From: Chroococcidiopsis thermalis PCC 7203
GTDB lineage: Bacteria > Cyanobacteriota > Cyanobacteriia > Cyanobacteriales > Chroococcidiopsidaceae
Direction of reading: 5' to 3'
DNA length: 64,000 nucleotides
Assembly: GCF_000317125.1 (NCBI RefSeq)
Contig: NC_019695.1
Span: forward strand, 3,088,336-3,152,335
Shown: positions 1 to 64,000 of the stretch, piece by piece
How the letters are laid out: every line of letters begins with the position of its first letter
How positions within the stretch are numbered: the first letter of the stretch is position 1
The notes under the pieces: generated by a model
Told to the model about the DNA's origin: nothing
What the model saw: the letters and a program-made list of their open reading frames with translations, nothing else
The model's database searches: none
Translations under genes and position numbers: made by a program

Positions 1-1425
1 ATCGAAACTGAATATCTGAAATTACCCGAAGTCAAAGCAACTTTTGCCGTTGGTGGTTTCGGTATTGGTGGTACGGGTAACACCGCTAACAGGGGAGCAA
101 TTTTTACCCCGCTCATACCTTGGGGCGAACGTCCAGGGGCAAATCAATCGGCAGAAGCTCTGATTAATCGGATGCGCGGTGTTGTTTCCCAATTTCCCGA
201 AGCTAGAATTCTGCCTGTAAATCCGCCCGCAATTCGCGGTTTGGGTAGCGTCAGCGGTTTCCAATATCAACTGCAAGACCGTCAGGGAAATCTTCCTCTC
301 AACGATCTTGTCGGCGTAATGCAACAACTGATGCAACGTGGAAATCAAACCCCTGGATTGTCAGCTGTCTTTAGTACTTTTGGGGCAAATGCGCCGCAAA
401 TGGAGATCGAGATCGATCGCAACAAAGCCAAAGCCTTACAAGTCGATGTAGACGAAATTTTAAATACCCTGCAAACATACATGGGTTCGCGCTACGTCAA
501 CGATTTCAACCTACAACGGCGGACTTATCGGGTGTACGTCCAAGCCGACAAGCAGTTTCGCTCGAATCCAGAGGATATTGGTAAATTATACGTGCGATCG
601 AATCAAACCGATCCCGACCAGCGGCAGATGATTCCGCTGAGCAACTTGGTAAAAGTCACCCCGACTACTGGAGCGCAGTCAATTACACACTATAACCTCT
701 TCCGCTCGATCGAACTTAACGGTTCTGCGGCTCCTGGTTTTAGTACCGGACAAGCAATGGACGCGATGGCAAAACTATCAGCGGAGGTTCTCCCAGCTAG
801 TATGGGCTACGAGTGGTCGGGGATTTCCTTAGACGAGACAGAATCAGGTGGTCAAGCACCGATTATCTTTGCTTTAGGCTTGGTCTTCGTATTCCTAGTG
901 CTGGCGGCTCAATACGAGAATTACGTCGATCCATTGATCATCATGCTGGCGGTTCCCCTAGCAATTTTCGGAGCGTTGTTAGCTCAGAATCTGCGGGGTT
1001 TACCGAATGATGTTTACTGTCAGGTTGGTTTGGTGATGTTGATCGGATTGGCAAGTAAAAACTCAATTCTGATTGTAGAATTTGCCAACCAATTGCGCGA
1101 TCGCGGACTGTCAATTACGCAAGCAGCAATTCAAGCATCCCAGGAACGCTTGCGACCAATTTTGATGACGGCTCTTTCGACCTTATTAGGGATTTTCCCC
1201 CTAGTCATTGCCGTGGGTGCGGGGGCAAAAAGTCGTCAAGCACTTGGTACGGCAGTATTTGGCGGCATGTTCGTGGCAACGTTCTTGAGTTTGTTTGTCG
1301 TGCCAGTACTGTACATTGTTATCAGTAATTTGCGCGATCGCTTTCAATCTCGTCGTCCACCTCAGCCACCCCAGCAGTTGGAACCCAGCGATACAGATGT
1401 CAGAGTCGCTTCTGAAAGCCGATAA
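1..1425 (+). CDS. RND efflux transporter permease, C-terminal part (5' end outside window)
   Basis: The reading frame is open from the first base, so this is the C-terminal 474 residues of a protein that usually has about 1,030-1,060. It matches the AcrB/MexB (HAE1) family of inner-membrane proton/drug antiporters that work with a periplasmic adaptor and an outer-membrane channel. The visible part has the second porter domain followed by the last group of membrane helices. The transmembrane motif LASKNSILIVEFANQ, with the conserved Lys near window codon 353 (AcrB Lys940 equivalent), marks the proton relay. The tail is Pro-rich and hydrophilic. Adaptor and channel genes would lie to the left if present. 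The substrate cannot be told from this part. Confidence 0.93.
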   Translation: METEYLKLPEVKATFAVGGFGIGGTGNTANRGAIFTPLIPWGERPGANQSAEALINRMRGVVSQFPEARILPVNPPAIRGLGSVSGFQYQLQDRQGNLPLNDLVGVMQQLMQRGNQTPGLSAVFSTFGANAPQMEIEIDRNKAKALQVDVDEILNTLQTYMGSRYVNDFNLQRRTYRVYVQADKQFRSNPEDIGKLYVRSNQTDPDQRQMIPLSNLVKVTPTTGAQSITHYNLFRSIELNGSAAPGFSTGQAMDAMAKLSAEVLPASMGYEWSGISLDETESGGQAPIIFALGLVFVFLVLAAQYENYVDPLIIMLAVPLAIFGALLAQNLRGLPNDVYCQVGLVMLIGLASKNSILIVEFANQLRDRGLSITQAAIQASQERLRPILMTALSTLLGIFPLVIAVGAGAKSRQALGTAVFGGMFVATFLSLFVVPVLYIVISNLRDRFQSRRPPQPPQQLEPSDTDVRVASESR

Positions 1426-1452
1426 ATTTGCGATCGATTAATACGCAAAATT

Positions 1453-1482
1453 TGTAGGGGCGCACAGCTGTGCGCCCCTACA
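1453..1482. repeat. 30-bp perfect palindrome, dispersed family B (copy 1)
   Basis: Arms of 15 bases (TGTAGGGGCGCACAG and its complement) meet without a loop. It lies between two convergent genes, so it could act as a bidirectional transcription stop, though there is no T-run. Near-identical copies are at 35652-35681 and 53063-53092. Confidence 0.85.
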
Positions 1483-1495
1483 GTCTATGTAATCA

Positions 1496-2830
1496 TCACG
1501 CTAATTGCTTCAACACATCCGTTACCACGCCAAATAGTTCGTCGATATGCTGCTTTTCAATAATCAGCGGTGGCGACAGCGCAATATTATCTCCCGCTGC
1601 TCTGACTAATGCCCCTTGCTGATAGCATTTGACAAAAGTTTCATATCCCCTTGCTCCTGGTTTGCCTGGAATTGATTCTAGTTCGATCGCTCCTACCAAT
1701 CCCAAATTGCGTAAATCGATAACATGGGGTAAACCGCGCAAACTGTGGACGGCATTTTCCCAGTAATCCGCAATTTCTGATACGCGAGTCAGCAATCCTT
1801 CTTTTTTGTATATATCTAACGTAGCCAGAGACGCAGCACAGGCGACGGGATGACCGGAGTAGGTGTAGCCGTGGAAAAATTCAATCCCGTTTTCTATTCC
1901 CTGGACAAAGGTTTGATAGATTTCCTCGCGCACGAATACCGCTCCCATCGGCACAGTCGCGTTGGTAATTCCTTTTGCCACCGTAATTATGTCTGGTATG
2001 ACTCCAAAATAATCAGCAGCAAATGGCTTACCCAAACGTCCAAAACCCGTAATCACTTCATCAAAAATCAGTAAAATGCCGTGTTTATCGCAAATTTGGC
2101 GTAACTTTTGCAAATATCCGACTGGTGGTAGCAAAACTCCTGTCGATCCTGCAACTGGTTCCACAATAACAGCAGCAATGGTTGAGGCATCGTGTAACGT
2201 TACCAACCGATCTAACTCGTTAGCTAAATGCTCGCCCCACTTAGGTTGTCCGCGAGTAAAGGCGTTATGTTCTAAATTATGAGTGTGGGATAAATGATCG
2301 ATTCCAGTTACGATGTTGCCGAATAACTTGCGGTTTGCTCCCGTGCCTCCCACCGCCGTACCACCAAAATTGACCCCGTGATAGCCGCGTTCTCTACCAA
2401 TTAGTCTTTGCCGCGCCCCTTGACCTTTAAGCCGATGATAGGCGATCGCAATTTTCAAAGCCGTATCGACAGATTCCGAACCAGAATTCGTAAAAAAGAC
2501 GCGATTCAAATCTCCAGGTAACAGTTCTACTAGCCGTGTTGCCAATTCAAACGGTGCTGGATGTCCCATCTGAAACGTCGGAGCAAAATCCAACTGCATT
2601 ACCTGTTTTTGTACCGCATCGGCAATTTCTCGGCGACCGTGACCCGCATTGACGCACCATAACCCCGCCGTACCATCAATTATCTGCCGTCCGTCAGATG
2701 TGGTGTAATACATCCCCTCAGCCGCCACTAACAAACGGGGACTAGCCTTGAACTGACGATTAGCCGTAAACGGCATCCAAAAGGCATCTAAATCGCTGCT
2801 GGGAAGATTGGTAGTAGTTGCTAATTCCAT
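1496..2830 (-). CDS. class III PLP-dependent aminotransferase (omega-amino acid:pyruvate type)
   Basis: The protein is 444 residues, normal for the class III aminotransferase family (omega-amino acid:pyruvate, GABA and diamine transaminases). It moves an amino group from an omega-amino acid or amine to a keto acid such as pyruvate, in the cytosol. Visible signs are the phosphate-binding TNSGSES segment (about residue 114), the FDEVITGFGR motif (256-265) whose Asp contacts the pyridine nitrogen, and the PLP Schiff-base lysine in ITVAKGITN (Lys286). The N-terminal LDAFWMPFTANRQF is typical of the beta-alanine/omega-transaminase branch. The exact substrate cannot be fixed by sequence alone. It is convergent with the RND gene and divergent from recR. 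Confidence 0.9.
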   Translation of the reverse strand: MELATTTNLPSSDLDAFWMPFTANRQFKASPRLLVAAEGMYYTTSDGRQIIDGTAGLWCVNAGHGRREIADAVQKQVMQLDFAPTFQMGHPAPFELATRLVELLPGDLNRVFFTNSGSESVDTALKIAIAYHRLKGQGARQRLIGRERGYHGVNFGGTAVGGTGANRKLFGNIVTGIDHLSHTHNLEHNAFTRGQPKWGEHLANELDRLVTLHDASTIAAVIVEPVAGSTGVLLPPVGYLQKLRQICDKHGILLIFDEVITGFGRLGKPFAADYFGVIPDIITVAKGITNATVPMGAVFVREEIYQTFVQGIENGIEFFHGYTYSGHPVACAASLATLDIYKKEGLLTRVSEIADYWENAVHSLRGLPHVIDLRNLGLVGAIELESIPGKPGARGYETFVKCYQQGALVRAAGDNIALSPPLIIEKQHIDELFGVVTDVLKQLA

Positions 2831-2997
2831 AGATTTAATCGGGGGGCTGAAAGCTCATTTACATATTAAATCGCATTGGTAAGTGGTAATTGGTAATTGC
2901 TAATTGGCTGCCGATCGCGCACCACGCACCACTCACTAATAACTGATAAAATAAAAAAGCGATCGCAGGAGATAAAACCACGGTTTACGCACGTCCT

Positions 2998-3576
2998 TTG
3001 GCTCGTTTGATCGAGCAGTTGCAGCGCTTGCCAGGAGTCGGTCCCAAGACCGCTCAGCGCCTTGCTCTACATATTTTGAAGCGTCCAGAAGCAGAAGTTG
3101 AAGCCTTAGCACAGGCTTTGTTAGAAGCAAAAAAACAAGTGGGTTTGTGTAAAGTTTGCTTTCATCTCTCAGCCGAACCCGTTTGCGAGATCTGCCGTAA
3201 CTCTAACCGCGACAATAATACAATTTGTGTTGTGGCTGACTCCCGCGACGTGATTGCTTTGGAAAAAACTAGAGAATATCACGGCAAATATCACGTTTTG
3301 GGGGGAGTCATTTCACCGATGGATGGCATCGGACCCGAACAGCTAACAGTTCAATCACTGGTACAACGGGTGAGTCAACAACAACCCAAGGAAGTGATTT
3401 TAGCAATTGGTCCTAGCGTGGAAGGAGAGACGACAACGCTGTATGTCGGTCAACTCCTCAAACCATTCACAAAAGTGACGCGAATCGCCTTTGGTTTACC
3501 CGTAGGTGGCGATTTAGAATACGCTGACGAGGTGACGTTAGCAAGAGCTTTAGAAGGGCGGCGGGAACTAGATTAG
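2998..3576 (+). CDS. recR: recombination mediator protein RecR
   Basis: RecR works with RecO/RecF in RecA loading during gap repair. The N-terminal helix-hairpin-helix ([16 protein letters not shown]), a four-Cys zinc finger (GLCKVC...CEIC) and a Toprim domain ([13 protein letters not shown]) are all present, and the C-terminus ends in the usual GRRELD. The TTG given here is the first plausible start, but the conserved cyanobacterial N-terminus (TVYARPLA) is encoded just upstream, from 2980, with no ATG, GTG or TTG before it. A purine-rich CAGGAG lies at 2966-2971. The true start is therefore uncertain and may be a non-standard codon near 2980. The function is secure. Confidence 0.9.
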
Positions 3577-3610
<34 letters not shown>

Positions 3611-3619
3611 AAAGATTTG

Positions 3620-4708
3620 TTAGTTAGTTGGTTTGTTTTGTGCGGTGGAGGCTGCTGCTTGCACGAAGCCAGCTTGTCGGATGGCTTGTTGTCCTTGGTC
3701 AGAAAGGAGGAGTTTGGTGTAAGCCTCTCCTGCTTGTTGCGCCCTACCTCCATCTTGCTTGACGATCGCGTATAAATTACGAGTTAGGGGGTAGCTGCCA
3801 TCAGCAAAAGCTGCTAAGTTTGGTTGATGACGCTGATTAGGGCAAGGTTGAGATAGCGGTTCGCGATAGAGAGCGACGAAGCGATCGCTATTCTCTCCCA
3901 AGGGAATTGGCTTGACCCCGCATTGATGCACGACCGCACGGGCAGAAGCATAATAGATTGCACCTGGAGTCTGATTAACTAAACGCAAGGCGGCTGTTGT
4001 GGAGTTGACAGAGCGCACGTTTGTCCCAAAAGCTTGCTCTGACGTAGAAAAGATTGCAACCGGACTACCATCTTGAGGATGACGAGTGTATGGTACGATT
4101 GGCAAGTTTTCCCCACCTAACTGACTCCAGTTGGTAATTTTGCCTTGATAAATTTGCTGCAACTGCTCTACGGTTAAGCCAGAGATTTGCAAAGAGGGAT
4201 GAACGACGGCGGCGATCCCATCCATCGCAATTGGAATTTCTGCCAGTGTCAATCCTTGCTTTTGTGCCAGTGCTTTTTCTGCTGCTGTTAGCGGACGAGA
4301 GGAGTGGGCAAAATCTAATTTCCCGTCGAGCAACATCTGTATTCCCACACTAGAACTCAAATTACCATTAGGCGGCTGGATATAGCGCAATTGAAGTTCT
4401 GGGCGTGCTTGCTGAATCTGAGCGTCAACCACTTGGCGGATTGGTATCCATGCAGCACTACCACCATAGTTAAACGTACCTGATGGTACACCTGTCGTGC
4501 GATCGTAGGTAGAACCATTTGTTGTTGCTACTGGATTTTCTGAAGTTTGATTTGTAGCAGTAGCGCTGCTCCACAATTGAGGTTTTAGCCACCACAACAA
4601 ACCACCAATAACCAGCAAGGTCAGAACTTTGCCAATAATTAATCCTTTAATTAATAGGACAACATCTTTATTTTTCTTGAGTGGAGTCTGATTAGATTTT
4701 TCAAACAT
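3620..4708 (-). CDS. PstS-family phosphate-binding-like protein, membrane anchored
   Basis: A 362-residue protein with a cytosolic N-terminus, one hydrophobic segment (about residues 23-42, LIKGLIIGKVLTLLVIGGLLWW) broken here only by its Lys, then a PBP-like domain. Features of PstS-type phosphate binders include GTFNYGGSAAW near the start of the domain, the HSSRPLTAAEK stretch, and GSPVAIF/ALRLVNQTPGAIYYA later. The family binds phosphate in the periplasm for the Pst ABC importer. No pstC, pstA, pstB or phoU is nearby, so it may be a solitary sensor or a component of a distant Pst system. The long N-terminal anchor differs from a plain signal peptide. Confidence 0.8.
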   Translation of the reverse strand: MFEKSNQTPLKKNKDVVLLIKGLIIGKVLTLLVIGGLLWWLKPQLWSSATATNQTSENPVATTNGSTYDRTTGVPSGTFNYGGSAAWIPIRQVVDAQIQQARPELQLRYIQPPNGNLSSSVGIQMLLDGKLDFAHSSRPLTAAEKALAQKQGLTLAEIPIAMDGIAAVVHPSLQISGLTVEQLQQIYQGKITNWSQLGGENLPIVPYTRHPQDGSPVAIFSTSEQAFGTNVRSVNSTTAALRLVNQTPGAIYYASARAVVHQCGVKPIPLGENSDRFVALYREPLSQPCPNQRHQPNLAAFADGSYPLTRNLYAIVKQDGGRAQQAGEAYTKLLLSDQGQQAIRQAGFVQAAASTAQNKPTN

Positions 4709-4720
4709 GTTTTAGTTATC

Positions 4721-4763
4721 AGGGAGCAGGGAGAGACAAGGGAGACAAGGGGGACAAGGGAGC
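4721..4763. repeat. short tandem repeats (GGGAGACAA / GGGGGACAA type)
   Basis: Degenerate 9-mer units lie in the gap between the start of the PstS-like gene and the end of era. These are short tandemly repeated repetitive sequences of the type common in multicellular cyanobacteria. Confidence 0.7.
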
Positions 4764-4793
4764 AACTACCAATGACCCATTACCCATTACCAA

Positions 4794-5750
4794 CTATTCT
4801 TCTACTTTGTAACCAAATTCTGATAGTCTGAGCCGAGATTGCCTCCATTTTGGTTGTACTTTTACAAATAGTTCTAAATAAACTTTCCCGGCGATTAGCT
4901 TTTGAATTTGTTCGCGAGCAGCGCTACCGATCGCTTTGAGCATTGCTCCTCCCTTACCGATCAGAATTCCTTTTTGAGAATCTCGCTCGATATGAATAGT
5001 CGCAAATACACGGGTAATATTAGGAGCTTCCTCCACTTTGTCAATAGTAATTGCTACCGAGTGAGGAACTTCATCCCGTGTTAGCAATAAAATTTGTTCG
5101 CGAATTAATTCTCCCATAATAAAACGTTCTGGCTGGTCTGTAACTAAGTCGGGAGGATAATAATAAGGACCAGGCTCCAAACATTCTACAATTGCCTGTT
5201 GCAAAGCTTCTAATCCCTCACCATTGAGAGCTGAAAATTTTAGCATCTGCCATTGGTAAGATTTAGCTATTTCTTGGTAAGAACGATCCAAATCTTCAGT
5301 ATTAGTCGATCTCCGGTCGATTTTGTTCAGCCCTAGAACTACAGGGGTTTGTGTCTGAGTTAGCAACTCGATAATAAAGCGATCGCCTCCCCCAGCAACT
5401 TGAGAACCATCGACCACAAACAAGACTACATCGACAGAATCAATGGCAATCTGAGCATTTTTGACTAACACTTCTCCCAACTGATGATGGGGTTTATGAA
5501 TTCCTGGCGTATCGACAAAAATAAATTGAGCTGCGGGTGTGGTCAAAATTCCTCGCAAGCGATTGCGCGTTGTCTGCGCGACTGGAGAAGTAATTGCAAT
5601 TTTTTGCCCCACAAGTTGATTCATCAACGTCGATTTACCAACATTAGGACGACCAATAATCCCAATAAAGCCTGATTTATAACCAGGCGGGGCTTGGGGA
5701 ATAGTTAATGCATCCGAAAAATCAAAAGAATCGTTATCTGAAGTAATCAC
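4794..5750 (-). CDS. era: GTPase Era
   Basis: Era binds 16S rRNA and helps 30S ribosome maturation. The 318-residue protein has the G1 loop GRPNVGKS (33-40), a G3 DTPG (80-83), NKID (142-145) and SALNGEGL as G5. A C-terminal KH domain carries the RNA-binding GKGG loop (265-268). The N-terminus is about 25 residues longer than E. coli Era, as in other cyanobacteria. It is transcribed towards the PstS-like gene, with about 85 bases of repeat sequence between, and divergently from pfkA. Confidence 0.97.
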   Translation of the reverse strand: MITSDNDSFDFSDALTIPQAPPGYKSGFIGIIGRPNVGKSTLMNQLVGQKIAITSPVAQTTRNRLRGILTTPAAQFIFVDTPGIHKPHHQLGEVLVKNAQIAIDSVDVVLFVVDGSQVAGGGDRFIIELLTQTQTPVVLGLNKIDRRSTNTEDLDRSYQEIAKSYQWQMLKFSALNGEGLEALQQAIVECLEPGPYYYPPDLVTDQPERFIMGELIREQILLLTRDEVPHSVAITIDKVEEAPNITRVFATIHIERDSQKGILIGKGGAMLKAIGSAAREQIQKLIAGKVYLELFVKVQPKWRQSRLRLSEFGYKVEE

Positions 5751-5917
5751 TGCGTAGAACTAGCTGAATATTGCAAAAAATAAAGAAATCTAAAATCAAA
5801 TTGTAATTAAGATCGATGCTACCTGTTTCAGTCTAATGTACTGCTTTGGTAGAGTGGCGCGTGTTGATGCAGGTGTGATGCGTGGTGCGTGGTGCGTGGT
5901 TTTTCTCCCCCAACTCC

Positions 5918-5985
5918 CCTGTCCCCCTTGTCCCCCTTGTCCCCCTTGTCCCCCTGCTCCCTGCTCCCTGCTCCCTGCTCCCTGT
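5918..5985. repeat. two adjoining heptamer/9-mer tandem repeats
   Basis: About three TGTCCCCCT units run straight into four TGCTCCC heptamers, ending some 20 bases before the pfkA start. The repeat lies between divergent era and pfkA, where promoters would be expected. Confidence 0.85.
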
Positions 5986-6006
5986 TAACTGATAACTAAT
6001 AACTGA

Positions 6007-7086
6007 ATGAAAAGAATTGGAATTTTGACCAGTGGTGGAGATTGTGCGGGTTTGAATGCCGCGATTCGTGCCGTGGTGCATCGCGCTGTCGGTACTTATG
6101 GCTGGGAGGTATTTGGAATTCGACAAGCCACTTTAGGATTGATGGCTCAACCACCACAAGCGATCGCCTTAGAAATTGACAAAGTTGATGGATTGCTCGT
6201 AGCTGGTGGGACAATTTTAGGAACGACCAATAAAGGCGATCCTTTTGCTTTTCCGATGCCAGACGGGACTATCCGCGATCGCTCGGAAGATATTATTGCT
6301 GGCTACCACCAATTAGGCTTGGATGCCATGATTGGCATTGGTGGCGACGGTAGTATGGCGATTTTACGTCGCCTTGCCCAACAAGGAAATCTCAACCTGG
6401 TAGCAATTCCTAAAACGATTGACAATGATGTCGGCGTAACCGAACTTTCAATCGGTTTTGATACTGCCGTAAGTATCGCCACTGAAGCTTTAGATCGGTT
6501 GCATTTTACGGCTGCCAGTCATTCCCGCGTGATGATTTTAGAAGTTATGGGACGCGATGCAGGACATATCGCCATCAGTGCGGGGATTGCTGGTGGTGCT
6601 GATGTGATTTTAGTCCCAGAAATTCCTTACACTGTCGAGCGCGTCTGTTACACGATTAAAGAAAGACAAGAACAGGGGAAAAATTATTCTCTCGTCGTCG
6701 TATCGGAAGCGGTGCGGACGGAAACAGGTGTATGTGTCATGTCTACGGATCGCTTGGGACAATGTCGCTATGGTGGCATCGGTCAATATTTAGCTGACGA
6801 AATTTGCACTCGGATTGGAGCAGAAACGCGAGTCACAGTACTAGGACACGTTCAACGAGGTGGTACGCCGTCGCCACTAGAACGGGTAATTGCCTCTGCT
6901 TTTGGTGTTGCGGCTGTCGATTTGATCGCCGAAGCACAGTACGACCACATGGTAACGTGGCAAAAACGTCAAGTTGTCAGCGTTCCTATTCCCGAGGCGA
7001 TCGCCCAATACCGCGCAGTCAATCCTCACGGTACACTGGTCAAAACTGCCCGTGGTTTGGGCATTTGTTTAGGCGACGAGCATTAG
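6007..7086 (+). CDS. pfkA: 6-phosphofructokinase
   Basis: Phosphorylates fructose-6-phosphate in glycolysis. The 359-residue protein has the N-terminal TSGGDCAGLN nucleotide loop, GGDGS (112-116), PKTIDND (135-141) carrying the catalytic Asp, and EVMGRDAGHIA. The residues that separate ATP- from PPi-users are mixed here. Gly follows GGD (ATP type), but Lys136 stands where ATP-type E. coli PfkA has Gly and PPi enzymes have Lys. Such Gly/Lys enzymes occur in the group that includes actinobacterial ATP-dependent PFKs, so the phosphate donor should be treated as not settled by sequence. The gene follows the tandem repeats and is monocistronic as far as can be seen. Confidence 0.95.
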   Translation: MKRIGILTSGGDCAGLNAAIRAVVHRAVGTYGWEVFGIRQATLGLMAQPPQAIALEIDKVDGLLVAGGTILGTTNKGDPFAFPMPDGTIRDRSEDIIAGYHQLGLDAMIGIGGDGSMAILRRLAQQGNLNLVAIPKTIDNDVGVTELSIGFDTAVSIATEALDRLHFTAASHSRVMILEVMGRDAGHIAISAGIAGGADVILVPEIPYTVERVCYTIKERQEQGKNYSLVVVSEAVRTETGVCVMSTDRLGQCRYGGIGQYLADEICTRIGAETRVTVLGHVQRGGTPSPLERVIASAFGVAAVDLIAEAQYDHMVTWQKRQVVSVPIPEAIAQYRAVNPHGTLVKTARGLGICLGDEH

Positions 7087-7111
7087 TCAGTTATTAGTTA
7101 TCAGTTATCAG

Positions 7112-7141
7112 TGTAGAGACGTTACATGTAACGTCTCTACA
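7112..7141. repeat. 30-bp perfect palindrome, dispersed family A (copy 1)
   Basis: Arms TGTAGAGACGTTACA and its complement, 26 bases after the pfkA stop. An identical copy with the same trailing AAGTTAT is at 24579-24608. Variants are at 33169-33197, 37319-37347 and inside ligA (43316-43345). Confidence 0.9.
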
Positions 7142-7538
7142 AAGTTATCGGCGAATGGATTGTGGGGTGTGGGGTTGACTTGCGAATGCGTGGCTATAGA
7201 CGGTTCAAAAACTGGTATCCACTATGTCTTTTCTCACCTAAACTCTAGAATGGTAAGAGTGAGTAGTTGAGAAAAGTGCTGTATGTTGTGAAAGTAAAAT
7301 CTGAAAGCAGAAGTTGCGAAAGCAGAGGTAGAATTAACCATACGTGGCTAATGCCTCAAAGATAAACTAAAGTTAATTTATTAAAACTTTTCCGGTATAA
7401 TTCAGATATTTTTTGACAAAATGAAACAATCTCACTGATGAGTCTGTGACTTTTGACGGATTGTTCCGTCTAGCTTGTTGTCCTTCCAACAGACTTCACA
7501 CAGACTTCAGATTGTAGATAATAATACAGGTATATTGA
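7142..7538 (+). promoter_or_regulatory. intergenic leader before the HD-GYP regulator, with a small hairpin
   Basis: Nearly 400 bases without a gene. At 7455-7470 GACGGA-TTGT-TCCGTC forms a 6-bp hairpin, followed by the direct repeat CAGACTTCA (about 7490-7509). AT-rich TAGATAATAATA just before the GTG start could hold a -10 element. No known riboswitch is recognised. The role is inferred only from position. Confidence 0.35.
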
Positions 7539-8567
7539 GTGAACAGCTTCGATCTAGCTCCGCCTAAAATCCTGGTAGTTGACGACCATCCAGCTAGTCG
7601 TATGACGGCTGTAGCTATTCTCTCGGTAGAGGGGTACGAAGTTTTAGAGGCAGATAGCGGCTCGTCAGCGCTAGAGTCCGTCAGTCAAGGTCAACCGGAT
7701 CTAATCCTACTGGATGTAATGATGCCAGAAATGGATGGATTTGAAGTTTGTTGCCAACTGAAGCAGGACGAACAGACAAGGTTGATCCCAGTCATTTTTA
7801 TCACAGCTTTAAACGATAGACAAGCTAGAATTCGTGGGATTGAAGCTGGGGGAGATGATTTTTTAAGCAAACCTTTCGATCGCCTGGAATTAGCTGCCCG
7901 CGTCAAATCCTTGGTGCGTCAAAAGCGTTTGAATGAAGATTTAGATCATGCTTCGCAAGTGTTATTTTCCATTGCTAGAGCAGTGGAAAGCCGCGATCCC
8001 AATACTGGCGATCACTGCGAACGCTTGGTAAACTTGAGCGATGCTTTCGGTGGCTATCTCAATCTGTCCCGCCCTCAGAGACGAGATTTGATGTGGGGTA
8101 GTTATTTACACGATATTGGTAAGGTTGGCATTCCCGATGCCGTGCTGCTGAAGACTGGAAAACTAAATCCCAAAGAGTGGGAAGTGATGCGACAGCACGT
8201 TTTGATTGGTGAGAGAATCTGTCAACCTCTACGGACGATGCGAGGGGTGATTCCAATTGTTTTGCACCATCACGAGCGCTGGGACGGTTCTGGTTATCCC
8301 TATCAACTAGTTGGAGAACAGATTCCTTATCTCGCCCAAGTATTTCAAATTATTGATATTTATGATGCTCTGACTAGCGATCGCCCATACAAACGCGCGC
8401 TGTCTCAGGAAGAAGCATTAAAAGTTTTGGTTGCAGAAACCAATCGAGGATGGCGCAATCCCGAACTCGTACAACAGTTTATCAACTTTATTAACTCAAC
8501 TGCCATCCCCGCAACCTCTCTGGAGGGACTTGGGGTTAGGATCGAGGGATTAAGGGCTAGAGGCTAG
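7539..8567 (+). CDS. response regulator with HD-GYP c-di-GMP phosphodiesterase domain
   Basis: The GTG start gives 342 residues. An N-terminal receiver domain has the acidic pair VVDDH (14-16), the phosphoacceptor Asp59 in LLDVMMPEMDG and Lys111 in SKPFD. It is followed by an HD-GYP domain with HDIGK (191-195) and HHERWDGSGYP (244-254). The family hydrolyses cyclic di-GMP under control of a partner histidine kinase. No kinase gene is adjacent, so the partner is unknown. The short Gly/Arg tail after about residue 330 is not conserved. Biofilm or exopolysaccharide control is a reasonable guess given the family and the polysaccharide locus downstream, but nothing here proves it. Confidence 0.92.
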   Translation: MNSFDLAPPKILVVDDHPASRMTAVAILSVEGYEVLEADSGSSALESVSQGQPDLILLDVMMPEMDGFEVCCQLKQDEQTRLIPVIFITALNDRQARIRGIEAGGDDFLSKPFDRLELAARVKSLVRQKRLNEDLDHASQVLFSIARAVESRDPNTGDHCERLVNLSDAFGGYLNLSRPQRRDLMWGSYLHDIGKVGIPDAVLLKTGKLNPKEWEVMRQHVLIGERICQPLRTMRGVIPIVLHHHERWDGSGYPYQLVGEQIPYLAQVFQIIDIYDALTSDRPYKRALSQEEALKVLVAETNRGWRNPELVQQFINFINSTAIPATSLEGLGVRIEGLRARG

Positions 8568-8688
8568 ACTTTTTTTGAAGAAAAAGAAAGATTTCCTCAG
8601 CCTTTTTCAATCTTTTTCAATCCTCATGCTTCAAAAAGAGTTCTGCCCTACAGTCTCTCAGCTCTCACGATCGCCCCTAGCTCCTTCC

Positions 8689-9708
8689 ATGACACTGCAA
8701 ATTTCCTGTCCGGCTTGTCGTCATTCTGTCTATTTTCCCAGCTTTGAAGAATGCGATGAAGACTTTCTCGAAGGTATATGTCTCAAGTGTGACTATAGAT
8801 ATGCCTTAGTACGCACCGAAGTTGCTAGCTTTAATTCATATCTAGAATCATCGTATCGAAATAAATATAATAAGCAACCAGAATACAGACGTGTTTATCA
8901 ATTGCGGTTGTACGATGTAGGGAATCTATACAAAAATAATCTGCTGCAAGCACTAGATTTTTCTACTTTAGGACGAGAGGAAAGAATATCAGCTGTAGCT
9001 GGAGATAAACTACTTTTGCTTTATCTGATGCAAGGTAAGGTTTTAAAAGATTTGCTGTGGCTAGAAAATTCTCATACAGGTGAAAATTATCTTTTAAGAA
9101 AACCAGGAGCAAGAGCGAAATCTCTTGCTTTTAATATTAGTAAGTTTGCTCTAGCCATTACCGTACCGTTATGCATTCTAAATCCTACAACCAATAAACT
9201 GCTATTAGCTGCGGCTGCACCTACAGCGGCAGGCATAGGAACCTATGCAACTATGCGTCAAAGACTCAAAGAGCGCGATCGCCAAGAGTTAGGTAGGCTC
9301 ACCTCTGAGCAACAATTGCTATCGCAAAAACATGAGATGGAGCAACAGATTCTCAAGCTGCAACAAGAGTTAAATGCTAATAAAAAATTGATTCGACGCT
9401 TAAAAAATTTACAGCAAAAAATGTTAAGCGCGCAACAGGAATTATATAGTCGTCAAATTGACATTACGAGCAAAGGGATCGACAAAATCGCACAACAAAT
9501 TAAATTATCGGAAGAATTATTATACGGATATTGTCAAATTATTAGAATGATTTCTATAGAATACGAAACCTCGCGTATTGCTCAAGTACTGCCAGAAAAT
9601 GTGGGTGAAAAAATTCTCAGGCAATTAGATGAACTAAAAGCAATTGAATTAAAAAAGCAAGAAATGGCTGCGCAAGTCGATCCGCAAAAACTGCTACAGG
9701 AAATTTGA
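8689..9708 (+). CDS. hypothetical protein: zinc ribbon, membrane segment, coiled coil
   Basis: I do not recognise a named family. The ATG at 8689 (339 residues) is preferred over an upstream TTG, because the first recognisable structure follows it directly: a zinc ribbon with Cys7, Cys10, Cys31 and Cys34 (CPAC...CLKC). A hydrophobic Ala/Leu-rich part (about residues 150-185) may be one or two membrane helices. A long Gln/Glu/Lys-rich coiled coil (about 190-275) and a helical tail complete it. The pattern suggests a membrane-tethered scaffold or sensor. It follows the HD-GYP regulator by about 120 bases on the same strand, so the two may be co-transcribed. Confidence 0.7.
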   Translation: MTLQISCPACRHSVYFPSFEECDEDFLEGICLKCDYRYALVRTEVASFNSYLESSYRNKYNKQPEYRRVYQLRLYDVGNLYKNNLLQALDFSTLGREERISAVAGDKLLLLYLMQGKVLKDLLWLENSHTGENYLLRKPGARAKSLAFNISKFALAITVPLCILNPTTNKLLLAAAAPTAAGIGTYATMRQRLKERDRQELGRLTSEQQLLSQKHEMEQQILKLQQELNANKKLIRRLKNLQQKMLSAQQELYSRQIDITSKGIDKIAQQIKLSEELLYGYCQIIRMISIEYETSRIAQVLPENVGEKILRQLDELKAIELKKQEMAAQVDPQKLLQEI

Positions 9709-10219
9709 TTACCTGTTGGGAGCAGTTGTCAGTAAGAGCGTGAAGAAAGGGTGTGGGATGTAGGGTGTAGGGAATTAGTAGTTGGTAATGGGTAATGGGT
9801 AATGGGTAGTTGTTGCACCTGAAGCCCACCTTCCCACCTGCACACAAAGCTCACCTGCACACAAAGCTCACCTGCTTCCTTGTCCCCTTTCGCCCCCTAA
9901 TCCCCACTCCCTTCGGTCGTGGGGAAGAGCGAGTTCCCCCTTGTCTCCCTTGTCTCCCTTGTCCCCACACCCCACACCCTTTCTTGCGTTACAAAACGGC
10001 TATTTTGGCGTAACTGATAACTCACCCCACGGCTTACGTCAAGATTTGAAAAAATTGTTGCAACGAGATTTCCCTTTTAGTACTACAATGCAGCGAAAGT
10101 TAATTTTTTTTCCTAGTTTACAAATCCATTTCCGAGGCTAAGAGCAGTTGGCGATCGCCAATTGTCAAAGCCCGATCGCAATCGAGTCATAAAAATGTAT
10201 TTCATCAGGATTGATTGTC
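9709..10219. repeat. intergenic stretch with GGTAATG, CAAAGCTCACCTGCACA and TTGTCTCCC repeats
   Basis: No gene is supported here. It holds GGTAATG units (9785-9810), two copies of a CACACAAAGCTCACCTG unit (9841-9872) and TTGTCTCCC tandem units (9939-9965). Near 10138-10180 are HIP1-rich sequences. AGGA at 10207-10210 is the ribosome-binding site that favours the argC ATG at 10220. Confidence 0.6.
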
Positions 10220-11278
10220 ATGGGTAAAGAAGGGCGCGTATCGGTAGGAATTGTTGGCGCGTCAGGCTATGGCGGGGTGCAATTAGTCAGATTGTTGATG
10301 GATCATCCTGAAGTAGAACTCGTCTACTTGGGTGGCGATAGCAGTGCTGGCAAATCGTTTGCTGATATATACCCCCACTTAGCTCATCGGGTAGCGCAGC
10401 CAATCGAATCTGTCGATCCAGAAGCGATCGCGGCAAGGTGTGAGGTAGTCTTTCTCTCACTCCCCAATGGTTTTGCTTGCGATATGGCTCCTCAGTTGGT
10501 CGATAAAGGTTGTAAAGTTCTCGATTTATCTGCCGATTATAGATTTAGCGATTTAGAAACTTATCAAATCTGGTACGGCAAACAGCGGCAAGACATAGCT
10601 GTGGCAACAAAAGCAGTTTATGGCTTGCCAGAACTGTATCGCGATCGCATTGCCGAAAGCCAACTGATCGGTTGTCCTGGCTGCTATCCCACCGCCAGTT
10701 TGTTAGCACTTGCACCCCTACTAAAACAAGGCTTAATCGTACCTGAAACCGCGATCGTCGATGCAAAATCCGGCACGTCTGGGGGTGGTAGACAGGCAAA
10801 AACTGGACTGTTGCTGGCAGAAGCAGATAACTCCTTTGCTGCTTATGGCGTTGCCCGTCACCGTCATACGCCAGAAATCGAGCAAGTTTGCAGCGATTTG
10901 GCTGGACATCAAGTGTTAGTGCAATTTACTCCTCACTTAGTCCCGATGGTACGCGGTATCCTCGCCACCGTCTACGCCACTCTACGCGATCCTGGGTTAG
11001 TTAGAGAAGACTTAATTACCATCTACAGAGCTTTTTATCGCAATTGCCCTTGGGTAACAATTTGCGACAGTGGCATCTATCCCCAAACTAAGTGGGCGTG
11101 CGGCAGCAATCTCTGCTACATCGGTATCGAAACCGATCCCCGTACCGGTAGAGTCATCGTCTTATCAGCGATCGATAACTTGATCAAAGGACAAGCCGGA
11201 CAAGCAATTCAATGCCTCAACATCATGATGGGTTGGGACGAGAGTTTAGGACTACCTAAGCTAGGATTTTATCCCTAA
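10220..11278 (+). CDS. argC: N-acetyl-gamma-glutamyl-phosphate reductase
   Basis: Third step of arginine synthesis: NADPH-dependent reduction of N-acetylglutamyl phosphate to the semialdehyde. The 352-residue protein has the Rossmann loop [10 protein letters not shown] (10-19), the catalytic Cys155 in [10 protein letters not shown], and the conserved [12 protein letters not shown] and LVPMVRGI segments. A TTG nine bases upstream is possible, but AGGA (10207-10210) is at the right distance for ATG 10220. Other arg genes are not in the window, which is common in cyanobacteria. It converges with eno across a repeat-filled gap. Confidence 0.96.
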
Positions 11279-11280
11279 TT

Positions 11281-11373
11281 TTGGTAATGGGTAATGGGTA
11301 ACAGTCAGCAATTGGTAGTAATTACCAACTACCAATTACCAACTACCAATTACCAACTACCAATTACCAATCC
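11281..11373. repeat. tandem CCAATTA / CCAACTA repeats between argC and eno
   Basis: GGTAATG units are followed by three near-perfect direct copies of a 14-mer of the form ACCAACTACCAATT, with a partial inverted match (ATTGGTAGT) at their left. It fills the convergent gap and could form a hairpin for both genes. Confidence 0.8.
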
Positions 11374-13026
<1,653 letters not shown>

Positions 13027-13452
13027 ATGCGATTACTACACACAATGCTTCGCGTCGGTAACTTGGAAGCATCTCTCAAGTTTTACTGCGAACTTTTGGG
13101 CATGAAGTTGCTGCGCCAGAAAGACTATCCAGGCGGTAAGTTTACCCTGGCTTTTGTAGGCTATGGTGACGAGGCAGACCATACCGTTCTCGAACTCACC
13201 CACAATTGGGACACAGAGAAGTACAACTTAGGTGATGCTTACGGTCATATCGCGATTGGCGTTGATGACATTTACGGCACTTGTGAAGAAATTAAAGCTC
13301 GTGGCGGTAAAGTAGTACGAGAACCAGGACCAATGAAGCACGGTTCTACAGTCATTGCTTTTGTGGAAGACCCCGACGGCTACAAAGTAGAGCTGATCCA
13401 ACTCAGTTCTAGAGAATCTGCTACTCCCCAGAAGGAGTTAGTGTCACAGTAG
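13027..13452 (+). CDS. gloA: lactoylglutathione lyase (glyoxalase I)
   Basis: Converts the hemithioacetal of methylglyoxal and glutathione to S-lactoylglutathione. The 141-residue protein has all four metal ligands at the positions known from E. coli GloA: His5, Glu56, His74 and Glu122. The family signature [19 protein letters not shown] is present. This matches the nickel-type short enzyme. Its position next to eno and pfkA-type glycolytic functions fits methylglyoxal detoxification but does not prove co-regulation. Confidence 0.96.
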
Positions 13453-13710
13453 GCTGAGGTATACGTCGGACAGGGGAGAGGGGGAAGACAAGGGGGACAA
13501 GGGAGAGCTGAGGGAGAGTCGCGGAGAGTCGCGGAGAAAAAAATACTACACCCCACACCCTACACCCTTCTTTCTTCACGACTCCCGACTCCCGACTCCC
13601 GACTCCCGACTCCCAAAATAGGATAGGCTAATAGCGATCGCACCATCAGCACTAGATGGTATTTTCTTTCTAAATCTAAAATCGCCAATCTAAAATCTAA
13701 AATCGTTAAG
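13453..13710. repeat. intergenic stretch with five GACTCCC heptamers
   Basis: Five tandem GACTCCC units lie at about 13579-13614. GGAGAGTCGC is repeated at 13512-13533, and CTAAAATC is repeated just before the clpB start (13672-13705). No gene is seen. Heat-shock elements such as CIRCE are not recognised here. Confidence 0.65.
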
Positions 13711-16368
13711 ATGCAGCCCACCGACCCTAACAAGTTCACCGAAGAAGCCTGGGAAGCGATCGTCAATTCTCAGGATTTGATGGTTCAACGTTTTCAGCAA
13801 CAACAACTGGAGGTCGAACACCTCGCGATCGCACTTTTAGAACAACCAAAAGGGCTGGCTAATCGGATTCTGACTAAAGCTGGTGTCGATCCCGCAGCAA
13901 TGAATCAGCAGCTTGAAGCTTTTGCCAAGCGACAGCCGAAAGTGGGTAAAAGCAGTCAGCTTTATTTGGGTCGAAATTTGGATCTGATGCTCGACCGGAC
14001 AGATGCGATTAGAACGAACTGGCAAGACCAACACGTTTCAGTCGAACACCTGCTGATAGCGTTTGGAGAGGACGAACGGATCGGGCGTAGGGTGTGCAAA
14101 GGCTTCAATCTCGATACGGCAAAGCTAGAAGCGGCAATCAAGGCGATTCGTGGCAATCAAAAGGTCATAGACCGAACCCCCGAAGCACGCTACGAAGCTT
14201 TAGAAAAATTTGGGCGCGACCTGACAGAACAGGCAAAGGTTGGCAAGCTCGATCCCGTCATTGGTAGAGACGATGAGGTGCGGCGCGTGATCCAGGTATT
14301 GTCTCGCCGCACGAAGAATAATCCTGTTTTAATTGGCGAACCTGGTGTGGGGAAAACCGCGATCGCGGAAGGGTTGGCGCAAAGAATTATCAAAGGCGAT
14401 GTCCCTGAATCCCTCAAAAACAGGCAGCTCATTACTCTCGACATGGGTAGCTTGATCGCTGGGGCAAAATATCGCGGCGAATTTGAAGACCGCTTGCGGG
14501 CTGTATTACGGGAAGTTACCGAATCTAACGGACAAATCGTCTTATTTATTGACGAATTACACACCGTTGTCGGTGCGGGTGGCACGACTCAAGGCGCAAT
14601 GGACGCGGGAAACTTACTCAAACCAATGCTGGCGCGGGGAGAGTTACGCTGTATTGGCGCGACGACTTTAGATGAGTACCGCAAGTATATTGAAAAAGAC
14701 GCAGCCTTAGAACGCCGCTTCCAACAAGTCTTTGTCGATCAACCCTCGGTAGAAACGACAATTTCGATTCTCCGAGGCTTGAAAGAACGATACGAAGCAC
14801 ATCACAGCGTCAAAATTACTGATTCTGCTTTGGTTGCAGCAGCAACTCTTTCCCACCGCTACATCACCGATCGCTTTTTACCCGATAAGGCGATCGATCT
14901 TGTCGATGAAGCTGCTGCCCAACTGAAAATGGAGATCACTTCTAAGCCCACAGAACTAGAAATCATCGATCGCCGTTTAATGCAGCTAGAGATGGAAAAA
15001 CTCTCGATTGCTGGTGAAGACCAACGCGCCGCCATTACCAAAGAACGCTTGGAACGGATCGAGCAAGAAATTTCTACATTAACGCAAAAACAACAGGAAT
15101 TAAACTCTCAGTGGCAGGGTGAAAAACAGATCCTCGACGCGATCGGGGCTTTGAAAAAAGAAGAAGAATCTTTGCGGGTACAGATCGAACAGGCAGAACG
15201 CGCCTACGATCTCAACACGGCAGCGCGGCTGAAATACGGGCAGCTAGAAGGAGTACAGCGCGATCGCGAAGCGAAAGAAACTCTACTAATAGAAATTCAA
15301 AGCCAGGGTTCTACACTGTTGCGAGAAGAAGTCTCCGAAGCTGATATTGCTGAGATCGTTGCTAAGTGGACGGGTATTCCAATCAATCGCCTGTTAGAGT
15401 CAGAACGCCAGAAATTACTCCAACTCGAAAGCCACCTCCACGCTAGGGTAGTCGGTCAATCTGAGGCTGTATCGGCTGTAGCAGCAGCTATTCGCCGCGC
15501 TCGGGCAGGGATGAAAGATCCCGGTCGTCCCATCGGTTCTTTTTTGTTCATGGGTCCGACGGGAGTAGGTAAAACAGAATTAGCGCGAGCATTGGCACAG
15601 TTTTTATTTGATGCCGACGATGCTTTAGTCCGCTTGGACATGTCTGAATACATGGAAAAACATTCGGTTTCCCGCCTAGTGGGTGCGCCTCCTGGTTACG
15701 TTGGTTACGAAGAAGGAGGGCAACTCTCAGAAGCGATCCGTCGTCGTCCCTATTCTGTGGTGTTGCTAGATGAGGTGGAAAAAGCCCACCCAGATGTATT
15801 TAATATTCTGCTTCAAGTGTTGGATGACGGACGAATTACGGATTCTCAAGGTAGAGTCATTGACTGCCGCAACACGGTGATCGTCATGACGAGTAATATT
15901 GGTAGCGATCGCATTCTCGATTTATCTGGAGATGATACCGACTACGAACAGGTACAACGGCAAGTTTTAGAGGCACTGCGATCGCACTTCCGCCCCGAAT
16001 TTCTCAACCGCGTTGATGACCTGATTATTTTCCACCCCCTCGATCGCAGCCAGTTACGGCAAATTGTCAGCATTCAGCTCAAACGAGTCCAAAGACTGCT
16101 CGACGAGCAAAAAATTGGCATCGTGCTATCGCCAGCAGCTCAAGATTACTTGGTAGATATCGGCTATGACCCCGTATATGGCGCTCGTCCGCTCAAACGA
16201 GCCATCCAACGCTACCTAGAAAATCCTCTGGCAACTAAATTATTAGAGGGGACTTTTACCGAAGGCGACACCATTCAAGTCGATTGTCAGGATGGCGCTC
16301 TTTCTTTCCAGCGTCAACGCTCAGTTGTTACCTATGCGCCAGCTCTTTCTAAGCCTGATACAAATTAA
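13711..16368 (+). CDS. clpB: ATP-dependent disaggregase ClpB
   Basis: Hsp100 chaperone that pulls polypeptides out of aggregates together with DnaK. The 885 residues hold the N-terminal Clp repeat domain (about 1-150), first AAA+ module with Walker A GEPGVGKT (209-216) and LFIDELHT, a long coiled-coil middle domain (about 410-530) that separates ClpB from ClpA/ClpC, and the second AAA+ module with GPTGVGKT (615-622) and [11 protein letters not shown]. There is no ClpP-binding IGF loop evident, as expected. Cyanobacteria often carry two ClpB paralogues and I cannot say which one this is. Confidence 0.97.
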
Positions 16369-16920
16369 GTCATAAACAACACTGAAATTTTCTCGTTGTT
16401 TTTAGTTAGCAATTTAGTGGCGATCGCCTCAGTGAATGCTTTTTAAATCGGGTATTCACTAAAAATTTGCTAATTGAGAACGACTTTTTATTGCAATCTA
16501 TGTTGTTAAATATACTCCGTATCGCTTGACTTTTCACAGGAGAGATCTATACTCCTGTCCTCCTGACTCACTTCAAATAGGATAAAGAAACCACTAAAAC
16601 CGGGGAAAATTTAGATGATTTTCGCTCTTTTAGTCACAAAAACATATTTCAGGGTAAATTAAGATTTGTAACTGTCAGAGAAATTAGGAGTTAGTCTATA
16701 ATCTGAGGCAACACTTGGCTGGCTGGCAGATCTGTACTAACTATTTAGTATTAGTTCACATTCATACCCAGGACTGAGAAATTATGTTTTTAGAGTAGGT
16801 GTAATGAAATACAGGCGAGAGGTTGAGACGGAGTAATTTTTTATAGTTAAAGTTTGCGTAGCAGCTAGTTATTTTTGTAAAAAATGTATCATTTGAAACA
16901 TCTGCTAGGAGGATTGCTGA
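16369..16920 (+). promoter_or_regulatory. long upstream region of the exopolysaccharide locus
   Basis: No gene in 550 bases. GTGAATGC (16432-16439) pairs with GTATTCAC (16452-16459), forming a hairpin after clpB that is followed by AT-rich sequence and may end clpB transcription. The rest is AT-rich and likely holds the promoter and leader for the polysaccharide genes. AGGAGG at 16909-16914 is a strong ribosome-binding site for the next gene. Confidence 0.4.
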
Positions 16921-18345
16921 ATGACTGAATCCGTGACAATTTCTCGCCCGTTTCCCAAGTCAAGACTACAGCAAGTCCATTGGTCTCCCTATTTACTGAT
17001 TGGTATATTGGCTAATGCTGCCATTTGGTGTTCGGCTTTAGCGTATTTAAAGCTTAAAGCTCCAACCTATACGAGTGGATGGGCTGTTAACGTGCCAGGA
17101 ACTGCTGCTCAAGCTAGAGTATCCCTTCCAGAGATCGGACAGACTTCTTTAGACAGCTCCTCTCCCTACAGCATTAGTACTCAAGATCCCAGACAGAATT
17201 ATAAATTTCTTGCGGAAAGCGATGCCGTAATTCAGATTGCTGCTACTCAAATGGATATATCTCCTCAAGAGTTTGGCAAACCTAAAGTCAAGATTGGCGA
17301 CAGTACTAGCATTATCGAATTTCAAATGACAGGAGACAATCCTGAAGAAGCACGGGACAAATCTTACGCTCTTTATAGAGCAATCCAGGCAAGAGTCAAC
17401 GAACTCAGAGTCCAAGAATTCATTCAACGCGATGCCAGTTTCCAATCTGCTTTAAGTTCTTCCCAGCGCAAGCTAGAAATGGCTCAAAAGCGGCTTTCCG
17501 ACTACAAAGCAATCTCTGGCTTGAACTCTAGCGATCAGCTCAAAGCTCTCTCTGACAATATTGAAGCTTTACGCAAACAACGAGCTGAAATTGTCGCTCA
17601 ACAGCAACAATCGAGTTCTCGCTTACAACAACTGGCAGCTAATTTAAACCTCTCGGAACAGGATGCTGCTAATGCCTTCGTGTTGCAAACAGATCAAATA
17701 TTTCAGCAAAACTTAAAAAACTACAGTGAAACTAGCGCCAATTTGGTGACGCTGAGCGCCAGATTTTTACCCGATCATCCTACGATTGTTGCAGAGCAAA
17801 ATAAGCGCGATGCAGCAGCTAAAGCAATGCTTGTCCGTAGCGAGTCGTTACTCGGACGACCAGTCAGCCAAGATCTCATTCAACAACTTAACCTTAATAC
17901 CAGTAACGGTTCGGCGCGAGAAAACCTCTTCCAAGCGCTCGTCGATGCTCAAGCCGAGAATCGCGGCTTGCAATCTCAAGCCAAAGAAACCGAACAGCAA
18001 ATCTTGCAATTAGAAAACCGCCTCCGTACTTTATCGCAAAAAGAAACGACTTTAGAAGCTCTCAGGCGCGAATTACAGGTATCTGAGGCAGTGTTCTCTT
18101 CTACTCTTGCCAACTTAGATATCATTAGGTCAAACGCCTTTGGTTCCTATCCCTTACTACAAATTGTGGCAGAACCGAACTTGCCAAAATCTCCAAGTTC
18201 GCCGAAAAGGATGTTTATTTTACTTGGCGCAACTGGCGGTTCTCTATTTGTCAGCGCAGGTATACTCGCATTCTGGCTGCGACAAAGACGGATGACGATG
18301 CTAGAACTAGAACGCAAGACCCATCATCGGATTGTGGAGGGGTAA
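16921..18345 (+). CDS. Wzz/GumC-like polysaccharide chain-length (co-polymerase) protein
   Basis: The 474-residue protein has the layout of a polysaccharide co-polymerase. One membrane helix lies near the N-terminus (about 24-46) and one near the C-terminus (about 437-459), and a long periplasmic part rich in Gln coiled coil sits between them. A short cytosolic tail follows. The Pro-rich entry to the second helix (PNLPKSPSSPKR) is typical of the family. Such proteins set chain length in Wzx/Wzy-type export. There is no C-terminal tyrosine-kinase domain with a Walker A motif, so a separate kinase would be needed if the system is kinase-regulated. It is the first gene of the locus and has a consensus ribosome-binding site. 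Confidence 0.85.
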   Translation: MTESVTISRPFPKSRLQQVHWSPYLLIGILANAAIWCSALAYLKLKAPTYTSGWAVNVPGTAAQARVSLPEIGQTSLDSSSPYSISTQDPRQNYKFLAESDAVIQIAATQMDISPQEFGKPKVKIGDSTSIIEFQMTGDNPEEARDKSYALYRAIQARVNELRVQEFIQRDASFQSALSSSQRKLEMAQKRLSDYKAISGLNSSDQLKALSDNIEALRKQRAEIVAQQQQSSSRLQQLAANLNLSEQDAANAFVLQTDQIFQQNLKNYSETSANLVTLSARFLPDHPTIVAEQNKRDAAAKAMLVRSESLLGRPVSQDLIQQLNLNTSNGSARENLFQALVDAQAENRGLQSQAKETEQQILQLENRLRTLSQKETTLEALRRELQVSEAVFSSTLANLDIIRSNAFGSYPLLQIVAEPNLPKSPSSPKRMFILLGATGGSLFVSAGILAFWLRQRRMTMLELERKTHHRIVEG

Positions 18346-18365
18346 AAGAGTGGTGCGTGAGGAAA

Positions 18366-18396
18366 ATTCGGAATTCGGAATTCGGAATTCCGAATT
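18366..18396. repeat. tandem CGGAATT repeat before the Wzy-like gene
   Basis: Four tandem CGGAATT/GGAATTC units ending in an inverted unit (ATTCCGAAT). Same unit as at 3577-3610. It lies between the Wzz-like stop and the Wzy-like start. Confidence 0.8.
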
Positions 18397-18470
18397 TGCA
18401 ATTCATATTGACACGTTCCCTACTCTCTGCTCCCTACTCGATCGCTCTCTGCTCCCTTAAGGAAAATCCC

Positions 18471-19775
18471 ATGAGCGTTAAACCTCAAAACTTTGAGGAA
18501 AAATTGGTCTGGTATACCATAATTCTGACGTATCCCATTTATTTTTTGGGTGCGCAACTCGTTTGGATTCCAGCACTAGGATTTATCTTGGCAGGGTGTG
18601 CCTTTAAAAGATGGTGGTTCCAAACAAAAGACACACCAGAGTCAGAAAAAATTAGTATTCCGCTATCTGTATGGATATGGATTGTTGGCATGTTATTCAT
18701 AGAGCTAACAATCTTTATGTCCCATATGGAATTCGATCTAGGGATACCAAAGTTTGTTTTTACCACGGTCAACAACTGGGCGCGAAGTTGGGCTTTAATG
18801 GCATTATTTCCTCTAGCAGGATGCCTAAAAATTCGTCCGCAAGTCATTTATCGAGCTGCTTGTATTCTTTGCTTGCAGAGCTTAATTTTAGCGACGATTT
18901 GTTATTTTATGTATTTATTACGGATACCGAGCTTTTCTTATGTTTCTCCCCTAGTTGCATTTCGCGGTTCTGCTAGTTTTTATACTGTTAATTTATTTGA
19001 TGTTGGTGGAGACTTTGGTGAAGCTCGACAATTTCGTTTGCGTTTGTTTGCTAACTTTGCGAATAATTTAGGTATTATTGGGAATATTTATTTCTTTTTA
19101 TCCAGTCAAGAAGCAAATAAAAAATGGCGTTGGATTGGCACGATCGGAGGCGCGGCAATGGTCGTAGGTTCTGGTTCGCGATCGACAATTGTTTGTCTGG
19201 TTGTCGTGCCGATCGCCTCTTGGTTGTTGACTAATTTTGGTTGGTACATTCAACTGATCGTAGGTCTACTCAGCGTTGTGATAGGCATGATTGCGCCTCA
19301 ACTGATCGAGCTAATGCAAACGGCTTGGGATCGGGTAATTAGTGGCGTTCGTCGGAGTTCTGAAGTTGTCAGAAAACGCCTAGCTGAAGTGACGATGAAT
19401 CGTTGGATGGAAGCACCAATTTGGGGTCATGGAGTTGTCGAAGAGAAAGGACCAAAATATACAGAACATATGCCGATCGGGACTCACAATCATTGGCCCG
19501 ATTTATTTTATTTGCATGGAGTTGTAGGTTTTCTTGCCTTTACATTTGCGATCGTCTGGGGTTTTGTCGAGTTAACTCTGAAAGCTAGGAAAAGCGCGAT
19601 CGCTAAAACTGCATTAAATATTTATTTGGTCTTACTAATTGCCACAGCTGCTGTAGATATTCAGTTGGCATCCTATCTTTATTGGCAAGGGTTAATTTTA
19701 ACGGGAATAGCTTTTAAGGAAGACGTACCAATTTTTGCCGATCGCCAAACAAGAACCCTCTCATTCAAGAGTTAA
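18471..19775 (+). CDS. O-antigen/exopolysaccharide polymerase-like membrane protein (Wzy type)
   Basis: A 434-residue, very hydrophobic protein with about ten predicted membrane spans and a large periplasmic loop that includes GHGVVEEKGPKYTEHMP and THNHWPDLFYLHGVVGF. That GTHN(H)-x-DLxxxxGxxG pattern is typical of Wzy/WaaL-type O-antigen polymerases and ligases. The ATG at 18471 is preferred, with AAGGA about 10 bases upstream, because the longer frame translates the tandem repeat at 18366-18396. It probably joins exopolysaccharide repeat units at the periplasmic face. The stop is three bases before the next gene, which points to an operon. Confidence 0.85.
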   Translation: MSVKPQNFEEKLVWYTIILTYPIYFLGAQLVWIPALGFILAGCAFKRWWFQTKDTPESEKISIPLSVWIWIVGMLFIELTIFMSHMEFDLGIPKFVFTTVNNWARSWALMALFPLAGCLKIRPQVIYRAACILCLQSLILATICYFMYLLRIPSFSYVSPLVAFRGSASFYTVNLFDVGGDFGEARQFRLRLFANFANNLGIIGNIYFFLSSQEANKKWRWIGTIGGAAMVVGSGSRSTIVCLVVVPIASWLLTNFGWYIQLIVGLLSVVIGMIAPQLIELMQTAWDRVISGVRRSSEVVRKRLAEVTMNRWMEAPIWGHGVVEEKGPKYTEHMPIGTHNHWPDLFYLHGVVGFLAFTFAIVWGFVELTLKARKSAIAKTALNIYLVLLIATAAVDIQLASYLYWQGLILTGIAFKEDVPIFADRQTRTLSFKS

Positions 19776-19778
19776 GAC

Positions 19779-20753
19779 ATGCCTACAATCTCAGTTATTG
19801 TACCTGCATACAATTCCCAAAATACTATTCTGGAAACAATTGCTTCGATTCAAAAGCAAACTTTTATAGATTTTGAGTTAATAGTTATTGACGATGGGTC
19901 TAGCGATCGCACGCTCGAATTACTCCAAACCGTTCTAGACCCTCGAATTCAAGTAGTTTCCTATGAAAATGGTGGCGTATCAGTTGCCCGCAATCGTGGT
20001 ATTTCTCTGTCTACTGGCGAATACATCACCTTTATCGATGCTGACGATCTGTGGACACCAGATAAATTAGAACTTCAATTAAAAGCATTACAGCAACATC
20101 CAGCCGCAGGAGTTGCCTATAGTTGGACGTGCTTCATGGATCGGCAAGGCAAGTTTTTTCATGACGATCGCCCCATATATTTTGAGGGTAATGTCTATGC
20201 AGAATTATTGAAAACTAATTTTCTCTTAAGCGGATCAAATCCTTTGATTCGCCGAACTGCTTTAGCAGATGTTGGCGAATTCGATTCAACTCTAACTCAT
20301 GCAGAAGAATGGGATTTGTATCTCCGTTTAGCAGCTAAGTATAATTTTGTAGTCGTTCCTAAAACTCAAATTTTTTACCGTCAAACGGCTGGTTCGGCTT
20401 CTGCCAAAATTGAGGTGATGGAGAAAGATGCGATTCGAGTTATTGACCGAGCCTTTCAATTAGCCCCCGCTCAGTTACAATTTTTGAAAAATCAAAGCTT
20501 GGCTCATCTTTATCGATATTTAGCCCACTTATACCTAACTAAAATTCCTGGTGCAACAGCAGCGGGAGTGGCTTGGCACAAGTTGCAAATGGCTATTCAG
20601 TTACAACCTCGAATATTAATCAATAGAAAAGTCCAAACACTACTCGTAAAATTACTGCTGATTCAACTACTATCACCTAAACTTGCTAATTATTTACTTC
20701 AGAAAATTACTCGAATTCGCGCTAGCTACCTTCAAGATAACACCGCCGCATAA
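19779..20753 (+). CDS. family 2 glycosyltransferase
   Basis: The 324-residue protein starts with the GT-A fold signature TISVIVPAYNS, has the UDP-sugar site DDGSSDRT (about 38-45) and the metal-binding DXD-like FIDADDLW (about 86-93), and a later ED-like AEEWDLYLRL acceptor/catalytic region. No membrane helices are seen, so it likely acts at the cytosolic membrane face in building the lipid-linked repeat unit. It lies three bases after the Wzy-like stop. The sugar cannot be predicted. Confidence 0.92.
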   Translation: MPTISVIVPAYNSQNTILETIASIQKQTFIDFELIVIDDGSSDRTLELLQTVLDPRIQVVSYENGGVSVARNRGISLSTGEYITFIDADDLWTPDKLELQLKALQQHPAAGVAYSWTCFMDRQGKFFHDDRPIYFEGNVYAELLKTNFLLSGSNPLIRRTALADVGEFDSTLTHAEEWDLYLRLAAKYNFVVVPKTQIFYRQTAGSASAKIEVMEKDAIRVIDRAFQLAPAQLQFLKNQSLAHLYRYLAHLYLTKIPGATAAGVAWHKLQMAIQLQPRILINRKVQTLLVKLLLIQLLSPKLANYLLQKITRIRASYLQDNTAA

Positions 20754-20785
20754 TTATATATTTAAATATATTTAAATAATTATAT
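20751..20785. repeat. AT-only inverted repeat overlapping the GT2 stop
   Basis: Inverted AT-rich arms (TAATTATATATTTAAA against TTTAAATAATTATA) start at the stop codon of the glycosyltransferase. It may be an attenuating hairpin inside the locus. The rest of the gap to 21047 is AT-rich and holds no gene. Confidence 0.5.
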
Positions 20786-21047
20786 GCTTACATAACTGTG
20801 CCGTTTAGTAACTGTGTTTGCATAGTGGCGCTGTAGCAACTTAAGTATAATTTGTAAATTCGGCATTTGTCTACAATGAAAATTCAGCTATAGCTGAGTA
20901 ATAAATTACTAGCTTTCTTTAAGATTGATGATGTTATTGTAGGAAATAATAGCTATATCAACTATATATTGAATAGGAGACTATCCAGCGATCGCCTGCA
21001 CTGAATCTCATTCGAGCTGGAATTATGAAAAATAGTTTATACACTCA

Positions 21048-22325
21048 ATGCCTATCCTATCAGCTATTCTATCTAGGCTGCCTCAAAAACTTTCAAATCG
21101 GTTCGTTCGCAATCTCAGCTGGTTAGGTTTGGCAGAAATTATTTCTCGGATTTTTCGCCTCGGATTGACAGTAATTTTAGCTCGTTTTTTGACTCCTTAT
21201 GACTACGGCTTAGCGGCAATTGTTTCTACAGTCAATGAGTTTATGCGAGTTTTTATGGAGATTGGGGTAAGTGCCAAAATAATTCAATGCGATCGCCAAG
21301 AATTAGATACTATTTGTAACTCCGGTTATTGGTTAAACTGGAGTATCTTTACAGGCTTATTTTTTGCTCAATGCCTACTTGCTTTTCCTATTGCTTGGTT
21401 TTATCGCGATCGCCTGACTCGCGAAATCGATTTAATTCTACCCATTTGTATTGCTGGTATACCCTATTTAATGTGGCCTTTTGCCGCGATCCAATCTGCT
21501 TTAATCGTTCGCGAAAATCGACTTAAAGTGTGCGCGATCGCTGCTGTTGTGAGAAATCTCGCTAGTTATATATTATCTGCCCTATTTGCTATTCGCGGCT
21601 GGGGAATCTGGGCGTTCGTTTTACCTTGGATTTTGGTGACTCCGCTGGAAATTATTATTTATCGTAAAAGTTACGCTTGGCATCCTACTGCTAAATTTAC
21701 GACAAAAGCTTGGCGATCGATTTTAGATTTTGGTAAAAATATCTGTGGCGTGCAATTTCTCAAGGCGCTAAGAAATAACTTAGATTATTTAATAATTGGT
21801 AGGTTCTTAGGTATTAAAGAATTAGGAATTTATTTTTTTGGGTTCAATGCTGGATTGGGAATTAGCCTGAGTATAGTCACAGCAATCAATACAGCGATTT
21901 TACCACATCTATGTAAAGCTAAAGCTAGCATGTTGGAATTAAGTAAATCTTATTACAGCGCACTTAAAATTATTACTCTAATTATCTTTCCTTTAGTTAT
22001 TCTTCAATCTAGCCTAGCTTATTGGTACGTACCAATTATTTTTGGTCGTCAGTGGATAGTTGCTATTCCCGTGCTGGTATTAATTTGCTTGTCAGCAATT
22101 CCCAGACCCTTCGCCGATGCTGCTTCGCAATTATTAGTAGCTGTAGGCAAACCCAATTTAGATTTATATTGGAATCTAGCTTTTACGACTGTGTTTGCTC
22201 TCTCTTTGTTAATTGGAGTCCATTGGCAGGTTATCGGTGTTGCAGCAGCAGTTTTAATCGTTCACATGCTCTTTCTTCCCGTATTTACAATTTGGACAAA
22301 CCGCCATGTATTGCGTCAATCTTAA
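21048..22325 (+). CDS. Wzx-like oligosaccharide flippase (MOP superfamily)
   Basis: The 425-residue protein is predicted to have about 12 membrane helices. It begins with FVRNLSWLGLAEIISRIFRLGLTVILARFLTPYDYGLAAI, shown here only by its parts ARFLTPYDYG and GLAEIISR, which are typical of polysaccharide transport proteins of the PST/Wzx family. These move undecaprenyl-linked repeat units across the inner membrane. With the Wzy-like and Wzz-like genes upstream it completes a Wzx/Wzy-dependent set. The start is an ATG with only a weak ribosome-binding site. Confidence 0.9.
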   Translation: MPILSAILSRLPQKLSNRFVRNLSWLGLAEIISRIFRLGLTVILARFLTPYDYGLAAIVSTVNEFMRVFMEIGVSAKIIQCDRQELDTICNSGYWLNWSIFTGLFFAQCLLAFPIAWFYRDRLTREIDLILPICIAGIPYLMWPFAAIQSALIVRENRLKVCAIAAVVRNLASYILSALFAIRGWGIWAFVLPWILVTPLEIIIYRKSYAWHPTAKFTTKAWRSILDFGKNICGVQFLKALRNNLDYLIIGRFLGIKELGIYFFGFNAGLGISLSIVTAINTAILPHLCKAKASMLELSKSYYSALKIITLIIFPLVILQSSLAYWYVPIIFGRQWIVAIPVLVLICLSAIPRPFADAASQLLVAVGKPNLDLYWNLAFTTVFALSLLIGVHWQVIGVAAAVLIVHMLFLPVFTIWTNRHVLRQS

Positions 22326-22339
22326 TGGTTGATGGTTGA

Positions 22340-22390
22340 TGGCTTCCAGAAATTACCAATTACCAATTACTAATTACCAATTACCAAGCT
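22340..22390. repeat. CCAATTA tandem units
   Basis: Four to five ACCAATT-type units in the gap between the flippase and the next glycosyltransferase. Same unit type as near 11300-11373. Confidence 0.7.
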
Positions 22391-22397
22391 CTGAAAT

Positions 22398-23423
22398 ATG
22401 AAATTAGTTACTGTCATCATTCCGGTTTATCAAGTCGAAAAATATATTGCAAAGACGGTAAGCTCTGTATTGGCACAAACATACAAAAATTTTGAATTAT
22501 TAATTGTTGACGATGGTTCCACCGATCGCAGTTACGAAATTTGCCAACAGTTTACCGATCCCCGGATTAAAATTATTCGCCAGCAAAATCAAGGAGTTGC
22601 AGCAGCTCGAAACACGGGAATTCGTCAGGCTCAAGGTGATTATGTAGCGCTTTTAGACGGAGACGATCTTTGGGTTCCTCACAAGCTAGAAAAACACGTC
22701 GAACACCTAGATAGTTCGCCAAAAGTGGGAGTCAGTTTTAGTCGTTCGGCTTTTATCGACGAAGCAGATAAACCTTTGGGGATTTATCAAATGTCTAAAT
22801 TAACAGATATTACGCCCCTCGATCTGTTGTGTCGCACGCCAATTGGAAACGGTTCAGTTCCCGTGATTCGTAAAGAATTGTTAGCAGCAATTCAGTTTGT
22901 CGAGCCTGAGTCAGGAGAACTCTCTTATTTCGATCGCGATCGCAGCTTACACCCGTCAGAAGATGTAGAATGTTGGCTGCGAATGATGCTAAAAACAGAT
23001 TGGCAGCTTGAAGGATTAGCAGAAGCTTTAACTTTGTACCGCGTGAATCCCAAAGGATTTTCTGCCCAATTGTATAAGAAACTAAGCTCTTGGGAAACTA
23101 TGTTAGAGAAAGCACGTGCCTACACCTCACCAGAGATGATGGCTGAGTGGGAAAAACCAGCTATGGCTTATCAACTCCGACATCTAGCACGTCGAGCTGT
23201 GACTTTATCCGCAGGCTCCACCGCCATCGAATTTTCTCACAAAGCTCTATCTATATATAGGTCAATTTTGTTTGAGGAACCACGGCGAACGGTAATGACT
23301 TTAGCATCTGCTTATTTGCTTTGGCTATTGCCTAAGTCTACTTATCATCAAATCCAATCTTTAGCGCTTCAGATCACAGGCTCGAATCAAAAACGAAGAA
23401 TTCTTCAAGAATTAAGAGAATAG
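22398..23423 (+). CDS. family 2 glycosyltransferase (paralogue A)
   Basis: A 341-residue GT2 enzyme with the VTVIIPVYQVEKY start, VDDGSTDRS nucleotide-sugar motif and ALLDGDDLW DXD region. After the GT-A domain, a C-terminal helical part (about 230-341, with MAEWEKPAMAYQLRHLARRA) is shared closely with the next gene, so the two arose by tandem duplication. Cytosolic, probably adding a sugar to the lipid-linked repeat unit. Confidence 0.92.
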   Translation: MKLVTVIIPVYQVEKYIAKTVSSVLAQTYKNFELLIVDDGSTDRSYEICQQFTDPRIKIIRQQNQGVAAARNTGIRQAQGDYVALLDGDDLWVPHKLEKHVEHLDSSPKVGVSFSRSAFIDEADKPLGIYQMSKLTDITPLDLLCRTPIGNGSVPVIRKELLAAIQFVEPESGELSYFDRDRSLHPSEDVECWLRMMLKTDWQLEGLAEALTLYRVNPKGFSAQLYKKLSSWETMLEKARAYTSPEMMAEWEKPAMAYQLRHLARRAVTLSAGSTAIEFSHKALSIYRSILFEEPRRTVMTLASAYLLWLLPKSTYHQIQSLALQITGSNQKRRILQELRE

Positions 23424-23520
23424 TAGTTAGTAGTTCGTGGCTATTGGCTAGTGAATTAATTTTTCATGTCTAGTGACTACTCACCAGTCACTAGTCACTG
23501 ATAACTGATAAGGAAGTAAT

Positions 23521-24567
23521 ATGAAACAAGTTTCTGTGGTAATTGCAGTTTTCCGTTGTGAGAAATATATCAGTGCCACAGTTCAGTCAGTGTTAGACCA
23601 GACTTACAAAAATTTAGAGATCTTGATTGTTGATGACGAGTCTCCAGATCGATGTGTAGCAATTTGTCAGCAATTTACTGACCCCAGAATTCAGATTATT
23701 CGCCAACGCAACCGAGGCTTGGCGGGAGCGAGAAACACAGGTATTCGTCACGCTCAAGGAGAGTATATTGCTTTTTTAGACGGAGACGATTTATGGTTGC
23801 CTTCAAAACTAGAAAAACATGTGGAGCATTTAAACAACTCTCCTCATGTGGGAGTGAGTTTCAGTCGTTCGGCTTTAATTGATGAAATGGGAAATCGCTT
23901 GGGGACTTATCTCATGCCGCAGCTAGAAAATATTTCCCCAGAGTGCTTGCTGTGCGATAATCCTGTAGGTAATGGTTCGGCGGCGGTGTTGCGTCGAGAA
24001 ACTCTCGATGCGATCGCCTTTACCGATAATCTTCACGGAACTTCAGAAAAATTCCCAGAAACATATTATTTCGACGAGCGCTTTCGCCAAGCAGAAGATG
24101 TTGAATGCTGGCTGCGGATTGCGAGCCAAACTCAGTGGCAATTTGCTGGCATTCCCGAAGCTCTCACTTTGTATCGCGTCAACTCTGGCGGACTCTCAGC
24201 CAATCTGCTCAAGCAACTAGAATACCTAGAGCAAGTTATCGAAAAAACCCGCTCCTATGCACCGGAATTGATCTCTGAGTGGGAGAAACCTGCTAAGGCA
24301 TATCACATGCGTTATTTGGCTCGTAGTGCCATCCGTCTCAAAGCAGGTGCGATCGCTGTGAAGCTCATGCACCGAGCCTTAGCAACTCACTGGGGTATTG
24401 TCTTGACAGATCCCCGTCGCACGCTGATGACACTGGCTGCTGCTTATCTGCTGTGGTTACTCCCCACCTCGATTTATCGTCAGATTGAGGCTTTGGCAGC
24501 TCAATCGATGGGAACTTGGCAAAAAAACCGCATTCACCGCGATCGCGAAATAGAAGTTGGAAGCTAA
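23521..24567 (+). CDS. family 2 glycosyltransferase (paralogue B)
   Basis: A 348-residue GT2 enzyme, tandem paralogue of the preceding gene. The motifs VDDESPDR (variant: Glu-Ser in place of Gly-Ser in the first DDG motif) and AFLDGDDLW are visible, and the C-terminal part ISEWEKPAKAYHMRYLARSAIRL matches paralogue A closely in the parts SEWEKPAKAYHMRYLAR. GGAAG ahead of the ATG is a good ribosome-binding site. The DDE variant may reflect a changed sugar-donor choice. Confidence 0.92.
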   Translation: MKQVSVVIAVFRCEKYISATVQSVLDQTYKNLEILIVDDESPDRCVAICQQFTDPRIQIIRQRNRGLAGARNTGIRHAQGEYIAFLDGDDLWLPSKLEKHVEHLNNSPHVGVSFSRSALIDEMGNRLGTYLMPQLENISPECLLCDNPVGNGSAAVLRRETLDAIAFTDNLHGTSEKFPETYYFDERFRQAEDVECWLRIASQTQWQFAGIPEALTLYRVNSGGLSANLLKQLEYLEQVIEKTRSYAPELISEWEKPAKAYHMRYLARSAIRLKAGAIAVKLMHRALATHWGIVLTDPRRTLMTLAAAYLLWLLPTSIYRQIEALAAQSMGTWQKNRIHRDREIEVGS

Positions 24568-24578
24568 TCAGTTACCAG

Positions 24579-24608
24579 TGTAGAGACGTTACATGTAACG
24601 TCTCTACA
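24579..24608. repeat. 30-bp perfect palindrome, dispersed family A (copy 2)
   Basis: Identical to 7112-7141, including the base before it and the AAGTTAT after it. It takes up half of the 62-base gap between two polysaccharide genes. Confidence 0.9.
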
Positions 24609-24629
24609 AAGTTATATACCACTTATCTT

Positions 24630-26186
24630 ATGTTGTTACAAAGAACGTCACTAGAACGCATTAGAGCCTCTAATTTTAAGTACTATCTAATTATTGGCTT
24701 AACTCTTGCAATCGGCATTTTCCTGCGATTTTTCCTTTTGCCAGATAAGAGTTTATGGCTGGATGAGGGTGCTAGTTTATATTATTCTGACGGCACGAGC
24801 ATTCAAGATATTATTGCCACGATTGTTAATACAGATACGGGCGATCGCTTTCAGCCGTTTTATTATTTAGTATTACATTTTTGGCGACAATTATTCGGTA
24901 GTAGCGAATTTGCCGTTCGCTCCCTTTCTGCTTTACTAGGAATTGGCACAATCGTTGTTTTGTCTACTACTGCATGGCAACTTTACGGGAGGAAACACGC
25001 TCTATGGTTAACGCTCTTTTTATCGTTTAGTGCTTACGGAGTTTATTACAGCCAGCAAACGAGAGCGTATACTTTACTCTTATTTTTAGCATCTCTACAA
25101 TTATATTTTCTCAGTCAAATCTTACCGCAAAAAAATGTTAGAGGTACGGCGATCGCGCAGGTGCTATTTTGTCTAACTACAGCGGTCGGTCTTTTCTGTA
25201 GTATTTTTATTGGAATTTATACTCTCGCTCTGTGTATCGCTCACCTCCTAGTTTCTCAAAATATTAAGCGGTGGCTGCAATGGTGGTTACCTGTAGCAAT
25301 TGCCTGTGTACCTGCGGCAATATTTTATTTAGCTTCCCCTGTAGCCACCGATCCGACAAAAGTTCACGTCACGCCATCGAATCAATCAGTTATTCAGAAT
25401 ATAGCTTTTGTTTTCTACGGCTTATTAGTTGGAGAAACTTACGGTCCACCAATCGAACAGATGCGTGGTGGCGATCGCCTGCAACTCATTTTCAATTATT
25501 TACCTGTTTTATTACTGTTTGGATTAGTTGCTGGTATTATTGTTATCGGACTTGTCAGAGGCTTAAAAGCGCGATCGCCAGAATATAAACAATATCGTCC
25601 AATTGATAATTTTTTTCTGATTACCTTTGTATCTGCTTTTATCATCGCACTTGCCTTTGCAATTGTGACAAAATTTAATTGGCTACCTCGACACTCTTTT
25701 TATATTTATATTCCCCTATCGTTTCTATTACCAATAGTACTTAGGTTTAGTCCTAGAAAAAAAACCTGGGAAAACTTATATCGTCTCGCTTTTATAGTGT
25801 TACTATTACTCAACTTATATGCAAACTACAACTACTATTTTGAACCTAGATATCAGCGGGAAAACTACCGAGAAATTGCCCAATATCTAAGCAAGAATAA
25901 TAGCCAAGATACCAAATCCGTACTGCTGTACGGCGTGCCTTATTTACTACCTTATTATGGCGATACTTTAACAATAGATGGCTTAGGACTCGATACAACT
26001 AAGTTAGCAGCAGAAGTCAGTCGCGTTACTAAAAATGCAAACACAGCAATTATTGCAATTAGCGACCAAGCTTTTTGGGAAAAGAAAAGAAATTTTGATT
26101 TAGAAAGCTCAATGGCTAAGTCTTACAAACTAGAATCTCATCTGCAACTGACTAATTTTGATATCTATCATTACGTGAAGAAGTAG
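24630..26186 (+). CDS. GT39/ArnT-like membrane glycosyltransferase
   Basis: A 518-residue protein with about 11-13 membrane spans and the family's first-loop acidic pair in LWLDEGASL (Asp45, Glu46), which in PMT/ArnT-type enzymes is the catalytic site. These GT-C enzymes use polyprenyl-phosphate sugars as donors at the periplasmic face. A longer frame would start at 24516 inside the preceding gene and translate palindrome A, so ATG 24630 is preferred. It may decorate the exopolysaccharide or a lipid. Confidence 0.85.
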   Translation: MLLQRTSLERIRASNFKYYLIIGLTLAIGIFLRFFLLPDKSLWLDEGASLYYSDGTSIQDIIATIVNTDTGDRFQPFYYLVLHFWRQLFGSSEFAVRSLSALLGIGTIVVLSTTAWQLYGRKHALWLTLFLSFSAYGVYYSQQTRAYTLLLFLASLQLYFLSQILPQKNVRGTAIAQVLFCLTTAVGLFCSIFIGIYTLALCIAHLLVSQNIKRWLQWWLPVAIACVPAAIFYLASPVATDPTKVHVTPSNQSVIQNIAFVFYGLLVGETYGPPIEQMRGGDRLQLIFNYLPVLLLFGLVAGIIVIGLVRGLKARSPEYKQYRPIDNFFLITFVSAFIIALAFAIVTKFNWLPRHSFYIYIPLSFLLPIVLRFSPRKKTWENLYRLAFIVLLLLNLYANYNYYFEPRYQRENYREIAQYLSKNNSQDTKSVLLYGVPYLLPYYGDTLTIDGLGLDTTKLAAEVSRVTKNANTAIIAISDQAFWEKKRNFDLESSMAKSYKLESHLQLTNFDIYHYVKK

Positions 26187-26730
26187 TTTTTGGTCAAAGG
26201 GAACGGAGGCGAGAGGTGAGAGGCTTTTAAATTGTGACTTGCGACTTCTCCCTTGTTCCCTTGAAAGCCGCAGCCTTGCTGGAAATTTCAAGATATTCAA
26301 AATATTTTATCAATTTGATAAGAAAAACTTGACACAACAATAAATCGATATTTGGCTATTCAGTAATTTTTTTCAGTCGGAAATTGATAAATTTTTATAA
26401 ATATCAATACATCACAAATTGGCTATTTTGTAATTTAGATATTTATGGTTATATTTTCGACTCGTTTCGTAAACCAAGCGATCGATACAACCACTATAAC
26501 GAAAGGGTTGCAAGCTAAATCACCTACTTAGTATTTTCGTTTGCCAGAAATAAAACTTCGCTTTAGCTGCATAAATACTGCACAAAAAAAATTTTTTTCT
26601 TGACTCTACACCGATCGAAATGGTTTATTAATACGGTGCGTCAAGAGATAGCTTTTTGTTTTTTCGGCAATCAATAGCTCATCAACAACTGCTATCTCCT
26701 CTTGAAATTGAATCAAAAGGAAATATTTAC
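26187..26730 (+). promoter_or_regulatory. AT-rich upstream region of the first GH16 gene, with TATCAA/TTGATA palindromes
   Basis: No gene is seen. TTATCAA-T-TTGATAA (26308-26322) is a perfect 15-bp palindrome. ATTGATA (26383-26389) and TATCAAT (26402-26408) form another inverted pair. A related perfect palindrome precedes the second GH16 gene (34769-34782). TTGACT at 26600-26605 could be a -35 element. AAAAGGA ahead of ATG 26731 is a ribosome-binding site. Confidence 0.4.
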
Positions 26731-27534
26731 ATGCAACAAAACCTTCGGTTGCGTAACTGGAAGGACAAAGTTTTGCTGGCTTTTAGTGCCTTGATGATAG
26801 TATGTTGCCCCACAGCAGCACTAGCCGATCCTCCTGCTGGTAACTGGCAGCTCAAGTTTAGTGACGACTTCAACGGTTCTGGATTAGATACTGGTAAGTG
26901 GACTCCCTGTTTTTATTGGGCTCCCAATGGGTGTACGAATGGCGGCGCTGGCGATTTGCAATGGTTTAGCCCGAATAATGTATCAGTAGGAGGTGGAATC
27001 TTACGTTTGCGTGCAGAGCGAAAGCCGTCTAACGGTTTAAATTACACTTCTGGAATGATTGCATCTCACGATAAGTTTGCTTTTCAGTACGGTTACGTGG
27101 AGTTTCGCGCTAAAGTGCCTAAAGGCAATGGTTTCTGGCCCACACTATGGTTGTTATCGCAAAACAAAAACTGGCCCCCAGAAATAGATGTTGCCGAATT
27201 TGTGGGTTCTAATACAAACAATGTCCACATGACGATCCACTATAAAAACGGTAGTGGCGCTCACGAATCATCATCTGGCTGGTGGGGTGGAATTGATTTT
27301 TCTGGCGGCTATCATACATATGGCTTGTTATGGGAAGCAGATAAACTTGTTTGGTACGTGGATGGTGTCGAACGGCGGCGTTACACCAATAGTGGCAATA
27401 TTCCCGACGAAGCAATGTACGTTACAGCAACTCTTGCTCTCGGCAAAGCGTGGACGAATAGCCCTCCCGACAACTCTACGCCTTTACCAAACAATCTAGA
27501 AATCGATCATATTAAAGTTTGGCAACGCAATTAG
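26731..27534 (+). CDS. secreted family 16 glycoside hydrolase (beta-glucanase type)
   Basis: A 267-residue protein. Residues 1-32 are a signal peptide with the hydrophobic core LLAFSALMIVCCPTAALA. The GH16 domain follows, with the catalytic signature EIDVAEF: Glu151 as nucleophile, Asp153 as helper and Glu156 as acid/base. WPPEIDVAEFVGS and GYVEFRAKVPKGNGFWPTLW are typical of licheninase/laminarinase/kappa-carrageenase relatives. It would cleave or transglycosylate beta-glycans in the periplasm or outside. The ATG has AAAAGGA upstream; an earlier in-frame TTG is less likely. About 60% alike by eye to the enzyme at 33258-34514. Confidence 0.93.
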   Translation: MQQNLRLRNWKDKVLLAFSALMIVCCPTAALADPPAGNWQLKFSDDFNGSGLDTGKWTPCFYWAPNGCTNGGAGDLQWFSPNNVSVGGGILRLRAERKPSNGLNYTSGMIASHDKFAFQYGYVEFRAKVPKGNGFWPTLWLLSQNKNWPPEIDVAEFVGSNTNNVHMTIHYKNGSGAHESSSGWWGGIDFSGGYHTYGLLWEADKLVWYVDGVERRRYTNSGNIPDEAMYVTATLALGKAWTNSPPDNSTPLPNNLEIDHIKVWQRN

Positions 27535-27550
27535 ATTGTCATTGGTCATT

Positions 27551-27660
27551 AGTAGTTGAGTGGTAATTGGTAATTGGTAATTGGTAATTGGTCGCTAGTC
27601 ACTGATAACTGGTCACTGGTCACTGATAACTGGTCACTGGTCACTGGTCACTGTCAACTG
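27551..27660. repeat. GGTAATT and GGTCACT tandem repeats
   Basis: Four to five GGTAATT units are followed by alternating CACTGATAACTGGT and CACTGGT units. No gene is in this stretch. The same heptamers appear at 63184-63211. Confidence 0.85.
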
Positions 27661-27710
27661 ACTTACCATTCCCACTACAATAGAAAACGCAGAGCTTTGA
27701 TTTTCCTTGA

Positions 27711-28685
27711 GTGGACAAGCCTTCAAATTTGTTACTTAAGCTCAGTCGGCGTTTATTTGACGATTCAACAGCACAAGAGCAATTTATTCAAGCCTTAACT
27801 CAGCCGCAATCTTTTCCTACCTGCATTATCTGGTGTCGGCAAAAGCCTGAATCTTTACCATTTGCAGTAACAACTGCAATTACATGGCAACCTGCTTTTG
27901 TAGATTGCGTATCACCTGGTGAAAAACCAGGAAAGTTTCCTTTACATGAGGACGGTTATTACTATTGCTTAGATTTTTCCTCAGTATTTGCTGCTTCAAC
28001 CTTGCTAGCTATCTCTGAACCAATTTCCACTATTTTAGATATGTGTGCTGCACCAGGAGGAAAAGGAATTTTTGCCTGGAAAGCATTGCAGCCAGAGTTA
28101 CTGATAAGTAATGAAGTGATTGGTAAGCGTCTGGGAATGCTAATTTCTAACTTAAAACGTTGTCAAATTAGCCCTACTGCTGTGACAAATATCGATCCGC
28201 AGATTTGGACTCAGCGCTTACCTCATACTTGCAGTCTTGCAATTGTTGATGCTCCTTGTACCGGGCAATCTTTACTAGCTAAAGGAGATAAAGCATTAGG
28301 ATGTTTTCATCCGACTTTAATTCATAAAAATGCTAGCAGACAAAAAAGAATTCTTGCTAACTCTGCTCAAGTTGTTGCTCCGCAAGGCTATCTCGCCTAC
28401 ATGACTTGCACTTATTCAATCGAAGAAAACGAGCAAGTGTGCGAGTGGTTTTTAGCTAGATTTCCACAATTTCAACCTGTGAGTATTTCTCATTTAGAGC
28501 GCTACCAATCTCATTTAACCACTATTCCTTGTTATCGTCTATTCCCTCAAGATGGTATGGGTGCTGGAGCTTTCACTGCCTTGTTTCAAAATCAGGAAAA
28601 CATGAGTCAAGCATCATTAAATAAACAACTATTAAATTTAGAAATGTTGCGACAACAACAGATCGCTCCTAAATTTATTAGCTAA
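27711..28685 (+). CDS. RsmB/NOP2-type m5C RNA methyltransferase
   Basis: A GTG start gives 324 residues. The SAM site CAAPGGKG (112-119), motif IV DAPCTG with Cys183 and motif VI MTCTYSIEENE with Cys233 are the signature of NOL1/NOP2/Sun cytosine-5 RNA methyltransferases: Cys233 attacks C6 of cytosine and Cys183 helps release. It lacks the NusB-like N-terminal domain of E. coli RsmB, so it is a short-form enzyme with an unknown RNA target. It is a housekeeping-type gene inside the polysaccharide locus. Its last eight bases overlap the end of the convergent GT4 gene. Confidence 0.9.
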   Translation: MDKPSNLLLKLSRRLFDDSTAQEQFIQALTQPQSFPTCIIWCRQKPESLPFAVTTAITWQPAFVDCVSPGEKPGKFPLHEDGYYYCLDFSSVFAASTLLAISEPISTILDMCAAPGGKGIFAWKALQPELLISNEVIGKRLGMLISNLKRCQISPTAVTNIDPQIWTQRLPHTCSLAIVDAPCTGQSLLAKGDKALGCFHPTLIHKNASRQKRILANSAQVVAPQGYLAYMTCTYSIEENEQVCEWFLARFPQFQPVSISHLERYQSHLTTIPCYRLFPQDGMGAGAFTALFQNQENMSQASLNKQLLNLEMLRQQQIAPKFIS

Positions 28686-29844
28686 ATTTTTCTGTAATGA
28701 TGGTCTGCATTGATTTTCCCGCTGCTGACCAGTTAAGACGAGTTTCATATTCGTGAAATGAACTATATGCTAGTTGTTTGTATTGAGCGTAGTTAGTAAA
28801 TAAATGGGCTACGTACTCACAATAGTCTTTAACGTCAGCGTTTAAGGCAAATAGTTTTCCATTCACATTATCTTGAATAATACTAGGAATCCCGCCAACT
28901 TTAGTTGTCAGACAAGGAACTCCAAATGAATTAGCCTCGCAAAGCACATTTCCATAAGTCTCGGCTCTAGAGGGTAAAATTAAAAAGTGAGAGTCAGAAA
29001 TTAATTGATTTAAGCGATCGCTACCTTCTGGATCGGATTTTTTGATAAACCCAACATTAACCACGTAATCTGGTAACGGTTCGTCGGTTATAGGTTGACA
29101 ACCAACAACTGTTAACTCGACATCGATACCTAGTTGTTTGAGTTTTTTAGCAACTTTTAAAGCTATATCTCCTCCTTTACGATACCAACTGACTCCGAGA
29201 AACAATAACTTACATCGCTCTGCTGTTCTTGCTTCTACTAAGTTTTGAATGTCGTCAATCGTGCGATCGCATTCTATGTTAGCTCCATATGGTACGATTT
29301 CAACCTTACTGCGATCGATTTGATAGCTATTCATTGCTGCTTCCGCCGCCCAAGTGGAGGGGAAAACCGCCAGTTGCACTTTACTGAGGGCAAGTCGATC
29401 GAGCGTTACGAGATTATCGATCGTTTCTTGACAAAGGTTGCTAAAATCATCGTAAAAGTCAATGCAAGCTCCATAAGTATTTGTCGTCCATAAAACAATC
29501 GGTTGCTGGCATTCTACATAGGCGATCGTAGAAATATCTGGACAAACAACTAATTGAGAGTTACTGTTAGATAACTTGGTGTTAATTTGTCGAGCGTAAT
29601 TCTTTTGTAAATCGAGCGCAGCCCAATCGTAATACGCTTTGGTAGACAAATATTTATACAAACGTCTTTTGAATTTAGTCCTTAGAGAATGCCGTTCTGT
29701 TAACGGACCAATATATTCAAAATTAGTAAACCGCTCTTTGAGTGCTTCAGCTTTGTAATAACTCGTGCCACTAAACCCGATTGCTTTTGGATGCCACTTA
29801 TTGCTGTTAAAAATATCATAATGAGTCACAAAAGCTATGTTCAT
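28678..29844 (-). CDS. family 4 glycosyltransferase (paralogue 1)
   Basis: A 388-residue GT-B fold protein. The C-terminal half has the GT4 markers LLFLGVSWYRKGGDIALKVAKKL in part (YRKGGDIAL), and the donor-binding EANSFGVPCLTTKVGG (E-x7-E type) near residue 310-325. The N-terminal acceptor domain begins MNIAFVTHYDIFN. Its closest relative here is the next gene on the same strand, with equal length, so they are tandem duplicates. It is likely part of exopolysaccharide synthesis, on the strand opposite the main operon. Confidence 0.9.
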   Translation of the reverse strand: MNIAFVTHYDIFNSNKWHPKAIGFSGTSYYKAEALKERFTNFEYIGPLTERHSLRTKFKRRLYKYLSTKAYYDWAALDLQKNYARQINTKLSNSNSQLVVCPDISTIAYVECQQPIVLWTTNTYGACIDFYDDFSNLCQETIDNLVTLDRLALSKVQLAVFPSTWAAEAAMNSYQIDRSKVEIVPYGANIECDRTIDDIQNLVEARTAERCKLLFLGVSWYRKGGDIALKVAKKLKQLGIDVELTVVGCQPITDEPLPDYVVNVGFIKKSDPEGSDRLNQLISDSHFLILPSRAETYGNVLCEANSFGVPCLTTKVGGIPSIIQDNVNGKLFALNADVKDYCEYVAHLFTNYAQYKQLAYSSFHEYETRLNWSAAGKSMQTIITEKFS

Positions 29845-29907
29845 ATTCAGTGAAGCTCAGCAAAATCTAGCAAATTATAACAGAACTTGCTCAAAAAACT
29901 AGGCTTA

Positions 29908-31074
29908 CTAGATTAAATCCATAATTAACTTTTTTGCTTCCTTGGCTGCCACATTCCAGTTAAGCCGAATTTCGTACTCATAAAAAGAAGAATTGGCTAA
30001 GGCTTTATACCGCTCGTAATGCTCGAATAAATGAGTTACGTAAGTGCAGTACTCGGAGATATCTGTATCTAGCTCGACGACTTTTCCATTCACATCATCT
30101 TTAACAATTGTTTTGATTCCACCTACATTTGTAGTTAAACAGGGAACGCCAAAAGAGTTAGCTTCAATTAAAACATGAGGAGCGCAATCAGCGCGGGTAG
30201 GTAGGATCAGAAAATGCGAATCAGCTAAAATTCGATCGAGTGCAGTTCGACCATCTGCTGTTGATTTGTTAATATAGCCAATAACTGTAACGTAATCCGG
30301 TAAGATTTCCGACTCAGGCGGATGACATCCCACGACAGTTAATTCTGTTGGTAAACCAGCCTCATTTAATGCTTTGGTTACTGCTAAAGCTACATCTCCA
30401 CCCTTACGCAACCATTCCACAGCAAAAAATAACAGCTTGCAAGTTTTGTTATTCCTCGCTTCCACGATATTATTCACATCATTAAGGCTGCGATCGCATT
30501 CTATATTTGCACCCCAAGGAATGACTCTGACCTTTGATGGTTCGACACCGTAAGCGTCAATTGCAGTTTGAGCCGCCCAGTCAGATGTATAGATAATCAT
30601 CTCACAGCGATCGAGTGCTGCTTTTTCCATTGCCGTAATATTATGAAAGTTTTCTCGACAGAGATTACTGAGATAAGGATAAAAGTTTATCAGTGAATAA
30701 AGCGTCGCATCAGACCACAAAACTATCGGCAGATCGGAGTCAAGATATGAAATTGGCAGAGAATTTTCTGGACATAAGATGGCATCTGACTTGAATTGCG
30801 ACATTTTCTGTAGGGCTTGATTGGCATAATTGCGCAAAACAGCAGGATCGGTCCAGTGATAGTATTGCTTTTTCAGCACAGAAGTATATATTCGCCGTTT
30901 TATTCTAGTCGATAGGGTATTTTTTGCCTCTAAAGGTCCCACCAAATCAAGTTTTACGTTTTGTTCTTCCAAAGTCCGTGCTAGGAAATAGCCTGCTGCA
31001 CATAAACCTGATTGGTACTTCGGCCACTTTGCCTGGTTCAGGACATCATATGTAGTGAGGTAAGCTATTTTCAT
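29908..31074 (-). CDS. family 4 glycosyltransferase (paralogue 2)
   Basis: Also 388 residues, with EWLRKGGDVALAV and EANSFGVPCLTTNVGG as GT4 donor-site markers and MKIAYLTTYDVLNQAKW at the N-terminus. It lies upstream of paralogue 1 with a 63-base gap and probably shares its transcript. Divergence between the pair is greatest in the N-terminal (acceptor) halves, which suggests different acceptors but the same type of donor. Confidence 0.9.
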   Translation of the reverse strand: MKIAYLTTYDVLNQAKWPKYQSGLCAAGYFLARTLEEQNVKLDLVGPLEAKNTLSTRIKRRIYTSVLKKQYYHWTDPAVLRNYANQALQKMSQFKSDAILCPENSLPISYLDSDLPIVLWSDATLYSLINFYPYLSNLCRENFHNITAMEKAALDRCEMIIYTSDWAAQTAIDAYGVEPSKVRVIPWGANIECDRSLNDVNNIVEARNNKTCKLLFFAVEWLRKGGDVALAVTKALNEAGLPTELTVVGCHPPESEILPDYVTVIGYINKSTADGRTALDRILADSHFLILPTRADCAPHVLIEANSFGVPCLTTNVGGIKTIVKDDVNGKVVELDTDISEYCTYVTHLFEHYERYKALANSSFYEYEIRLNWNVAAKEAKKLIMDLI

Positions 31075-32340
31075 GACTTCAGGTATAAGTGGCTGTAAGG
31101 TTTAAATTGTCTGAATAGCTGAATCGTAGAACCACCAACTGTGTTTGGTACGAACGGATGTTTAAACGGTAAAAGCAGATACTACAGCGTGCATCGTTTG
31201 CTAAAGTTGCGATCGCGCTCGGTTGTTGAGTATTTGCTAAACAGTGTAGGAGTCTGTAACTTACACTTGTTATGATGTTTGGTTCGGGAACATACTAACA
31301 AACATCAAGCCCCATAACCAACTCACAACACCAGAGATTTCGGTCTCAACGCTGCTTTCAACTGCGTGCTAAATGCAATACTGCTACAATTGCCATTCTT
31401 GAGAAGCAATCGAAAATGCCGGAGCAGAAAAAGTCTTGCATGTTAAAACCAGATTATGTATTGAATTTGACGATTCTTCGCAAAAAAGCTACTCTCCGAA
31501 TTGTCCCATGCTAGCATTATCAGTCATTCAAACTACTTAGTGATGAAGCAGACACGATCTATTGACGCTTGTTGACTTTTTCGGTTAAAAAAAGTTCCCT
31601 TATCGTTGCTACCTCAGTTTTTATCCATAAGACCATATTATGTATTTCAATATTTGGCAATGCGAATGTTTACGCAAAATACCTCAATCTAGGTATGTCG
31701 AGAGGAAGACGATATTATGTGCTATCTGTAGCTAGCATGAGAACGAAATATATTTTGAGGACACTTAAGTAATATAAGACCCAGCCACGATACTTGCTGC
31801 GGAGCTTTTTTCACTGTAAGTTCAGTCCTATTCTCTGTCAGCAATCTCTACGTGAGAGCGAACACGTAAATTGTCATTCTGATACACGAAACAAACAACG
31901 CGCTCTGTTTTGACGGTAACCCTGCATTACAAATTTGTACCTGAAGTATCTCGGGTCGAGAAGGAAGAAATTGTTCGTTTTGATACTTGTTTTTTGTCAG
32001 TACAACCAGAACGGCGCTGACAACATTCACAAATACCACCAACTTACATATAAACTACTGAGTTACGACATATTTCTATGAAATTGTTATCCCTTGAGGT
32101 GTTATTAAATAAACAAATATAAAGTTTTCCCAAGGGTTGACAACTAGATTGCACACCTAATAGTATACTATGGCAATTTCATGGCATGATTATCGGAATG
32201 ATAGGAGAAATAAACTGGCTACTCAATATGTTTTGGATTGCAATGTCGGTAGATACAGCTATAACTAGTTGGTGTAACTGGTCAGTAGATCGTCAAGTGA
32301 TAGTCTCAGTTTAAGGCTCGATTGAGGAGCTAATAAATCA
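31075..32340. other. 1.27-kb gap without a supported gene
   Basis: Short open frames here have no recognisable product and atypical composition, so none is called. A 9-bp stem TGATGTTTG (31273-31281) with CAAACATCA (31299-31307) could form a hairpin. A promoter-like pair near 32137-32166 is listed separately. The gap divides divergent GT4 and WecG-type genes and may hold regulatory sequence, a small RNA or a decayed gene. Nothing points to an insertion sequence. Confidence 0.4.
32137..32166 (+). promoter_or_regulatory. sigma-70-type promoter candidate for the WecG-like gene
   Basis: A consensus -35 TTGACA (32137-32142), an 18-base spacer and TAGTAT (32161-32166) as -10, followed by an overlapping TATACT. 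This would leave a leader of about 165 bases. Position and spacing fit, but no expression evidence exists here. Confidence 0.4.
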
Positions 32341-33117
32341 ATGCGGAAAGTTAATCTACTAAACTTGGATTTTGACAATTTAAGTATCAAAGAACTACTG
32401 AGGCAGCTAAAGTCAGGGGTTGTGTTTACGCCTAATGTAGATCATCTGATGAAGTTACAATGCGATCGCGAGTTTTTGCGAGCTTACGAAATAGCTGACT
32501 ACAAACTATGTGATAGTCAAATATTGGTCTATGCCTCGCGATTTTTGGGTACGCCAATTAAGGAAAAAATTTCTGGTTCAGATTTTTTTCCTGCCTTCTG
32601 TACCTATCACAGAAACAATGAAAAAATCAAGATTTTCTTACTAGGTGGACAAAAAGAGACTGCGGTTAAGGCACAAGAAAAGCTCAATAAAAAAATAGGT
32701 AGAAATATAGTAGTTGCTGCTCATTCTCCCTCTTTGGGGTTTGACCGTAATGAACTAGAATGCGCAGAAATAGTTGAAATGATTAATCGCTCGGGAGCTA
32801 CAGTATTAGCAATCGGGGTGGGAGCGCCAAAACAAGAAAAATGGATTTATCAGTATCGAAACAAGCTACCTAAGATTGATTTTTTTTTGGCTGTAGGTGC
32901 AACAATTGATTTTGAAGCAGGAAATGTCAAGCGAGCGCCGAAATGGATGAGCGAAGTAGGCTTTGAATGGTTGTATAGACTTTTGCTAGAACCTCATAGA
33001 TTGTGGAAAAGATATTTAGTAGAAGATCTACCCTTCTTCTGGTTAATTATCAAGCAAAAGTTTAACATGTATACAATTCCCCATAGAGAGAAGCGGGTCT
33101 ATAAGTCAGGTAATTAA
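32341..33117 (+). CDS. WecG/TagA/CpsF-family glycosyltransferase
   Basis: A 258-residue GT26-type protein. The family markers are TPNVDHLMKLQ near residue 30-40, KIFLLGGQKE, the GVGAPKQEKWI loop (about 160-170) and ATIDFEAGNVKRAPKW. WecG adds N-acetylmannosaminuronic acid and TagA adds N-acetylmannosamine to a lipid-linked sugar, usually as the second or a later step. Here it may do a similar step for this exopolysaccharide. GAGGAG before the ATG is a strong ribosome-binding site. Confidence 0.93.
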   Translation: MRKVNLLNLDFDNLSIKELLRQLKSGVVFTPNVDHLMKLQCDREFLRAYEIADYKLCDSQILVYASRFLGTPIKEKISGSDFFPAFCTYHRNNEKIKIFLLGGQKETAVKAQEKLNKKIGRNIVVAAHSPSLGFDRNELECAEIVEMINRSGATVLAIGVGAPKQEKWIYQYRNKLPKIDFFLAVGATIDFEAGNVKRAPKWMSEVGFEWLYRLLLEPHRLWKRYLVEDLPFFWLIIKQKFNMYTIPHREKRVYKSGN

Positions 33118-33168
33118 TAGGATGAGATAATCTGTCTGATGACTTTGGTTAAATTTGGTTGAAAGCTT

Positions 33169-33197
33169 TGTAGAGACACGATATTTCGCGCCTCTAC
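33169..33197. repeat. degenerate copy of palindrome family A
   Basis: TGTAGAGACACGATA against TCGCGCCTCTAC: outer arms match family A, inner part differs. It lies between the WecG-like gene and the convergent GH16 gene. Confidence 0.6.
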
Positions 33198-33257
33198 GAT
33201 GAGCTAGCAACCTCACTGAAGAGAGATTTTCCTACTTCTCACTCATCACTTCTGCGG

Positions 33258-34514
33258 TCATTTTGGAGTCAATTTGATATAGTCAAATGCTAGCTTATAA
33301 CTGCTGCTTTGAGCATTTTTATCCACTACGGTAAATTTAAAAGATTTGTTACCAGAGGCATCAAAGGTAATGTTGCCTAAATCTAGCTCCACGTAATCAG
33401 AAGATGAAGCATAGAGATCTTGAGGATTACCGCAGTTAGTACCACCAATCGACAGTTGAAATTTGCCTCTATTGTGATATCGTTTGACTCCAACCCTGAC
33501 ATTAAAAGTTCTGGCTTCTGGTACGTTGACTGTATAAGTGACAGAATCACCTACTTTATTCGAGTCAAGCATCGTTCCCATGTGATTGCTTAACTTAGCG
33601 TCTGCTTTGGCGTTCCCTAAAAATATTACATGAGCCAGGTTAGATTTAGCTGCTACTTTCAATCCTTCAGTTTCAGAAATTATCGGTGTGACTGCGCGTG
33701 TTGAGGGACTATCTTTGTGTCGCCACACCTTAATGTAATCGACGTTGGAGTAACTGGGAAACGGAGTTGTCTCATCTGGTGGGGTATTAATCCAAGCCTT
33801 ACCAAGGGCAAATGTTGCCATCACATACATTGCTTCCGCAGAAATGTGTTCTGTAGCCGTGTAGCGCCGCCGTTCCATACCATCGATATACCAAATGATT
33901 TCTTTAGGATTCCATTCCACTGCATATGTATGGTAGTCGGCAGAAAAATCAGCCCCGGTATATGCCCAAGGAGAGCTTTGGTGCTTGCTAGTCGGAGTGG
34001 AATAGTGGTAGGTCATATGCATGTTGTTGGGTTGGCTACCCAAATACTCAGCGATATCAATTTCTGGAGGCCACGCTCTACGTTGAGAAGCTAGCCAAAA
34101 GGTTGTCCAAAAACCCCGACCGTTAGGCATTTTTGCTCGCATTTCGGCATAACCATACTGAAAAGCAAACTTATCGTGCGAGGAAATCATTCCAGAGGTA
34201 TATTCATAGCCATTCATTTTGCGTTTCTGGGCTCTCAAACGAAGAATGCCATTGTTTACAAATACATCATCTGGTTGATACCACTGCACGTCTCCACTAC
34301 CACCATTCGTACAGCCATTATTCCCCCACCAATAACAAGTACTCCATTTCTTTTTGTCGAGTTGCGTACCATTAAAATCATCGCTGAACACAAGCGCCCA
34401 ACCATCGCCAACAGGGTCAGCTAAGACAGTAGTAGGACTGCACAGTACAGCTATGAGGCTCAATCCTTGCAGAATTTTTTTAGTATATTTAAGAAGATGA
34501 GGATATCGCTTCAC
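33258..34514 (-). CDS. secreted GH16 glycoside hydrolase with C-terminal carbohydrate-binding-like domain
   Basis: A 418-residue protein. The signal peptide ends near ALA/VLADP (residue 33). The GH16 domain has EIDIAEY with Glu151, Asp153 and Glu156 at the very same positions as the enzyme at 26731-27534. After a linker (about 275-290), a beta-rich domain of about 125 residues follows, with VGDSVTYTVNVPEARTFNV and the end part YKLAFDYIKL, resembling CBM6/CBM35-type carbohydrate-binding modules. It would act outside the cell on a beta-glycan, held there by the binding domain. It is on the strand opposite the core operon. Confidence 0.92.
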   Translation of the reverse strand: MKRYPHLLKYTKKILQGLSLIAVLCSPTTVLADPVGDGWALVFSDDFNGTQLDKKKWSTCYWWGNNGCTNGGSGDVQWYQPDDVFVNNGILRLRAQKRKMNGYEYTSGMISSHDKFAFQYGYAEMRAKMPNGRGFWTTFWLASQRRAWPPEIDIAEYLGSQPNNMHMTYHYSTPTSKHQSSPWAYTGADFSADYHTYAVEWNPKEIIWYIDGMERRRYTATEHISAEAMYVMATFALGKAWINTPPDETTPFPSYSNVDYIKVWRHKDSPSTRAVTPIISETEGLKVAAKSNLAHVIFLGNAKADAKLSNHMGTMLDSNKVGDSVTYTVNVPEARTFNVRVGVKRYHNRGKFQLSIGGTNCGNPQDLYASSSDYVELDLGNITFDASGNKSFKFTVVDKNAQSSSYKLAFDYIKLTPK

Positions 34515-35238
34515 AATATTTTTCCTATGAATAATTAGGGCGATGGTGGAATCTCAAGTGAATTCCAGATAGGTAAGTTATTTGCTGAAAAAAATTTGCA
34601 CGAGCCAACCTATACTTCAAGCGAAATAGCTGAAGTTAGATAGTCGAAAGCTGGCATGTCAAATTTATGAAGATACTTGCGTAGCTATGGCTATTCGCTC
34701 AAGCACATAAATTAGAACAATAAATGTACAGATAGCTATTAATAAAAGGCTGTTTATTGCCACATAATCTATCAATTGATAGATCGATTTGAATACTTTC
34801 TGTTAGTTTGTGCTAGATGTTTTAATTGCCCAAACGCTTTAGCGTCAGCAATCTATATATAAATTTAACAATTTCTTTATTGTGGCTCAATCGAGATTTC
34901 ACGGAAAATTGTTAATAGAGAGTTTTTACTGAGAGGTGATATGAAATTTTATTGATTCTTTAAAAACTTTTGGCAAAGTGGTACTCCGCAATACCAAATT
35001 CACGTAATTTTTAAAAGAAACTTGCTAGCAACAAAGATTTACTTACATACTTGTAGTAAAAACAACAAATAATTCAATATAAAATAAACATTTAATAGTG
35101 ATAAGAAATCTGCGATCGCACCTGAAAATACGCACGACGTTCTTATATGTAGTAATATTACTGACAAAGACGAACTCATAGTGAGTGAGTAGCTAATGGC
35201 TAGTAGCTCAACTGACAACCAACCCTAGCCCCTCTCGC
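34515..35238. promoter_or_regulatory. AT-rich upstream region of the GH16-CBM gene
   Basis: No gene is seen in over 700 bases. CTATCAATTGATAG (34769-34782) is a perfect palindrome that shares the TATCAA/TTGATA halves with the region before the other GH16 gene. The rest is AT-rich and low in HIP1 sites. Confidence 0.4.
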
Positions 35239-35478
35239 TCAATCTTCATTCCTTAACTGCCATGCTGCGCCAAACGCTGCACCTGCACCCGCAATTAAAC
35301 CCGTACTCATGCCTTGTAAAGTTTTCATGACAGAATTTTGAGTCAAACAGTCGCTGGTGACATTGTTAGCTTGCAAACACTGTTTACTTTCCGCCCAGCT
35401 TGACGTACCCCCCAAAATCACACCGGCTGCGCTACAGGAAACAATCAGAAGAGTCAGACGCTTTGTTTTTCTATCCAT
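35239..35478 (-). CDS. small secreted or membrane protein, unknown function
   Basis: 79 residues. A basic N-terminus (MDRKTKRL) leads into a hydrophobic segment (LLIVSCSAAGVILGG) and a possible signal-peptide cut after SSWA. Two Cys follow (QC...DC), then a Gly/Ala-rich second hydrophobic stretch (GMSTGLIAGAGAAFGAAW). It resembles small conserved cyanobacterial proteins of unknown role. The start ATG lies ahead of an AT-rich gap. Confidence 0.55.
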   Translation of the reverse strand: MDRKTKRLTLLIVSCSAAGVILGGTSSWAESKQCLQANNVTSDCLTQNSVMKTLQGMSTGLIAGAGAAFGAAWQLRNED

Positions 35479-35651
35479 AGATAGATGCTAATTTTTTCTA
35501 GTAGATTATTTTTCTCCACTATCTTACTTGCTTGGCGGCTAGATGCAACAGCGAATTTACAGAAAACCGACAGATGGAGGAAAATGCCCAGCAAAAATTC
35601 ATCCTACTGGCGATCGCCAGTAGAGCGATTTTCAATTGGGTAAACCAGATC

Positions 35652-35681
35652 TGTAGGGGCGCACGGCTGTGCGCCCCTACA
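35652..35681. repeat. 30-bp palindrome, dispersed family B (copy 2)
   Basis: Same as 1453-1482, with one central change (CACGGCTG in place of CACAGCTG). Found ahead of the MarR gene. Confidence 0.85.
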
Positions 35682-35778
35682 AATGTCACGTACGCAATCG
35701 AGAATTGCTATGAGGTTAAATAACAACTAGATCTTTCCTGAATAAGGTAATATTGAATTATTTAATGTAAAACAATTA

Positions 35779-36261
35779 ATGGGTACAAAACACCTCGGCA
35801 CACAACAGGAGGTTTTCGCCTTAGATACGCTAGTCAAGTTAGTTCGAGCAGCAGAATCGGTATCGAATCGGATTCATCGCCATTTGCTCGATGTAGATTT
35901 GACCGTAAGTCAGTTTGGGGTGCTAGAAGCACTTTATCACCTGGGACCTCTCCATCAGCGAGATTTAGCCGAGAAACTGCTCAAAAGCGGTGGTAACATG
36001 ACTTTAGTGATCGACAACTTAGAAAAGCGGCAGTTGGTAAGACGGGAAAGAGAAGTCGGCGATCGCCGTTGCATTAAAGTACATTTAACAGAAAAAGGCA
36101 AGCACCTAATTAGTGAAATCTTTCCGACGCACGTTGCTGCTGTCGTGGAAGAGATGAGCGTTCTCACCCCAACAGAGCAAACAGAGTTGGGACGCATGTG
36201 CAAACGGCTAGGATTAGGAGCGAGAGATATTCCTGCGAGTAGGAGTATCCCCAGCCCCTAG
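35779..36261 (+). CDS. MarR-family transcriptional regulator
   Basis: A 160-residue winged-helix dimer. LTVSQFGVLEALYHLGPL, the recognition helix region QRDLAEKLLKSGGNMTLVIDNLEKR and the wing VGDRRCIKVHLTEKGK are all standard, cited here by part (LAEKLLKSGGNMT; DRRCIKVHLTEKG). Such proteins repress nearby genes and respond to phenolics, thiols or oxidation. A Cys sits in the wing and another in MCKRLG near the C-terminus. No clear target gene is adjacent, so the regulon is unknown. Confidence 0.93.
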   Translation: MGTKHLGTQQEVFALDTLVKLVRAAESVSNRIHRHLLDVDLTVSQFGVLEALYHLGPLHQRDLAEKLLKSGGNMTLVIDNLEKRQLVRREREVGDRRCIKVHLTEKGKHLISEIFPTHVAAVVEEMSVLTPTEQTELGRMCKRLGLGARDIPASRSIPSP

Positions 36262-36402
36262 TTTCTTGTTTTGAGATTGTTGAATAGCAAACAGTCTTTC
36301 TGGGCAGAGCAGTTAGAATAGAAATAGATAGAGCATAAGTTTGCCCTAATCGACGTATAAAGTTCTTTGAACTCTCCCAAAGCTAGGTTTTGAACATTTT
36401 TT

Positions 36403-36591
36403 ATGGAATCAAGTAGTAGTAATTCTGCCAACCCTGGTGAGAAATCACCCCCCAGGTTGGCAGAAATTGTAGGAACGGCGATCGCGGTATTGACGCTCAT
36501 CGTACCTCTACTGGCGATCGCTCACTACTCGTCAAATGACGTGCAGCTAGAGCAGCCCCTTTCCTATTCGCTACAAAGGACAGATAAATAA
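36403..36591 (+). CDS. small single-span membrane protein, conserved in cyanobacteria
   Basis: 62 residues: a Ser/Asn/Pro-rich N-terminus ([19 protein letters not shown]), one hydrophobic helix ([20 protein letters not shown], about 23-42) and a polar tail. I recall similar small proteins from other cyanobacteria that keep the [20 protein letters not shown] pattern, but know no function. It follows the MarR gene on the same strand. Confidence 0.65.
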
Positions 36592-36766
36592 GAGTGGCTA
36601 GTGGCTAGAGAATTTTAAAATTCTTACTACACCTCACATTTTTGATTTACTGGTCACTGGTAACAGGTCACTGGTCACTGTTCCAAGCCGTCCATATTAG
36701 CCTAAAATGCTACAGGTAAAGCGATCGCGCATCGATCGCTATTAGCTGTCATCTTGGAGAATTATT

Positions 36767-37309
36767 GTGGACTTATCCCGCATTCCGGCTCAACCAAAGC
36801 CAGGTTTAATTAACGTTTTGATTGAAATTGCTGCTGGCAGCAAAAATAAGTACGAATACGACAAGGATCTGCAAGCTTTTGCTTTAGACAGAGTGTTATA
36901 TTCCTCAGTGCAGTATCCCTACGATTATGGTTTTGTGCCGAATACCTTGGCTGATGATGGCGATCCGTTGGATGGGATGGTATTGATGGACGAACCAACT
37001 TTTCCAGGCTGCGTCATCGCCGCCAGACCAATTGGGATGTTAGAAATGATTGATGGTGGCGATCGCGATGAAAAAATTCTCTGCGTCCCCGATAAAGACC
37101 CGCGTTACGCAAACGTCAAATCTCTCAACGATATTGCGCCTCACCGTTTAGACGAAATTGCCGAATTCTTCCGCAGCTATAAAAATTTAGAAAAGAAGGT
37201 CACGGAAATTCGCGGCTGGCAAGATGTCGATCGCGTTATGCCTTTAGTAGAACAGTGTGTCAAAGCTGGTAGCGAAAAAGGTCGCGATTCAGACTCAGAA
37301 ACTGTTTAA
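36767..37309 (+). CDS. ppa: inorganic pyrophosphatase
   Basis: Hydrolyses pyrophosphate to phosphate, driving biosynthesis. A GTG start (LEENYC-free N-terminus LSRIPAQ) gives 180 residues, typical of hexameric family I enzymes. The metal-binding signature [11 protein letters not shown] (about 65-75) and later DKDPRYANV are present. It is followed by family A palindrome and panD on the same strand, so the two genes may be co-transcribed. Confidence 0.97.
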
Positions 37310-37318
37310 CTTCCTAAA

Positions 37319-37347
37319 TGTAGAGACGTTCGTGTAACGTCTCTATA
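37319..37347. repeat. palindrome family A (copy 3, variant centre)
   Basis: TGTAGAGACGTT-CGTG-TAACGTCTCTATA, in the 57-base gap between ppa and panD. It is a little less perfect than copies 1 and 2. Confidence 0.8.
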
Positions 37348-37366
37348 CTTAACCCAATTCCCGCCC

Positions 37367-37753
37367 ATGCAACGCACATTTCTCCTCGCCAAAATCCACA
37401 ATTGCACCCTAACGGGGGCAAATCTTAACTACGTAGGTAGTATTAGTATCGATCGCGCTTTGTTAAATGCTGCTGGGATATTACCCTACGAACAAGTGCA
37501 AGTCGTCAACGTAAATAATGGTGAAAGATTAATTACTTATGCGATCGCCGCACCACCAAACTCTGGAAAAGTTGAGTTAAACGGTGCTGCGGCAAGATTA
37601 GGGATAAGTGGCGATCGGGTGATTATTATGACCTACGCTCAATTAACTCCAGCAGAACTAGAAACTTTTTGTCCTACAGTTGTTTTAGTAGATAGTAAAA
37701 ATCGATTGTTAGAAGTACGCCGCTACGACGATCTATTATTAGCTCAAGTTTAG
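37367..37753 (+). CDS. panD: aspartate 1-decarboxylase precursor
   Basis: Makes beta-alanine for pantothenate and coenzyme A. The 128-residue proenzyme self-cleaves at Gly24-Ser25 in YVGSISID to form the pyruvoyl group. The later GVGG-like part here is [15 protein letters not shown], and VIIMTYAQL is as in the family. Only this pan gene is in the window. Confidence 0.97.
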
Positions 37754-38012
37754 TTTTAGCAGAATTATTTTACTGAGCGATCGCGCTAAGTTGTGAAGAA
37801 TTCACTTTGCTGCTTCGCACCTCAGTATAAAATTTCTTGATGTATACCTATTTAAAACTGCATTGATATTTTGTGATTTATGTATAAGATGACTTTCTTT
37901 CCGATCGCGCTTTAGGTAGACTCATAAAGTCAGAAGATTTACACCAATTAGGGCGATCGCGGTTCTGGTGCGGTGAGGCGATCGAACAGGGAAATAGTAA
38001 GGGCATGGAGTT

Positions 38013-38849
38013 ATGAAGAAACTAATCAAAGGGCTGCGGGATTTCAAGACTAACTACTTTTCTACCCACACGGAACTGTTTGAACAGCTTGCCCACGGAC
38101 AAAAACCGAGGGTTTTATTTATCAGTTGTTCTGATTCGCGCGTCGATCCTAACTTGATTACCCAAACAGAAATTGGAGAATTATTTGTCATCCGCAACGC
38201 TGGAAATATTATCCCACCCTATGGAGCAGCCAATGGTGGCGAAGGCGCAGCGGTAGAATATGCAATTCATGCTTTGGGAATTGAGCAAATTGTGGTCTGC
38301 GGACACTCCCACTGCGGTGCGATGAAAGGACTGTTGCAATTGGATAAACTTCAGGAAGAAATGCCCTTAGTTTACGATTGGCTAAAGCACGCTGAAGCTA
38401 CTAGGCGACTGATTAAAGAAAACTATAAGTCTTATCAAACAGAAGAGTTATTAGAAATTGCGATCGCAGAAAATGTTTTAACCCAGATTGAAAACCTCAG
38501 AACTTATCCCGTCGTCCATTCGAGAATGTATCAAGGCAAGCTGAAAATCTACGGCTGGATCTATCACCTGGAAACTGGAGAAGTTTTGGCGTACGATCCT
38601 GACAGCCATTCCTACGTCCATCCTCAATCCCAACTTGGCGAATACGATCCTCTAGATGGACCAGTAGCAGGCGAGTTTACAGTTAGTAACGCTCCTCCTC
38701 CTCCCATCGCCTGCGATTTCCCTCATCGCCAGCACTACGAAGTTGTCAGTAATGGAGACAATGGAGGTTTGCAGGGGTCTTCATCTATATCGTGGCTGTC
38801 TTCAGAACAAGCAGAGCGAATTTATCGGGGATCTAATGGTAGGAAATGA
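38013..38849 (+). CDS. ccaA: beta-carbonic anhydrase, carboxysomal type
   Basis: Interconverts CO2 and bicarbonate; in beta-carboxysomes CcaA feeds CO2 to Rubisco. The 278-residue length is near that of Synechocystis CcaA, and it has its C-terminal extension. The zinc ligands Cys39 (in SCSDSRVDP), His98 and Cys101 (in CGHSHCGAM) and the Asp41/Arg43 pair are all present. The tail (after about residue 200) is the part which in CcaA proteins binds the shell-core protein CcmM. It is the only CO2-concentrating gene in the window. Confidence 0.93.
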   Translation: MKKLIKGLRDFKTNYFSTHTELFEQLAHGQKPRVLFISCSDSRVDPNLITQTEIGELFVIRNAGNIIPPYGAANGGEGAAVEYAIHALGIEQIVVCGHSHCGAMKGLLQLDKLQEEMPLVYDWLKHAEATRRLIKENYKSYQTEELLEIAIAENVLTQIENLRTYPVVHSRMYQGKLKIYGWIYHLETGEVLAYDPDSHSYVHPQSQLGEYDPLDGPVAGEFTVSNAPPPPIACDFPHRQHYEVVSNGDNGGLQGSSSISWLSSEQAERIYRGSNGRK

Positions 38850-38851
38850 TC

Positions 38852-38875
38852 TATGGTGGGCAATGCCCACCCTAC
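38852..38875. repeat. short palindrome family C (copy 1)
   Basis: GGTGGGCA-ATGCCCACC, directly after ccaA. A longer copy with flanking GTAG/CTAC arms is at 49807-49831. Confidence 0.7.
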
Positions 38876-38911
38876 TAACAAATGATAAATGACAAATGAC
38901 AAACGACATTT

Positions 38912-40009
38912 TTATAGTTGACTGTAGGAGCGATCGCGAACTTGAATTGACTCAATTGCTTGAATTATTCGCGTCAATTGTTGTGCCACTTCTCCACTGG
39001 CAAACATCGCCTCTGCTTGAGTGATTCCCGCACTAATATCGGCACAAATACCAGCACGCCATAAATAAAACCCGCCATTCCAAATCGCAGATTGCATCAT
39101 TTCTGAGGGTTTCCCTTGCAAAACCGATCGCATATCTGCTACTAAATGTTCGGTCGGATCGCAAGGGACATTGTGACTGCTAAAACCATAATCGCGGGGT
39201 GAAAGGTGCAGGCGATCGATCGCAATTAACCCCGATTCATCGGTTGTGTCGGGTGTAGATAAACCAATAATATTCGTCCGTTCGCGGGGGAGATCGCAAC
39301 TCCCCTCTAATCCTTTGACTGTCGTAAAGTTGTTTGTACCGCGTAAAGACAAGGCAACTTGAAACATATGTTCCGTGGGAGGATGGACGTATCCCGCCAC
39401 AATCTGCGCCGCTCCTGCATAGGGACACCACATCAATTCCATCGTGGCAAAAGGCGGACGCTTGCCAATTTGATCGCGGTATTCAAATATTTTTTGAGCT
39501 AAAGGAAAATGTTGGGGTAAATAGACAAATCCCAAACCTGTATTCTCAAAAACTTGCTGAGTTTGGTCTAGAGATAACTCAGTCCAATCAACTCCTAACC
39601 CTTGCCAGATCTCTACCAGTGGCACGCCGTATTTAGTCGGCATTCGATCGCTACCGTGCATAATCATCGCTTGCCCCGCAGCCGTCAGCAATAGGGCAGT
39701 GAGAGGACTAATCGGCGCAGTGCGATCGCGTCCATCGTAGGGAATGCCCAAAACCATCACCGGAGTAGAGCTACCAATAGGTTGTAGTTTTGGTCCCAGT
39801 TCGTCGTAAACATCTAACATGCCTGCCAGTTCTGCCCCTGTAGGGCGTTTAATCCGGTGGGCAATCAAAAACGCACCAATCTGAGCAGGGGTTGCTTCTC
39901 TCAACAACATCATTCGGGTTGCTGCGGCTGCTTCCGTGCGAGTTAAGTCCTCTTTTGTATGATTACCGCTTCCCACTTTCCGCAGTAAATCCCTAAATGC
40001 GTTGCTCAT
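38912..40009 (-). CDS. anthranilate phosphoribosyltransferase family protein (TrpD2-like)
   Basis: A 365-residue protein with the TrpD fold. The helical N-terminal domain (LTRTEAAAATRMMLLREATPAQIGAFLIAHRIK by part: ATPAQIGAFLIAHRIK) matches, but the canonical GTGGD phosphoribosyl-pyrophosphate loop reads GIPYDGRDR here, so this is the TrpD2/YbiB-like branch and not a sure tryptophan enzyme. Members of that branch have been reported to bind nucleic acid in bacteria, so function remains open. It lies between ccaA and a LysR gene. Confidence 0.8.
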   Translation of the reverse strand: MSNAFRDLLRKVGSGNHTKEDLTRTEAAAATRMMLLREATPAQIGAFLIAHRIKRPTGAELAGMLDVYDELGPKLQPIGSSTPVMVLGIPYDGRDRTAPISPLTALLLTAAGQAMIMHGSDRMPTKYGVPLVEIWQGLGVDWTELSLDQTQQVFENTGLGFVYLPQHFPLAQKIFEYRDQIGKRPPFATMELMWCPYAGAAQIVAGYVHPPTEHMFQVALSLRGTNNFTTVKGLEGSCDLPRERTNIIGLSTPDTTDESGLIAIDRLHLSPRDYGFSSHNVPCDPTEHLVADMRSVLQGKPSEMMQSAIWNGGFYLWRAGICADISAGITQAEAMFASGEVAQQLTRIIQAIESIQVRDRSYSQL

Positions 40010-40114
40010 GATGTAATTGCTCGATCGAAATTCTCAAAATTCCAGTTCCTTTGCACTGCTGAATGTTAAGGAACGCTGCCAAGAGAGTGAGTAGTAGGTA
40101 GAAGTGGCTAGTGG

Positions 40115-41167
40115 CTAGTGGCTAGTGGCTAGAATTACTTGCTCTGCCGCTCTACCCCTCTGTCCCTCTGCTTCCTTGTCTCCCTTGTCTCCCTTGTCCC
40201 CCTTGTCTCCTTCGTTCCCCCACGTCTCTTCTTCTACACTCAGTTTAGGTGGTACGAGTTCTCGCACCAGTTGCCAAAAATATTGAATCGGTGGAATGCT
40301 GAGTCGATCTTGACTTGTTACCATCACGACTTGGCGCGATAAGCTAGACCCTGGCGCAAGAGAACCATTGCTGTCGGTGTTAGCAATTGGACGAACGGCA
40401 AGGGTAGGATCGAGACGCGATTCTACCAGGGCAGACTGCGGCAATAAGGCGATCAGTTCTCCTTGTCGCGCTACTCCGCGAAAGGCATCGAGAGTATTCA
40501 CTTCCAGCACGGCTTGGAGCGTAGCACCCAGGCGATCGAAACGCTCTTGGACTAAACGCTGCATCCCATAACCGTCTTTAAATACAACTTGAGGGTAGCG
40601 GATGAGTTCCAACCAGGGAATCTGTTCGTATTGTGCCAACGGATGATTTGCTCCCACCAAAACCTCAATGGGTTCATCGTATAGCACTTCCGTCACCATT
40701 TCTGGGCTGGTAGTTAAAAAACGATTATTCATGACGATCGCCAGATCTACCAATCCATCCTTGAGGACTTTTAAAGCGCGATCGCTACCCAACGCTGTAA
40801 CGCGCAGTTGGACATCGGGATAATTGCGACAGAATTTTTGCAGTACCGGAGGCAAATAATGGGCGCATAAAGAATGGATTGCCGCAACACACAACTCCGG
40901 TTGTTTTCCCGCCATCAAATCTGCCAACTCCTCCGTAACGTAGCGCCATTCCTGGCAGATTTTACGGGCACGGGGCAACAGTCGCTCTCCTGCCAACGTC
41001 AGCTTAGCCTGTGCTGTCCGATGAAATAGCTGAACTTCTAGGTCGGCTTCCAAGGCTTGAATTTGCCTGCTGATTGTCGATTGGGTAACTCCACATTTGC
41101 GAGCTGCTTGCTGAAAGCTACCTGATTCCGCGATCGCCAAAAAGGCTTGCAACTGTTCTAGCCGCAT
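40115..41167 (-). CDS. LysR-family transcriptional regulator
   Basis: A 350-residue protein with an N-terminal helix-turn-helix (residues 18-40, QQAARKCGVTQSTISRQIQ) and a periplasmic-binding-like effector domain. Conserved parts RTAQAKLTLAGERLLPRAR and GANHPLA are typical of the CbbR/NdhR side of the family in cyanobacteria, but the effector is not known. The C-terminal 38 residues (about 313-350, including GDKGDKGDKGDK) are encoded by a 9-bp tandem repeat and so look like an acquired tail. The gene ends with the repeat and stops just after it. Confidence 0.88.
   Translation of the reverse strand: MRLEQLQAFLAIAESGSFQQAARKCGVTQSTISRQIQALEADLEVQLFHRTAQAKLTLAGERLLPRARKICQEWRYVTEELADLMAGKQPELCVAAIHSLCAHYLPPVLQKFCRNYPDVQLRVTALGSDRALKVLKDGLVDLAIVMNNRFLTTSPEMVTEVLYDEPIEVLVGANHPLAQYEQIPWLELIRYPQVVFKDGYGMQRLVQERFDRLGATLQAVLEVNTLDAFRGVARQGELIALLPQSALVESRLDPTLAVRPIANTDSNGSLAPGSSLSRQVVMVTSQDRLSIPPIQYFWQLVRELVPPKLSVEEETWGNEGDKGDKGDKGDKEAEGQRGRAAEQVILATSH
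40174..40210. repeat. 9-bp tandem repeat translated in the LysR C-terminus
   Basis: Four units of the 9-mer CCTTGTCTC/CCTTGTCCC on the plus strand, read on the minus strand as Gly-Asp-Lys repeats. The same unit is found untranslated at 4721-4763, 5918-5985 and 9939-9965. Confidence 0.85.
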
Positions 41168-41616
41168 GATGATGTAGCCTGAATTACATTTAAGGCATCA
41201 ATCTAAATTAACCGATCTCGGCTCCAGGTTTAGTAGAACTTGATACAGCTCAACAGCGATCGGTGAGTGATGGGTTCAGCTTTCTGTTTGGGCGATGCTG
41301 TTGATTTGAGCATGGCAGTTGTTAGGTAACTGCGGGTTAGCGGGCGATCGCGCTGACTTTGATGCAGAAGTATGCCAATGTAAATATTGCATAAAGCTGC
41401 AACCAAAATAATAAGTGGTATTTCTATTCATTTTCTAAAAGTTAAAGAGATCGAGTAAAATGCCTAGTTTTTATACTTTGTACCTTCACTATTAGAAGGG
41501 CAAGTTTTTTTAACTAACCTCAGTATTAATACGAAAAAATTTATTAATTTTTTTGTGAGTTCTTCTCATGACTCGCTACGCACCAATCTTCACTGAGAAC
41601 TGTCAACTGTCAACTA
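41168..41616. promoter_or_regulatory. intergenic region upstream of LysR gene
   Basis: 450 bases without a gene, between the LysR start and the ligA stop on the same strand. Near its right end are CAACTGTCAACTATCAACTGTC tandem units (41596-41624). No RNA or operator could be recognised. Confidence 0.35.
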
Positions 41617-44162
<2,546 letters not shown>

Positions 44163-45395
44163 ATGTTGCGTCTTTCTCGCTTAATCGTGCTAGCATCAGC
44201 AGTTGTAGCACTAGTTGGTGCATATAAGGTGGATGCACAGCGATCGCCAGCCGATACATTAACAGGAAAACCGCCAATTGTTATCGGACACAGAGGTGCA
44301 AGCGGCTATCGTCCAGAGCATACTTTAGCAGCATATGAGTTAGCGATCGCGATGGGTGCTGACTATATCGAACCGGATTTGGTTTCTACTAAGGATGGCG
44401 TTCTAATTGCGCGGCATGAAAATGATATTACCGGGACAACAGATGTCAGCGATCGTCCTGAATTTGCCAAGCGCAAAACGACTAAAACCATTGACGGTAT
44501 AGAATATACAGGATGGTTTACCGAAGATTTTACCTTAGCAGAAATTCAAACTCTTAGAGCTAAAGAACGCATACCCGAATTGCGTCCAGGTTCGGCACAA
44601 TTTGACGGACTTTATGAAGTACCAACTTTGCAAGAAGTTATCGATCTAGCTAAACGCAAAAGTATTGAAACTGGAAGAGTCATCGGAATTTATCCCGAAA
44701 CAAAACATCCTACTTATTTCGATTCTATCGATCTATCTTTGGAAGAACCTCTAGCCAAAGTCTTAAGACAGAATAATTTAGATGATGCTGACGATCCAGT
44801 ATTCATTCAATCTTTTGAAACTGCCAATTTAAAGCAATTAAACAAATTAGTCGATGTTCCACTGGTACAATTATTCGATGAAGCTGATGCCAAACCTTAC
44901 GATTTTGTTGTCAGTGGCGATTCGCGTACCTATGGCGATCTAACATCTCCTGAAGAATTAGAAAAGATTGCTGAATATGCAGATGGAATTGGACCTTTTA
45001 AAAGATTAATTATTCCCAGTGAATCTGTGGATGAAAATGGAGATGGCAAGCCAGATGATGTAAATGGCGACGGACAACTTAGCGAAGCTGATAGACGTTT
45101 GACAACAGAACCAACATCTTTAATAGATGACGCACACGCCGCAGGTTTACTCGTCCATCCGTATACTTTCCGCAACGAATCCTTCTTTTTAGCGATCGAC
45201 TACGACAATAACCCAGAAGCCGAATACGAGCAATTTTATCGCTTGGGTGTAGATGGCTTATTTAGCGACAACCCAGATACCGCTTTTGTCGTCCGCAACC
45301 GTGTTGCTTGTGGAATGCAAAATCCGAAGTACAGCCAACAAAGTAGAAATCGCCGGGTTTGGAATTCTGGAGGTACGGGAAATCCCTGTCGGTAA
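44163..45395 (+). CDS. secreted glycerophosphodiester phosphodiesterase with EF-hand-like loop
   Basis: A 410-residue protein: signal peptide to about residue 25 ([19 protein letters not shown]), then a GDPD TIM barrel with the His43-Arg44 of [13 protein letters not shown], metal acidic residues Glu70/Asp72 in YIEPDLV, and His85. It splits glycerophosphodiesters to glycerol-3-phosphate and alcohol outside the cytosol, as GlpQ does. Inserted late in the barrel is a calcium-type loop [12 protein letters not shown] (299-310), right after [10 protein letters not shown]. Its 12 residues match the EF-hand/dockerin pattern fully. An earlier ATG frame (44091) is less likely because it lacks a signal. 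Confidence 0.92.
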
Positions 45396-45398
45396 TAT

Positions 45399-45460
45399 GT
45401 CACGCAAAGACGCAAAGGCGCAAAGAATGCTTAGCGTCTTCGCGTCTTGGCGCGATCTTT
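45399..45460. repeat. dispersed repeat D (CACGCAAAGACGC type), copy 1
   Basis: GTCACGCAAAGACGCAAAGG and, 30 bases on, GCGTCTTCGCGTCTTGGCG can form an imperfect hairpin. It lies between the phosphodiesterase stop and the convergent kinase stop and just touches the latter. A second copy is at 48146-48206. Confidence 0.75.
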
Positions 45461-47870
45461 AAAGCGTGAAATAGAAAGTTGCACCCTCTCCCACCTTACC
45501 TTCCGCCCAAATTTGTCCCCCATGACGGTGAACGATCCGTTCGACGGTGGCTAATCCAATTCCAATACCAGGAAATTCAGCAGGTGAATGCAAGCGTCCA
45601 AACGCTACAAAGAGTTTGTCAGCATAATTTTGATTGAAGCCTGCACCGTTGTCGCGAATAAAATACACGACGCGATCGTTTTCTGGCTGTAAATTAAATT
45701 CAATCCGAGGATGGTTTTGATTTGCTGTATATTTCCAGGCATTACTGAGCAAATTCTCTAGCAGCACGCGCAACAGTCTAGTATCTCCAGTGACAATTAT
45801 TTCTGGCGCGATCGCCCATGTAATTTGTCTTTCTGGTTGTGTTTCCTGAAGCTTGGCAGCGATTTCGGTGGCTAATTCACTTAAATTGACTTCCGTGCGT
45901 TGCAACTCGCTACGGTTCACCCGCGATAAAGCTAACAAGCCTTCTATGAGTTCGCCCATCTGCTGAGTGTTACCGCGAATGCGCTGGAGATAGTCTTTAC
46001 CGCGATCGTCTAGCTTGTCTGTGTAACGGCTGAGTAATATCTGACTAAAGCCATCAATTTGTCTTAATGGCGCTCTCAGGTCGTGGGAGACTGAATAAGA
46101 AAATGCCTCTAACTCTTTGTTAACGGCTTCAAGTTCGGCTGTGCGATCGCTAACGCGGCGTTCTAAGCTTTGATTTAATTCTCTGATTTCTTGCTCGGCT
46201 CGTCGGCGATCGCTAATATCAGTAAAGGCAACGATAGCATAGACAATATTGCCACAATCCTCTCGAATTGGCGTAGCGCGGACTTCAAGGTGAAGAACGT
46301 TACCATCTCGATGCAGCGATAAATCGTCAACAATAACGGTTTCGCCTTTTAATGCCCGCATCATTGGTAATTCTTCAGTCGGGTAGGGGCGATCGCCGCG
46401 ATAGACCTGATAAAATTTCACTAATTCCTCTGATGTCGCATCTGAGATAATGTTGCCGAGTAGATGCTGTGCTGTTTGATTGGCGTAAGAAATTTTACTA
46501 GTTGAATCGTGAACGATTACGCCCACGGGTACGGCTTCTAAAAATTGATGCAATTGCCTTTCGCTAGCTGATAGCGCTACATTCAAGTCTTGCATCTCGG
46601 CAAAAGACTTTTGCAATTCTACTGCCATACTGTTGAAGGATTTAGCCAGTTCGCCAATTTCATCCGAACGTCCGAGTTCTTCTACGGTTTTATCCCATTC
46701 TCCATTGGCGATATGTTTAGCACTAGTATTTAGGCGTTGAATTGGTTTGGCAATCCATCGAGTTGTAAAAATTCCAATTATGACTGCTACGAGTAAAGCC
46801 ACGACACATAGTACAATTGTTGTCCGAGTCGTGGCGTAGATATCTTCCATGAAATCGGCTTCTGGTATGACTGCGACTATCAGCCAGTCAATCCCCCAAC
46901 TATCTTGAAAAGGATGTATGTCTACAAAATATCGTTGGCGATCTTGGCTAAATTCTAGCCGTTGTGGGCGATCGATATTTATAAATTTGTGCGAGTTTGT
47001 CGTTAGATATCGCGCCGTAGATCGAACCAAGAGATTTTTACTTTCTGATGCTTTGAGGCGTTGCAATTTGCCTCCTTGTACGATAGAGAATGGCTGATAA
47101 TTATCTGAAGATGCTACCAGCAAACCAGAGCGATCGAGGATAAAAATTTGTCCCGATTTACTAATTGGGATATGGTGTAGATAATTGCTAATTCTTGAGA
47201 GTTTTAAAGGAGTATCTAAGACTCCAAGTAAATTTCTGTTTTGGTCGTAAACTGGTAAGACTGCATCGATCGCCATCTCTTTTTGATTGAACCAAATATA
47301 AACAGGACTCCACGCAGCTTTACCCTTTTGAACTGCTTCTTGATACCAGGGGCGAGTTCTTGGATCGTAATATGGAGTGACTTGAACGAGTTTTCCTCGC
47401 TGTCCTTGACTGTTGACTGTATATGTATAATATTTGGGATTGGATGGATCGTTGACAACTTCAATATGCAGCCTGCCATCTGTGAGGCGATCGATCCCGA
47501 CATACTCTCCTTTCTGATTTCCCCAAGCTGTATAGGGAACGATCTCAAACGACTGCATTTGGTTTAATAATAAGCTCTCAAATTCAGCTAAAGGTGCTGT
47601 TCCTAGACTCTCTTCAATGACGTTTTGATTGACTTGATTGAGGAGATGTGGTGTTTGTAAATAAGTTTTTAGTTGTAGGTAAAGGCGTTCGGCAATCTGA
47701 GTTTGCAATCGTTCGGAAAGATCGTTGACTGCCCTTTGTCCATTTTGAAACGAAAGATTCCCTACCAATCCTACTATTGCAATAACTTGCAACACAAAAG
47801 CAGTTAGAAGGAGATTTTGTAAAGAAGTCTTACCTAAGACTTGGGTAAGGAATTTATACAGAAAGCGCAT
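45459..47870 (-). CDS. membrane sensor histidine kinase (dCache-HAMP-PAS-HisKA-HATPase)
   Basis: 803 residues. One membrane helix lies at about 16-38 and a second at about 350-370. Between them is a large periplasmic dCache-type domain with PRTRPWYQEAVQKGKAAWSPVY, by part RPWYQEAVQKGKAAWSP. Then come HAMP (about 372-425), a coiled coil and PAS domain (about 445-560), HisKA with the phosphorylated His596 in SYSVSHDLRAPLRQ, and an HATPase with NAWKYTAN, DNGAGFN and GIGIGLATV. dCache domains usually bind amino acids or other small molecules. No response-regulator gene is adjacent. It is flanked by two copies of repeat D. Confidence 0.95.
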   Translation of the reverse strand: MRFLYKFLTQVLGKTSLQNLLLTAFVLQVIAIVGLVGNLSFQNGQRAVNDLSERLQTQIAERLYLQLKTYLQTPHLLNQVNQNVIEESLGTAPLAEFESLLLNQMQSFEIVPYTAWGNQKGEYVGIDRLTDGRLHIEVVNDPSNPKYYTYTVNSQGQRGKLVQVTPYYDPRTRPWYQEAVQKGKAAWSPVYIWFNQKEMAIDAVLPVYDQNRNLLGVLDTPLKLSRISNYLHHIPISKSGQIFILDRSGLLVASSDNYQPFSIVQGGKLQRLKASESKNLLVRSTARYLTTNSHKFINIDRPQRLEFSQDRQRYFVDIHPFQDSWGIDWLIVAVIPEADFMEDIYATTRTTIVLCVVALLVAVIIGIFTTRWIAKPIQRLNTSAKHIANGEWDKTVEELGRSDEIGELAKSFNSMAVELQKSFAEMQDLNVALSASERQLHQFLEAVPVGVIVHDSTSKISYANQTAQHLLGNIISDATSEELVKFYQVYRGDRPYPTEELPMMRALKGETVIVDDLSLHRDGNVLHLEVRATPIREDCGNIVYAIVAFTDISDRRRAEQEIRELNQSLERRVSDRTAELEAVNKELEAFSYSVSHDLRAPLRQIDGFSQILLSRYTDKLDDRGKDYLQRIRGNTQQMGELIEGLLALSRVNRSELQRTEVNLSELATEIAAKLQETQPERQITWAIAPEIIVTGDTRLLRVLLENLLSNAWKYTANQNHPRIEFNLQPENDRVVYFIRDNGAGFNQNYADKLFVAFGRLHSPAEFPGIGIGLATVERIVHRHGGQIWAEGKVGEGATFYFTL

Positions 47871-48275
47871 AGAGTTCTAAGCTGGTTGCCCGATCGAAGC
47901 CGCGATCGCGCTGTGGCGATCGTCATTCACAATTGCATTGTTGACTTACTCTTCTTAGATTTACAATTAGTAACTAAAAGCTATTTACGGAAAATTAACT
48001 ATTAATAATTATAGAAATAGAGATTTTCTTAACATATATTTTATTACACTAATTAATATTAAATTCAGCAACCGCCTCTGTTGTCAGACAATGGGTATAG
48101 TCTTCATGATGTCAAGCTTTTGCAATATTTTGTATACTAGGCAATGTCACGCAAAGACGCAGAGGCGCAAAGGATACTTCGCGGCTTTGCGTCTTGGCGC
48201 GATCGCAAACAAAAGATGTCATTTAGGTAAGAAATCGATTATCCTCTATCTAGCTACAATTTGGAGGAGATGGAG
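47871..48275. other. intergenic region with repeat D and AT-rich stretch
   Basis: Upstream region of the histidine kinase (minus strand) on one side and of a small membrane protein (plus strand) on the other. It holds AT-rich sequence (47970-48060) and the second copy of repeat D. No gene is supported. Confidence 0.4.
48146..48206. repeat. dispersed repeat D (copy 2)
   Basis: GTCACGCAAAGACGCAGAGG followed by GCGGCTTTGCGTCTTGGCG; close to 45399-45460. Together the two copies bracket the histidine kinase gene. Confidence 0.75.
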
Positions 48276-48521
48276 ATGAGAATCTGGATAGCCTGCTTTT
48301 TCATCCTGTTTGCGATCGCTCAGTTATTCGACTGGATGAAACACTTGTCTTTACCGTTGCCTATTTATATATTGGGAGGCTTGTTTTTAGCGATCGGTTC
48401 AAATTCTAACAAAAGCATTTTTGGTAAAGTTATTGACGATCTACTAGCTGATGCTGGCTATCCTGGCGATCGATCTGGATCGGATAGTGGCGATCGTTTT
48501 TTAGATGAAACAAAATCGTAA
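48276..48521 (+). CDS. small membrane protein, unknown function
   Basis: 81 residues from the ATG with GGAGGAG upstream (the longer frame starts five codons earlier within that site). Two hydrophobic segments (IWIACFFILFAIAQLF and LPIYILGGLFLAIG) are followed by an acidic Asp/Gly/Ser-rich tail (DAGYPGDRSGSDSGDRF), in part from HIP1-rich sequence. The strong ribosome-binding site and clean hydrophobic pattern support a real gene. I know no function. Confidence 0.6.
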   Translation: MRIWIACFFILFAIAQLFDWMKHLSLPLPIYILGGLFLAIGSNSNKSIFGKVIDDLLADAGYPGDRSGSDSGDRFLDETKS

Positions 48522-48613
48522 TCAGTTGTTAGTGACTAGTGGCTGGTGACTAGATACTAAGAATTTAGCTACGCACCACACATCACTCTCTAGCTTGTTA
48601 CTCGCTGTCTCTA

Positions 48614-48931
48614 TCAGTTTAAAAAACTCATAAAAATAGAAATATTTGTCATAAATGTAACTACAGTACCAATAATGACTCCTTTCATTCTGCCCCACTG
48701 TTGCGTGCGTTTTAACCACAAAATAATAGGAATTGCATAAAATAATTGCCATATTCCTAAATAGAATCCTACTAAAATTGTATTTGCCGCTAACAGAGGA
48801 TTAAACATGCTAATAAAAAATGCTGCAACTTTTAATACCGTTAAAATAGCTAGATGAATTCCTAGTAGAAAAAACAATCCAGAAAGGATTTTTTGAAATT
48901 CTTGTTGATTGAATCTTTTTTTAGTTTTCAT
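48614..48931 (-). CDS. small multi-span membrane protein, unknown function
   Basis: 105 residues, basic N-terminus (MKTKKRFNQQEFQ) and three to four hydrophobic helices (about 17-40, 45-73, 85-104). Charged residues are few and lie between helices (WLKRTQQWGRMKG). No family is recognised. AT-rich codon usage is like that of the polysaccharide-region genes. Confidence 0.55.
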   Translation of the reverse strand: MKTKKRFNQQEFQKILSGLFFLLGIHLAILTVLKVAAFFISMFNPLLAANTILVGFYLGIWQLFYAIPIILWLKRTQQWGRMKGVIIGTVVTFMTNISIFMSFLN

Positions 48932-49213
48932 TGTTATTAATACTCTTTAGCTATATTTTCATCTTTGCTTACAACAGACGGCTAACAACTTAATATACCT
49001 GAAATCAAATTGCCAAATGGGATTATTCTACCACCCAATTGAACGATATTAATTTAGAGCGCTTAGCGATCGCGCGTTCAAGAAATCGCATCAAAATTTG
49101 TTGATTGGGCAACAGACATTAACTCTCGCCACATCAGCAACAGAATTTAGCAAGAAAATCTGAAAAATCTCGTTTTCAGTATTTTGACTTTTACCTTTTA
49201 ACTTTTGACTTCC

Positions 49214-49783
49214 TTATTTCCCCAAATTCCGTTTTAGCTTTTCCAACTCATCGTCAGTTTCCCAACGGCGAAAAGCTGCATCCAAATCGTCTGCACCGCT
49301 GGAGAAGCTGCGACTTTGATTCCAGCCAGCCGTATCAAAGCGTTGAGAAGACTGAGTAGCACGATTAGCCTGCACTTGTGCGGCTTTTGCTTGTACCTCC
49401 TGACGGCGTTGCTGCACTTTTTTGAGTAATTCTTTAGCTTGACTAATCCGTTCCTTAATTCCTTGCATTTGTCCCCAGCGTTGATTTCCTTCGCGCAATA
49501 ACGCTGCTTCTCGCTGCTGTGCTGGTTCTGCTAAGTCAAGCCGATTAGCCGCTTTTGCCTTCTCAATCCGAATGTGCCATTTTTGAATTTCTTGTGCTGT
49601 AGTGAGAATTTCATCCTGCGATCGCTTTTCTTGTAACTGGAGTTCCGCAATTAACTTTAAAGTATCTTCCTCTTGTTGCCGCAACTGTTCCGATAGCGCT
49701 TCTATTTCTAAATGAGGATTGTTCCGCAAGAATTCTTCTAAACGGCTTTCTAAAAAACGGCTGAAATCGTCAAATAAACCCAC
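49214..49783 (-). CDS. conserved cyanobacterial coiled-coil protein (TIGR04376-like)
   Basis: 189 residues from the GTG that gives the N-terminus MGLFDDFSRFLESRLEEFL, which is the usual start of this conserved cyanobacterial family; the longer frame at 49819 would translate palindrome C. The protein is almost wholly helical: EEDTLKLIAELQLQEKRSQ and KERISQAKELLKKVQQRRQE suggest a phage-shock-A-like coiled coil. The C-terminus (DDLDAAFRRWETDDELEKLK) is acidic. Function is unknown. It lies just downstream of mnmG on the same strand. Confidence 0.8.
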   Translation of the reverse strand: MGLFDDFSRFLESRLEEFLRNNPHLEIEALSEQLRQQEEDTLKLIAELQLQEKRSQDEILTTAQEIQKWHIRIEKAKAANRLDLAEPAQQREAALLREGNQRWGQMQGIKERISQAKELLKKVQQRRQEVQAKAAQVQANRATQSSQRFDTAGWNQSRSFSSGADDLDAAFRRWETDDELEKLKRNLGK

Positions 49784-49806
49784 TGTGAGAACTCCAATTA
49801 ATAAAT

Positions 49807-49831
49807 GTAGGGTGGGCATTGCCCACCCTAC
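49807..49831. repeat. palindrome family C (copy 2)
   Basis: GTAGGGTGGGCA-T-TGCCCACCCTAC (25 bp, near perfect), between mnmG and the coiled-coil gene. Confidence 0.8.
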
Positions 49832-49834
49832 TGT

Positions 49835-51757
49835 CTATGCTAATACTGTCGATTCAGTAGAGGTACGACGAGAACGCACCTCCAAGTAAACCAGCAGTGC
49901 GTTGACATCCGCTGGATTTACGCCACCAATTCGCGCTGCTTGTCCGATCGTCAGCGGTTTAACTTTAGCAAGTTTTTCCCGCGCTTCTTTCGAGAGGGTG
50001 TCAATTGCCCCATAATCTAAATCTGGAGGTAAGGGACGATTTGCTTGACGGGCGATTTGGTCGATTTGATTTTGCTGGCGTTGTAAATAGCCAGAATACT
50101 TAATTTCAATCTCCGCTGCTGTTTTTTCTACCAGACTCAGATCGCTATTGCCCAATCCGTGAGTTTCTAAATTGGTGTAATGGAAACCAGGACGACGCAA
50201 CAGATCGGCTAAAGTAATCGAACCTTTAATTGCTTGTTGAGTCGCAGAGGCGATCGCAATGCCGATCTCATCGTGTTCTTTCAGCCGTGTCGTATGCAAC
50301 CGTTCTTTTTCAGTGGCAATATTTGTCTGCTTGCATGTAAACAATTCCCAACGGCGATCGTCAATTAAGCCGATTTTCCTCCCTATGGGAGTCAAACGGC
50401 GATCGGCGTTATCCGATCGCAACAATAACCGATATTCCGAACGACTGGTCAGCATCCGATACGGTTCGCGTAAGTCTTTGGTACACAAGTCATCAACTAA
50501 CGTGCCGATATAACTCTGTTCGCGGGGAAATACGATAAATTCTTGGTGACGGACAAATCGCGCTGCATTCACCCCAGCCACAAAACCTTGGGCGGCGGCT
50601 TCTTCATAACCCGTCGTACCGTTAATCTGTCCTGCACAGAATAAGCCTTCAATTTTCTTCGTCATCAGCGTGGGATAGCACTGCGTCGCGGGTAGATAAT
50701 CGTATTCCACCGCATAAGCAGGACGCAGCATGGCGCAGTTTTCTAAACCGGGTAGCGATCGCAGCATTTGCAACTGAATTGCTTCTGGTAGCCCTGTGGA
50801 AAATCCTTGAATATAAAGTTCGGGAATATCTCGTCCTTCCGGTTCGATAAAAATTTGGTGGCTTTCTTTGTCGGCAAACCGGACGATCTTATCTTCAATA
50901 CTAGGACAATAGCGCGGTCCCTTCGCATCCACCCAGCCGCCATACACGGGCGACATGTGTAAGTTTTCTCGAATAATTCTATGGGTTTCTGCTGTCGTAC
51001 GGGTAAGGTAGCAAGGCACTTGTTCCCGTTCCACCCACACTTGAGGATCGAAACTAAACCAGCCGACTTTCTCATCTCCTGGCTGAATTTCTAAATTACT
51101 GTAATCTACCGATCGCTTGTCTACTCTGGCGGGAGTTCCCGTCTTCAGCCGTCCGGTTTCAAAACCCAGCCTATTTAAAGTATCCGTCAATCCTTCTGCG
51201 GCAAATTCTCCGGCGCGTCCGGCGGGCATGGATTTATTTCCTACCCAGATCCGTCCGCCGAGAAACGTTCCTGTTGTCAGTACGACTGCTTTGCACTCAA
51301 ACGCTACGCCGAAGTAAGTTTCTACCCCGACAACTTCATCGTTTGCACCCAGGACTAAATCTGTCACCATCCCTTCGCGGATCGTCAGATTCTCTTGGTT
51401 CTCTACGATGCGCTTCATCACAGCCGCATATTCCCGCTTATCCGTCTGCGCCCGCAACGCCCACACAGCAGGTCCTCTAGAGGCATTCAGTATCCGCTTT
51501 TGCAGATACGTGCGGTCTGCGATTTTGCCAATTTCTCCACCCAAAGCATCCACTTCATGAACGAGTTGGGATTTAGCGGGACCTCCTACTGCTGGATTGC
51601 AAGGTTGCCAAGCAATTTTATCGAGATTCAACGTCAGCAGCAAAGTTTTACAACCCAAGCGTGCCGCAGCTAGGGCAGCTTCACAACCAGAATGCCCTGC
51701 GCCGACGACAACGACATCATAGGCATCGAGAAATTGAACGGAAGTAGGCGATCGCAT
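49835..51757 (-). CDS. mnmG: tRNA uridine-5-carboxymethylaminomethyl modification enzyme MnmG
   Basis: FAD-dependent partner of MnmE that modifies U34 of certain tRNAs. 640 residues from the ATG at 51757, normal for the family. The dinucleotide site [17 protein letters not shown], the family signature [24 protein letters not shown]-type parts ([13 protein letters not shown]) and the C-terminal helical MnmE-binding domain ([17 protein letters not shown]) are all visible. A longer frame to 51841 is possible but lacks family similarity. Followed by palindrome C and the coiled-coil gene. Confidence 0.96.
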
Positions 51758-51941
51758 GGTCTTGCTTGACTTGAAAGCAGTAGTTACCAATCTCGATTGT
51801 AACTGTTTCGACCGTCTCCGAAATTTTGGCGATCGCTTCACATTCTATTTGTAGACTATCCAGCAGTTTTACTGAGGAGGTTTGCCGCAAGCATACTCTA
51901 ATTTAGATGTGAATAGCTCGGAATCTGAGAAAAATTCTTTT

Positions 51942-53054
51942 ATGTCTGGTGTTTTCAGTCTTCTCTATCGCAAATGGTTGGGTAAATTAGAATACTTACT
52001 CATAGCAATTTCTATTCTTAGCTTTATTGCTTCTTTCTCAGGCAATAATATTTTTACTATTTCAACTCCTATTTTTTTATTTCTATCTCTGCACGCTAAT
52101 ATATCTAAACAAAAATATCTGCATGAAAGTCGCCAGCCACAAGATCGATTTTTTCAACTAGAACAGCTTGTCTTGTCTCGCGATGCCAATCTTGCTGACA
52201 TTCAAGCTACATTATCTGAAATTGATAAGCTATATTTAGATTTTTCTCAAATTCAACAACGATTCGTTATTATCGAAGATTTTTTAAAACCATACAGACT
52301 TGATACTCAAAACTTAAATTTACAGCAACTTTTGAACGGGTTGGAAGCAAATATTAAAAGAACAGAACGACAATACAATCAGGGTCAAATACTAGAATCA
52401 CAACTAATTTTACAAGAACAAATTACTCATATAGAAGAACAATTATTATACAATCTCGAAAACCATACGCCAGCCCCCGACAACCTTCAGACGTTGACTC
52501 AGCAAATTCAAGATTTAAGCGATCGGGTAGTAAGTTACTCAGATGTTCAAGCCGAAGATCGAGTCCAACAGTCGCAAGTTAATGAAAAAATCCAAAAGTT
52601 AGAGCGGCAATTTAATAGCTTACCATTCATTGAATTCTTAAATCGGATAGCACAATTAGAAGAACTGAACGAACAAGTTAAAAATAGCTTGACAGAATCT
52701 AAGCGCGTCACAAAATCTCTGAAAGGAGAGGTTGAATCGGTCAGTCAAAAACTCCAATGTATAATTGCTACAGCCTCAACTGCACAAACTGAAAATTGCG
52801 ATCGCCAGCCATCTTCAGAACTACAAGCAAGCTACGAGCAAAATGCAGAAATGACTCAGCGTCTTGCTAAAGAAGTTAGCTCTTTACGCAAACAAACGCA
52901 AGCAATTTTGAGTAGTTTATCAGCTAGAATTACCCAGCTACGCATAGAGGTCGATAAGCAACACCATTCTGAGATATCTCCAGCTAAAATCCCAGTAAAT
53001 ACAGACGAACTAGCAACCTGGGCGGGAGAATTTGGCGATCGCATTCCCAAGTAA
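51942..53054 (+). CDS. hypothetical membrane-anchored coiled-coil protein
   Basis: The ATG start gives 370 residues. Two close hydrophobic segments (LEYLLIAISILSFIASF and FTISTPIFLFLSLHA) form a hairpin anchor near the N-terminus. The rest is a long Gln/Glu-rich coiled coil (about 60-365) with many heptads. There is no known domain. A GAGGAGG at 51874-51880 lies too close to an upstream in-frame TTG (51882) to be sure which start is used. Codon use is AT-rich. The plan recalls the zinc-ribbon coiled-coil protein at 8689-9708 but with no zinc ribbon. Confidence 0.65.
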   Translation: MSGVFSLLYRKWLGKLEYLLIAISILSFIASFSGNNIFTISTPIFLFLSLHANISKQKYLHESRQPQDRFFQLEQLVLSRDANLADIQATLSEIDKLYLDFSQIQQRFVIIEDFLKPYRLDTQNLNLQQLLNGLEANIKRTERQYNQGQILESQLILQEQITHIEEQLLYNLENHTPAPDNLQTLTQQIQDLSDRVVSYSDVQAEDRVQQSQVNEKIQKLERQFNSLPFIEFLNRIAQLEELNEQVKNSLTESKRVTKSLKGEVESVSQKLQCIIATASTAQTENCDRQPSSELQASYEQNAEMTQRLAKEVSSLRKQTQAILSSLSARITQLRIEVDKQHHSEISPAKIPVNTDELATWAGEFGDRIPK

Positions 53055-53062
53055 GTGTACGT

Positions 53063-53092
53063 TGTAGGGGCGCACAGCTGTGCGCCCTTACA
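53063..53092. repeat. 30-bp palindrome, dispersed family B (copy 3)
   Basis: One mismatch from 1453-1482 (CCCTTACA end). It lies 9 bases after the coiled-coil gene's stop and ahead of the GntR gene. Confidence 0.85.
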
Positions 53093-53201
53093 TATCGTGG
53101 TGCAAGATTTCATCACTGTAACCAGCAATTGTAGATTGTTGACAATCTACAATCTACAATCTATCATTCTTGGTAGTGCTAACCTTTTGAGGTACGAAGT
53201 G

Positions 53202-53885
53202 GTGGAACGCAGACACTCGAACCTGGCAATAGTCGCGAAAAGTTTGGACATTCAAGCAGCTGAGGCGATTCGAGAACAAATTCTCAGTGGCGGATTTCCG
53301 CCTGGTTCGCGCCTGCTAGAAATTCCGCTATCAGAAGAACTCAATCTCAGCCGGGGAACGATCCGTTCTGCATTACAACAGCTGACTTACGAGGGTTTGG
53401 TGGTACAAATTCCCTACAAAGGTTGTGCTGTGTTGGAACTGAGTTCTCAAGATGCTTGGGAACTGTATACGTTACGCAGTGCATTAGAAGGTTTAGCCGC
53501 CAAATTAGCTGCTGCTGCAATGACAGCCGATAAAGCTGAGATTTTAAATAGTAGTTTAAAACAACTGATTGAGGCAACAAAAAGCGATCGCCGTGGTAAA
53601 GTTGCAGATGCAGACTTTGCATTACATCAAGCGATCGTCCAGCTATCAGAACATCAGAGATTGCAACAACAATATCAAATTGTCGGGCAACAAATTCGCT
53701 TGTATATTGCCTCTTGTAATACTCTAATTCCCGATGTCGAAGAAATTATCGAGCAACATAGGTTATTAATTGAAGCAATTTGTTCTGGAAACACAGCTAT
53801 TGCCGAACGAATTGCTAAGGAACATAATGCCGATGGGGAAGAATTGATTAAACATTTAGAAAAAGTAGAAATCAAAAACTTTTAA
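53202..53885 (+). CDS. GntR-family regulator (FCD/FadR-type)
   Basis: 227 residues from GTG 53202, with GAGGT at 53189-53193 as ribosome-binding site. A longer frame from 53055 would translate palindrome B and is rejected. The winged helix (LDIQAAEAIREQILSGGFPPGSRL by part: IREQILSGGFPPGSRL, then LSRGTIRSALQQL) is followed by an all-helical FCD effector domain with its metal-binding His/Asp pattern (DADFALHQAIVQLSEH, EEIIEQHRLLIEAI). Such regulators sense small acids. The nearest target candidate is the HAD gene downstream. Confidence 0.92.
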   Translation: MERRHSNLAIVAKSLDIQAAEAIREQILSGGFPPGSRLLEIPLSEELNLSRGTIRSALQQLTYEGLVVQIPYKGCAVLELSSQDAWELYTLRSALEGLAAKLAAAAMTADKAEILNSSLKQLIEATKSDRRGKVADADFALHQAIVQLSEHQRLQQQYQIVGQQIRLYIASCNTLIPDVEEIIEQHRLLIEAICSGNTAIAERIAKEHNADGEELIKHLEKVEIKNF

Positions 53886-53980
53886 AACAAAAAAATTGTG
53901 TATAGTTTTGTTTTGGCACAATGCAACGATTAGATGTTATACCAATTCTATTTATCCTTGCACTAAATCGGTCGCTCATA

Positions 53981-54012
53981 GCCCCCCTTGTTAAGGGGGG
54001 TTGGGGGGATCT
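53981..54012. repeat. GCCCCCCTTGTTAAGGGGGG palindromic repeat element
   Basis: CCCCCCTT-GTT-AAGGGGGG inverted repeat followed by TTGGGGGGATCT. This is a well-known type of cyanobacterial interspersed element. It lies 41 bases ahead of the HAD gene start, in the expected promoter region. Confidence 0.8.
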
Positions 54013-54052
54013 TCCGTGGCGCAGTCAGATCAAAATGGTATTAGGAGTCACC

Positions 54053-54730
54053 ATGAAAATCGATTTAAACAACTATGAAGCTTTAACCTTTGACTGTTAC
54101 GGTACGATGATTGATTGGGAAACTGGTGTTTCAACAGCGATCGCCCCTATTCTTTCTAACCATAATATCCAACTAACCAACGAACAGATCTTTGATGCTT
54201 TTGGTGAAATCGAAAATGAAATAGAAGCAGGCGAGTATATTAAATATCGGCAAGTGCTGAGAAATGTTGTCAAAAAAATGGGCGATCGCTTCGACTTTAC
54301 ACCAAATCCTACAGAAGTAGATGCGCTAGCCAATTCTTTAACTAGTTGGCAACCCTTTTCTGATAGTGTAGAGGCGTTAAAAGTCTTAAAACAGAAATTT
54401 AAACTAGCTGTAATCTCTAACGTGGATAACGATTTGTTTGCTGAAACAGTGAAACATTTACAAGTTGATTTTGATTATGTTATTACAGCAGAACAGCTAA
54501 AAAGTTATAAGCCCTCTCATAATAATTTCTACGCAGCATTTGATAGAATTGGTTTACCTAAAGAAAAAATATTACACGTTGCAGCTAGCGTGTATCACGA
54601 TATTGTACCCGCTAAAACATTGGGTATGACTGCGGTGTGGGTAAATCGGCGCGGAGTTAAGCAAGATTCTGGTGCAGATTTAGAAGTACCTGATTTGAAA
54701 ACTTTAGCCGCTCTGGTTGGTCAAAAGTAG
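54053..54730 (+). CDS. haloacid dehalogenase type II (HAD family hydrolase)
   Basis: 225 residues from ATG 54053, with AGGAG seven bases upstream; a longer frame translates the palindrome repeat. The nucleophile Asp14 is in TFDCYGTMIDWETG, motif II is VISNVDNDLF, the Lys motif is LKSYKPSHNNF and motif IV includes AASVYHDIVPAK. L-2-haloacid dehalogenases and related phosphatases share this. The true substrate is unknown. The gene follows GntR on the same strand. Confidence 0.9.
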   Translation: MKIDLNNYEALTFDCYGTMIDWETGVSTAIAPILSNHNIQLTNEQIFDAFGEIENEIEAGEYIKYRQVLRNVVKKMGDRFDFTPNPTEVDALANSLTSWQPFSDSVEALKVLKQKFKLAVISNVDNDLFAETVKHLQVDFDYVITAEQLKSYKPSHNNFYAAFDRIGLPKEKILHVAASVYHDIVPAKTLGMTAVWVNRRGVKQDSGADLEVPDLKTLAALVGQK

Positions 54731-54993
54731 CGATCGCTTTTCAGTTAGATGACGTAAATTTCATCTACACGGCACTATCGATTGTTAGAAAAAAGTGTGG
54801 AAGATCCGACTAACTTCTGCTAATAACGAGCGCCGCAAACACATGTAGGTCAATTTTTAGCGCTTCCTTGCCAAGAAAGAACGTTTAACACTAATACTTA
54901 ATAAAACCGAGATAAAAAGAGTGAGTAAGCAAAAAAGGTTGTTTTAAGAGCATTTTTAGACAATTCGACACAATAAATCCCCATCACGCTCAC

Positions 54994-55024
54994 TTGACTT
55001 AAACAACAAGTATGTTGCTAAACT
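54994..55024 (+). promoter_or_regulatory. promoter candidate overlapping SufR box 1
   Basis: TTGACT (54994-54999) as -35 and TAAACT (55019-55024) as -10, 19 bases apart. The SufR-type box at 55004-55017 sits between them, where a bound repressor would block polymerase. The spacer is longer than ideal, so this is a suggestion. Confidence 0.4.
55004..55017. promoter_or_regulatory. SufR-type operator, box 1 (CAAC-N6-GTTG)
   Basis: CAAC-AAGTAT-GTTG, the core pattern reported for SufR operators in cyanobacteria. It sits in a longer symmetric context, CTTAAACAACA before and TATGTTGCTAAAC after (54998-55023), which is shared with box 2. Confidence 0.7.
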
Positions 55025-55039
55025 AGTCAACAGCTTAAA

Positions 55040-55053
55040 CAACAGATATGTTG
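55040..55053. promoter_or_regulatory. SufR-type operator, box 2 (CAAC-N6-GTTG)
   Basis: CAAC-AGATAT-GTTG, centred 36 bp from box 1. The extended 26-bp palindrome CTTAAACAACA...TGTTGCTTAAG (55034-55059) is more symmetric than box 1. Confidence 0.7.
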
Positions 55054-55399
55054 CTTAAGTGAATAACAGACGCTCTGACAATTATCTGATGCACGCATTC
55101 GCTGAGCTATACACACTTAGCTGGGTAAAGTTTTGAAACAGCGTAGCTTGTGGATAGCACGGCACTGAGTTATTGTCAAGAGGAGCAAGATAGTCAAAGC
55201 ACCAGCTTGTAGTGTGGAAAGGAGTTTTGCGATCGAGACAAAAGCGGATTGCGTTTTTGTTGAGATTCGGATTAACCGTAACGCGATCGAAGGGTTGGCA
55301 AACTTTAAAGTAAAGCAGCCAGGGCAAGTGGAAGTGAGTAAGGCAGAAAAGGTGCTGCTGAACCTGTGAACTTACGATCCGGTTAGATATAGGAAAGAT

Positions 55400-55657
55400 A
55401 TGAATGCCATCTGGAACAACGTTAAAGAGGGTGCGATCGACTTCTGCCACAACTTTGGCTGGGCATGGTGGCTAGAAATTGACACCCAGAATCCACTCTG
55501 TACGTATTACTTCGGTCCCTTCCTTACTGCTAGAGAAGCTCAAGCTGCGAAGACTGGCTATGTAGAAGATTTAGAGCAAGAAGGAGCTACAGAAATTATG
55601 GCAACAATCAAACGCTGCAAACCAGAAAAATTGACGGTTTCAGCAGATTTGGCATAA
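55400..55657 (+). CDS. DUF1816 domain protein (copy 1)
   Basis: 85 residues, cytosolic by composition. The DUF1816 pattern is clear: WWLEIDTQNPLCTYYFGPF, AREAQAAKTGYVEDLEQEG and IKRCKPE. The family is restricted to cyanobacteria and has no known function. Two Cys positions (in PLCTYYFGPF and KRC) are kept in the other copy at 56154. Aromatic residues are dense at the front. With SufR boxes upstream and sufR downstream, an iron or iron-sulfur related role is inferred only. Confidence 0.85.
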   Translation: MNAIWNNVKEGAIDFCHNFGWAWWLEIDTQNPLCTYYFGPFLTAREAQAAKTGYVEDLEQEGATEIMATIKRCKPEKLTVSADLA

Positions 55658-55743
55658 AAGAGCGTCCCAGTAAAATCAGCATTCAGCACTCAAATGTGGC
55701 ATTTCTTCGGGAGAAAACTGAGTTTTCAAAGGTTTCCATAATC

Positions 55744-56043
55744 ATGATTCAAGTACTCGATCGCGCTGCAACAAACCAAAGTAGCGTTCTGTGCTGCTAT
55801 ACCAATGCTACTAACAGCCTTCAAATTGCCCGCATTACCAATATTCCTCACTGGTGGTTTGAGCGAGTTGTGTTTCCAGGGCAAAGATTATTATTTGAAG
55901 CCGTACCAGATGCCCGGTTAGAAATTCATACAGGTGCGGCAAGCGGCTCGATTCTGTCGGATAAAATTCCTTGCGATCGCCTTTGCGTCGGTGAATCGTC
56001 AGTTCATTCCGAGGACGACGAGTTCAGATCGCGCAACTATTAG
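55744..56043 (+). CDS. DUF1830 domain protein
   Basis: 99 residues from ATG 55744 (MIQVLDRAATNQSSVLCCYT); an earlier frame start at 55696 is less likely. The DUF1830 core CCYTNATNSLQIARI, IPHWWFERVVFPGQRLLFEA and ARLEIHTG is complete. Like DUF1816 it is a cyanobacterial family without known function. It has an adjacent Cys pair. The tail after about residue 70 is acidic and not conserved. Co-directional with both DUF1816 genes. Confidence 0.85.
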   Translation: MIQVLDRAATNQSSVLCCYTNATNSLQIARITNIPHWWFERVVFPGQRLLFEAVPDARLEIHTGAASGSILSDKIPCDRLCVGESSVHSEDDEFRSRNY

Positions 56044-56153
56044 CACTTGTGCGAGTGCAACTGAAGTTGAGTAGACTAAGGCAGGAAAACCAGGACTATG
56101 GAAAACATCAAACCAGATTGGAGTTAAGCATAACCTGAATTCGAGAGCATTTC

Positions 56154-56372
56154 ATGTCTCAACTAGAGCAACAAAACTTGGAATGGTGGGCAGAAATCGT
56201 GACCGATCGCCCCCTTTGTACCTACTACTTTGGACCTTTTGCCACAGCTAAGACTGCCAAACTCGCTCAGCTAGCGCATATAGAAGATTTCGAGCAGGAA
56301 GGAAGCAAGATCGTCTTTGTAGCCGTCAGGCGATGCCAATCGCAATTACTAACAAGCTTTGAGGATGAATAA
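56154..56372 (+). CDS. DUF1816 domain protein (copy 2)
   Basis: 72 residues with WWAEIVTDRPLCTYYFGPF, AKLAQLAHIEDFEQEG and VRRCQSQ: a paralogue of 55400-55657 with the same two Cys. It ends 11 bases before the convergent sufR stop. The DUF1816-DUF1830-DUF1816 order suggests one transcript, with gaps of about 86 and 110 bases. Confidence 0.85.
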   Translation: MSQLEQQNLEWWAEIVTDRPLCTYYFGPFATAKTAKLAQLAHIEDFEQEGSKIVFVAVRRCQSQLLTSFEDE

Positions 56373-56383
56373 ATTTACATGTA

Positions 56384-57037
56384 TCATTTCGCTTGAATCG
56401 AGTAGCCGCAGCAGCGATCGCCGCTATTCATCCATTGGGTGCGCTCGATAATACACTCTGGCAAAACCGCCGCAAAAATTTCTAACTCATGACCGCAAAC
56501 AAAGGAACATGACTTGGCAATTTTGGCGATCGCGCAGTTATGTTCGGTGAGGACAAATTTATCCTTGGAATTACTAGGATCGCCACTTACTACTAAATGC
56601 CATTCTGCCATGTACCCTTCTCGTTGACGAAGTTCTACTAGTTTTGCCACTCGCTCTTGCAGCGAACCGTTTCCCAAGTATTGGCGATATTTGACAACTT
56701 TACGTTCCCACTGCTGGCGGAGAATTGCTCTTACTTGTTCTTCCCCCACCATGTCCGTTAAAGTATCTAAAAATGAAATGGCAAACTCATCGTAACTATG
56801 GGGAAAGCTAGCTCTTCCTTGACGGCTAAGCTGATAGACATGATGCGGTCGCCCCATGCCAACTGGCATCGGTTGATACTCAATCAGCTGCTCATTCTGC
56901 AAATTTTTCAGATGCCGTTGTGTTGCTTGCCGACTAATTAATAAAGCTTTCGCCAACTGCTGTGCTGTTGCTTGTCCTTGTTTCAGCAAATAAGCCAAAA
57001 TCTCCTGTTTGGTAGAATAAGACTCAGTGGTTGTCAT
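56384..57037 (-). CDS. sufR: iron-sulfur cluster biogenesis regulator SufR
   Basis: A 217-residue DeoR/ArsR-like winged-helix protein. The helix-turn-helix is at about 22-47 (ATAQQLAKALLISRQATQRHL). The C-terminal cluster-binding motif is exact: Cys168-X12-Cys181-X13-Cys195-X14-Cys210, as reported for SufR, which holds a 4Fe-4S cluster. With cluster bound it represses sufBCDS and sufR and relieves this under iron or oxidative stress. Here a SufR-type box lies about 160 bp ahead of the start, which fits autoregulation. The usual divergent sufBCDS operon is not beside it: the next gene to the right is a GNAT on the same strand. Confidence 0.93.
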   Translation of the reverse strand: MTTTESYSTKQEILAYLLKQGQATAQQLAKALLISRQATQRHLKNLQNEQLIEYQPMPVGMGRPHHVYQLSRQGRASFPHSYDEFAISFLDTLTDMVGEEQVRAILRQQWERKVVKYRQYLGNGSLQERVAKLVELRQREGYMAEWHLVVSGDPSNSKDKFVLTEHNCAIAKIAKSCSFVCGHELEIFAAVLPECIIERTQWMNSGDRCCGYSIQAK

Positions 57038-57198
57038 AGTTCTATCTCCTAACCTATTCAGTAATAGGTCAAGGGCAGTTGGAACTGTTTGCCAATCCTT
57101 CTCTCAATAATCTGCATTACTGAGCAAAGCAATTGTTCGGCTTGAGTAGCGCTTTTGTTGTTGAGCTAGCCTTATCAAAATTATGCAACAAAATTAGG

Positions 57199-57212
57199 CA
57201 ACAAAGTAGTTG
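57199..57212. promoter_or_regulatory. SufR-type operator, box 3 (CAAC-N6-GTTG)
   Basis: CAAC-AAAGTA-GTTG, extended by G/T bases to GGCAAC...GTTGTTTAA. It is upstream of sufR on its strand, where the autoregulatory operator is expected. Confidence 0.65.
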
Positions 57213-57246
57213 TTTAACTCCAGAGGGTAGCCAATTACAAGCAATC

Positions 57247-57825
57247 CTAGCTATGGTGGGAAAAGTCAGATTTTATATGCAGACTATATAAAGAACGATC
57301 GAATTGATACTCTTCGCGAGAGATAGCATAATACAGCACGTCTAATCCTTCTTTATTAGCGCGCTGGACAAATCTCATACCAATTCTTTCCATTACTCGC
57401 ACCGAAGCAATATTTTCAACATCAGTATTAGTAATAATCTGCTGAAATTTATGTTCTGTAAATCCATATTGAATCATGGCTGTTGCAGCTTCTGTTGCTA
57501 GTCCTTGCCCCCAATATTGCGGTGATAAGCCATAAAGTAATTGTAATTCTGGTGGATTGTCGTAGAAGAATCGGAAACCACAGAAACCAATTAATTCTGA
57601 ATTATCTTTTAACAAGATACTCCACTGACCAAAACCATGCTGTTCAAAACATTTAGTATTATTTTCAATTTCTGTGGCAACCCATTCTCGCGGCATAATT
57701 TTATCGTCGCATAAGTATCTTCTGACTTGAGGATCGATGAAAATGCGATGCAAGTCATCTAAATCTTCTTTCACATAAGGACGAAGTTTGAGACGGGATG
57801 TATGAATTTCTATAAAAGGAAACAT
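57247..57825 (-). CDS. GNAT-family N-acetyltransferase (RimJ-like)
   Basis: 192 residues from ATG 57825 (MFPFIEIHTSRLKLRPY, the typical start of RimJ/RimL-type GNATs); a GTG 57 bases upstream would add 19 residues. Acetyl-CoA is bound through YGLSPQYWGQGLATEAATAMI (pyrophosphate loop Q/R-x-x-G-x-G/A form in QYWGQGLATE). Near the end, NIASVRVMERIGMRF is as in the family. The acceptor may be a ribosomal protein N-terminus or a small molecule; it cannot be told. Confidence 0.88.
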   Translation of the reverse strand: MFPFIEIHTSRLKLRPYVKEDLDDLHRIFIDPQVRRYLCDDKIMPREWVATEIENNTKCFEQHGFGQWSILLKDNSELIGFCGFRFFYDNPPELQLLYGLSPQYWGQGLATEAATAMIQYGFTEHKFQQIITNTDVENIASVRVMERIGMRFVQRANKEGLDVLYYAISREEYQFDRSLYSLHIKSDFSHHS

Positions 57826-57960
57826 ACTTTCTATTAGTCCGCGTAGGCAGACTTGGTTTGTGTAGTCGCGAATTTTATTCACCCAATACTCAATTACTTA
57901 CTACACTTATGTCGAACAAACTTCGGCAATAGTTTAAGATATGTATCGCCAAACGAAAAT

Positions 57961-58545
57961 TCAAATCTCAGTATCTTGCCTCAACCACTTTTCAACGGTT
58001 ATTGGCTGATAGTTAGCTAACAAATCAAGTAAATCTTCAGATGACGACGATTCTAATACCAAAGAACGTAATTCCGATCTTAAAAAATCTTCTGTAACGG
58101 CGCGATCGAATAACTGTAATAGCGGATCGTAATAACCCTCAACATTTAATAAACCTTGGGGTTTTTGATGCAATCCCAACTGCGCCCAGGTAAGAATCTC
58201 GCAAAATTCTTCCAACGTGCCATATCCTCCAGGTAAGGCAATAAATGCGTCGGCTAATTCTGTCATCAATGCTTTGCGATCGTGCATGGAATCGACGACA
58301 TGTAGTTGCGTCAGTCCGTTGTGGGCAATTTCCTTGTCAACTAAAAACTTGGGAATAACCCCAATTGCCTCACCACCTGCGGCTAAAGCGGCATCGGCTA
58401 CCATACCCATCAAACCTACATTACCACCACCGTAAATTAAGCTTAATCCCCGACGCGCGATCGCCTCGCCCATTGCTTGGGCAGCTTCTTGGTAGATAGA
58501 ACGATTACCCGTACTGGAACCGCAGAATATGCAAATAGATTCCAT
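57961..58545 (-). CDS. LOG-family protein (nucleoside 5'-monophosphate phosphoribohydrolase)
   Basis: 194 residues with the family's defining PGGYGTLEE (105-113) and MHDRK (88-92) motifs and a Rossmann start [15 protein letters not shown] proteins release the base from nucleotide 5'-monophosphates, including cytokinins; older annotation as lysine decarboxylase is wrong for this group. Role in a cyanobacterium is unclear, perhaps nucleotide salvage. Confidence 0.9.
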
Positions 58546-58651
58546 AAAAGTTCCTCAAATTCATCAAACGTAATCCAGAGGCGCAAACTTCTTCATTGCT
58601 TATTAAACCAGAGATGTTAAGATCCAGCGTTAGGGTTCTGGGGTAAATACC

Positions 58652-60088
58652 ATGCCAGGAATTGGCAATAAAATCAAGTTTGGTACGGATGGTTGGCGCG
58701 GTATCATTGCTGATGAGTTTACATTTGAACGCTTAGCGTTAGTTGCACCGATCGCCGCTCAAGTTTTAGCACGAACGTACGGTAATACTACAGGTAGCAA
58801 TACGATTATTGTGGGCTACGATCGCCGCTTCATGTCAGAGGATTTTGCCCGTGCAACAGCCCAAGCCGTTACAGCGGTAGGGTTTGACGTACTTTTATCA
58901 GAAACTTATGCTCCCACTCCTGCTTTTAGTCTAGCGGCAAAACAGCACAACGCTCTGGGCGCTTTAGTCATTACTGCTAGCCACAACCCAGGTAGCTATT
59001 CAGGATTGAAAGTTAAAGGCGCTTTTGGCGGTTCTGTCCCGCCAGAGGTGACAAAGAATATTGAATCTTTATTAGATCGTCCATCCTCTACCAGTGCCAA
59101 TCCTGGGAAAATGACAACATTCAATCCTTGGTCTAGCTACTGCGACACTCTACGGGCAAAAGTCGATCTCGATCGCATTCGCTCGTATATTACTCAAGGT
59201 AAACTAACAGTCTTTGCTGATGTGATGCACGGTGCAGCCGCAGGGGGACTAGCACAGATATTAGAAGTACCAGTCAACGAACTTAACAGCGATCGCGATC
59301 CGTTATTTGGTGGCGGCGCGCCAGAACCATTACCAAAATACCTTTCCCGTTTATTTGAAACCATCCGTACCCATAGTGCTGAAAAAGGCAATTTGGCTGT
59401 AGGCTTAGTATTTGATGGCGATAGCGATCGGATTGCAGCTGTAGACGGACAAGGTAATTTTCTTAGTTCCCAAGTCCTGATTCCCATTTTGATCGAACAC
59501 TTAGCCGTAAATCGCGGTATGAAAGGCGAACTCGTCAAAACTGTCAGCGGTTCTGACTTAATGCCCCGCGTTGCAGCTTTACATCAGATCCCAGTTTCCG
59601 AAACTCCGGTGGGATACAAATATATTGCCGATCGCATGTTGGAAACCCAAGTTTTGCTTGGGGGTGAAGAGTCAGGCGGGATCGGTTATGGAACGCATAT
59701 TCCCGAACGAGATGCTTTACTTTCTGCCTTATATGTGCTAGAAGCAGTGACGCAATCTGGACTAGATTTAAGCGCCCTCTACCAGCAACTCCAGTCAAAA
59801 ACTAACTTTCACTCTGCCTACGATCGCATCGATCTACCCTTAGCAAGCATGGAAGTGCGATCGCGTCTCTTGGATCAGTTGCAAACTCAGCCCCTCAAAG
59901 AAATTGCTGGAAAAGCTGTAGTCAACTGTCAGACGATTGATGGCTACAAATTCCGCTTGGATGATGATAGCTGGCTGATGATTCGCTTTAGCGGCACTGA
60001 ACCTGTCTTGCGCTTATACTGCGAAGCATCAACAATTGAACAGGTGCATCAAACCCTCAATTGGGCAAAGGATTGGGCGGAAAGCTAG
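58652..60088 (+). CDS. phosphoglucomutase/phosphomannomutase family protein
   Basis: 478 residues of the alpha-D-phosphohexomutase superfamily. The phosphoserine Ser110 is in TASHNPGSYSG, the metal loop DGDSDR is in LVFDGDSDRIAAVDG, the sugar loop is GGEESGGIG and the phosphate loop is RFSGTEPVLRLY. Substrate could be glucose- or mannose-phosphate; the group is usually annotated as such in cyanobacteria, separate from glmM. It could provide sugar-phosphates for the polysaccharide locus, but the link is inferred. Confidence 0.93.
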   Translation: MPGIGNKIKFGTDGWRGIIADEFTFERLALVAPIAAQVLARTYGNTTGSNTIIVGYDRRFMSEDFARATAQAVTAVGFDVLLSETYAPTPAFSLAAKQHNALGALVITASHNPGSYSGLKVKGAFGGSVPPEVTKNIESLLDRPSSTSANPGKMTTFNPWSSYCDTLRAKVDLDRIRSYITQGKLTVFADVMHGAAAGGLAQILEVPVNELNSDRDPLFGGGAPEPLPKYLSRLFETIRTHSAEKGNLAVGLVFDGDSDRIAAVDGQGNFLSSQVLIPILIEHLAVNRGMKGELVKTVSGSDLMPRVAALHQIPVSETPVGYKYIADRMLETQVLLGGEESGGIGYGTHIPERDALLSALYVLEAVTQSGLDLSALYQQLQSKTNFHSAYDRIDLPLASMEVRSRLLDQLQTQPLKEIAGKAVVNCQTIDGYKFRLDDDSWLMIRFSGTEPVLRLYCEASTIEQVHQTLNWAKDWAES

Positions 60089-60158
60089 GGCAGGGGGACA
60101 AGGGGGATTTTAGATTGAATTTGAAATCTAATATCCAAAATTGATTCACCAGATACTC

Positions 60159-60177
60159 TTGACGGTTCGCCCGTCAA
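60159..60177. terminator. hairpin after the phosphohexomutase gene
   Basis: TTGACGG-TTCGC-CCGTCAA: a 7-bp stem with 5-base loop, followed by TTTAAAA. It lies 70 bases after the stop. The T-run is short, so termination is only plausible. Confidence 0.4.
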
Positions 60178-60212
60178 TTTAAAATTCCCTCGGTGGCTAT
60201 TCTCTACTTTCC

Positions 60213-60440
60213 ATGAAAGCGATCGCAGGATATTTCCGCAGTTTGTTCGATCGAAAATTTGTCTTTACGGGGTTGAAGACCGCTCTATTTGTAGGCACGA
60301 TCTTGTTTACGATTAATCATGGTGGAGCATTGCTGCGTGGAGACATGGATCGGGAACGCTGGATATCTGGAATGCTGACTTACCTCATGCCTTATTGCGT
60401 CAACGTCCACGGTCAGTACATAGCTCGCCGTAGACTATAG
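60213..60440 (+). CDS. nrtS: NrtS-like nitrate/nitrite transporter subunit
   Basis: 75 residues. It matches what I recall of the small NrtS family of nitrate-nitrite transporters: two membrane segments joined by FTINHGGALLRGDMDRERW and ending in a YLMPYCVNVHGQY-type helix. In Synechococcus two such proteins are needed together for transport; only one is visible here, so function may need a partner elsewhere. No NtcA box (GTA-N8-TAC) was found just upstream, which is surprising for a nitrogen gene. It precedes the ITPase gene by 14 bases, possibly co-transcribed. Confidence 0.7.
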   Translation: MKAIAGYFRSLFDRKFVFTGLKTALFVGTILFTINHGGALLRGDMDRERWISGMLTYLMPYCVNVHGQYIARRRL

Positions 60441-60454
60441 ACGGATACAAGTAA

Positions 60455-61057
60455 ATGAACTCAAAATCCGAAATCCAAAATCCAAAGTTTCTGGTTGTTG
60501 CGACTGGCAATCCAGGTAAGTTAAAGGAAATGCAAGCCTACCTGACCGATCTAGACTGGGAATTGACCCTCAAACCGTCAGATCTGGAAGTTGAGGAGAC
60601 AGGCAATACTTTTGTTGCCAACGCTTGCTTGAAAGCTTCTCAGGTAGCAAAAGCAACTGGACAATGGGCGATCGCTGACGATTCTGGTTTACAAGTCGAT
60701 GCTTTAGGTGGCGCTCCTGGGATTTACTCTGCCCGTTATGCTAAAACCGATGCAGAGCGGATCGAACGGGTTTTACAGGAACTAGGAGACGCGGCAAATA
60801 GACAGGCGCAATTTGTCTGCGCGATCGCGATCGCCCGTCCCGATGGCGCGATCGTCCTGCAAGCCGAAGGCATTTGTCGCGGTGAAATTTTGACTGCACC
60901 ACGGGGCATAGGAGGCTTTGGCTACGATCCGATTTTCTACGTTCCCGATCGGCAAATGTCATTTGCCGAAATGCCACCCCAACTGAAACACGAAATTAGC
61001 CATCGCGGACGAGCCTTTCAAGCCCTGATTCCCCAGTTGCAAGTGATGCATGGATAG
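60455..61057 (+). CDS. rdgB: non-canonical purine NTP pyrophosphatase (Ham1/RdgB)
   Basis: Hydrolyses ITP, dITP and XTP to keep them out of nucleic acids. 200 residues with the family start VVATGNPGKLKEMQ, EETGNTFVANACLKA, ADDSGLQVDALGGAPGIYSARY (given here by part) and the C-terminal GGFGYDPIFYVPD and HRGRAFQAL. The C-terminus ends in repeat sequence, after which tandem CACTAGT/TGATAAC units run to 61130. Confidence 0.95.
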   Translation: MNSKSEIQNPKFLVVATGNPGKLKEMQAYLTDLDWELTLKPSDLEVEETGNTFVANACLKASQVAKATGQWAIADDSGLQVDALGGAPGIYSARYAKTDAERIERVLQELGDAANRQAQFVCAIAIARPDGAIVLQAEGICRGEILTAPRGIGGFGYDPIFYVPDRQMSFAEMPPQLKHEISHRGRAFQALIPQLQVMHG

Positions 61058-61133
61058 TGACTAGCGGCTAGACTCAATTCTTGTCACTAGCCACTAGTTA
61101 CTAGTCACTGATAACTGATAACTGAGAACTAGC
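61058..61133. repeat. CTAGTCACT and TGATAAC tandem units
   Basis: Three CACTAG-type units and three TGATAACTGA-type units fill the convergent gap between rdgB and glnB. Confidence 0.7.
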
Positions 61134-61499
<366 letters not shown>

Positions 61500-61678
61500 T
61501 TATATTGGTGTGTTTTACTGCTGTGATTCACCAAAGGAAAATTATCTCTTAGTTTGAGTGCGATCGCACTGTTTGAATTACTGCGTAGATTGCCTCCATC
61601 CTGTTTTTCTACACTCGATCGATCCCAAATGCAATAGCTGGAACTTATTTGTAGTATCATCCTCTAGTGTGAAGTATC

Positions 61679-61692
61679 GTATTAATTAATAC
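61679..61692. promoter_or_regulatory. NtcA-type box upstream of glnB
   Basis: GTATTAATTAATAC is a perfect palindrome and an exact GTA-N8-TAC. On the minus strand, GATACT follows 20 bases downstream as a -10 element, the spacing of NtcA-activated promoters. glnB is a known NtcA target in cyanobacteria. The leader would be about 170 bases. GTA-N8-TAC alone is common by chance; position and spacing support this one. Confidence 0.65.
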
Positions 61693-61724
61693 ATTTTTTA
61701 GAAGAAGGCAGTCAGTGCGATCGC

Positions 61725-62267
61725 TTAACGATTGGATGTTAGAGGGCGAACCAGGAGAAATCCAGTACTAAATGCTGTCACGACTACGATTGAAACTGCG
61801 ATCGCCAATCCCCAGCCATTCATTCGAGTAGCGTCCGATGGGGAACGGTGATGGTGATTATCTGCTTCCACTTCTTCAACTGCTACAAATTCTGAAGCAT
61901 GTCCGCCGCCAGTTTTCATTGTCACACCGCCTTGGTGTCCGGCACGACCAGCCGGCGGGCGCTTTGGTTTAACTCGATCCTCTCGTTCGGGGCGATCGTT
62001 TTCTATTTGGTTCGCCACAGTCGTATCAACCACTTGTTGTAGATAGGAAACATGCTGTACGACTTTTTCAATTTCTTGGCGGAGGTGTTGATTTTGTCTG
62101 GCTAGCTGCTGATTTTGCGACTTGAGAGCGTCAATTATCTCCTGGGTAGCTTGCAACTCCAATGCCAATTCCCGATAGACCGAAAGTGGCACAGAGGGCA
62201 TATAGTGATGAGATGTTGGATGATGATGAGCAGAGCTGGAGCTAGATCGCATGGTTAGCGCCGTCAA
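61725..62267 (-). CDS. hypothetical coiled-coil protein with C-terminal membrane anchor
   Basis: 180 residues. A His/Ser-rich start (SSSSSAHHHPTSHHY) is followed by a coiled coil (about 30-85, with LKSQNQQLARQNQHLRQEIE) and a basic Pro/Arg linker (RVKPKRPPAGRAGHQGG). One helix near the C-terminus (GLAIAVSIVVVTAFSTGFLLV, about 153-173) would anchor it with the coiled coil in the cytosol. Like tail-anchored cyanobacterial proteins of unknown role. A second ATG (62252) is also possible. Confidence 0.65.
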   Translation of the reverse strand: MTALTMRSSSSSAHHHPTSHHYMPSVPLSVYRELALELQATQEIIDALKSQNQQLARQNQHLRQEIEKVVQHVSYLQQVVDTTVANQIENDRPEREDRVKPKRPPAGRAGHQGGVTMKTGGGHASEFVAVEEVEADNHHHRSPSDATRMNGWGLAIAVSIVVVTAFSTGFLLVRPLTSNR

Positions 62268-62344
62268 AAGAAATATTCGCCACCAGTTTAGCCAGATTTT
62301 GCTACTTTCACAGCTAAGTTGTAATATTTATCAGTTATTAGGAG

Positions 62345-63196
62345 TCAGGAGCCAGAAGTCAGGAGGGGAAAGAAATGCCCGACAGGTCCTTGTCCTTTGC
62401 CAATGTTGAGGGCGTGTTTCAAGGCTGTGGTAACGTATTCTTTCGCTTGCCGTACAGCAGTTAATGGCTCTTTCCCCAAAGCGAGATTGGCTGCGATCGC
62501 GGCGGCTAGGGTACAACCCGTACCGTGGGTATTTTTTGTATCGACTTGGGTTGTCGTTATTATCTCCAGGCGATCGCCATCAAACCAAACATCAACGCCG
62601 CGCACCTCTCCTAACATTCCTCCACCCTTGACTAACACAGCCTTTGCTCCCGTCCGGCGAAAAATGTCCTCAGCCGCAGCTTTCATGTCATCTAAGCTAT
62701 GAATTTCTTTCCCACTTAAGATCTGCGCTTCGTAGCGGTTAGGGGTGACTATGGTTGCTAGAGGGATGAGTTGCGATCGCAAGCTTGTTACTGCTGCATC
62801 ATCAATTAACTGCGCTCCCGTGCGCGACACCATCACGGGATCGACAACCAATTTATCTATACTTAAGCTCTCAACTTGCTGGGATACGGCTGTAATAATT
62901 TCCCGGTTGAGCAACATCCCAGTTTTTACACCTTGAACCCCGATATCCTCAACCACCGCTTGAATTTGAGCAACAACAGCAGCAGCAGGTAAAGCATCAA
63001 CTCGCGTAACATCCAAAGTATTTTGAGCCGTGATACAAGTAATCGCACTCGTACCGTGTACGCAATGGAAGGCGAAAGTTTTCAGATCTGCTTGAATTCC
63101 AGCCCCGCCGCCGCTATCCGATCCCGCAATTGTCATTGCGACTGGTACTGTCGCTGGTAGCGAGTTATGAGTATTGTGTAATTGGTCACTGGTCAC
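62345..63196 (-). CDS. thiD: hydroxymethylpyrimidine/phosphomethylpyrimidine kinase
   Basis: Two-step phosphorylation of HMP to HMP-PP in thiamine synthesis. 283 residues with AMTIAGSDSGGGAGIQADLKTF (given by part: IAGSDSGGGAGIQAD), VKTGMLLN, DPVMVSRTGAQLI, LVKGGG and the catalytic NTHGTGCTLAAAIA loop. The best start is a GTG at 63196 that lies inside the GGTCACT tandem repeat; no other start precedes the conserved core. There are only three bases between the crtW stop and this start. No THI-box riboswitch is seen. Confidence 0.92.
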   Translation of the reverse strand: MTSDQLHNTHNSLPATVPVAMTIAGSDSGGGAGIQADLKTFAFHCVHGTSAITCITAQNTLDVTRVDALPAAAVVAQIQAVVEDIGVQGVKTGMLLNREIITAVSQQVESLSIDKLVVDPVMVSRTGAQLIDDAAVTSLRSQLIPLATIVTPNRYEAQILSGKEIHSLDDMKAAAEDIFRRTGAKAVLVKGGGMLGEVRGVDVWFDGDRLEIITTTQVDTKNTHGTGCTLAAAIAANLALGKEPLTAVRQAKEYVTTALKHALNIGKGQGPVGHFFPLLTSGS

Positions 63197-63211
63197 TGGT
63201 CACTGGTCACT
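63184..63211. repeat. GGTCACT heptamer repeat spanning the crtW end and thiD start
   Basis: Four GGTCACT units (minus strand AGTGACC). On the minus strand they supply the last codons and stop of crtW and the GTG start and first codons of thiD. Confidence 0.9.
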
Positions 63212-64000
63212 GATAACTGATTCTTCTCTTTTCATCCTATAGACTTCTGGTAATTTCCACCAAGGAACTTGGGGATATTCGTGATGTTCTTCGTGATATC
63301 CAAAGTGGTAGCAAGCAAGAAACGACCAGAAAGACACTATGTGAGTTGATTGGGCGCGATGAATATTTTCGTAGCCTGCTCTTGGTTCTCTGTGAGTTAA
63401 GAACGTACCAAAGTAAAACAACTGTACCGAACTGAGAATTGCTGGTAACGCCCAAAATAAAATGAGGTGGGCTCTAGATATATTTAATAATACATTTGCG
63501 CTATGAAAAAGGAGTGTTAATCCAATGATTTGTCGCCAACTCCAATAGTTTCCAATAAAATATAAGTACCAGGCAAAAAAGTTTTTCTGCTTGCCGTTGT
63601 GAAAATCGGGATCGAGTTGACTGGCTGGATGTCGGTGATGCGCCCAGTGCTTTTGCAGCAATCGATTGTAAGGAAATAAAGCATATAAACTTACAGCGAC
63701 TCTACCAAACCAGCGATTTATTTGGAGATGATTTGGAGCGACTAGTCCATGCATGGCATCATGGGCTGTAATAAATAAGCCTGTATACAAAAATGTTTGC
63801 CAAACTATTGCTAATAGAATTCCCCAGATTCCCAGTTTTTCTAGTTGACTTGAGAGGAGAAAGCATAAACTAGCTATCCAAGTCACAATAATCGTTAAGG
63901 CAATTATAATCCCCTTATATGTATATGAATAACCAATATTCAATCGCGTTTCACTTTGGTTTAAAGCACTTTGTTGTAAAGGGTTCGGAATCGATGCAAC
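63200..64000 (-). CDS. crtW: beta-carotene ketolase CrtW (N-terminus beyond window)
   Basis: Membrane diiron enzyme that adds keto groups to beta-ionone rings (to echinenone, canthaxanthin). The three His motifs [18 protein letters not shown] and [18 protein letters not shown] are all present, with the CrtW-specific [12 protein letters not shown]. The frame stays open to the right edge without an ATG (a TTG at 63943 is internal), so its N-terminus probably lies beyond the window. The last few codons (SVISDQ) come from tandem repeat sequence. The visible length of 266 residues is close to the full family size of about 250-260. Confidence 0.93.

Follow-up and report, generated by a model that had tools for sequence, protein, structure and literature searches.

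A tandem pair of putative SufR operators heads three small genes of the DUF1816, DUF1830, and DUF1816 families in the window, by which we mean the whole 64,000-nucleotide stretch analyzed here (C1:3088336-3152335, from a 6.69 Mb genome in three contigs, denoted G000). It is reasonably likely that this SufR-class operator keeps the trio repressed for as long as Fe-S clusters are neither lost nor reduced; small regulatory-type proteins are thus probably a further target, in this genome, of the switch for iron-sulfur cluster assembly. The parts are known and the arrangement is new. The available portions of two reports (PMC13421787, PMC7058544) name sufBCDS, sufR itself, and ftrC as targets of cyanobacterial SufR, and no such unit is described in the titles and abstract openings, among the matches listed, of SufR and DUF1816/DUF1830 work in a largely non-subscription literature. 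The name DUF1816 was found in no paper of the literature searched, and the unit provides a first regulatory handle on these proteins. A second SufR (SufR2) together with a second canonical-grade operator pair also allows the recruitment of SufR to metabolism outside of cluster assembly to be probed.

Table 1. Features of the putative SufR-controlled unit, in window coordinates.
Feature	Positions	Strand	Evidence
Weak promoter-like pair TTGACT-N19-TAAACT over operator 1	54994-55024	+	By eye
SufR-type operator 1	54996-55025 (core 55004-55017)	none	Score 36.4; 0 mismatches to TWWARCAACN6GTTGYTWWA
SufR-type operator 2	55032-55061 (core 55040-55053)	none	Score 32.4; 0 mismatches to TWWARCAACN6GTTGYTWWA
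3' stub of peroxiredoxin gene	55308-55369	+	Alignment with 86-aa redoxin-like frame of G299
DUF1816 protein, 85 aa	55400-55657	+	PF08846, 1.3e-32; dN 0.025, dS 0.124 versus G299
DUF1830 protein, 99 aa (PirC/CfrA and PirN family)	55744-56043	+	PF08865, 2.7e-34; dN 0.059, dS 0.094 versus G299
DUF1816 protein, 72 aa	56154-56372	+	PF08846, 1.7e-25; one silent change versus G299 (dN 0, dS 0.022)
sufR2, second SufR-family regulator, 217 aa	56384-57037	-	TIGR02702, 284.6 bits versus cut-off of 178.8; four cluster cysteines kept
SufR-type operator 3	57191-57220 (core 57199-57212)	none	Score 29.6; 1 mismatch to TWWARCAACN6GTTGYTWWA

SufR-type boxes in the window and across cyanobacteria

A pattern search of the 64 kb window returned four CAAC-N6-GTTG sites where 1.02 were expected, a number reached in one of 100 shuffles. 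Three of these are the cores of operators 1 to 3; the fourth, at 10661, is without operator arms and has a matrix score of -3.7. The preliminary description had reported two boxes 36 bp apart within a shared palindrome, a third box upstream of the SufR-family gene, and about one chance occurrence of the core per 65 kb, and these statements were borne out: the starts of boxes 1 and 2 are separated by 36 bp, both boxes contain the sequence CTTAAACAACANNTATGTTGCT, and box 3 is located 161 bp upstream of sufR2. Its argument against chance was too cautious, as a chance origin is implausible for each of the three boxes once their flanks are scored.

Flanks were scored with a 30 bp matrix of SufR operators. 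Its 128 sites come from the sufR-sufB loci fetched, where they make up 64 distinct box pairs, a set that includes the canonical pair of this genome and excludes the window. The three operators are the best matches in the window (scores in Table 1) and the fourth best match scores 5.2, whereas canonical SufR sites score from 17.5 to 36.9 with a median of 30.7. Removal of the organism's own family from the matrix (108 sites left) changed these scores little (36.3, 31.7, and 30.1), and 20 Mb of first-order random sequence contained no site scoring 22.6 or higher. Throughout the genome, the extended motif TWWARCAACN6GTTGYTWWA occurs with zero mismatches only at the first canonical site and at window boxes 1 and 2. 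The bare core is weak evidence by itself, with 146 forward matches genome-wide versus 175 in the reversed control, and the extended motif is not enriched when up to two mismatches are allowed (19 versus 22 in the control), such that weaker sites cannot be trusted on that basis alone. Collectively, the core, the palindromic A/T arms, and the tandem arrangement of boxes 1 and 2 support the assignment of boxes 1 to 3 as SufR-type operators, the first two of which head the trio.

The tandem-box pattern was identified in 179 of 388 cyanobacterial genomes, mostly once, and corresponds to the sufR-sufB layout in most of the fetched loci. Among the 30 tandem pair loci returned (L113-L142), sufB adjoins in all and sufR in 29, with L123 having sufB only. 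Absence of the strict pattern does not equate to absence of SufR sites, since several sufR loci show one exact box or none. As read from the table of matches, at least two forward tandem matches are present in five genomes (G000, G066, G227, G247, and G382), and the reversed tandem control has matches in four genomes. The two pairs in this genome are the canonical pair and the window pair. One extra tandem place each in G066, G227, and G247 is without clear A/T arms in the listed letters, and another in G247 is the main pair repeated on a second contig. Canonical tandem spacing ranges from 38 to 47 bp (64 pairs); at 36 bp, the window pair is close to this range but outside of it.

The boxes had also been described as overlapping a promoter-like pair. 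Such a pair is visible by eye (TTGACT at 54994 and TAAACT at 55019, 19 bp apart), but a promoter scan with 16-18 bp spacers detected nothing over the boxes. The first intact gene begins approximately 350 bp downstream of the boxes, past a decayed peroxiredoxin gene. The lack of good promoter hexamers together with this gap suggests that the operator may be a relic, a reading that is weighed below.

A second SufR-family regulator beside the trio

The neighboring gene, previously described as sufR and convergent with the trio, is encoded on the minus strand and is indeed convergent. Its product passes the curated TIGR02702 cut-off and so belongs to the SufR family, but it is a paralogue: the sufR-sufBCDS locus of this genome is elsewhere, with canonical sufR (343.2 bits) at C1:2242953, divergent from sufBCDS and accompanied by two boxes 45 bp apart. 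The neighbors of sufR2 are the trio and an acetyltransferase gene, and it is not divergent from sufBCDS. Two more distant SufR homologues in the genome score below the TIGR02702 cut-off.

SufR2 retains four cysteines, C168, C181, C195, and C210, in the pattern CX12CX13CX14C (spacing read from the alignment), and these are present in 72, 72, 71, and 72 of 72 canonical SufRs, respectively. The ligands reported in the available part of one study are three, C164, C171, and C206 (PMC13421787). The presumed recognition helix of SufR2 has Gln where all 72 canonical proteins have Arg, and Asn where 67 of the 72 have Asp. A search by sequence for solved relatives returned none for SufR2 (E up to 0.01) and none for the DUF1830 protein (E up to 1).

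In a tree of 78 rows, SufR2 is placed among cyanobacterial SufRs, at a point that the tree does not fix exactly, and outside of the 18-row clade of the organism's family (support 100/96). This position rules out a recent duplication of canonical sufR; transfer, or an old duplication followed by losses, are both candidate origins. Matches to SufR at 1e-45 or better were identified in 243 of 291 genomes of the class, and besides G000 only G192 was listed with two. A search of 19 genomes of the family detected no second canonical-level SufR match in any of the 18 others, and one genome (G296, 65% complete) had no SufR match at all. A plasmid origin of the module was considered and set aside, as no close copy was found: SufR2-like plasmid matches are all less than 60% identical (the highest listed is approximately 34%), and the plasmid matches to DUF1830 and DUF1816 are likewise all below 60%.

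The trio and its history in the genus

The gene calls of the DUF1816-DUF1830-DUF1816 group behind the boxes hold (Table 1). Comparison with G299, another genome of the genus, indicates that the first and last trio genes look constrained and the DUF1830 gene less so, its dN/dS being high at approximately 0.63. All three frames are open in both species, with the exception of the first frame in G299, where the stop codon is changed and the frame runs on. The trio DUF1830 gene is one of six copies in this genome, and its product is 52-70% identical to 19 other aligned DUF1830 proteins, none of which is a named PirC or PirN; the consensus GMMASAI of the aligned proteins is GAASGSI in the trio protein. 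AlphaFold models of the DUF proteins have mean pLDDT values of 51.4 and 50.3. A faint likeness between DUF1816 (window 55400-55657) and the sigma-factor binding protein Crl centers on a WWxE motif; its E value was 0.26 with one sequence, 0.85 with two, and 1.4 with a 23-row profile, and the candidate was dropped as the likeness did not strengthen.

Of the two other genomes of the genus that were compared, G299 keeps the boxes and the trio without sufR2, and G298 is without everything, its matches to the two flanks of the unit being 64 bp apart. Both boxes (matrix score 34.8 each) and the trio are approximately 95% identical in G299, which encodes canonical SufR and has 317 bp of other sequence in place of sufR2. 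That segment (L206:4170-4486) contains a minus-strand open stretch for a hydrophobic peptide. The leader differs between the window and G299 at 28 of 558 bases, and retention of the boxes is indistinguishable from that of the surrounding DNA and so does not demonstrate selection.

The interval from the boxes to the first DUF1816 gene is 239 bp longer in G299, and the additional stretch holds most of an 86-residue frame (L206:2880-3137). Residues 4-53 of this frame match Redoxin (PF08534, 2.7e-14), and both of its ends match peroxiredoxins in the PDB (3uma, 5k2i) with the middle missing. In the window, the frame that includes the aligned stub (55214-55366) matches no Pfam family. These alignments point to a unit that once started with a peroxiredoxin gene, broken in G299 and reduced to a 3' stub in the window, and the older order would have been boxes, peroxiredoxin, DUF1816, DUF1830, DUF1816.

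Homologues of DUF1830 and of the first DUF1816 protein are widespread (312 and 327 of 388 genomes, respectively); for the second DUF1816 protein, the search for relatives covered plasmids alone. We fetched 54 DUF1830 loci and 51 DUF1816 loci. The former comprise 29 best matches, 20 further picked places, and 5 of the genome's own copies, and the latter 29, 20, and 2 of these, respectively; most reach approximately 1.5 kb upstream of the gene, with a few shorter at contig ends. None of the 54 or of the 51 has a site that reaches the canonical minimum score, the other of the two DUF genes nearby, or a SufR gene. A general presence of boxes upstream of DUF1816 and DUF1830 genes in relatives, the comparative expectation of the preliminary description, is ruled out for the loci fetched, and the link of these genes with SufR-type boxes was found only within the genus. 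The unit is lineage-specific; one of the two other genus genomes keeps boxes and trio, without sufR2. Three plasmid regions were left out of these counts. One of these, on the Acaryochloris plasmid pMB01 (NZ_CP071718.1, L173:5923-7251), encodes DUF1816 and DUF1830 proteins on opposite strands, approximately 0.8 kb apart and separated by a single gene, and neither a SufR-type box (best score -4.7) nor a SufR gene was found there; the other two contain no box (best scores 6.9 and -1.2).

A possible mechanism and competing readings

According to the available portions of two reports (PMC13421787, PMC7058544), CAAC-N6-GTTG is bound by SufR carrying [4Fe-4S] clusters, which acts as a repressor of sufBCDS and sufR; in one of these, binding weakens when the cluster is reduced, and expression is increased in iron limitation and oxidative stress (PMC13421787). 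In the favored reading, operators 1 and 2 would form a tandem operator of the SufR class that covers the promoter of a small transcription unit, which now encodes the trio and formerly started with a peroxiredoxin gene. A SufR dimer with [4Fe-4S] clusters (canonical SufR, SufR2, or both) would bind and repress, and clusters reduced or lost through iron limitation, oxidative stress, or photosystem I over-reduction would leave the unit derepressed. Operator 3 would make sufR2 a target as well, probably of itself. We infer binding, repression, the SufR that acts, and the inducing signal in the window by analogy with the described systems. The presence of an antioxidant enzyme, the peroxiredoxin, in the older operon would fit a signal of oxidative or Fe-S stress. 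The iron-stress module proposed in the preliminary description is likewise a putative one.

The DUF1830 domain is common to PirN and PirC/CfrA, as stated in the accessible part of one report (PMC13205821), and that of another describes PII binding and phosphoglycerate mutase inhibition by PirC/CfrA (PMC7760959). The trio protein has the same domain, yet its gene is one of several DUF1830 genes in the genome. Judging from family membership, it is possible that the trio protein, as its relatives, would adjust carbon or nitrogen flow. A more ambitious proposal, which we regard as unlikely, is that SufR2 and the operators form a self-contained Fe-S sensing module, gained and lost as a block among close relatives, through which damage to clusters would act on a small PirC/CfrA-like protein with two DUF1816 partners and adjust carbon or nitrogen flow when Fe-S capacity falls.

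The window unit resembles the sufR-sufBCDS system of Synechocystis (SufR, sll0088) and other cyanobacteria in its CAAC-N6-GTTG core, A/T arms, and tandem boxes, and in the nearby SufR-family gene with its cluster cysteines kept. It differs in having no suf genes, in its narrower box spacing, in targets that would be small DUF proteins, in a regulator convergent with rather than divergent from those targets, and in a SufR2 that branches outside of the SufR clade of its own family. The closest parallel for a target beyond sufBCDS is ftrC of Synechococcus elongatus PCC 7942, as given in the available text of one report (PMC13421787). There, however, the target belongs to the thioredoxin system and is transcribed together with suf, whereas the putative window targets encode DUF1816 and DUF1830 proteins and are not located beside suf.

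It is highly improbable that the boxes are palindromes arisen by chance or that they serve an unrelated regulator: the abundance of the bare core and the lack of enrichment of the loosely matched extended motif are what one would expect of such sites, but the flanking arms and the paired arrangement agree in full with those of SufR operators, and nothing similar occurred in the random sequence. Another question is whether the operators serve canonical SufR alone, with SufR2 binding something else and its proximity to the trio being incidental. This reading, which overlaps with repression of the trio by a SufR-class operator, is a tenable if tentative one. G299 has the boxes and canonical SufR without SufR2, the boxes fit a matrix of canonical sites, and the presumed recognition helix of SufR2 is altered, including at the position that is Arg in every canonical protein; the canonical-grade box upstream of SufR2 instead suggests a shared specificity.

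It is also conceivable, although we consider it rather unlikely, that the boxes are relics that controlled a decaying peroxiredoxin operon, in which case SufR may still bind while the trio is transcribed from another promoter or hardly expressed. The absence of sufR2 from G299 and of the whole unit from G298, a first gene broken in G299 and nearly gone in the window, and the elevated dN/dS of the DUF1830 gene are all consistent with such decay. Yet the trio frames have stayed open in both species, apart from the changed stop in G299, the last DUF1816 gene differs by one silent base, and the arms of the boxes are still of canonical grade in the window and in G299 alike.

Other places in the genome and the window gave further observations. 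A box at C1:1272502-1272525 (L219:1501-1524) was not counted as an operator because its score of 15.3 falls short of the canonical minimum of 17.5; 18 bp separate its end from the start of a 353-aa frame, presumably psbA. A stretch of approximately 105 bp in the window (53936-54044) is found again at about ten further places listed for the genome, and also in related genomes, and is a probable small interspersed repeat ahead of a dehalogenase-like gene. A SufR-type box within the canonical range (score 23.3) was identified at G000:C1:1107577-1107600 (L211:1501-1524), 60 bp upstream of a 121-aa frame that we take to be ftrC, the gene for the catalytic subunit of ferredoxin-thioredoxin reductase.
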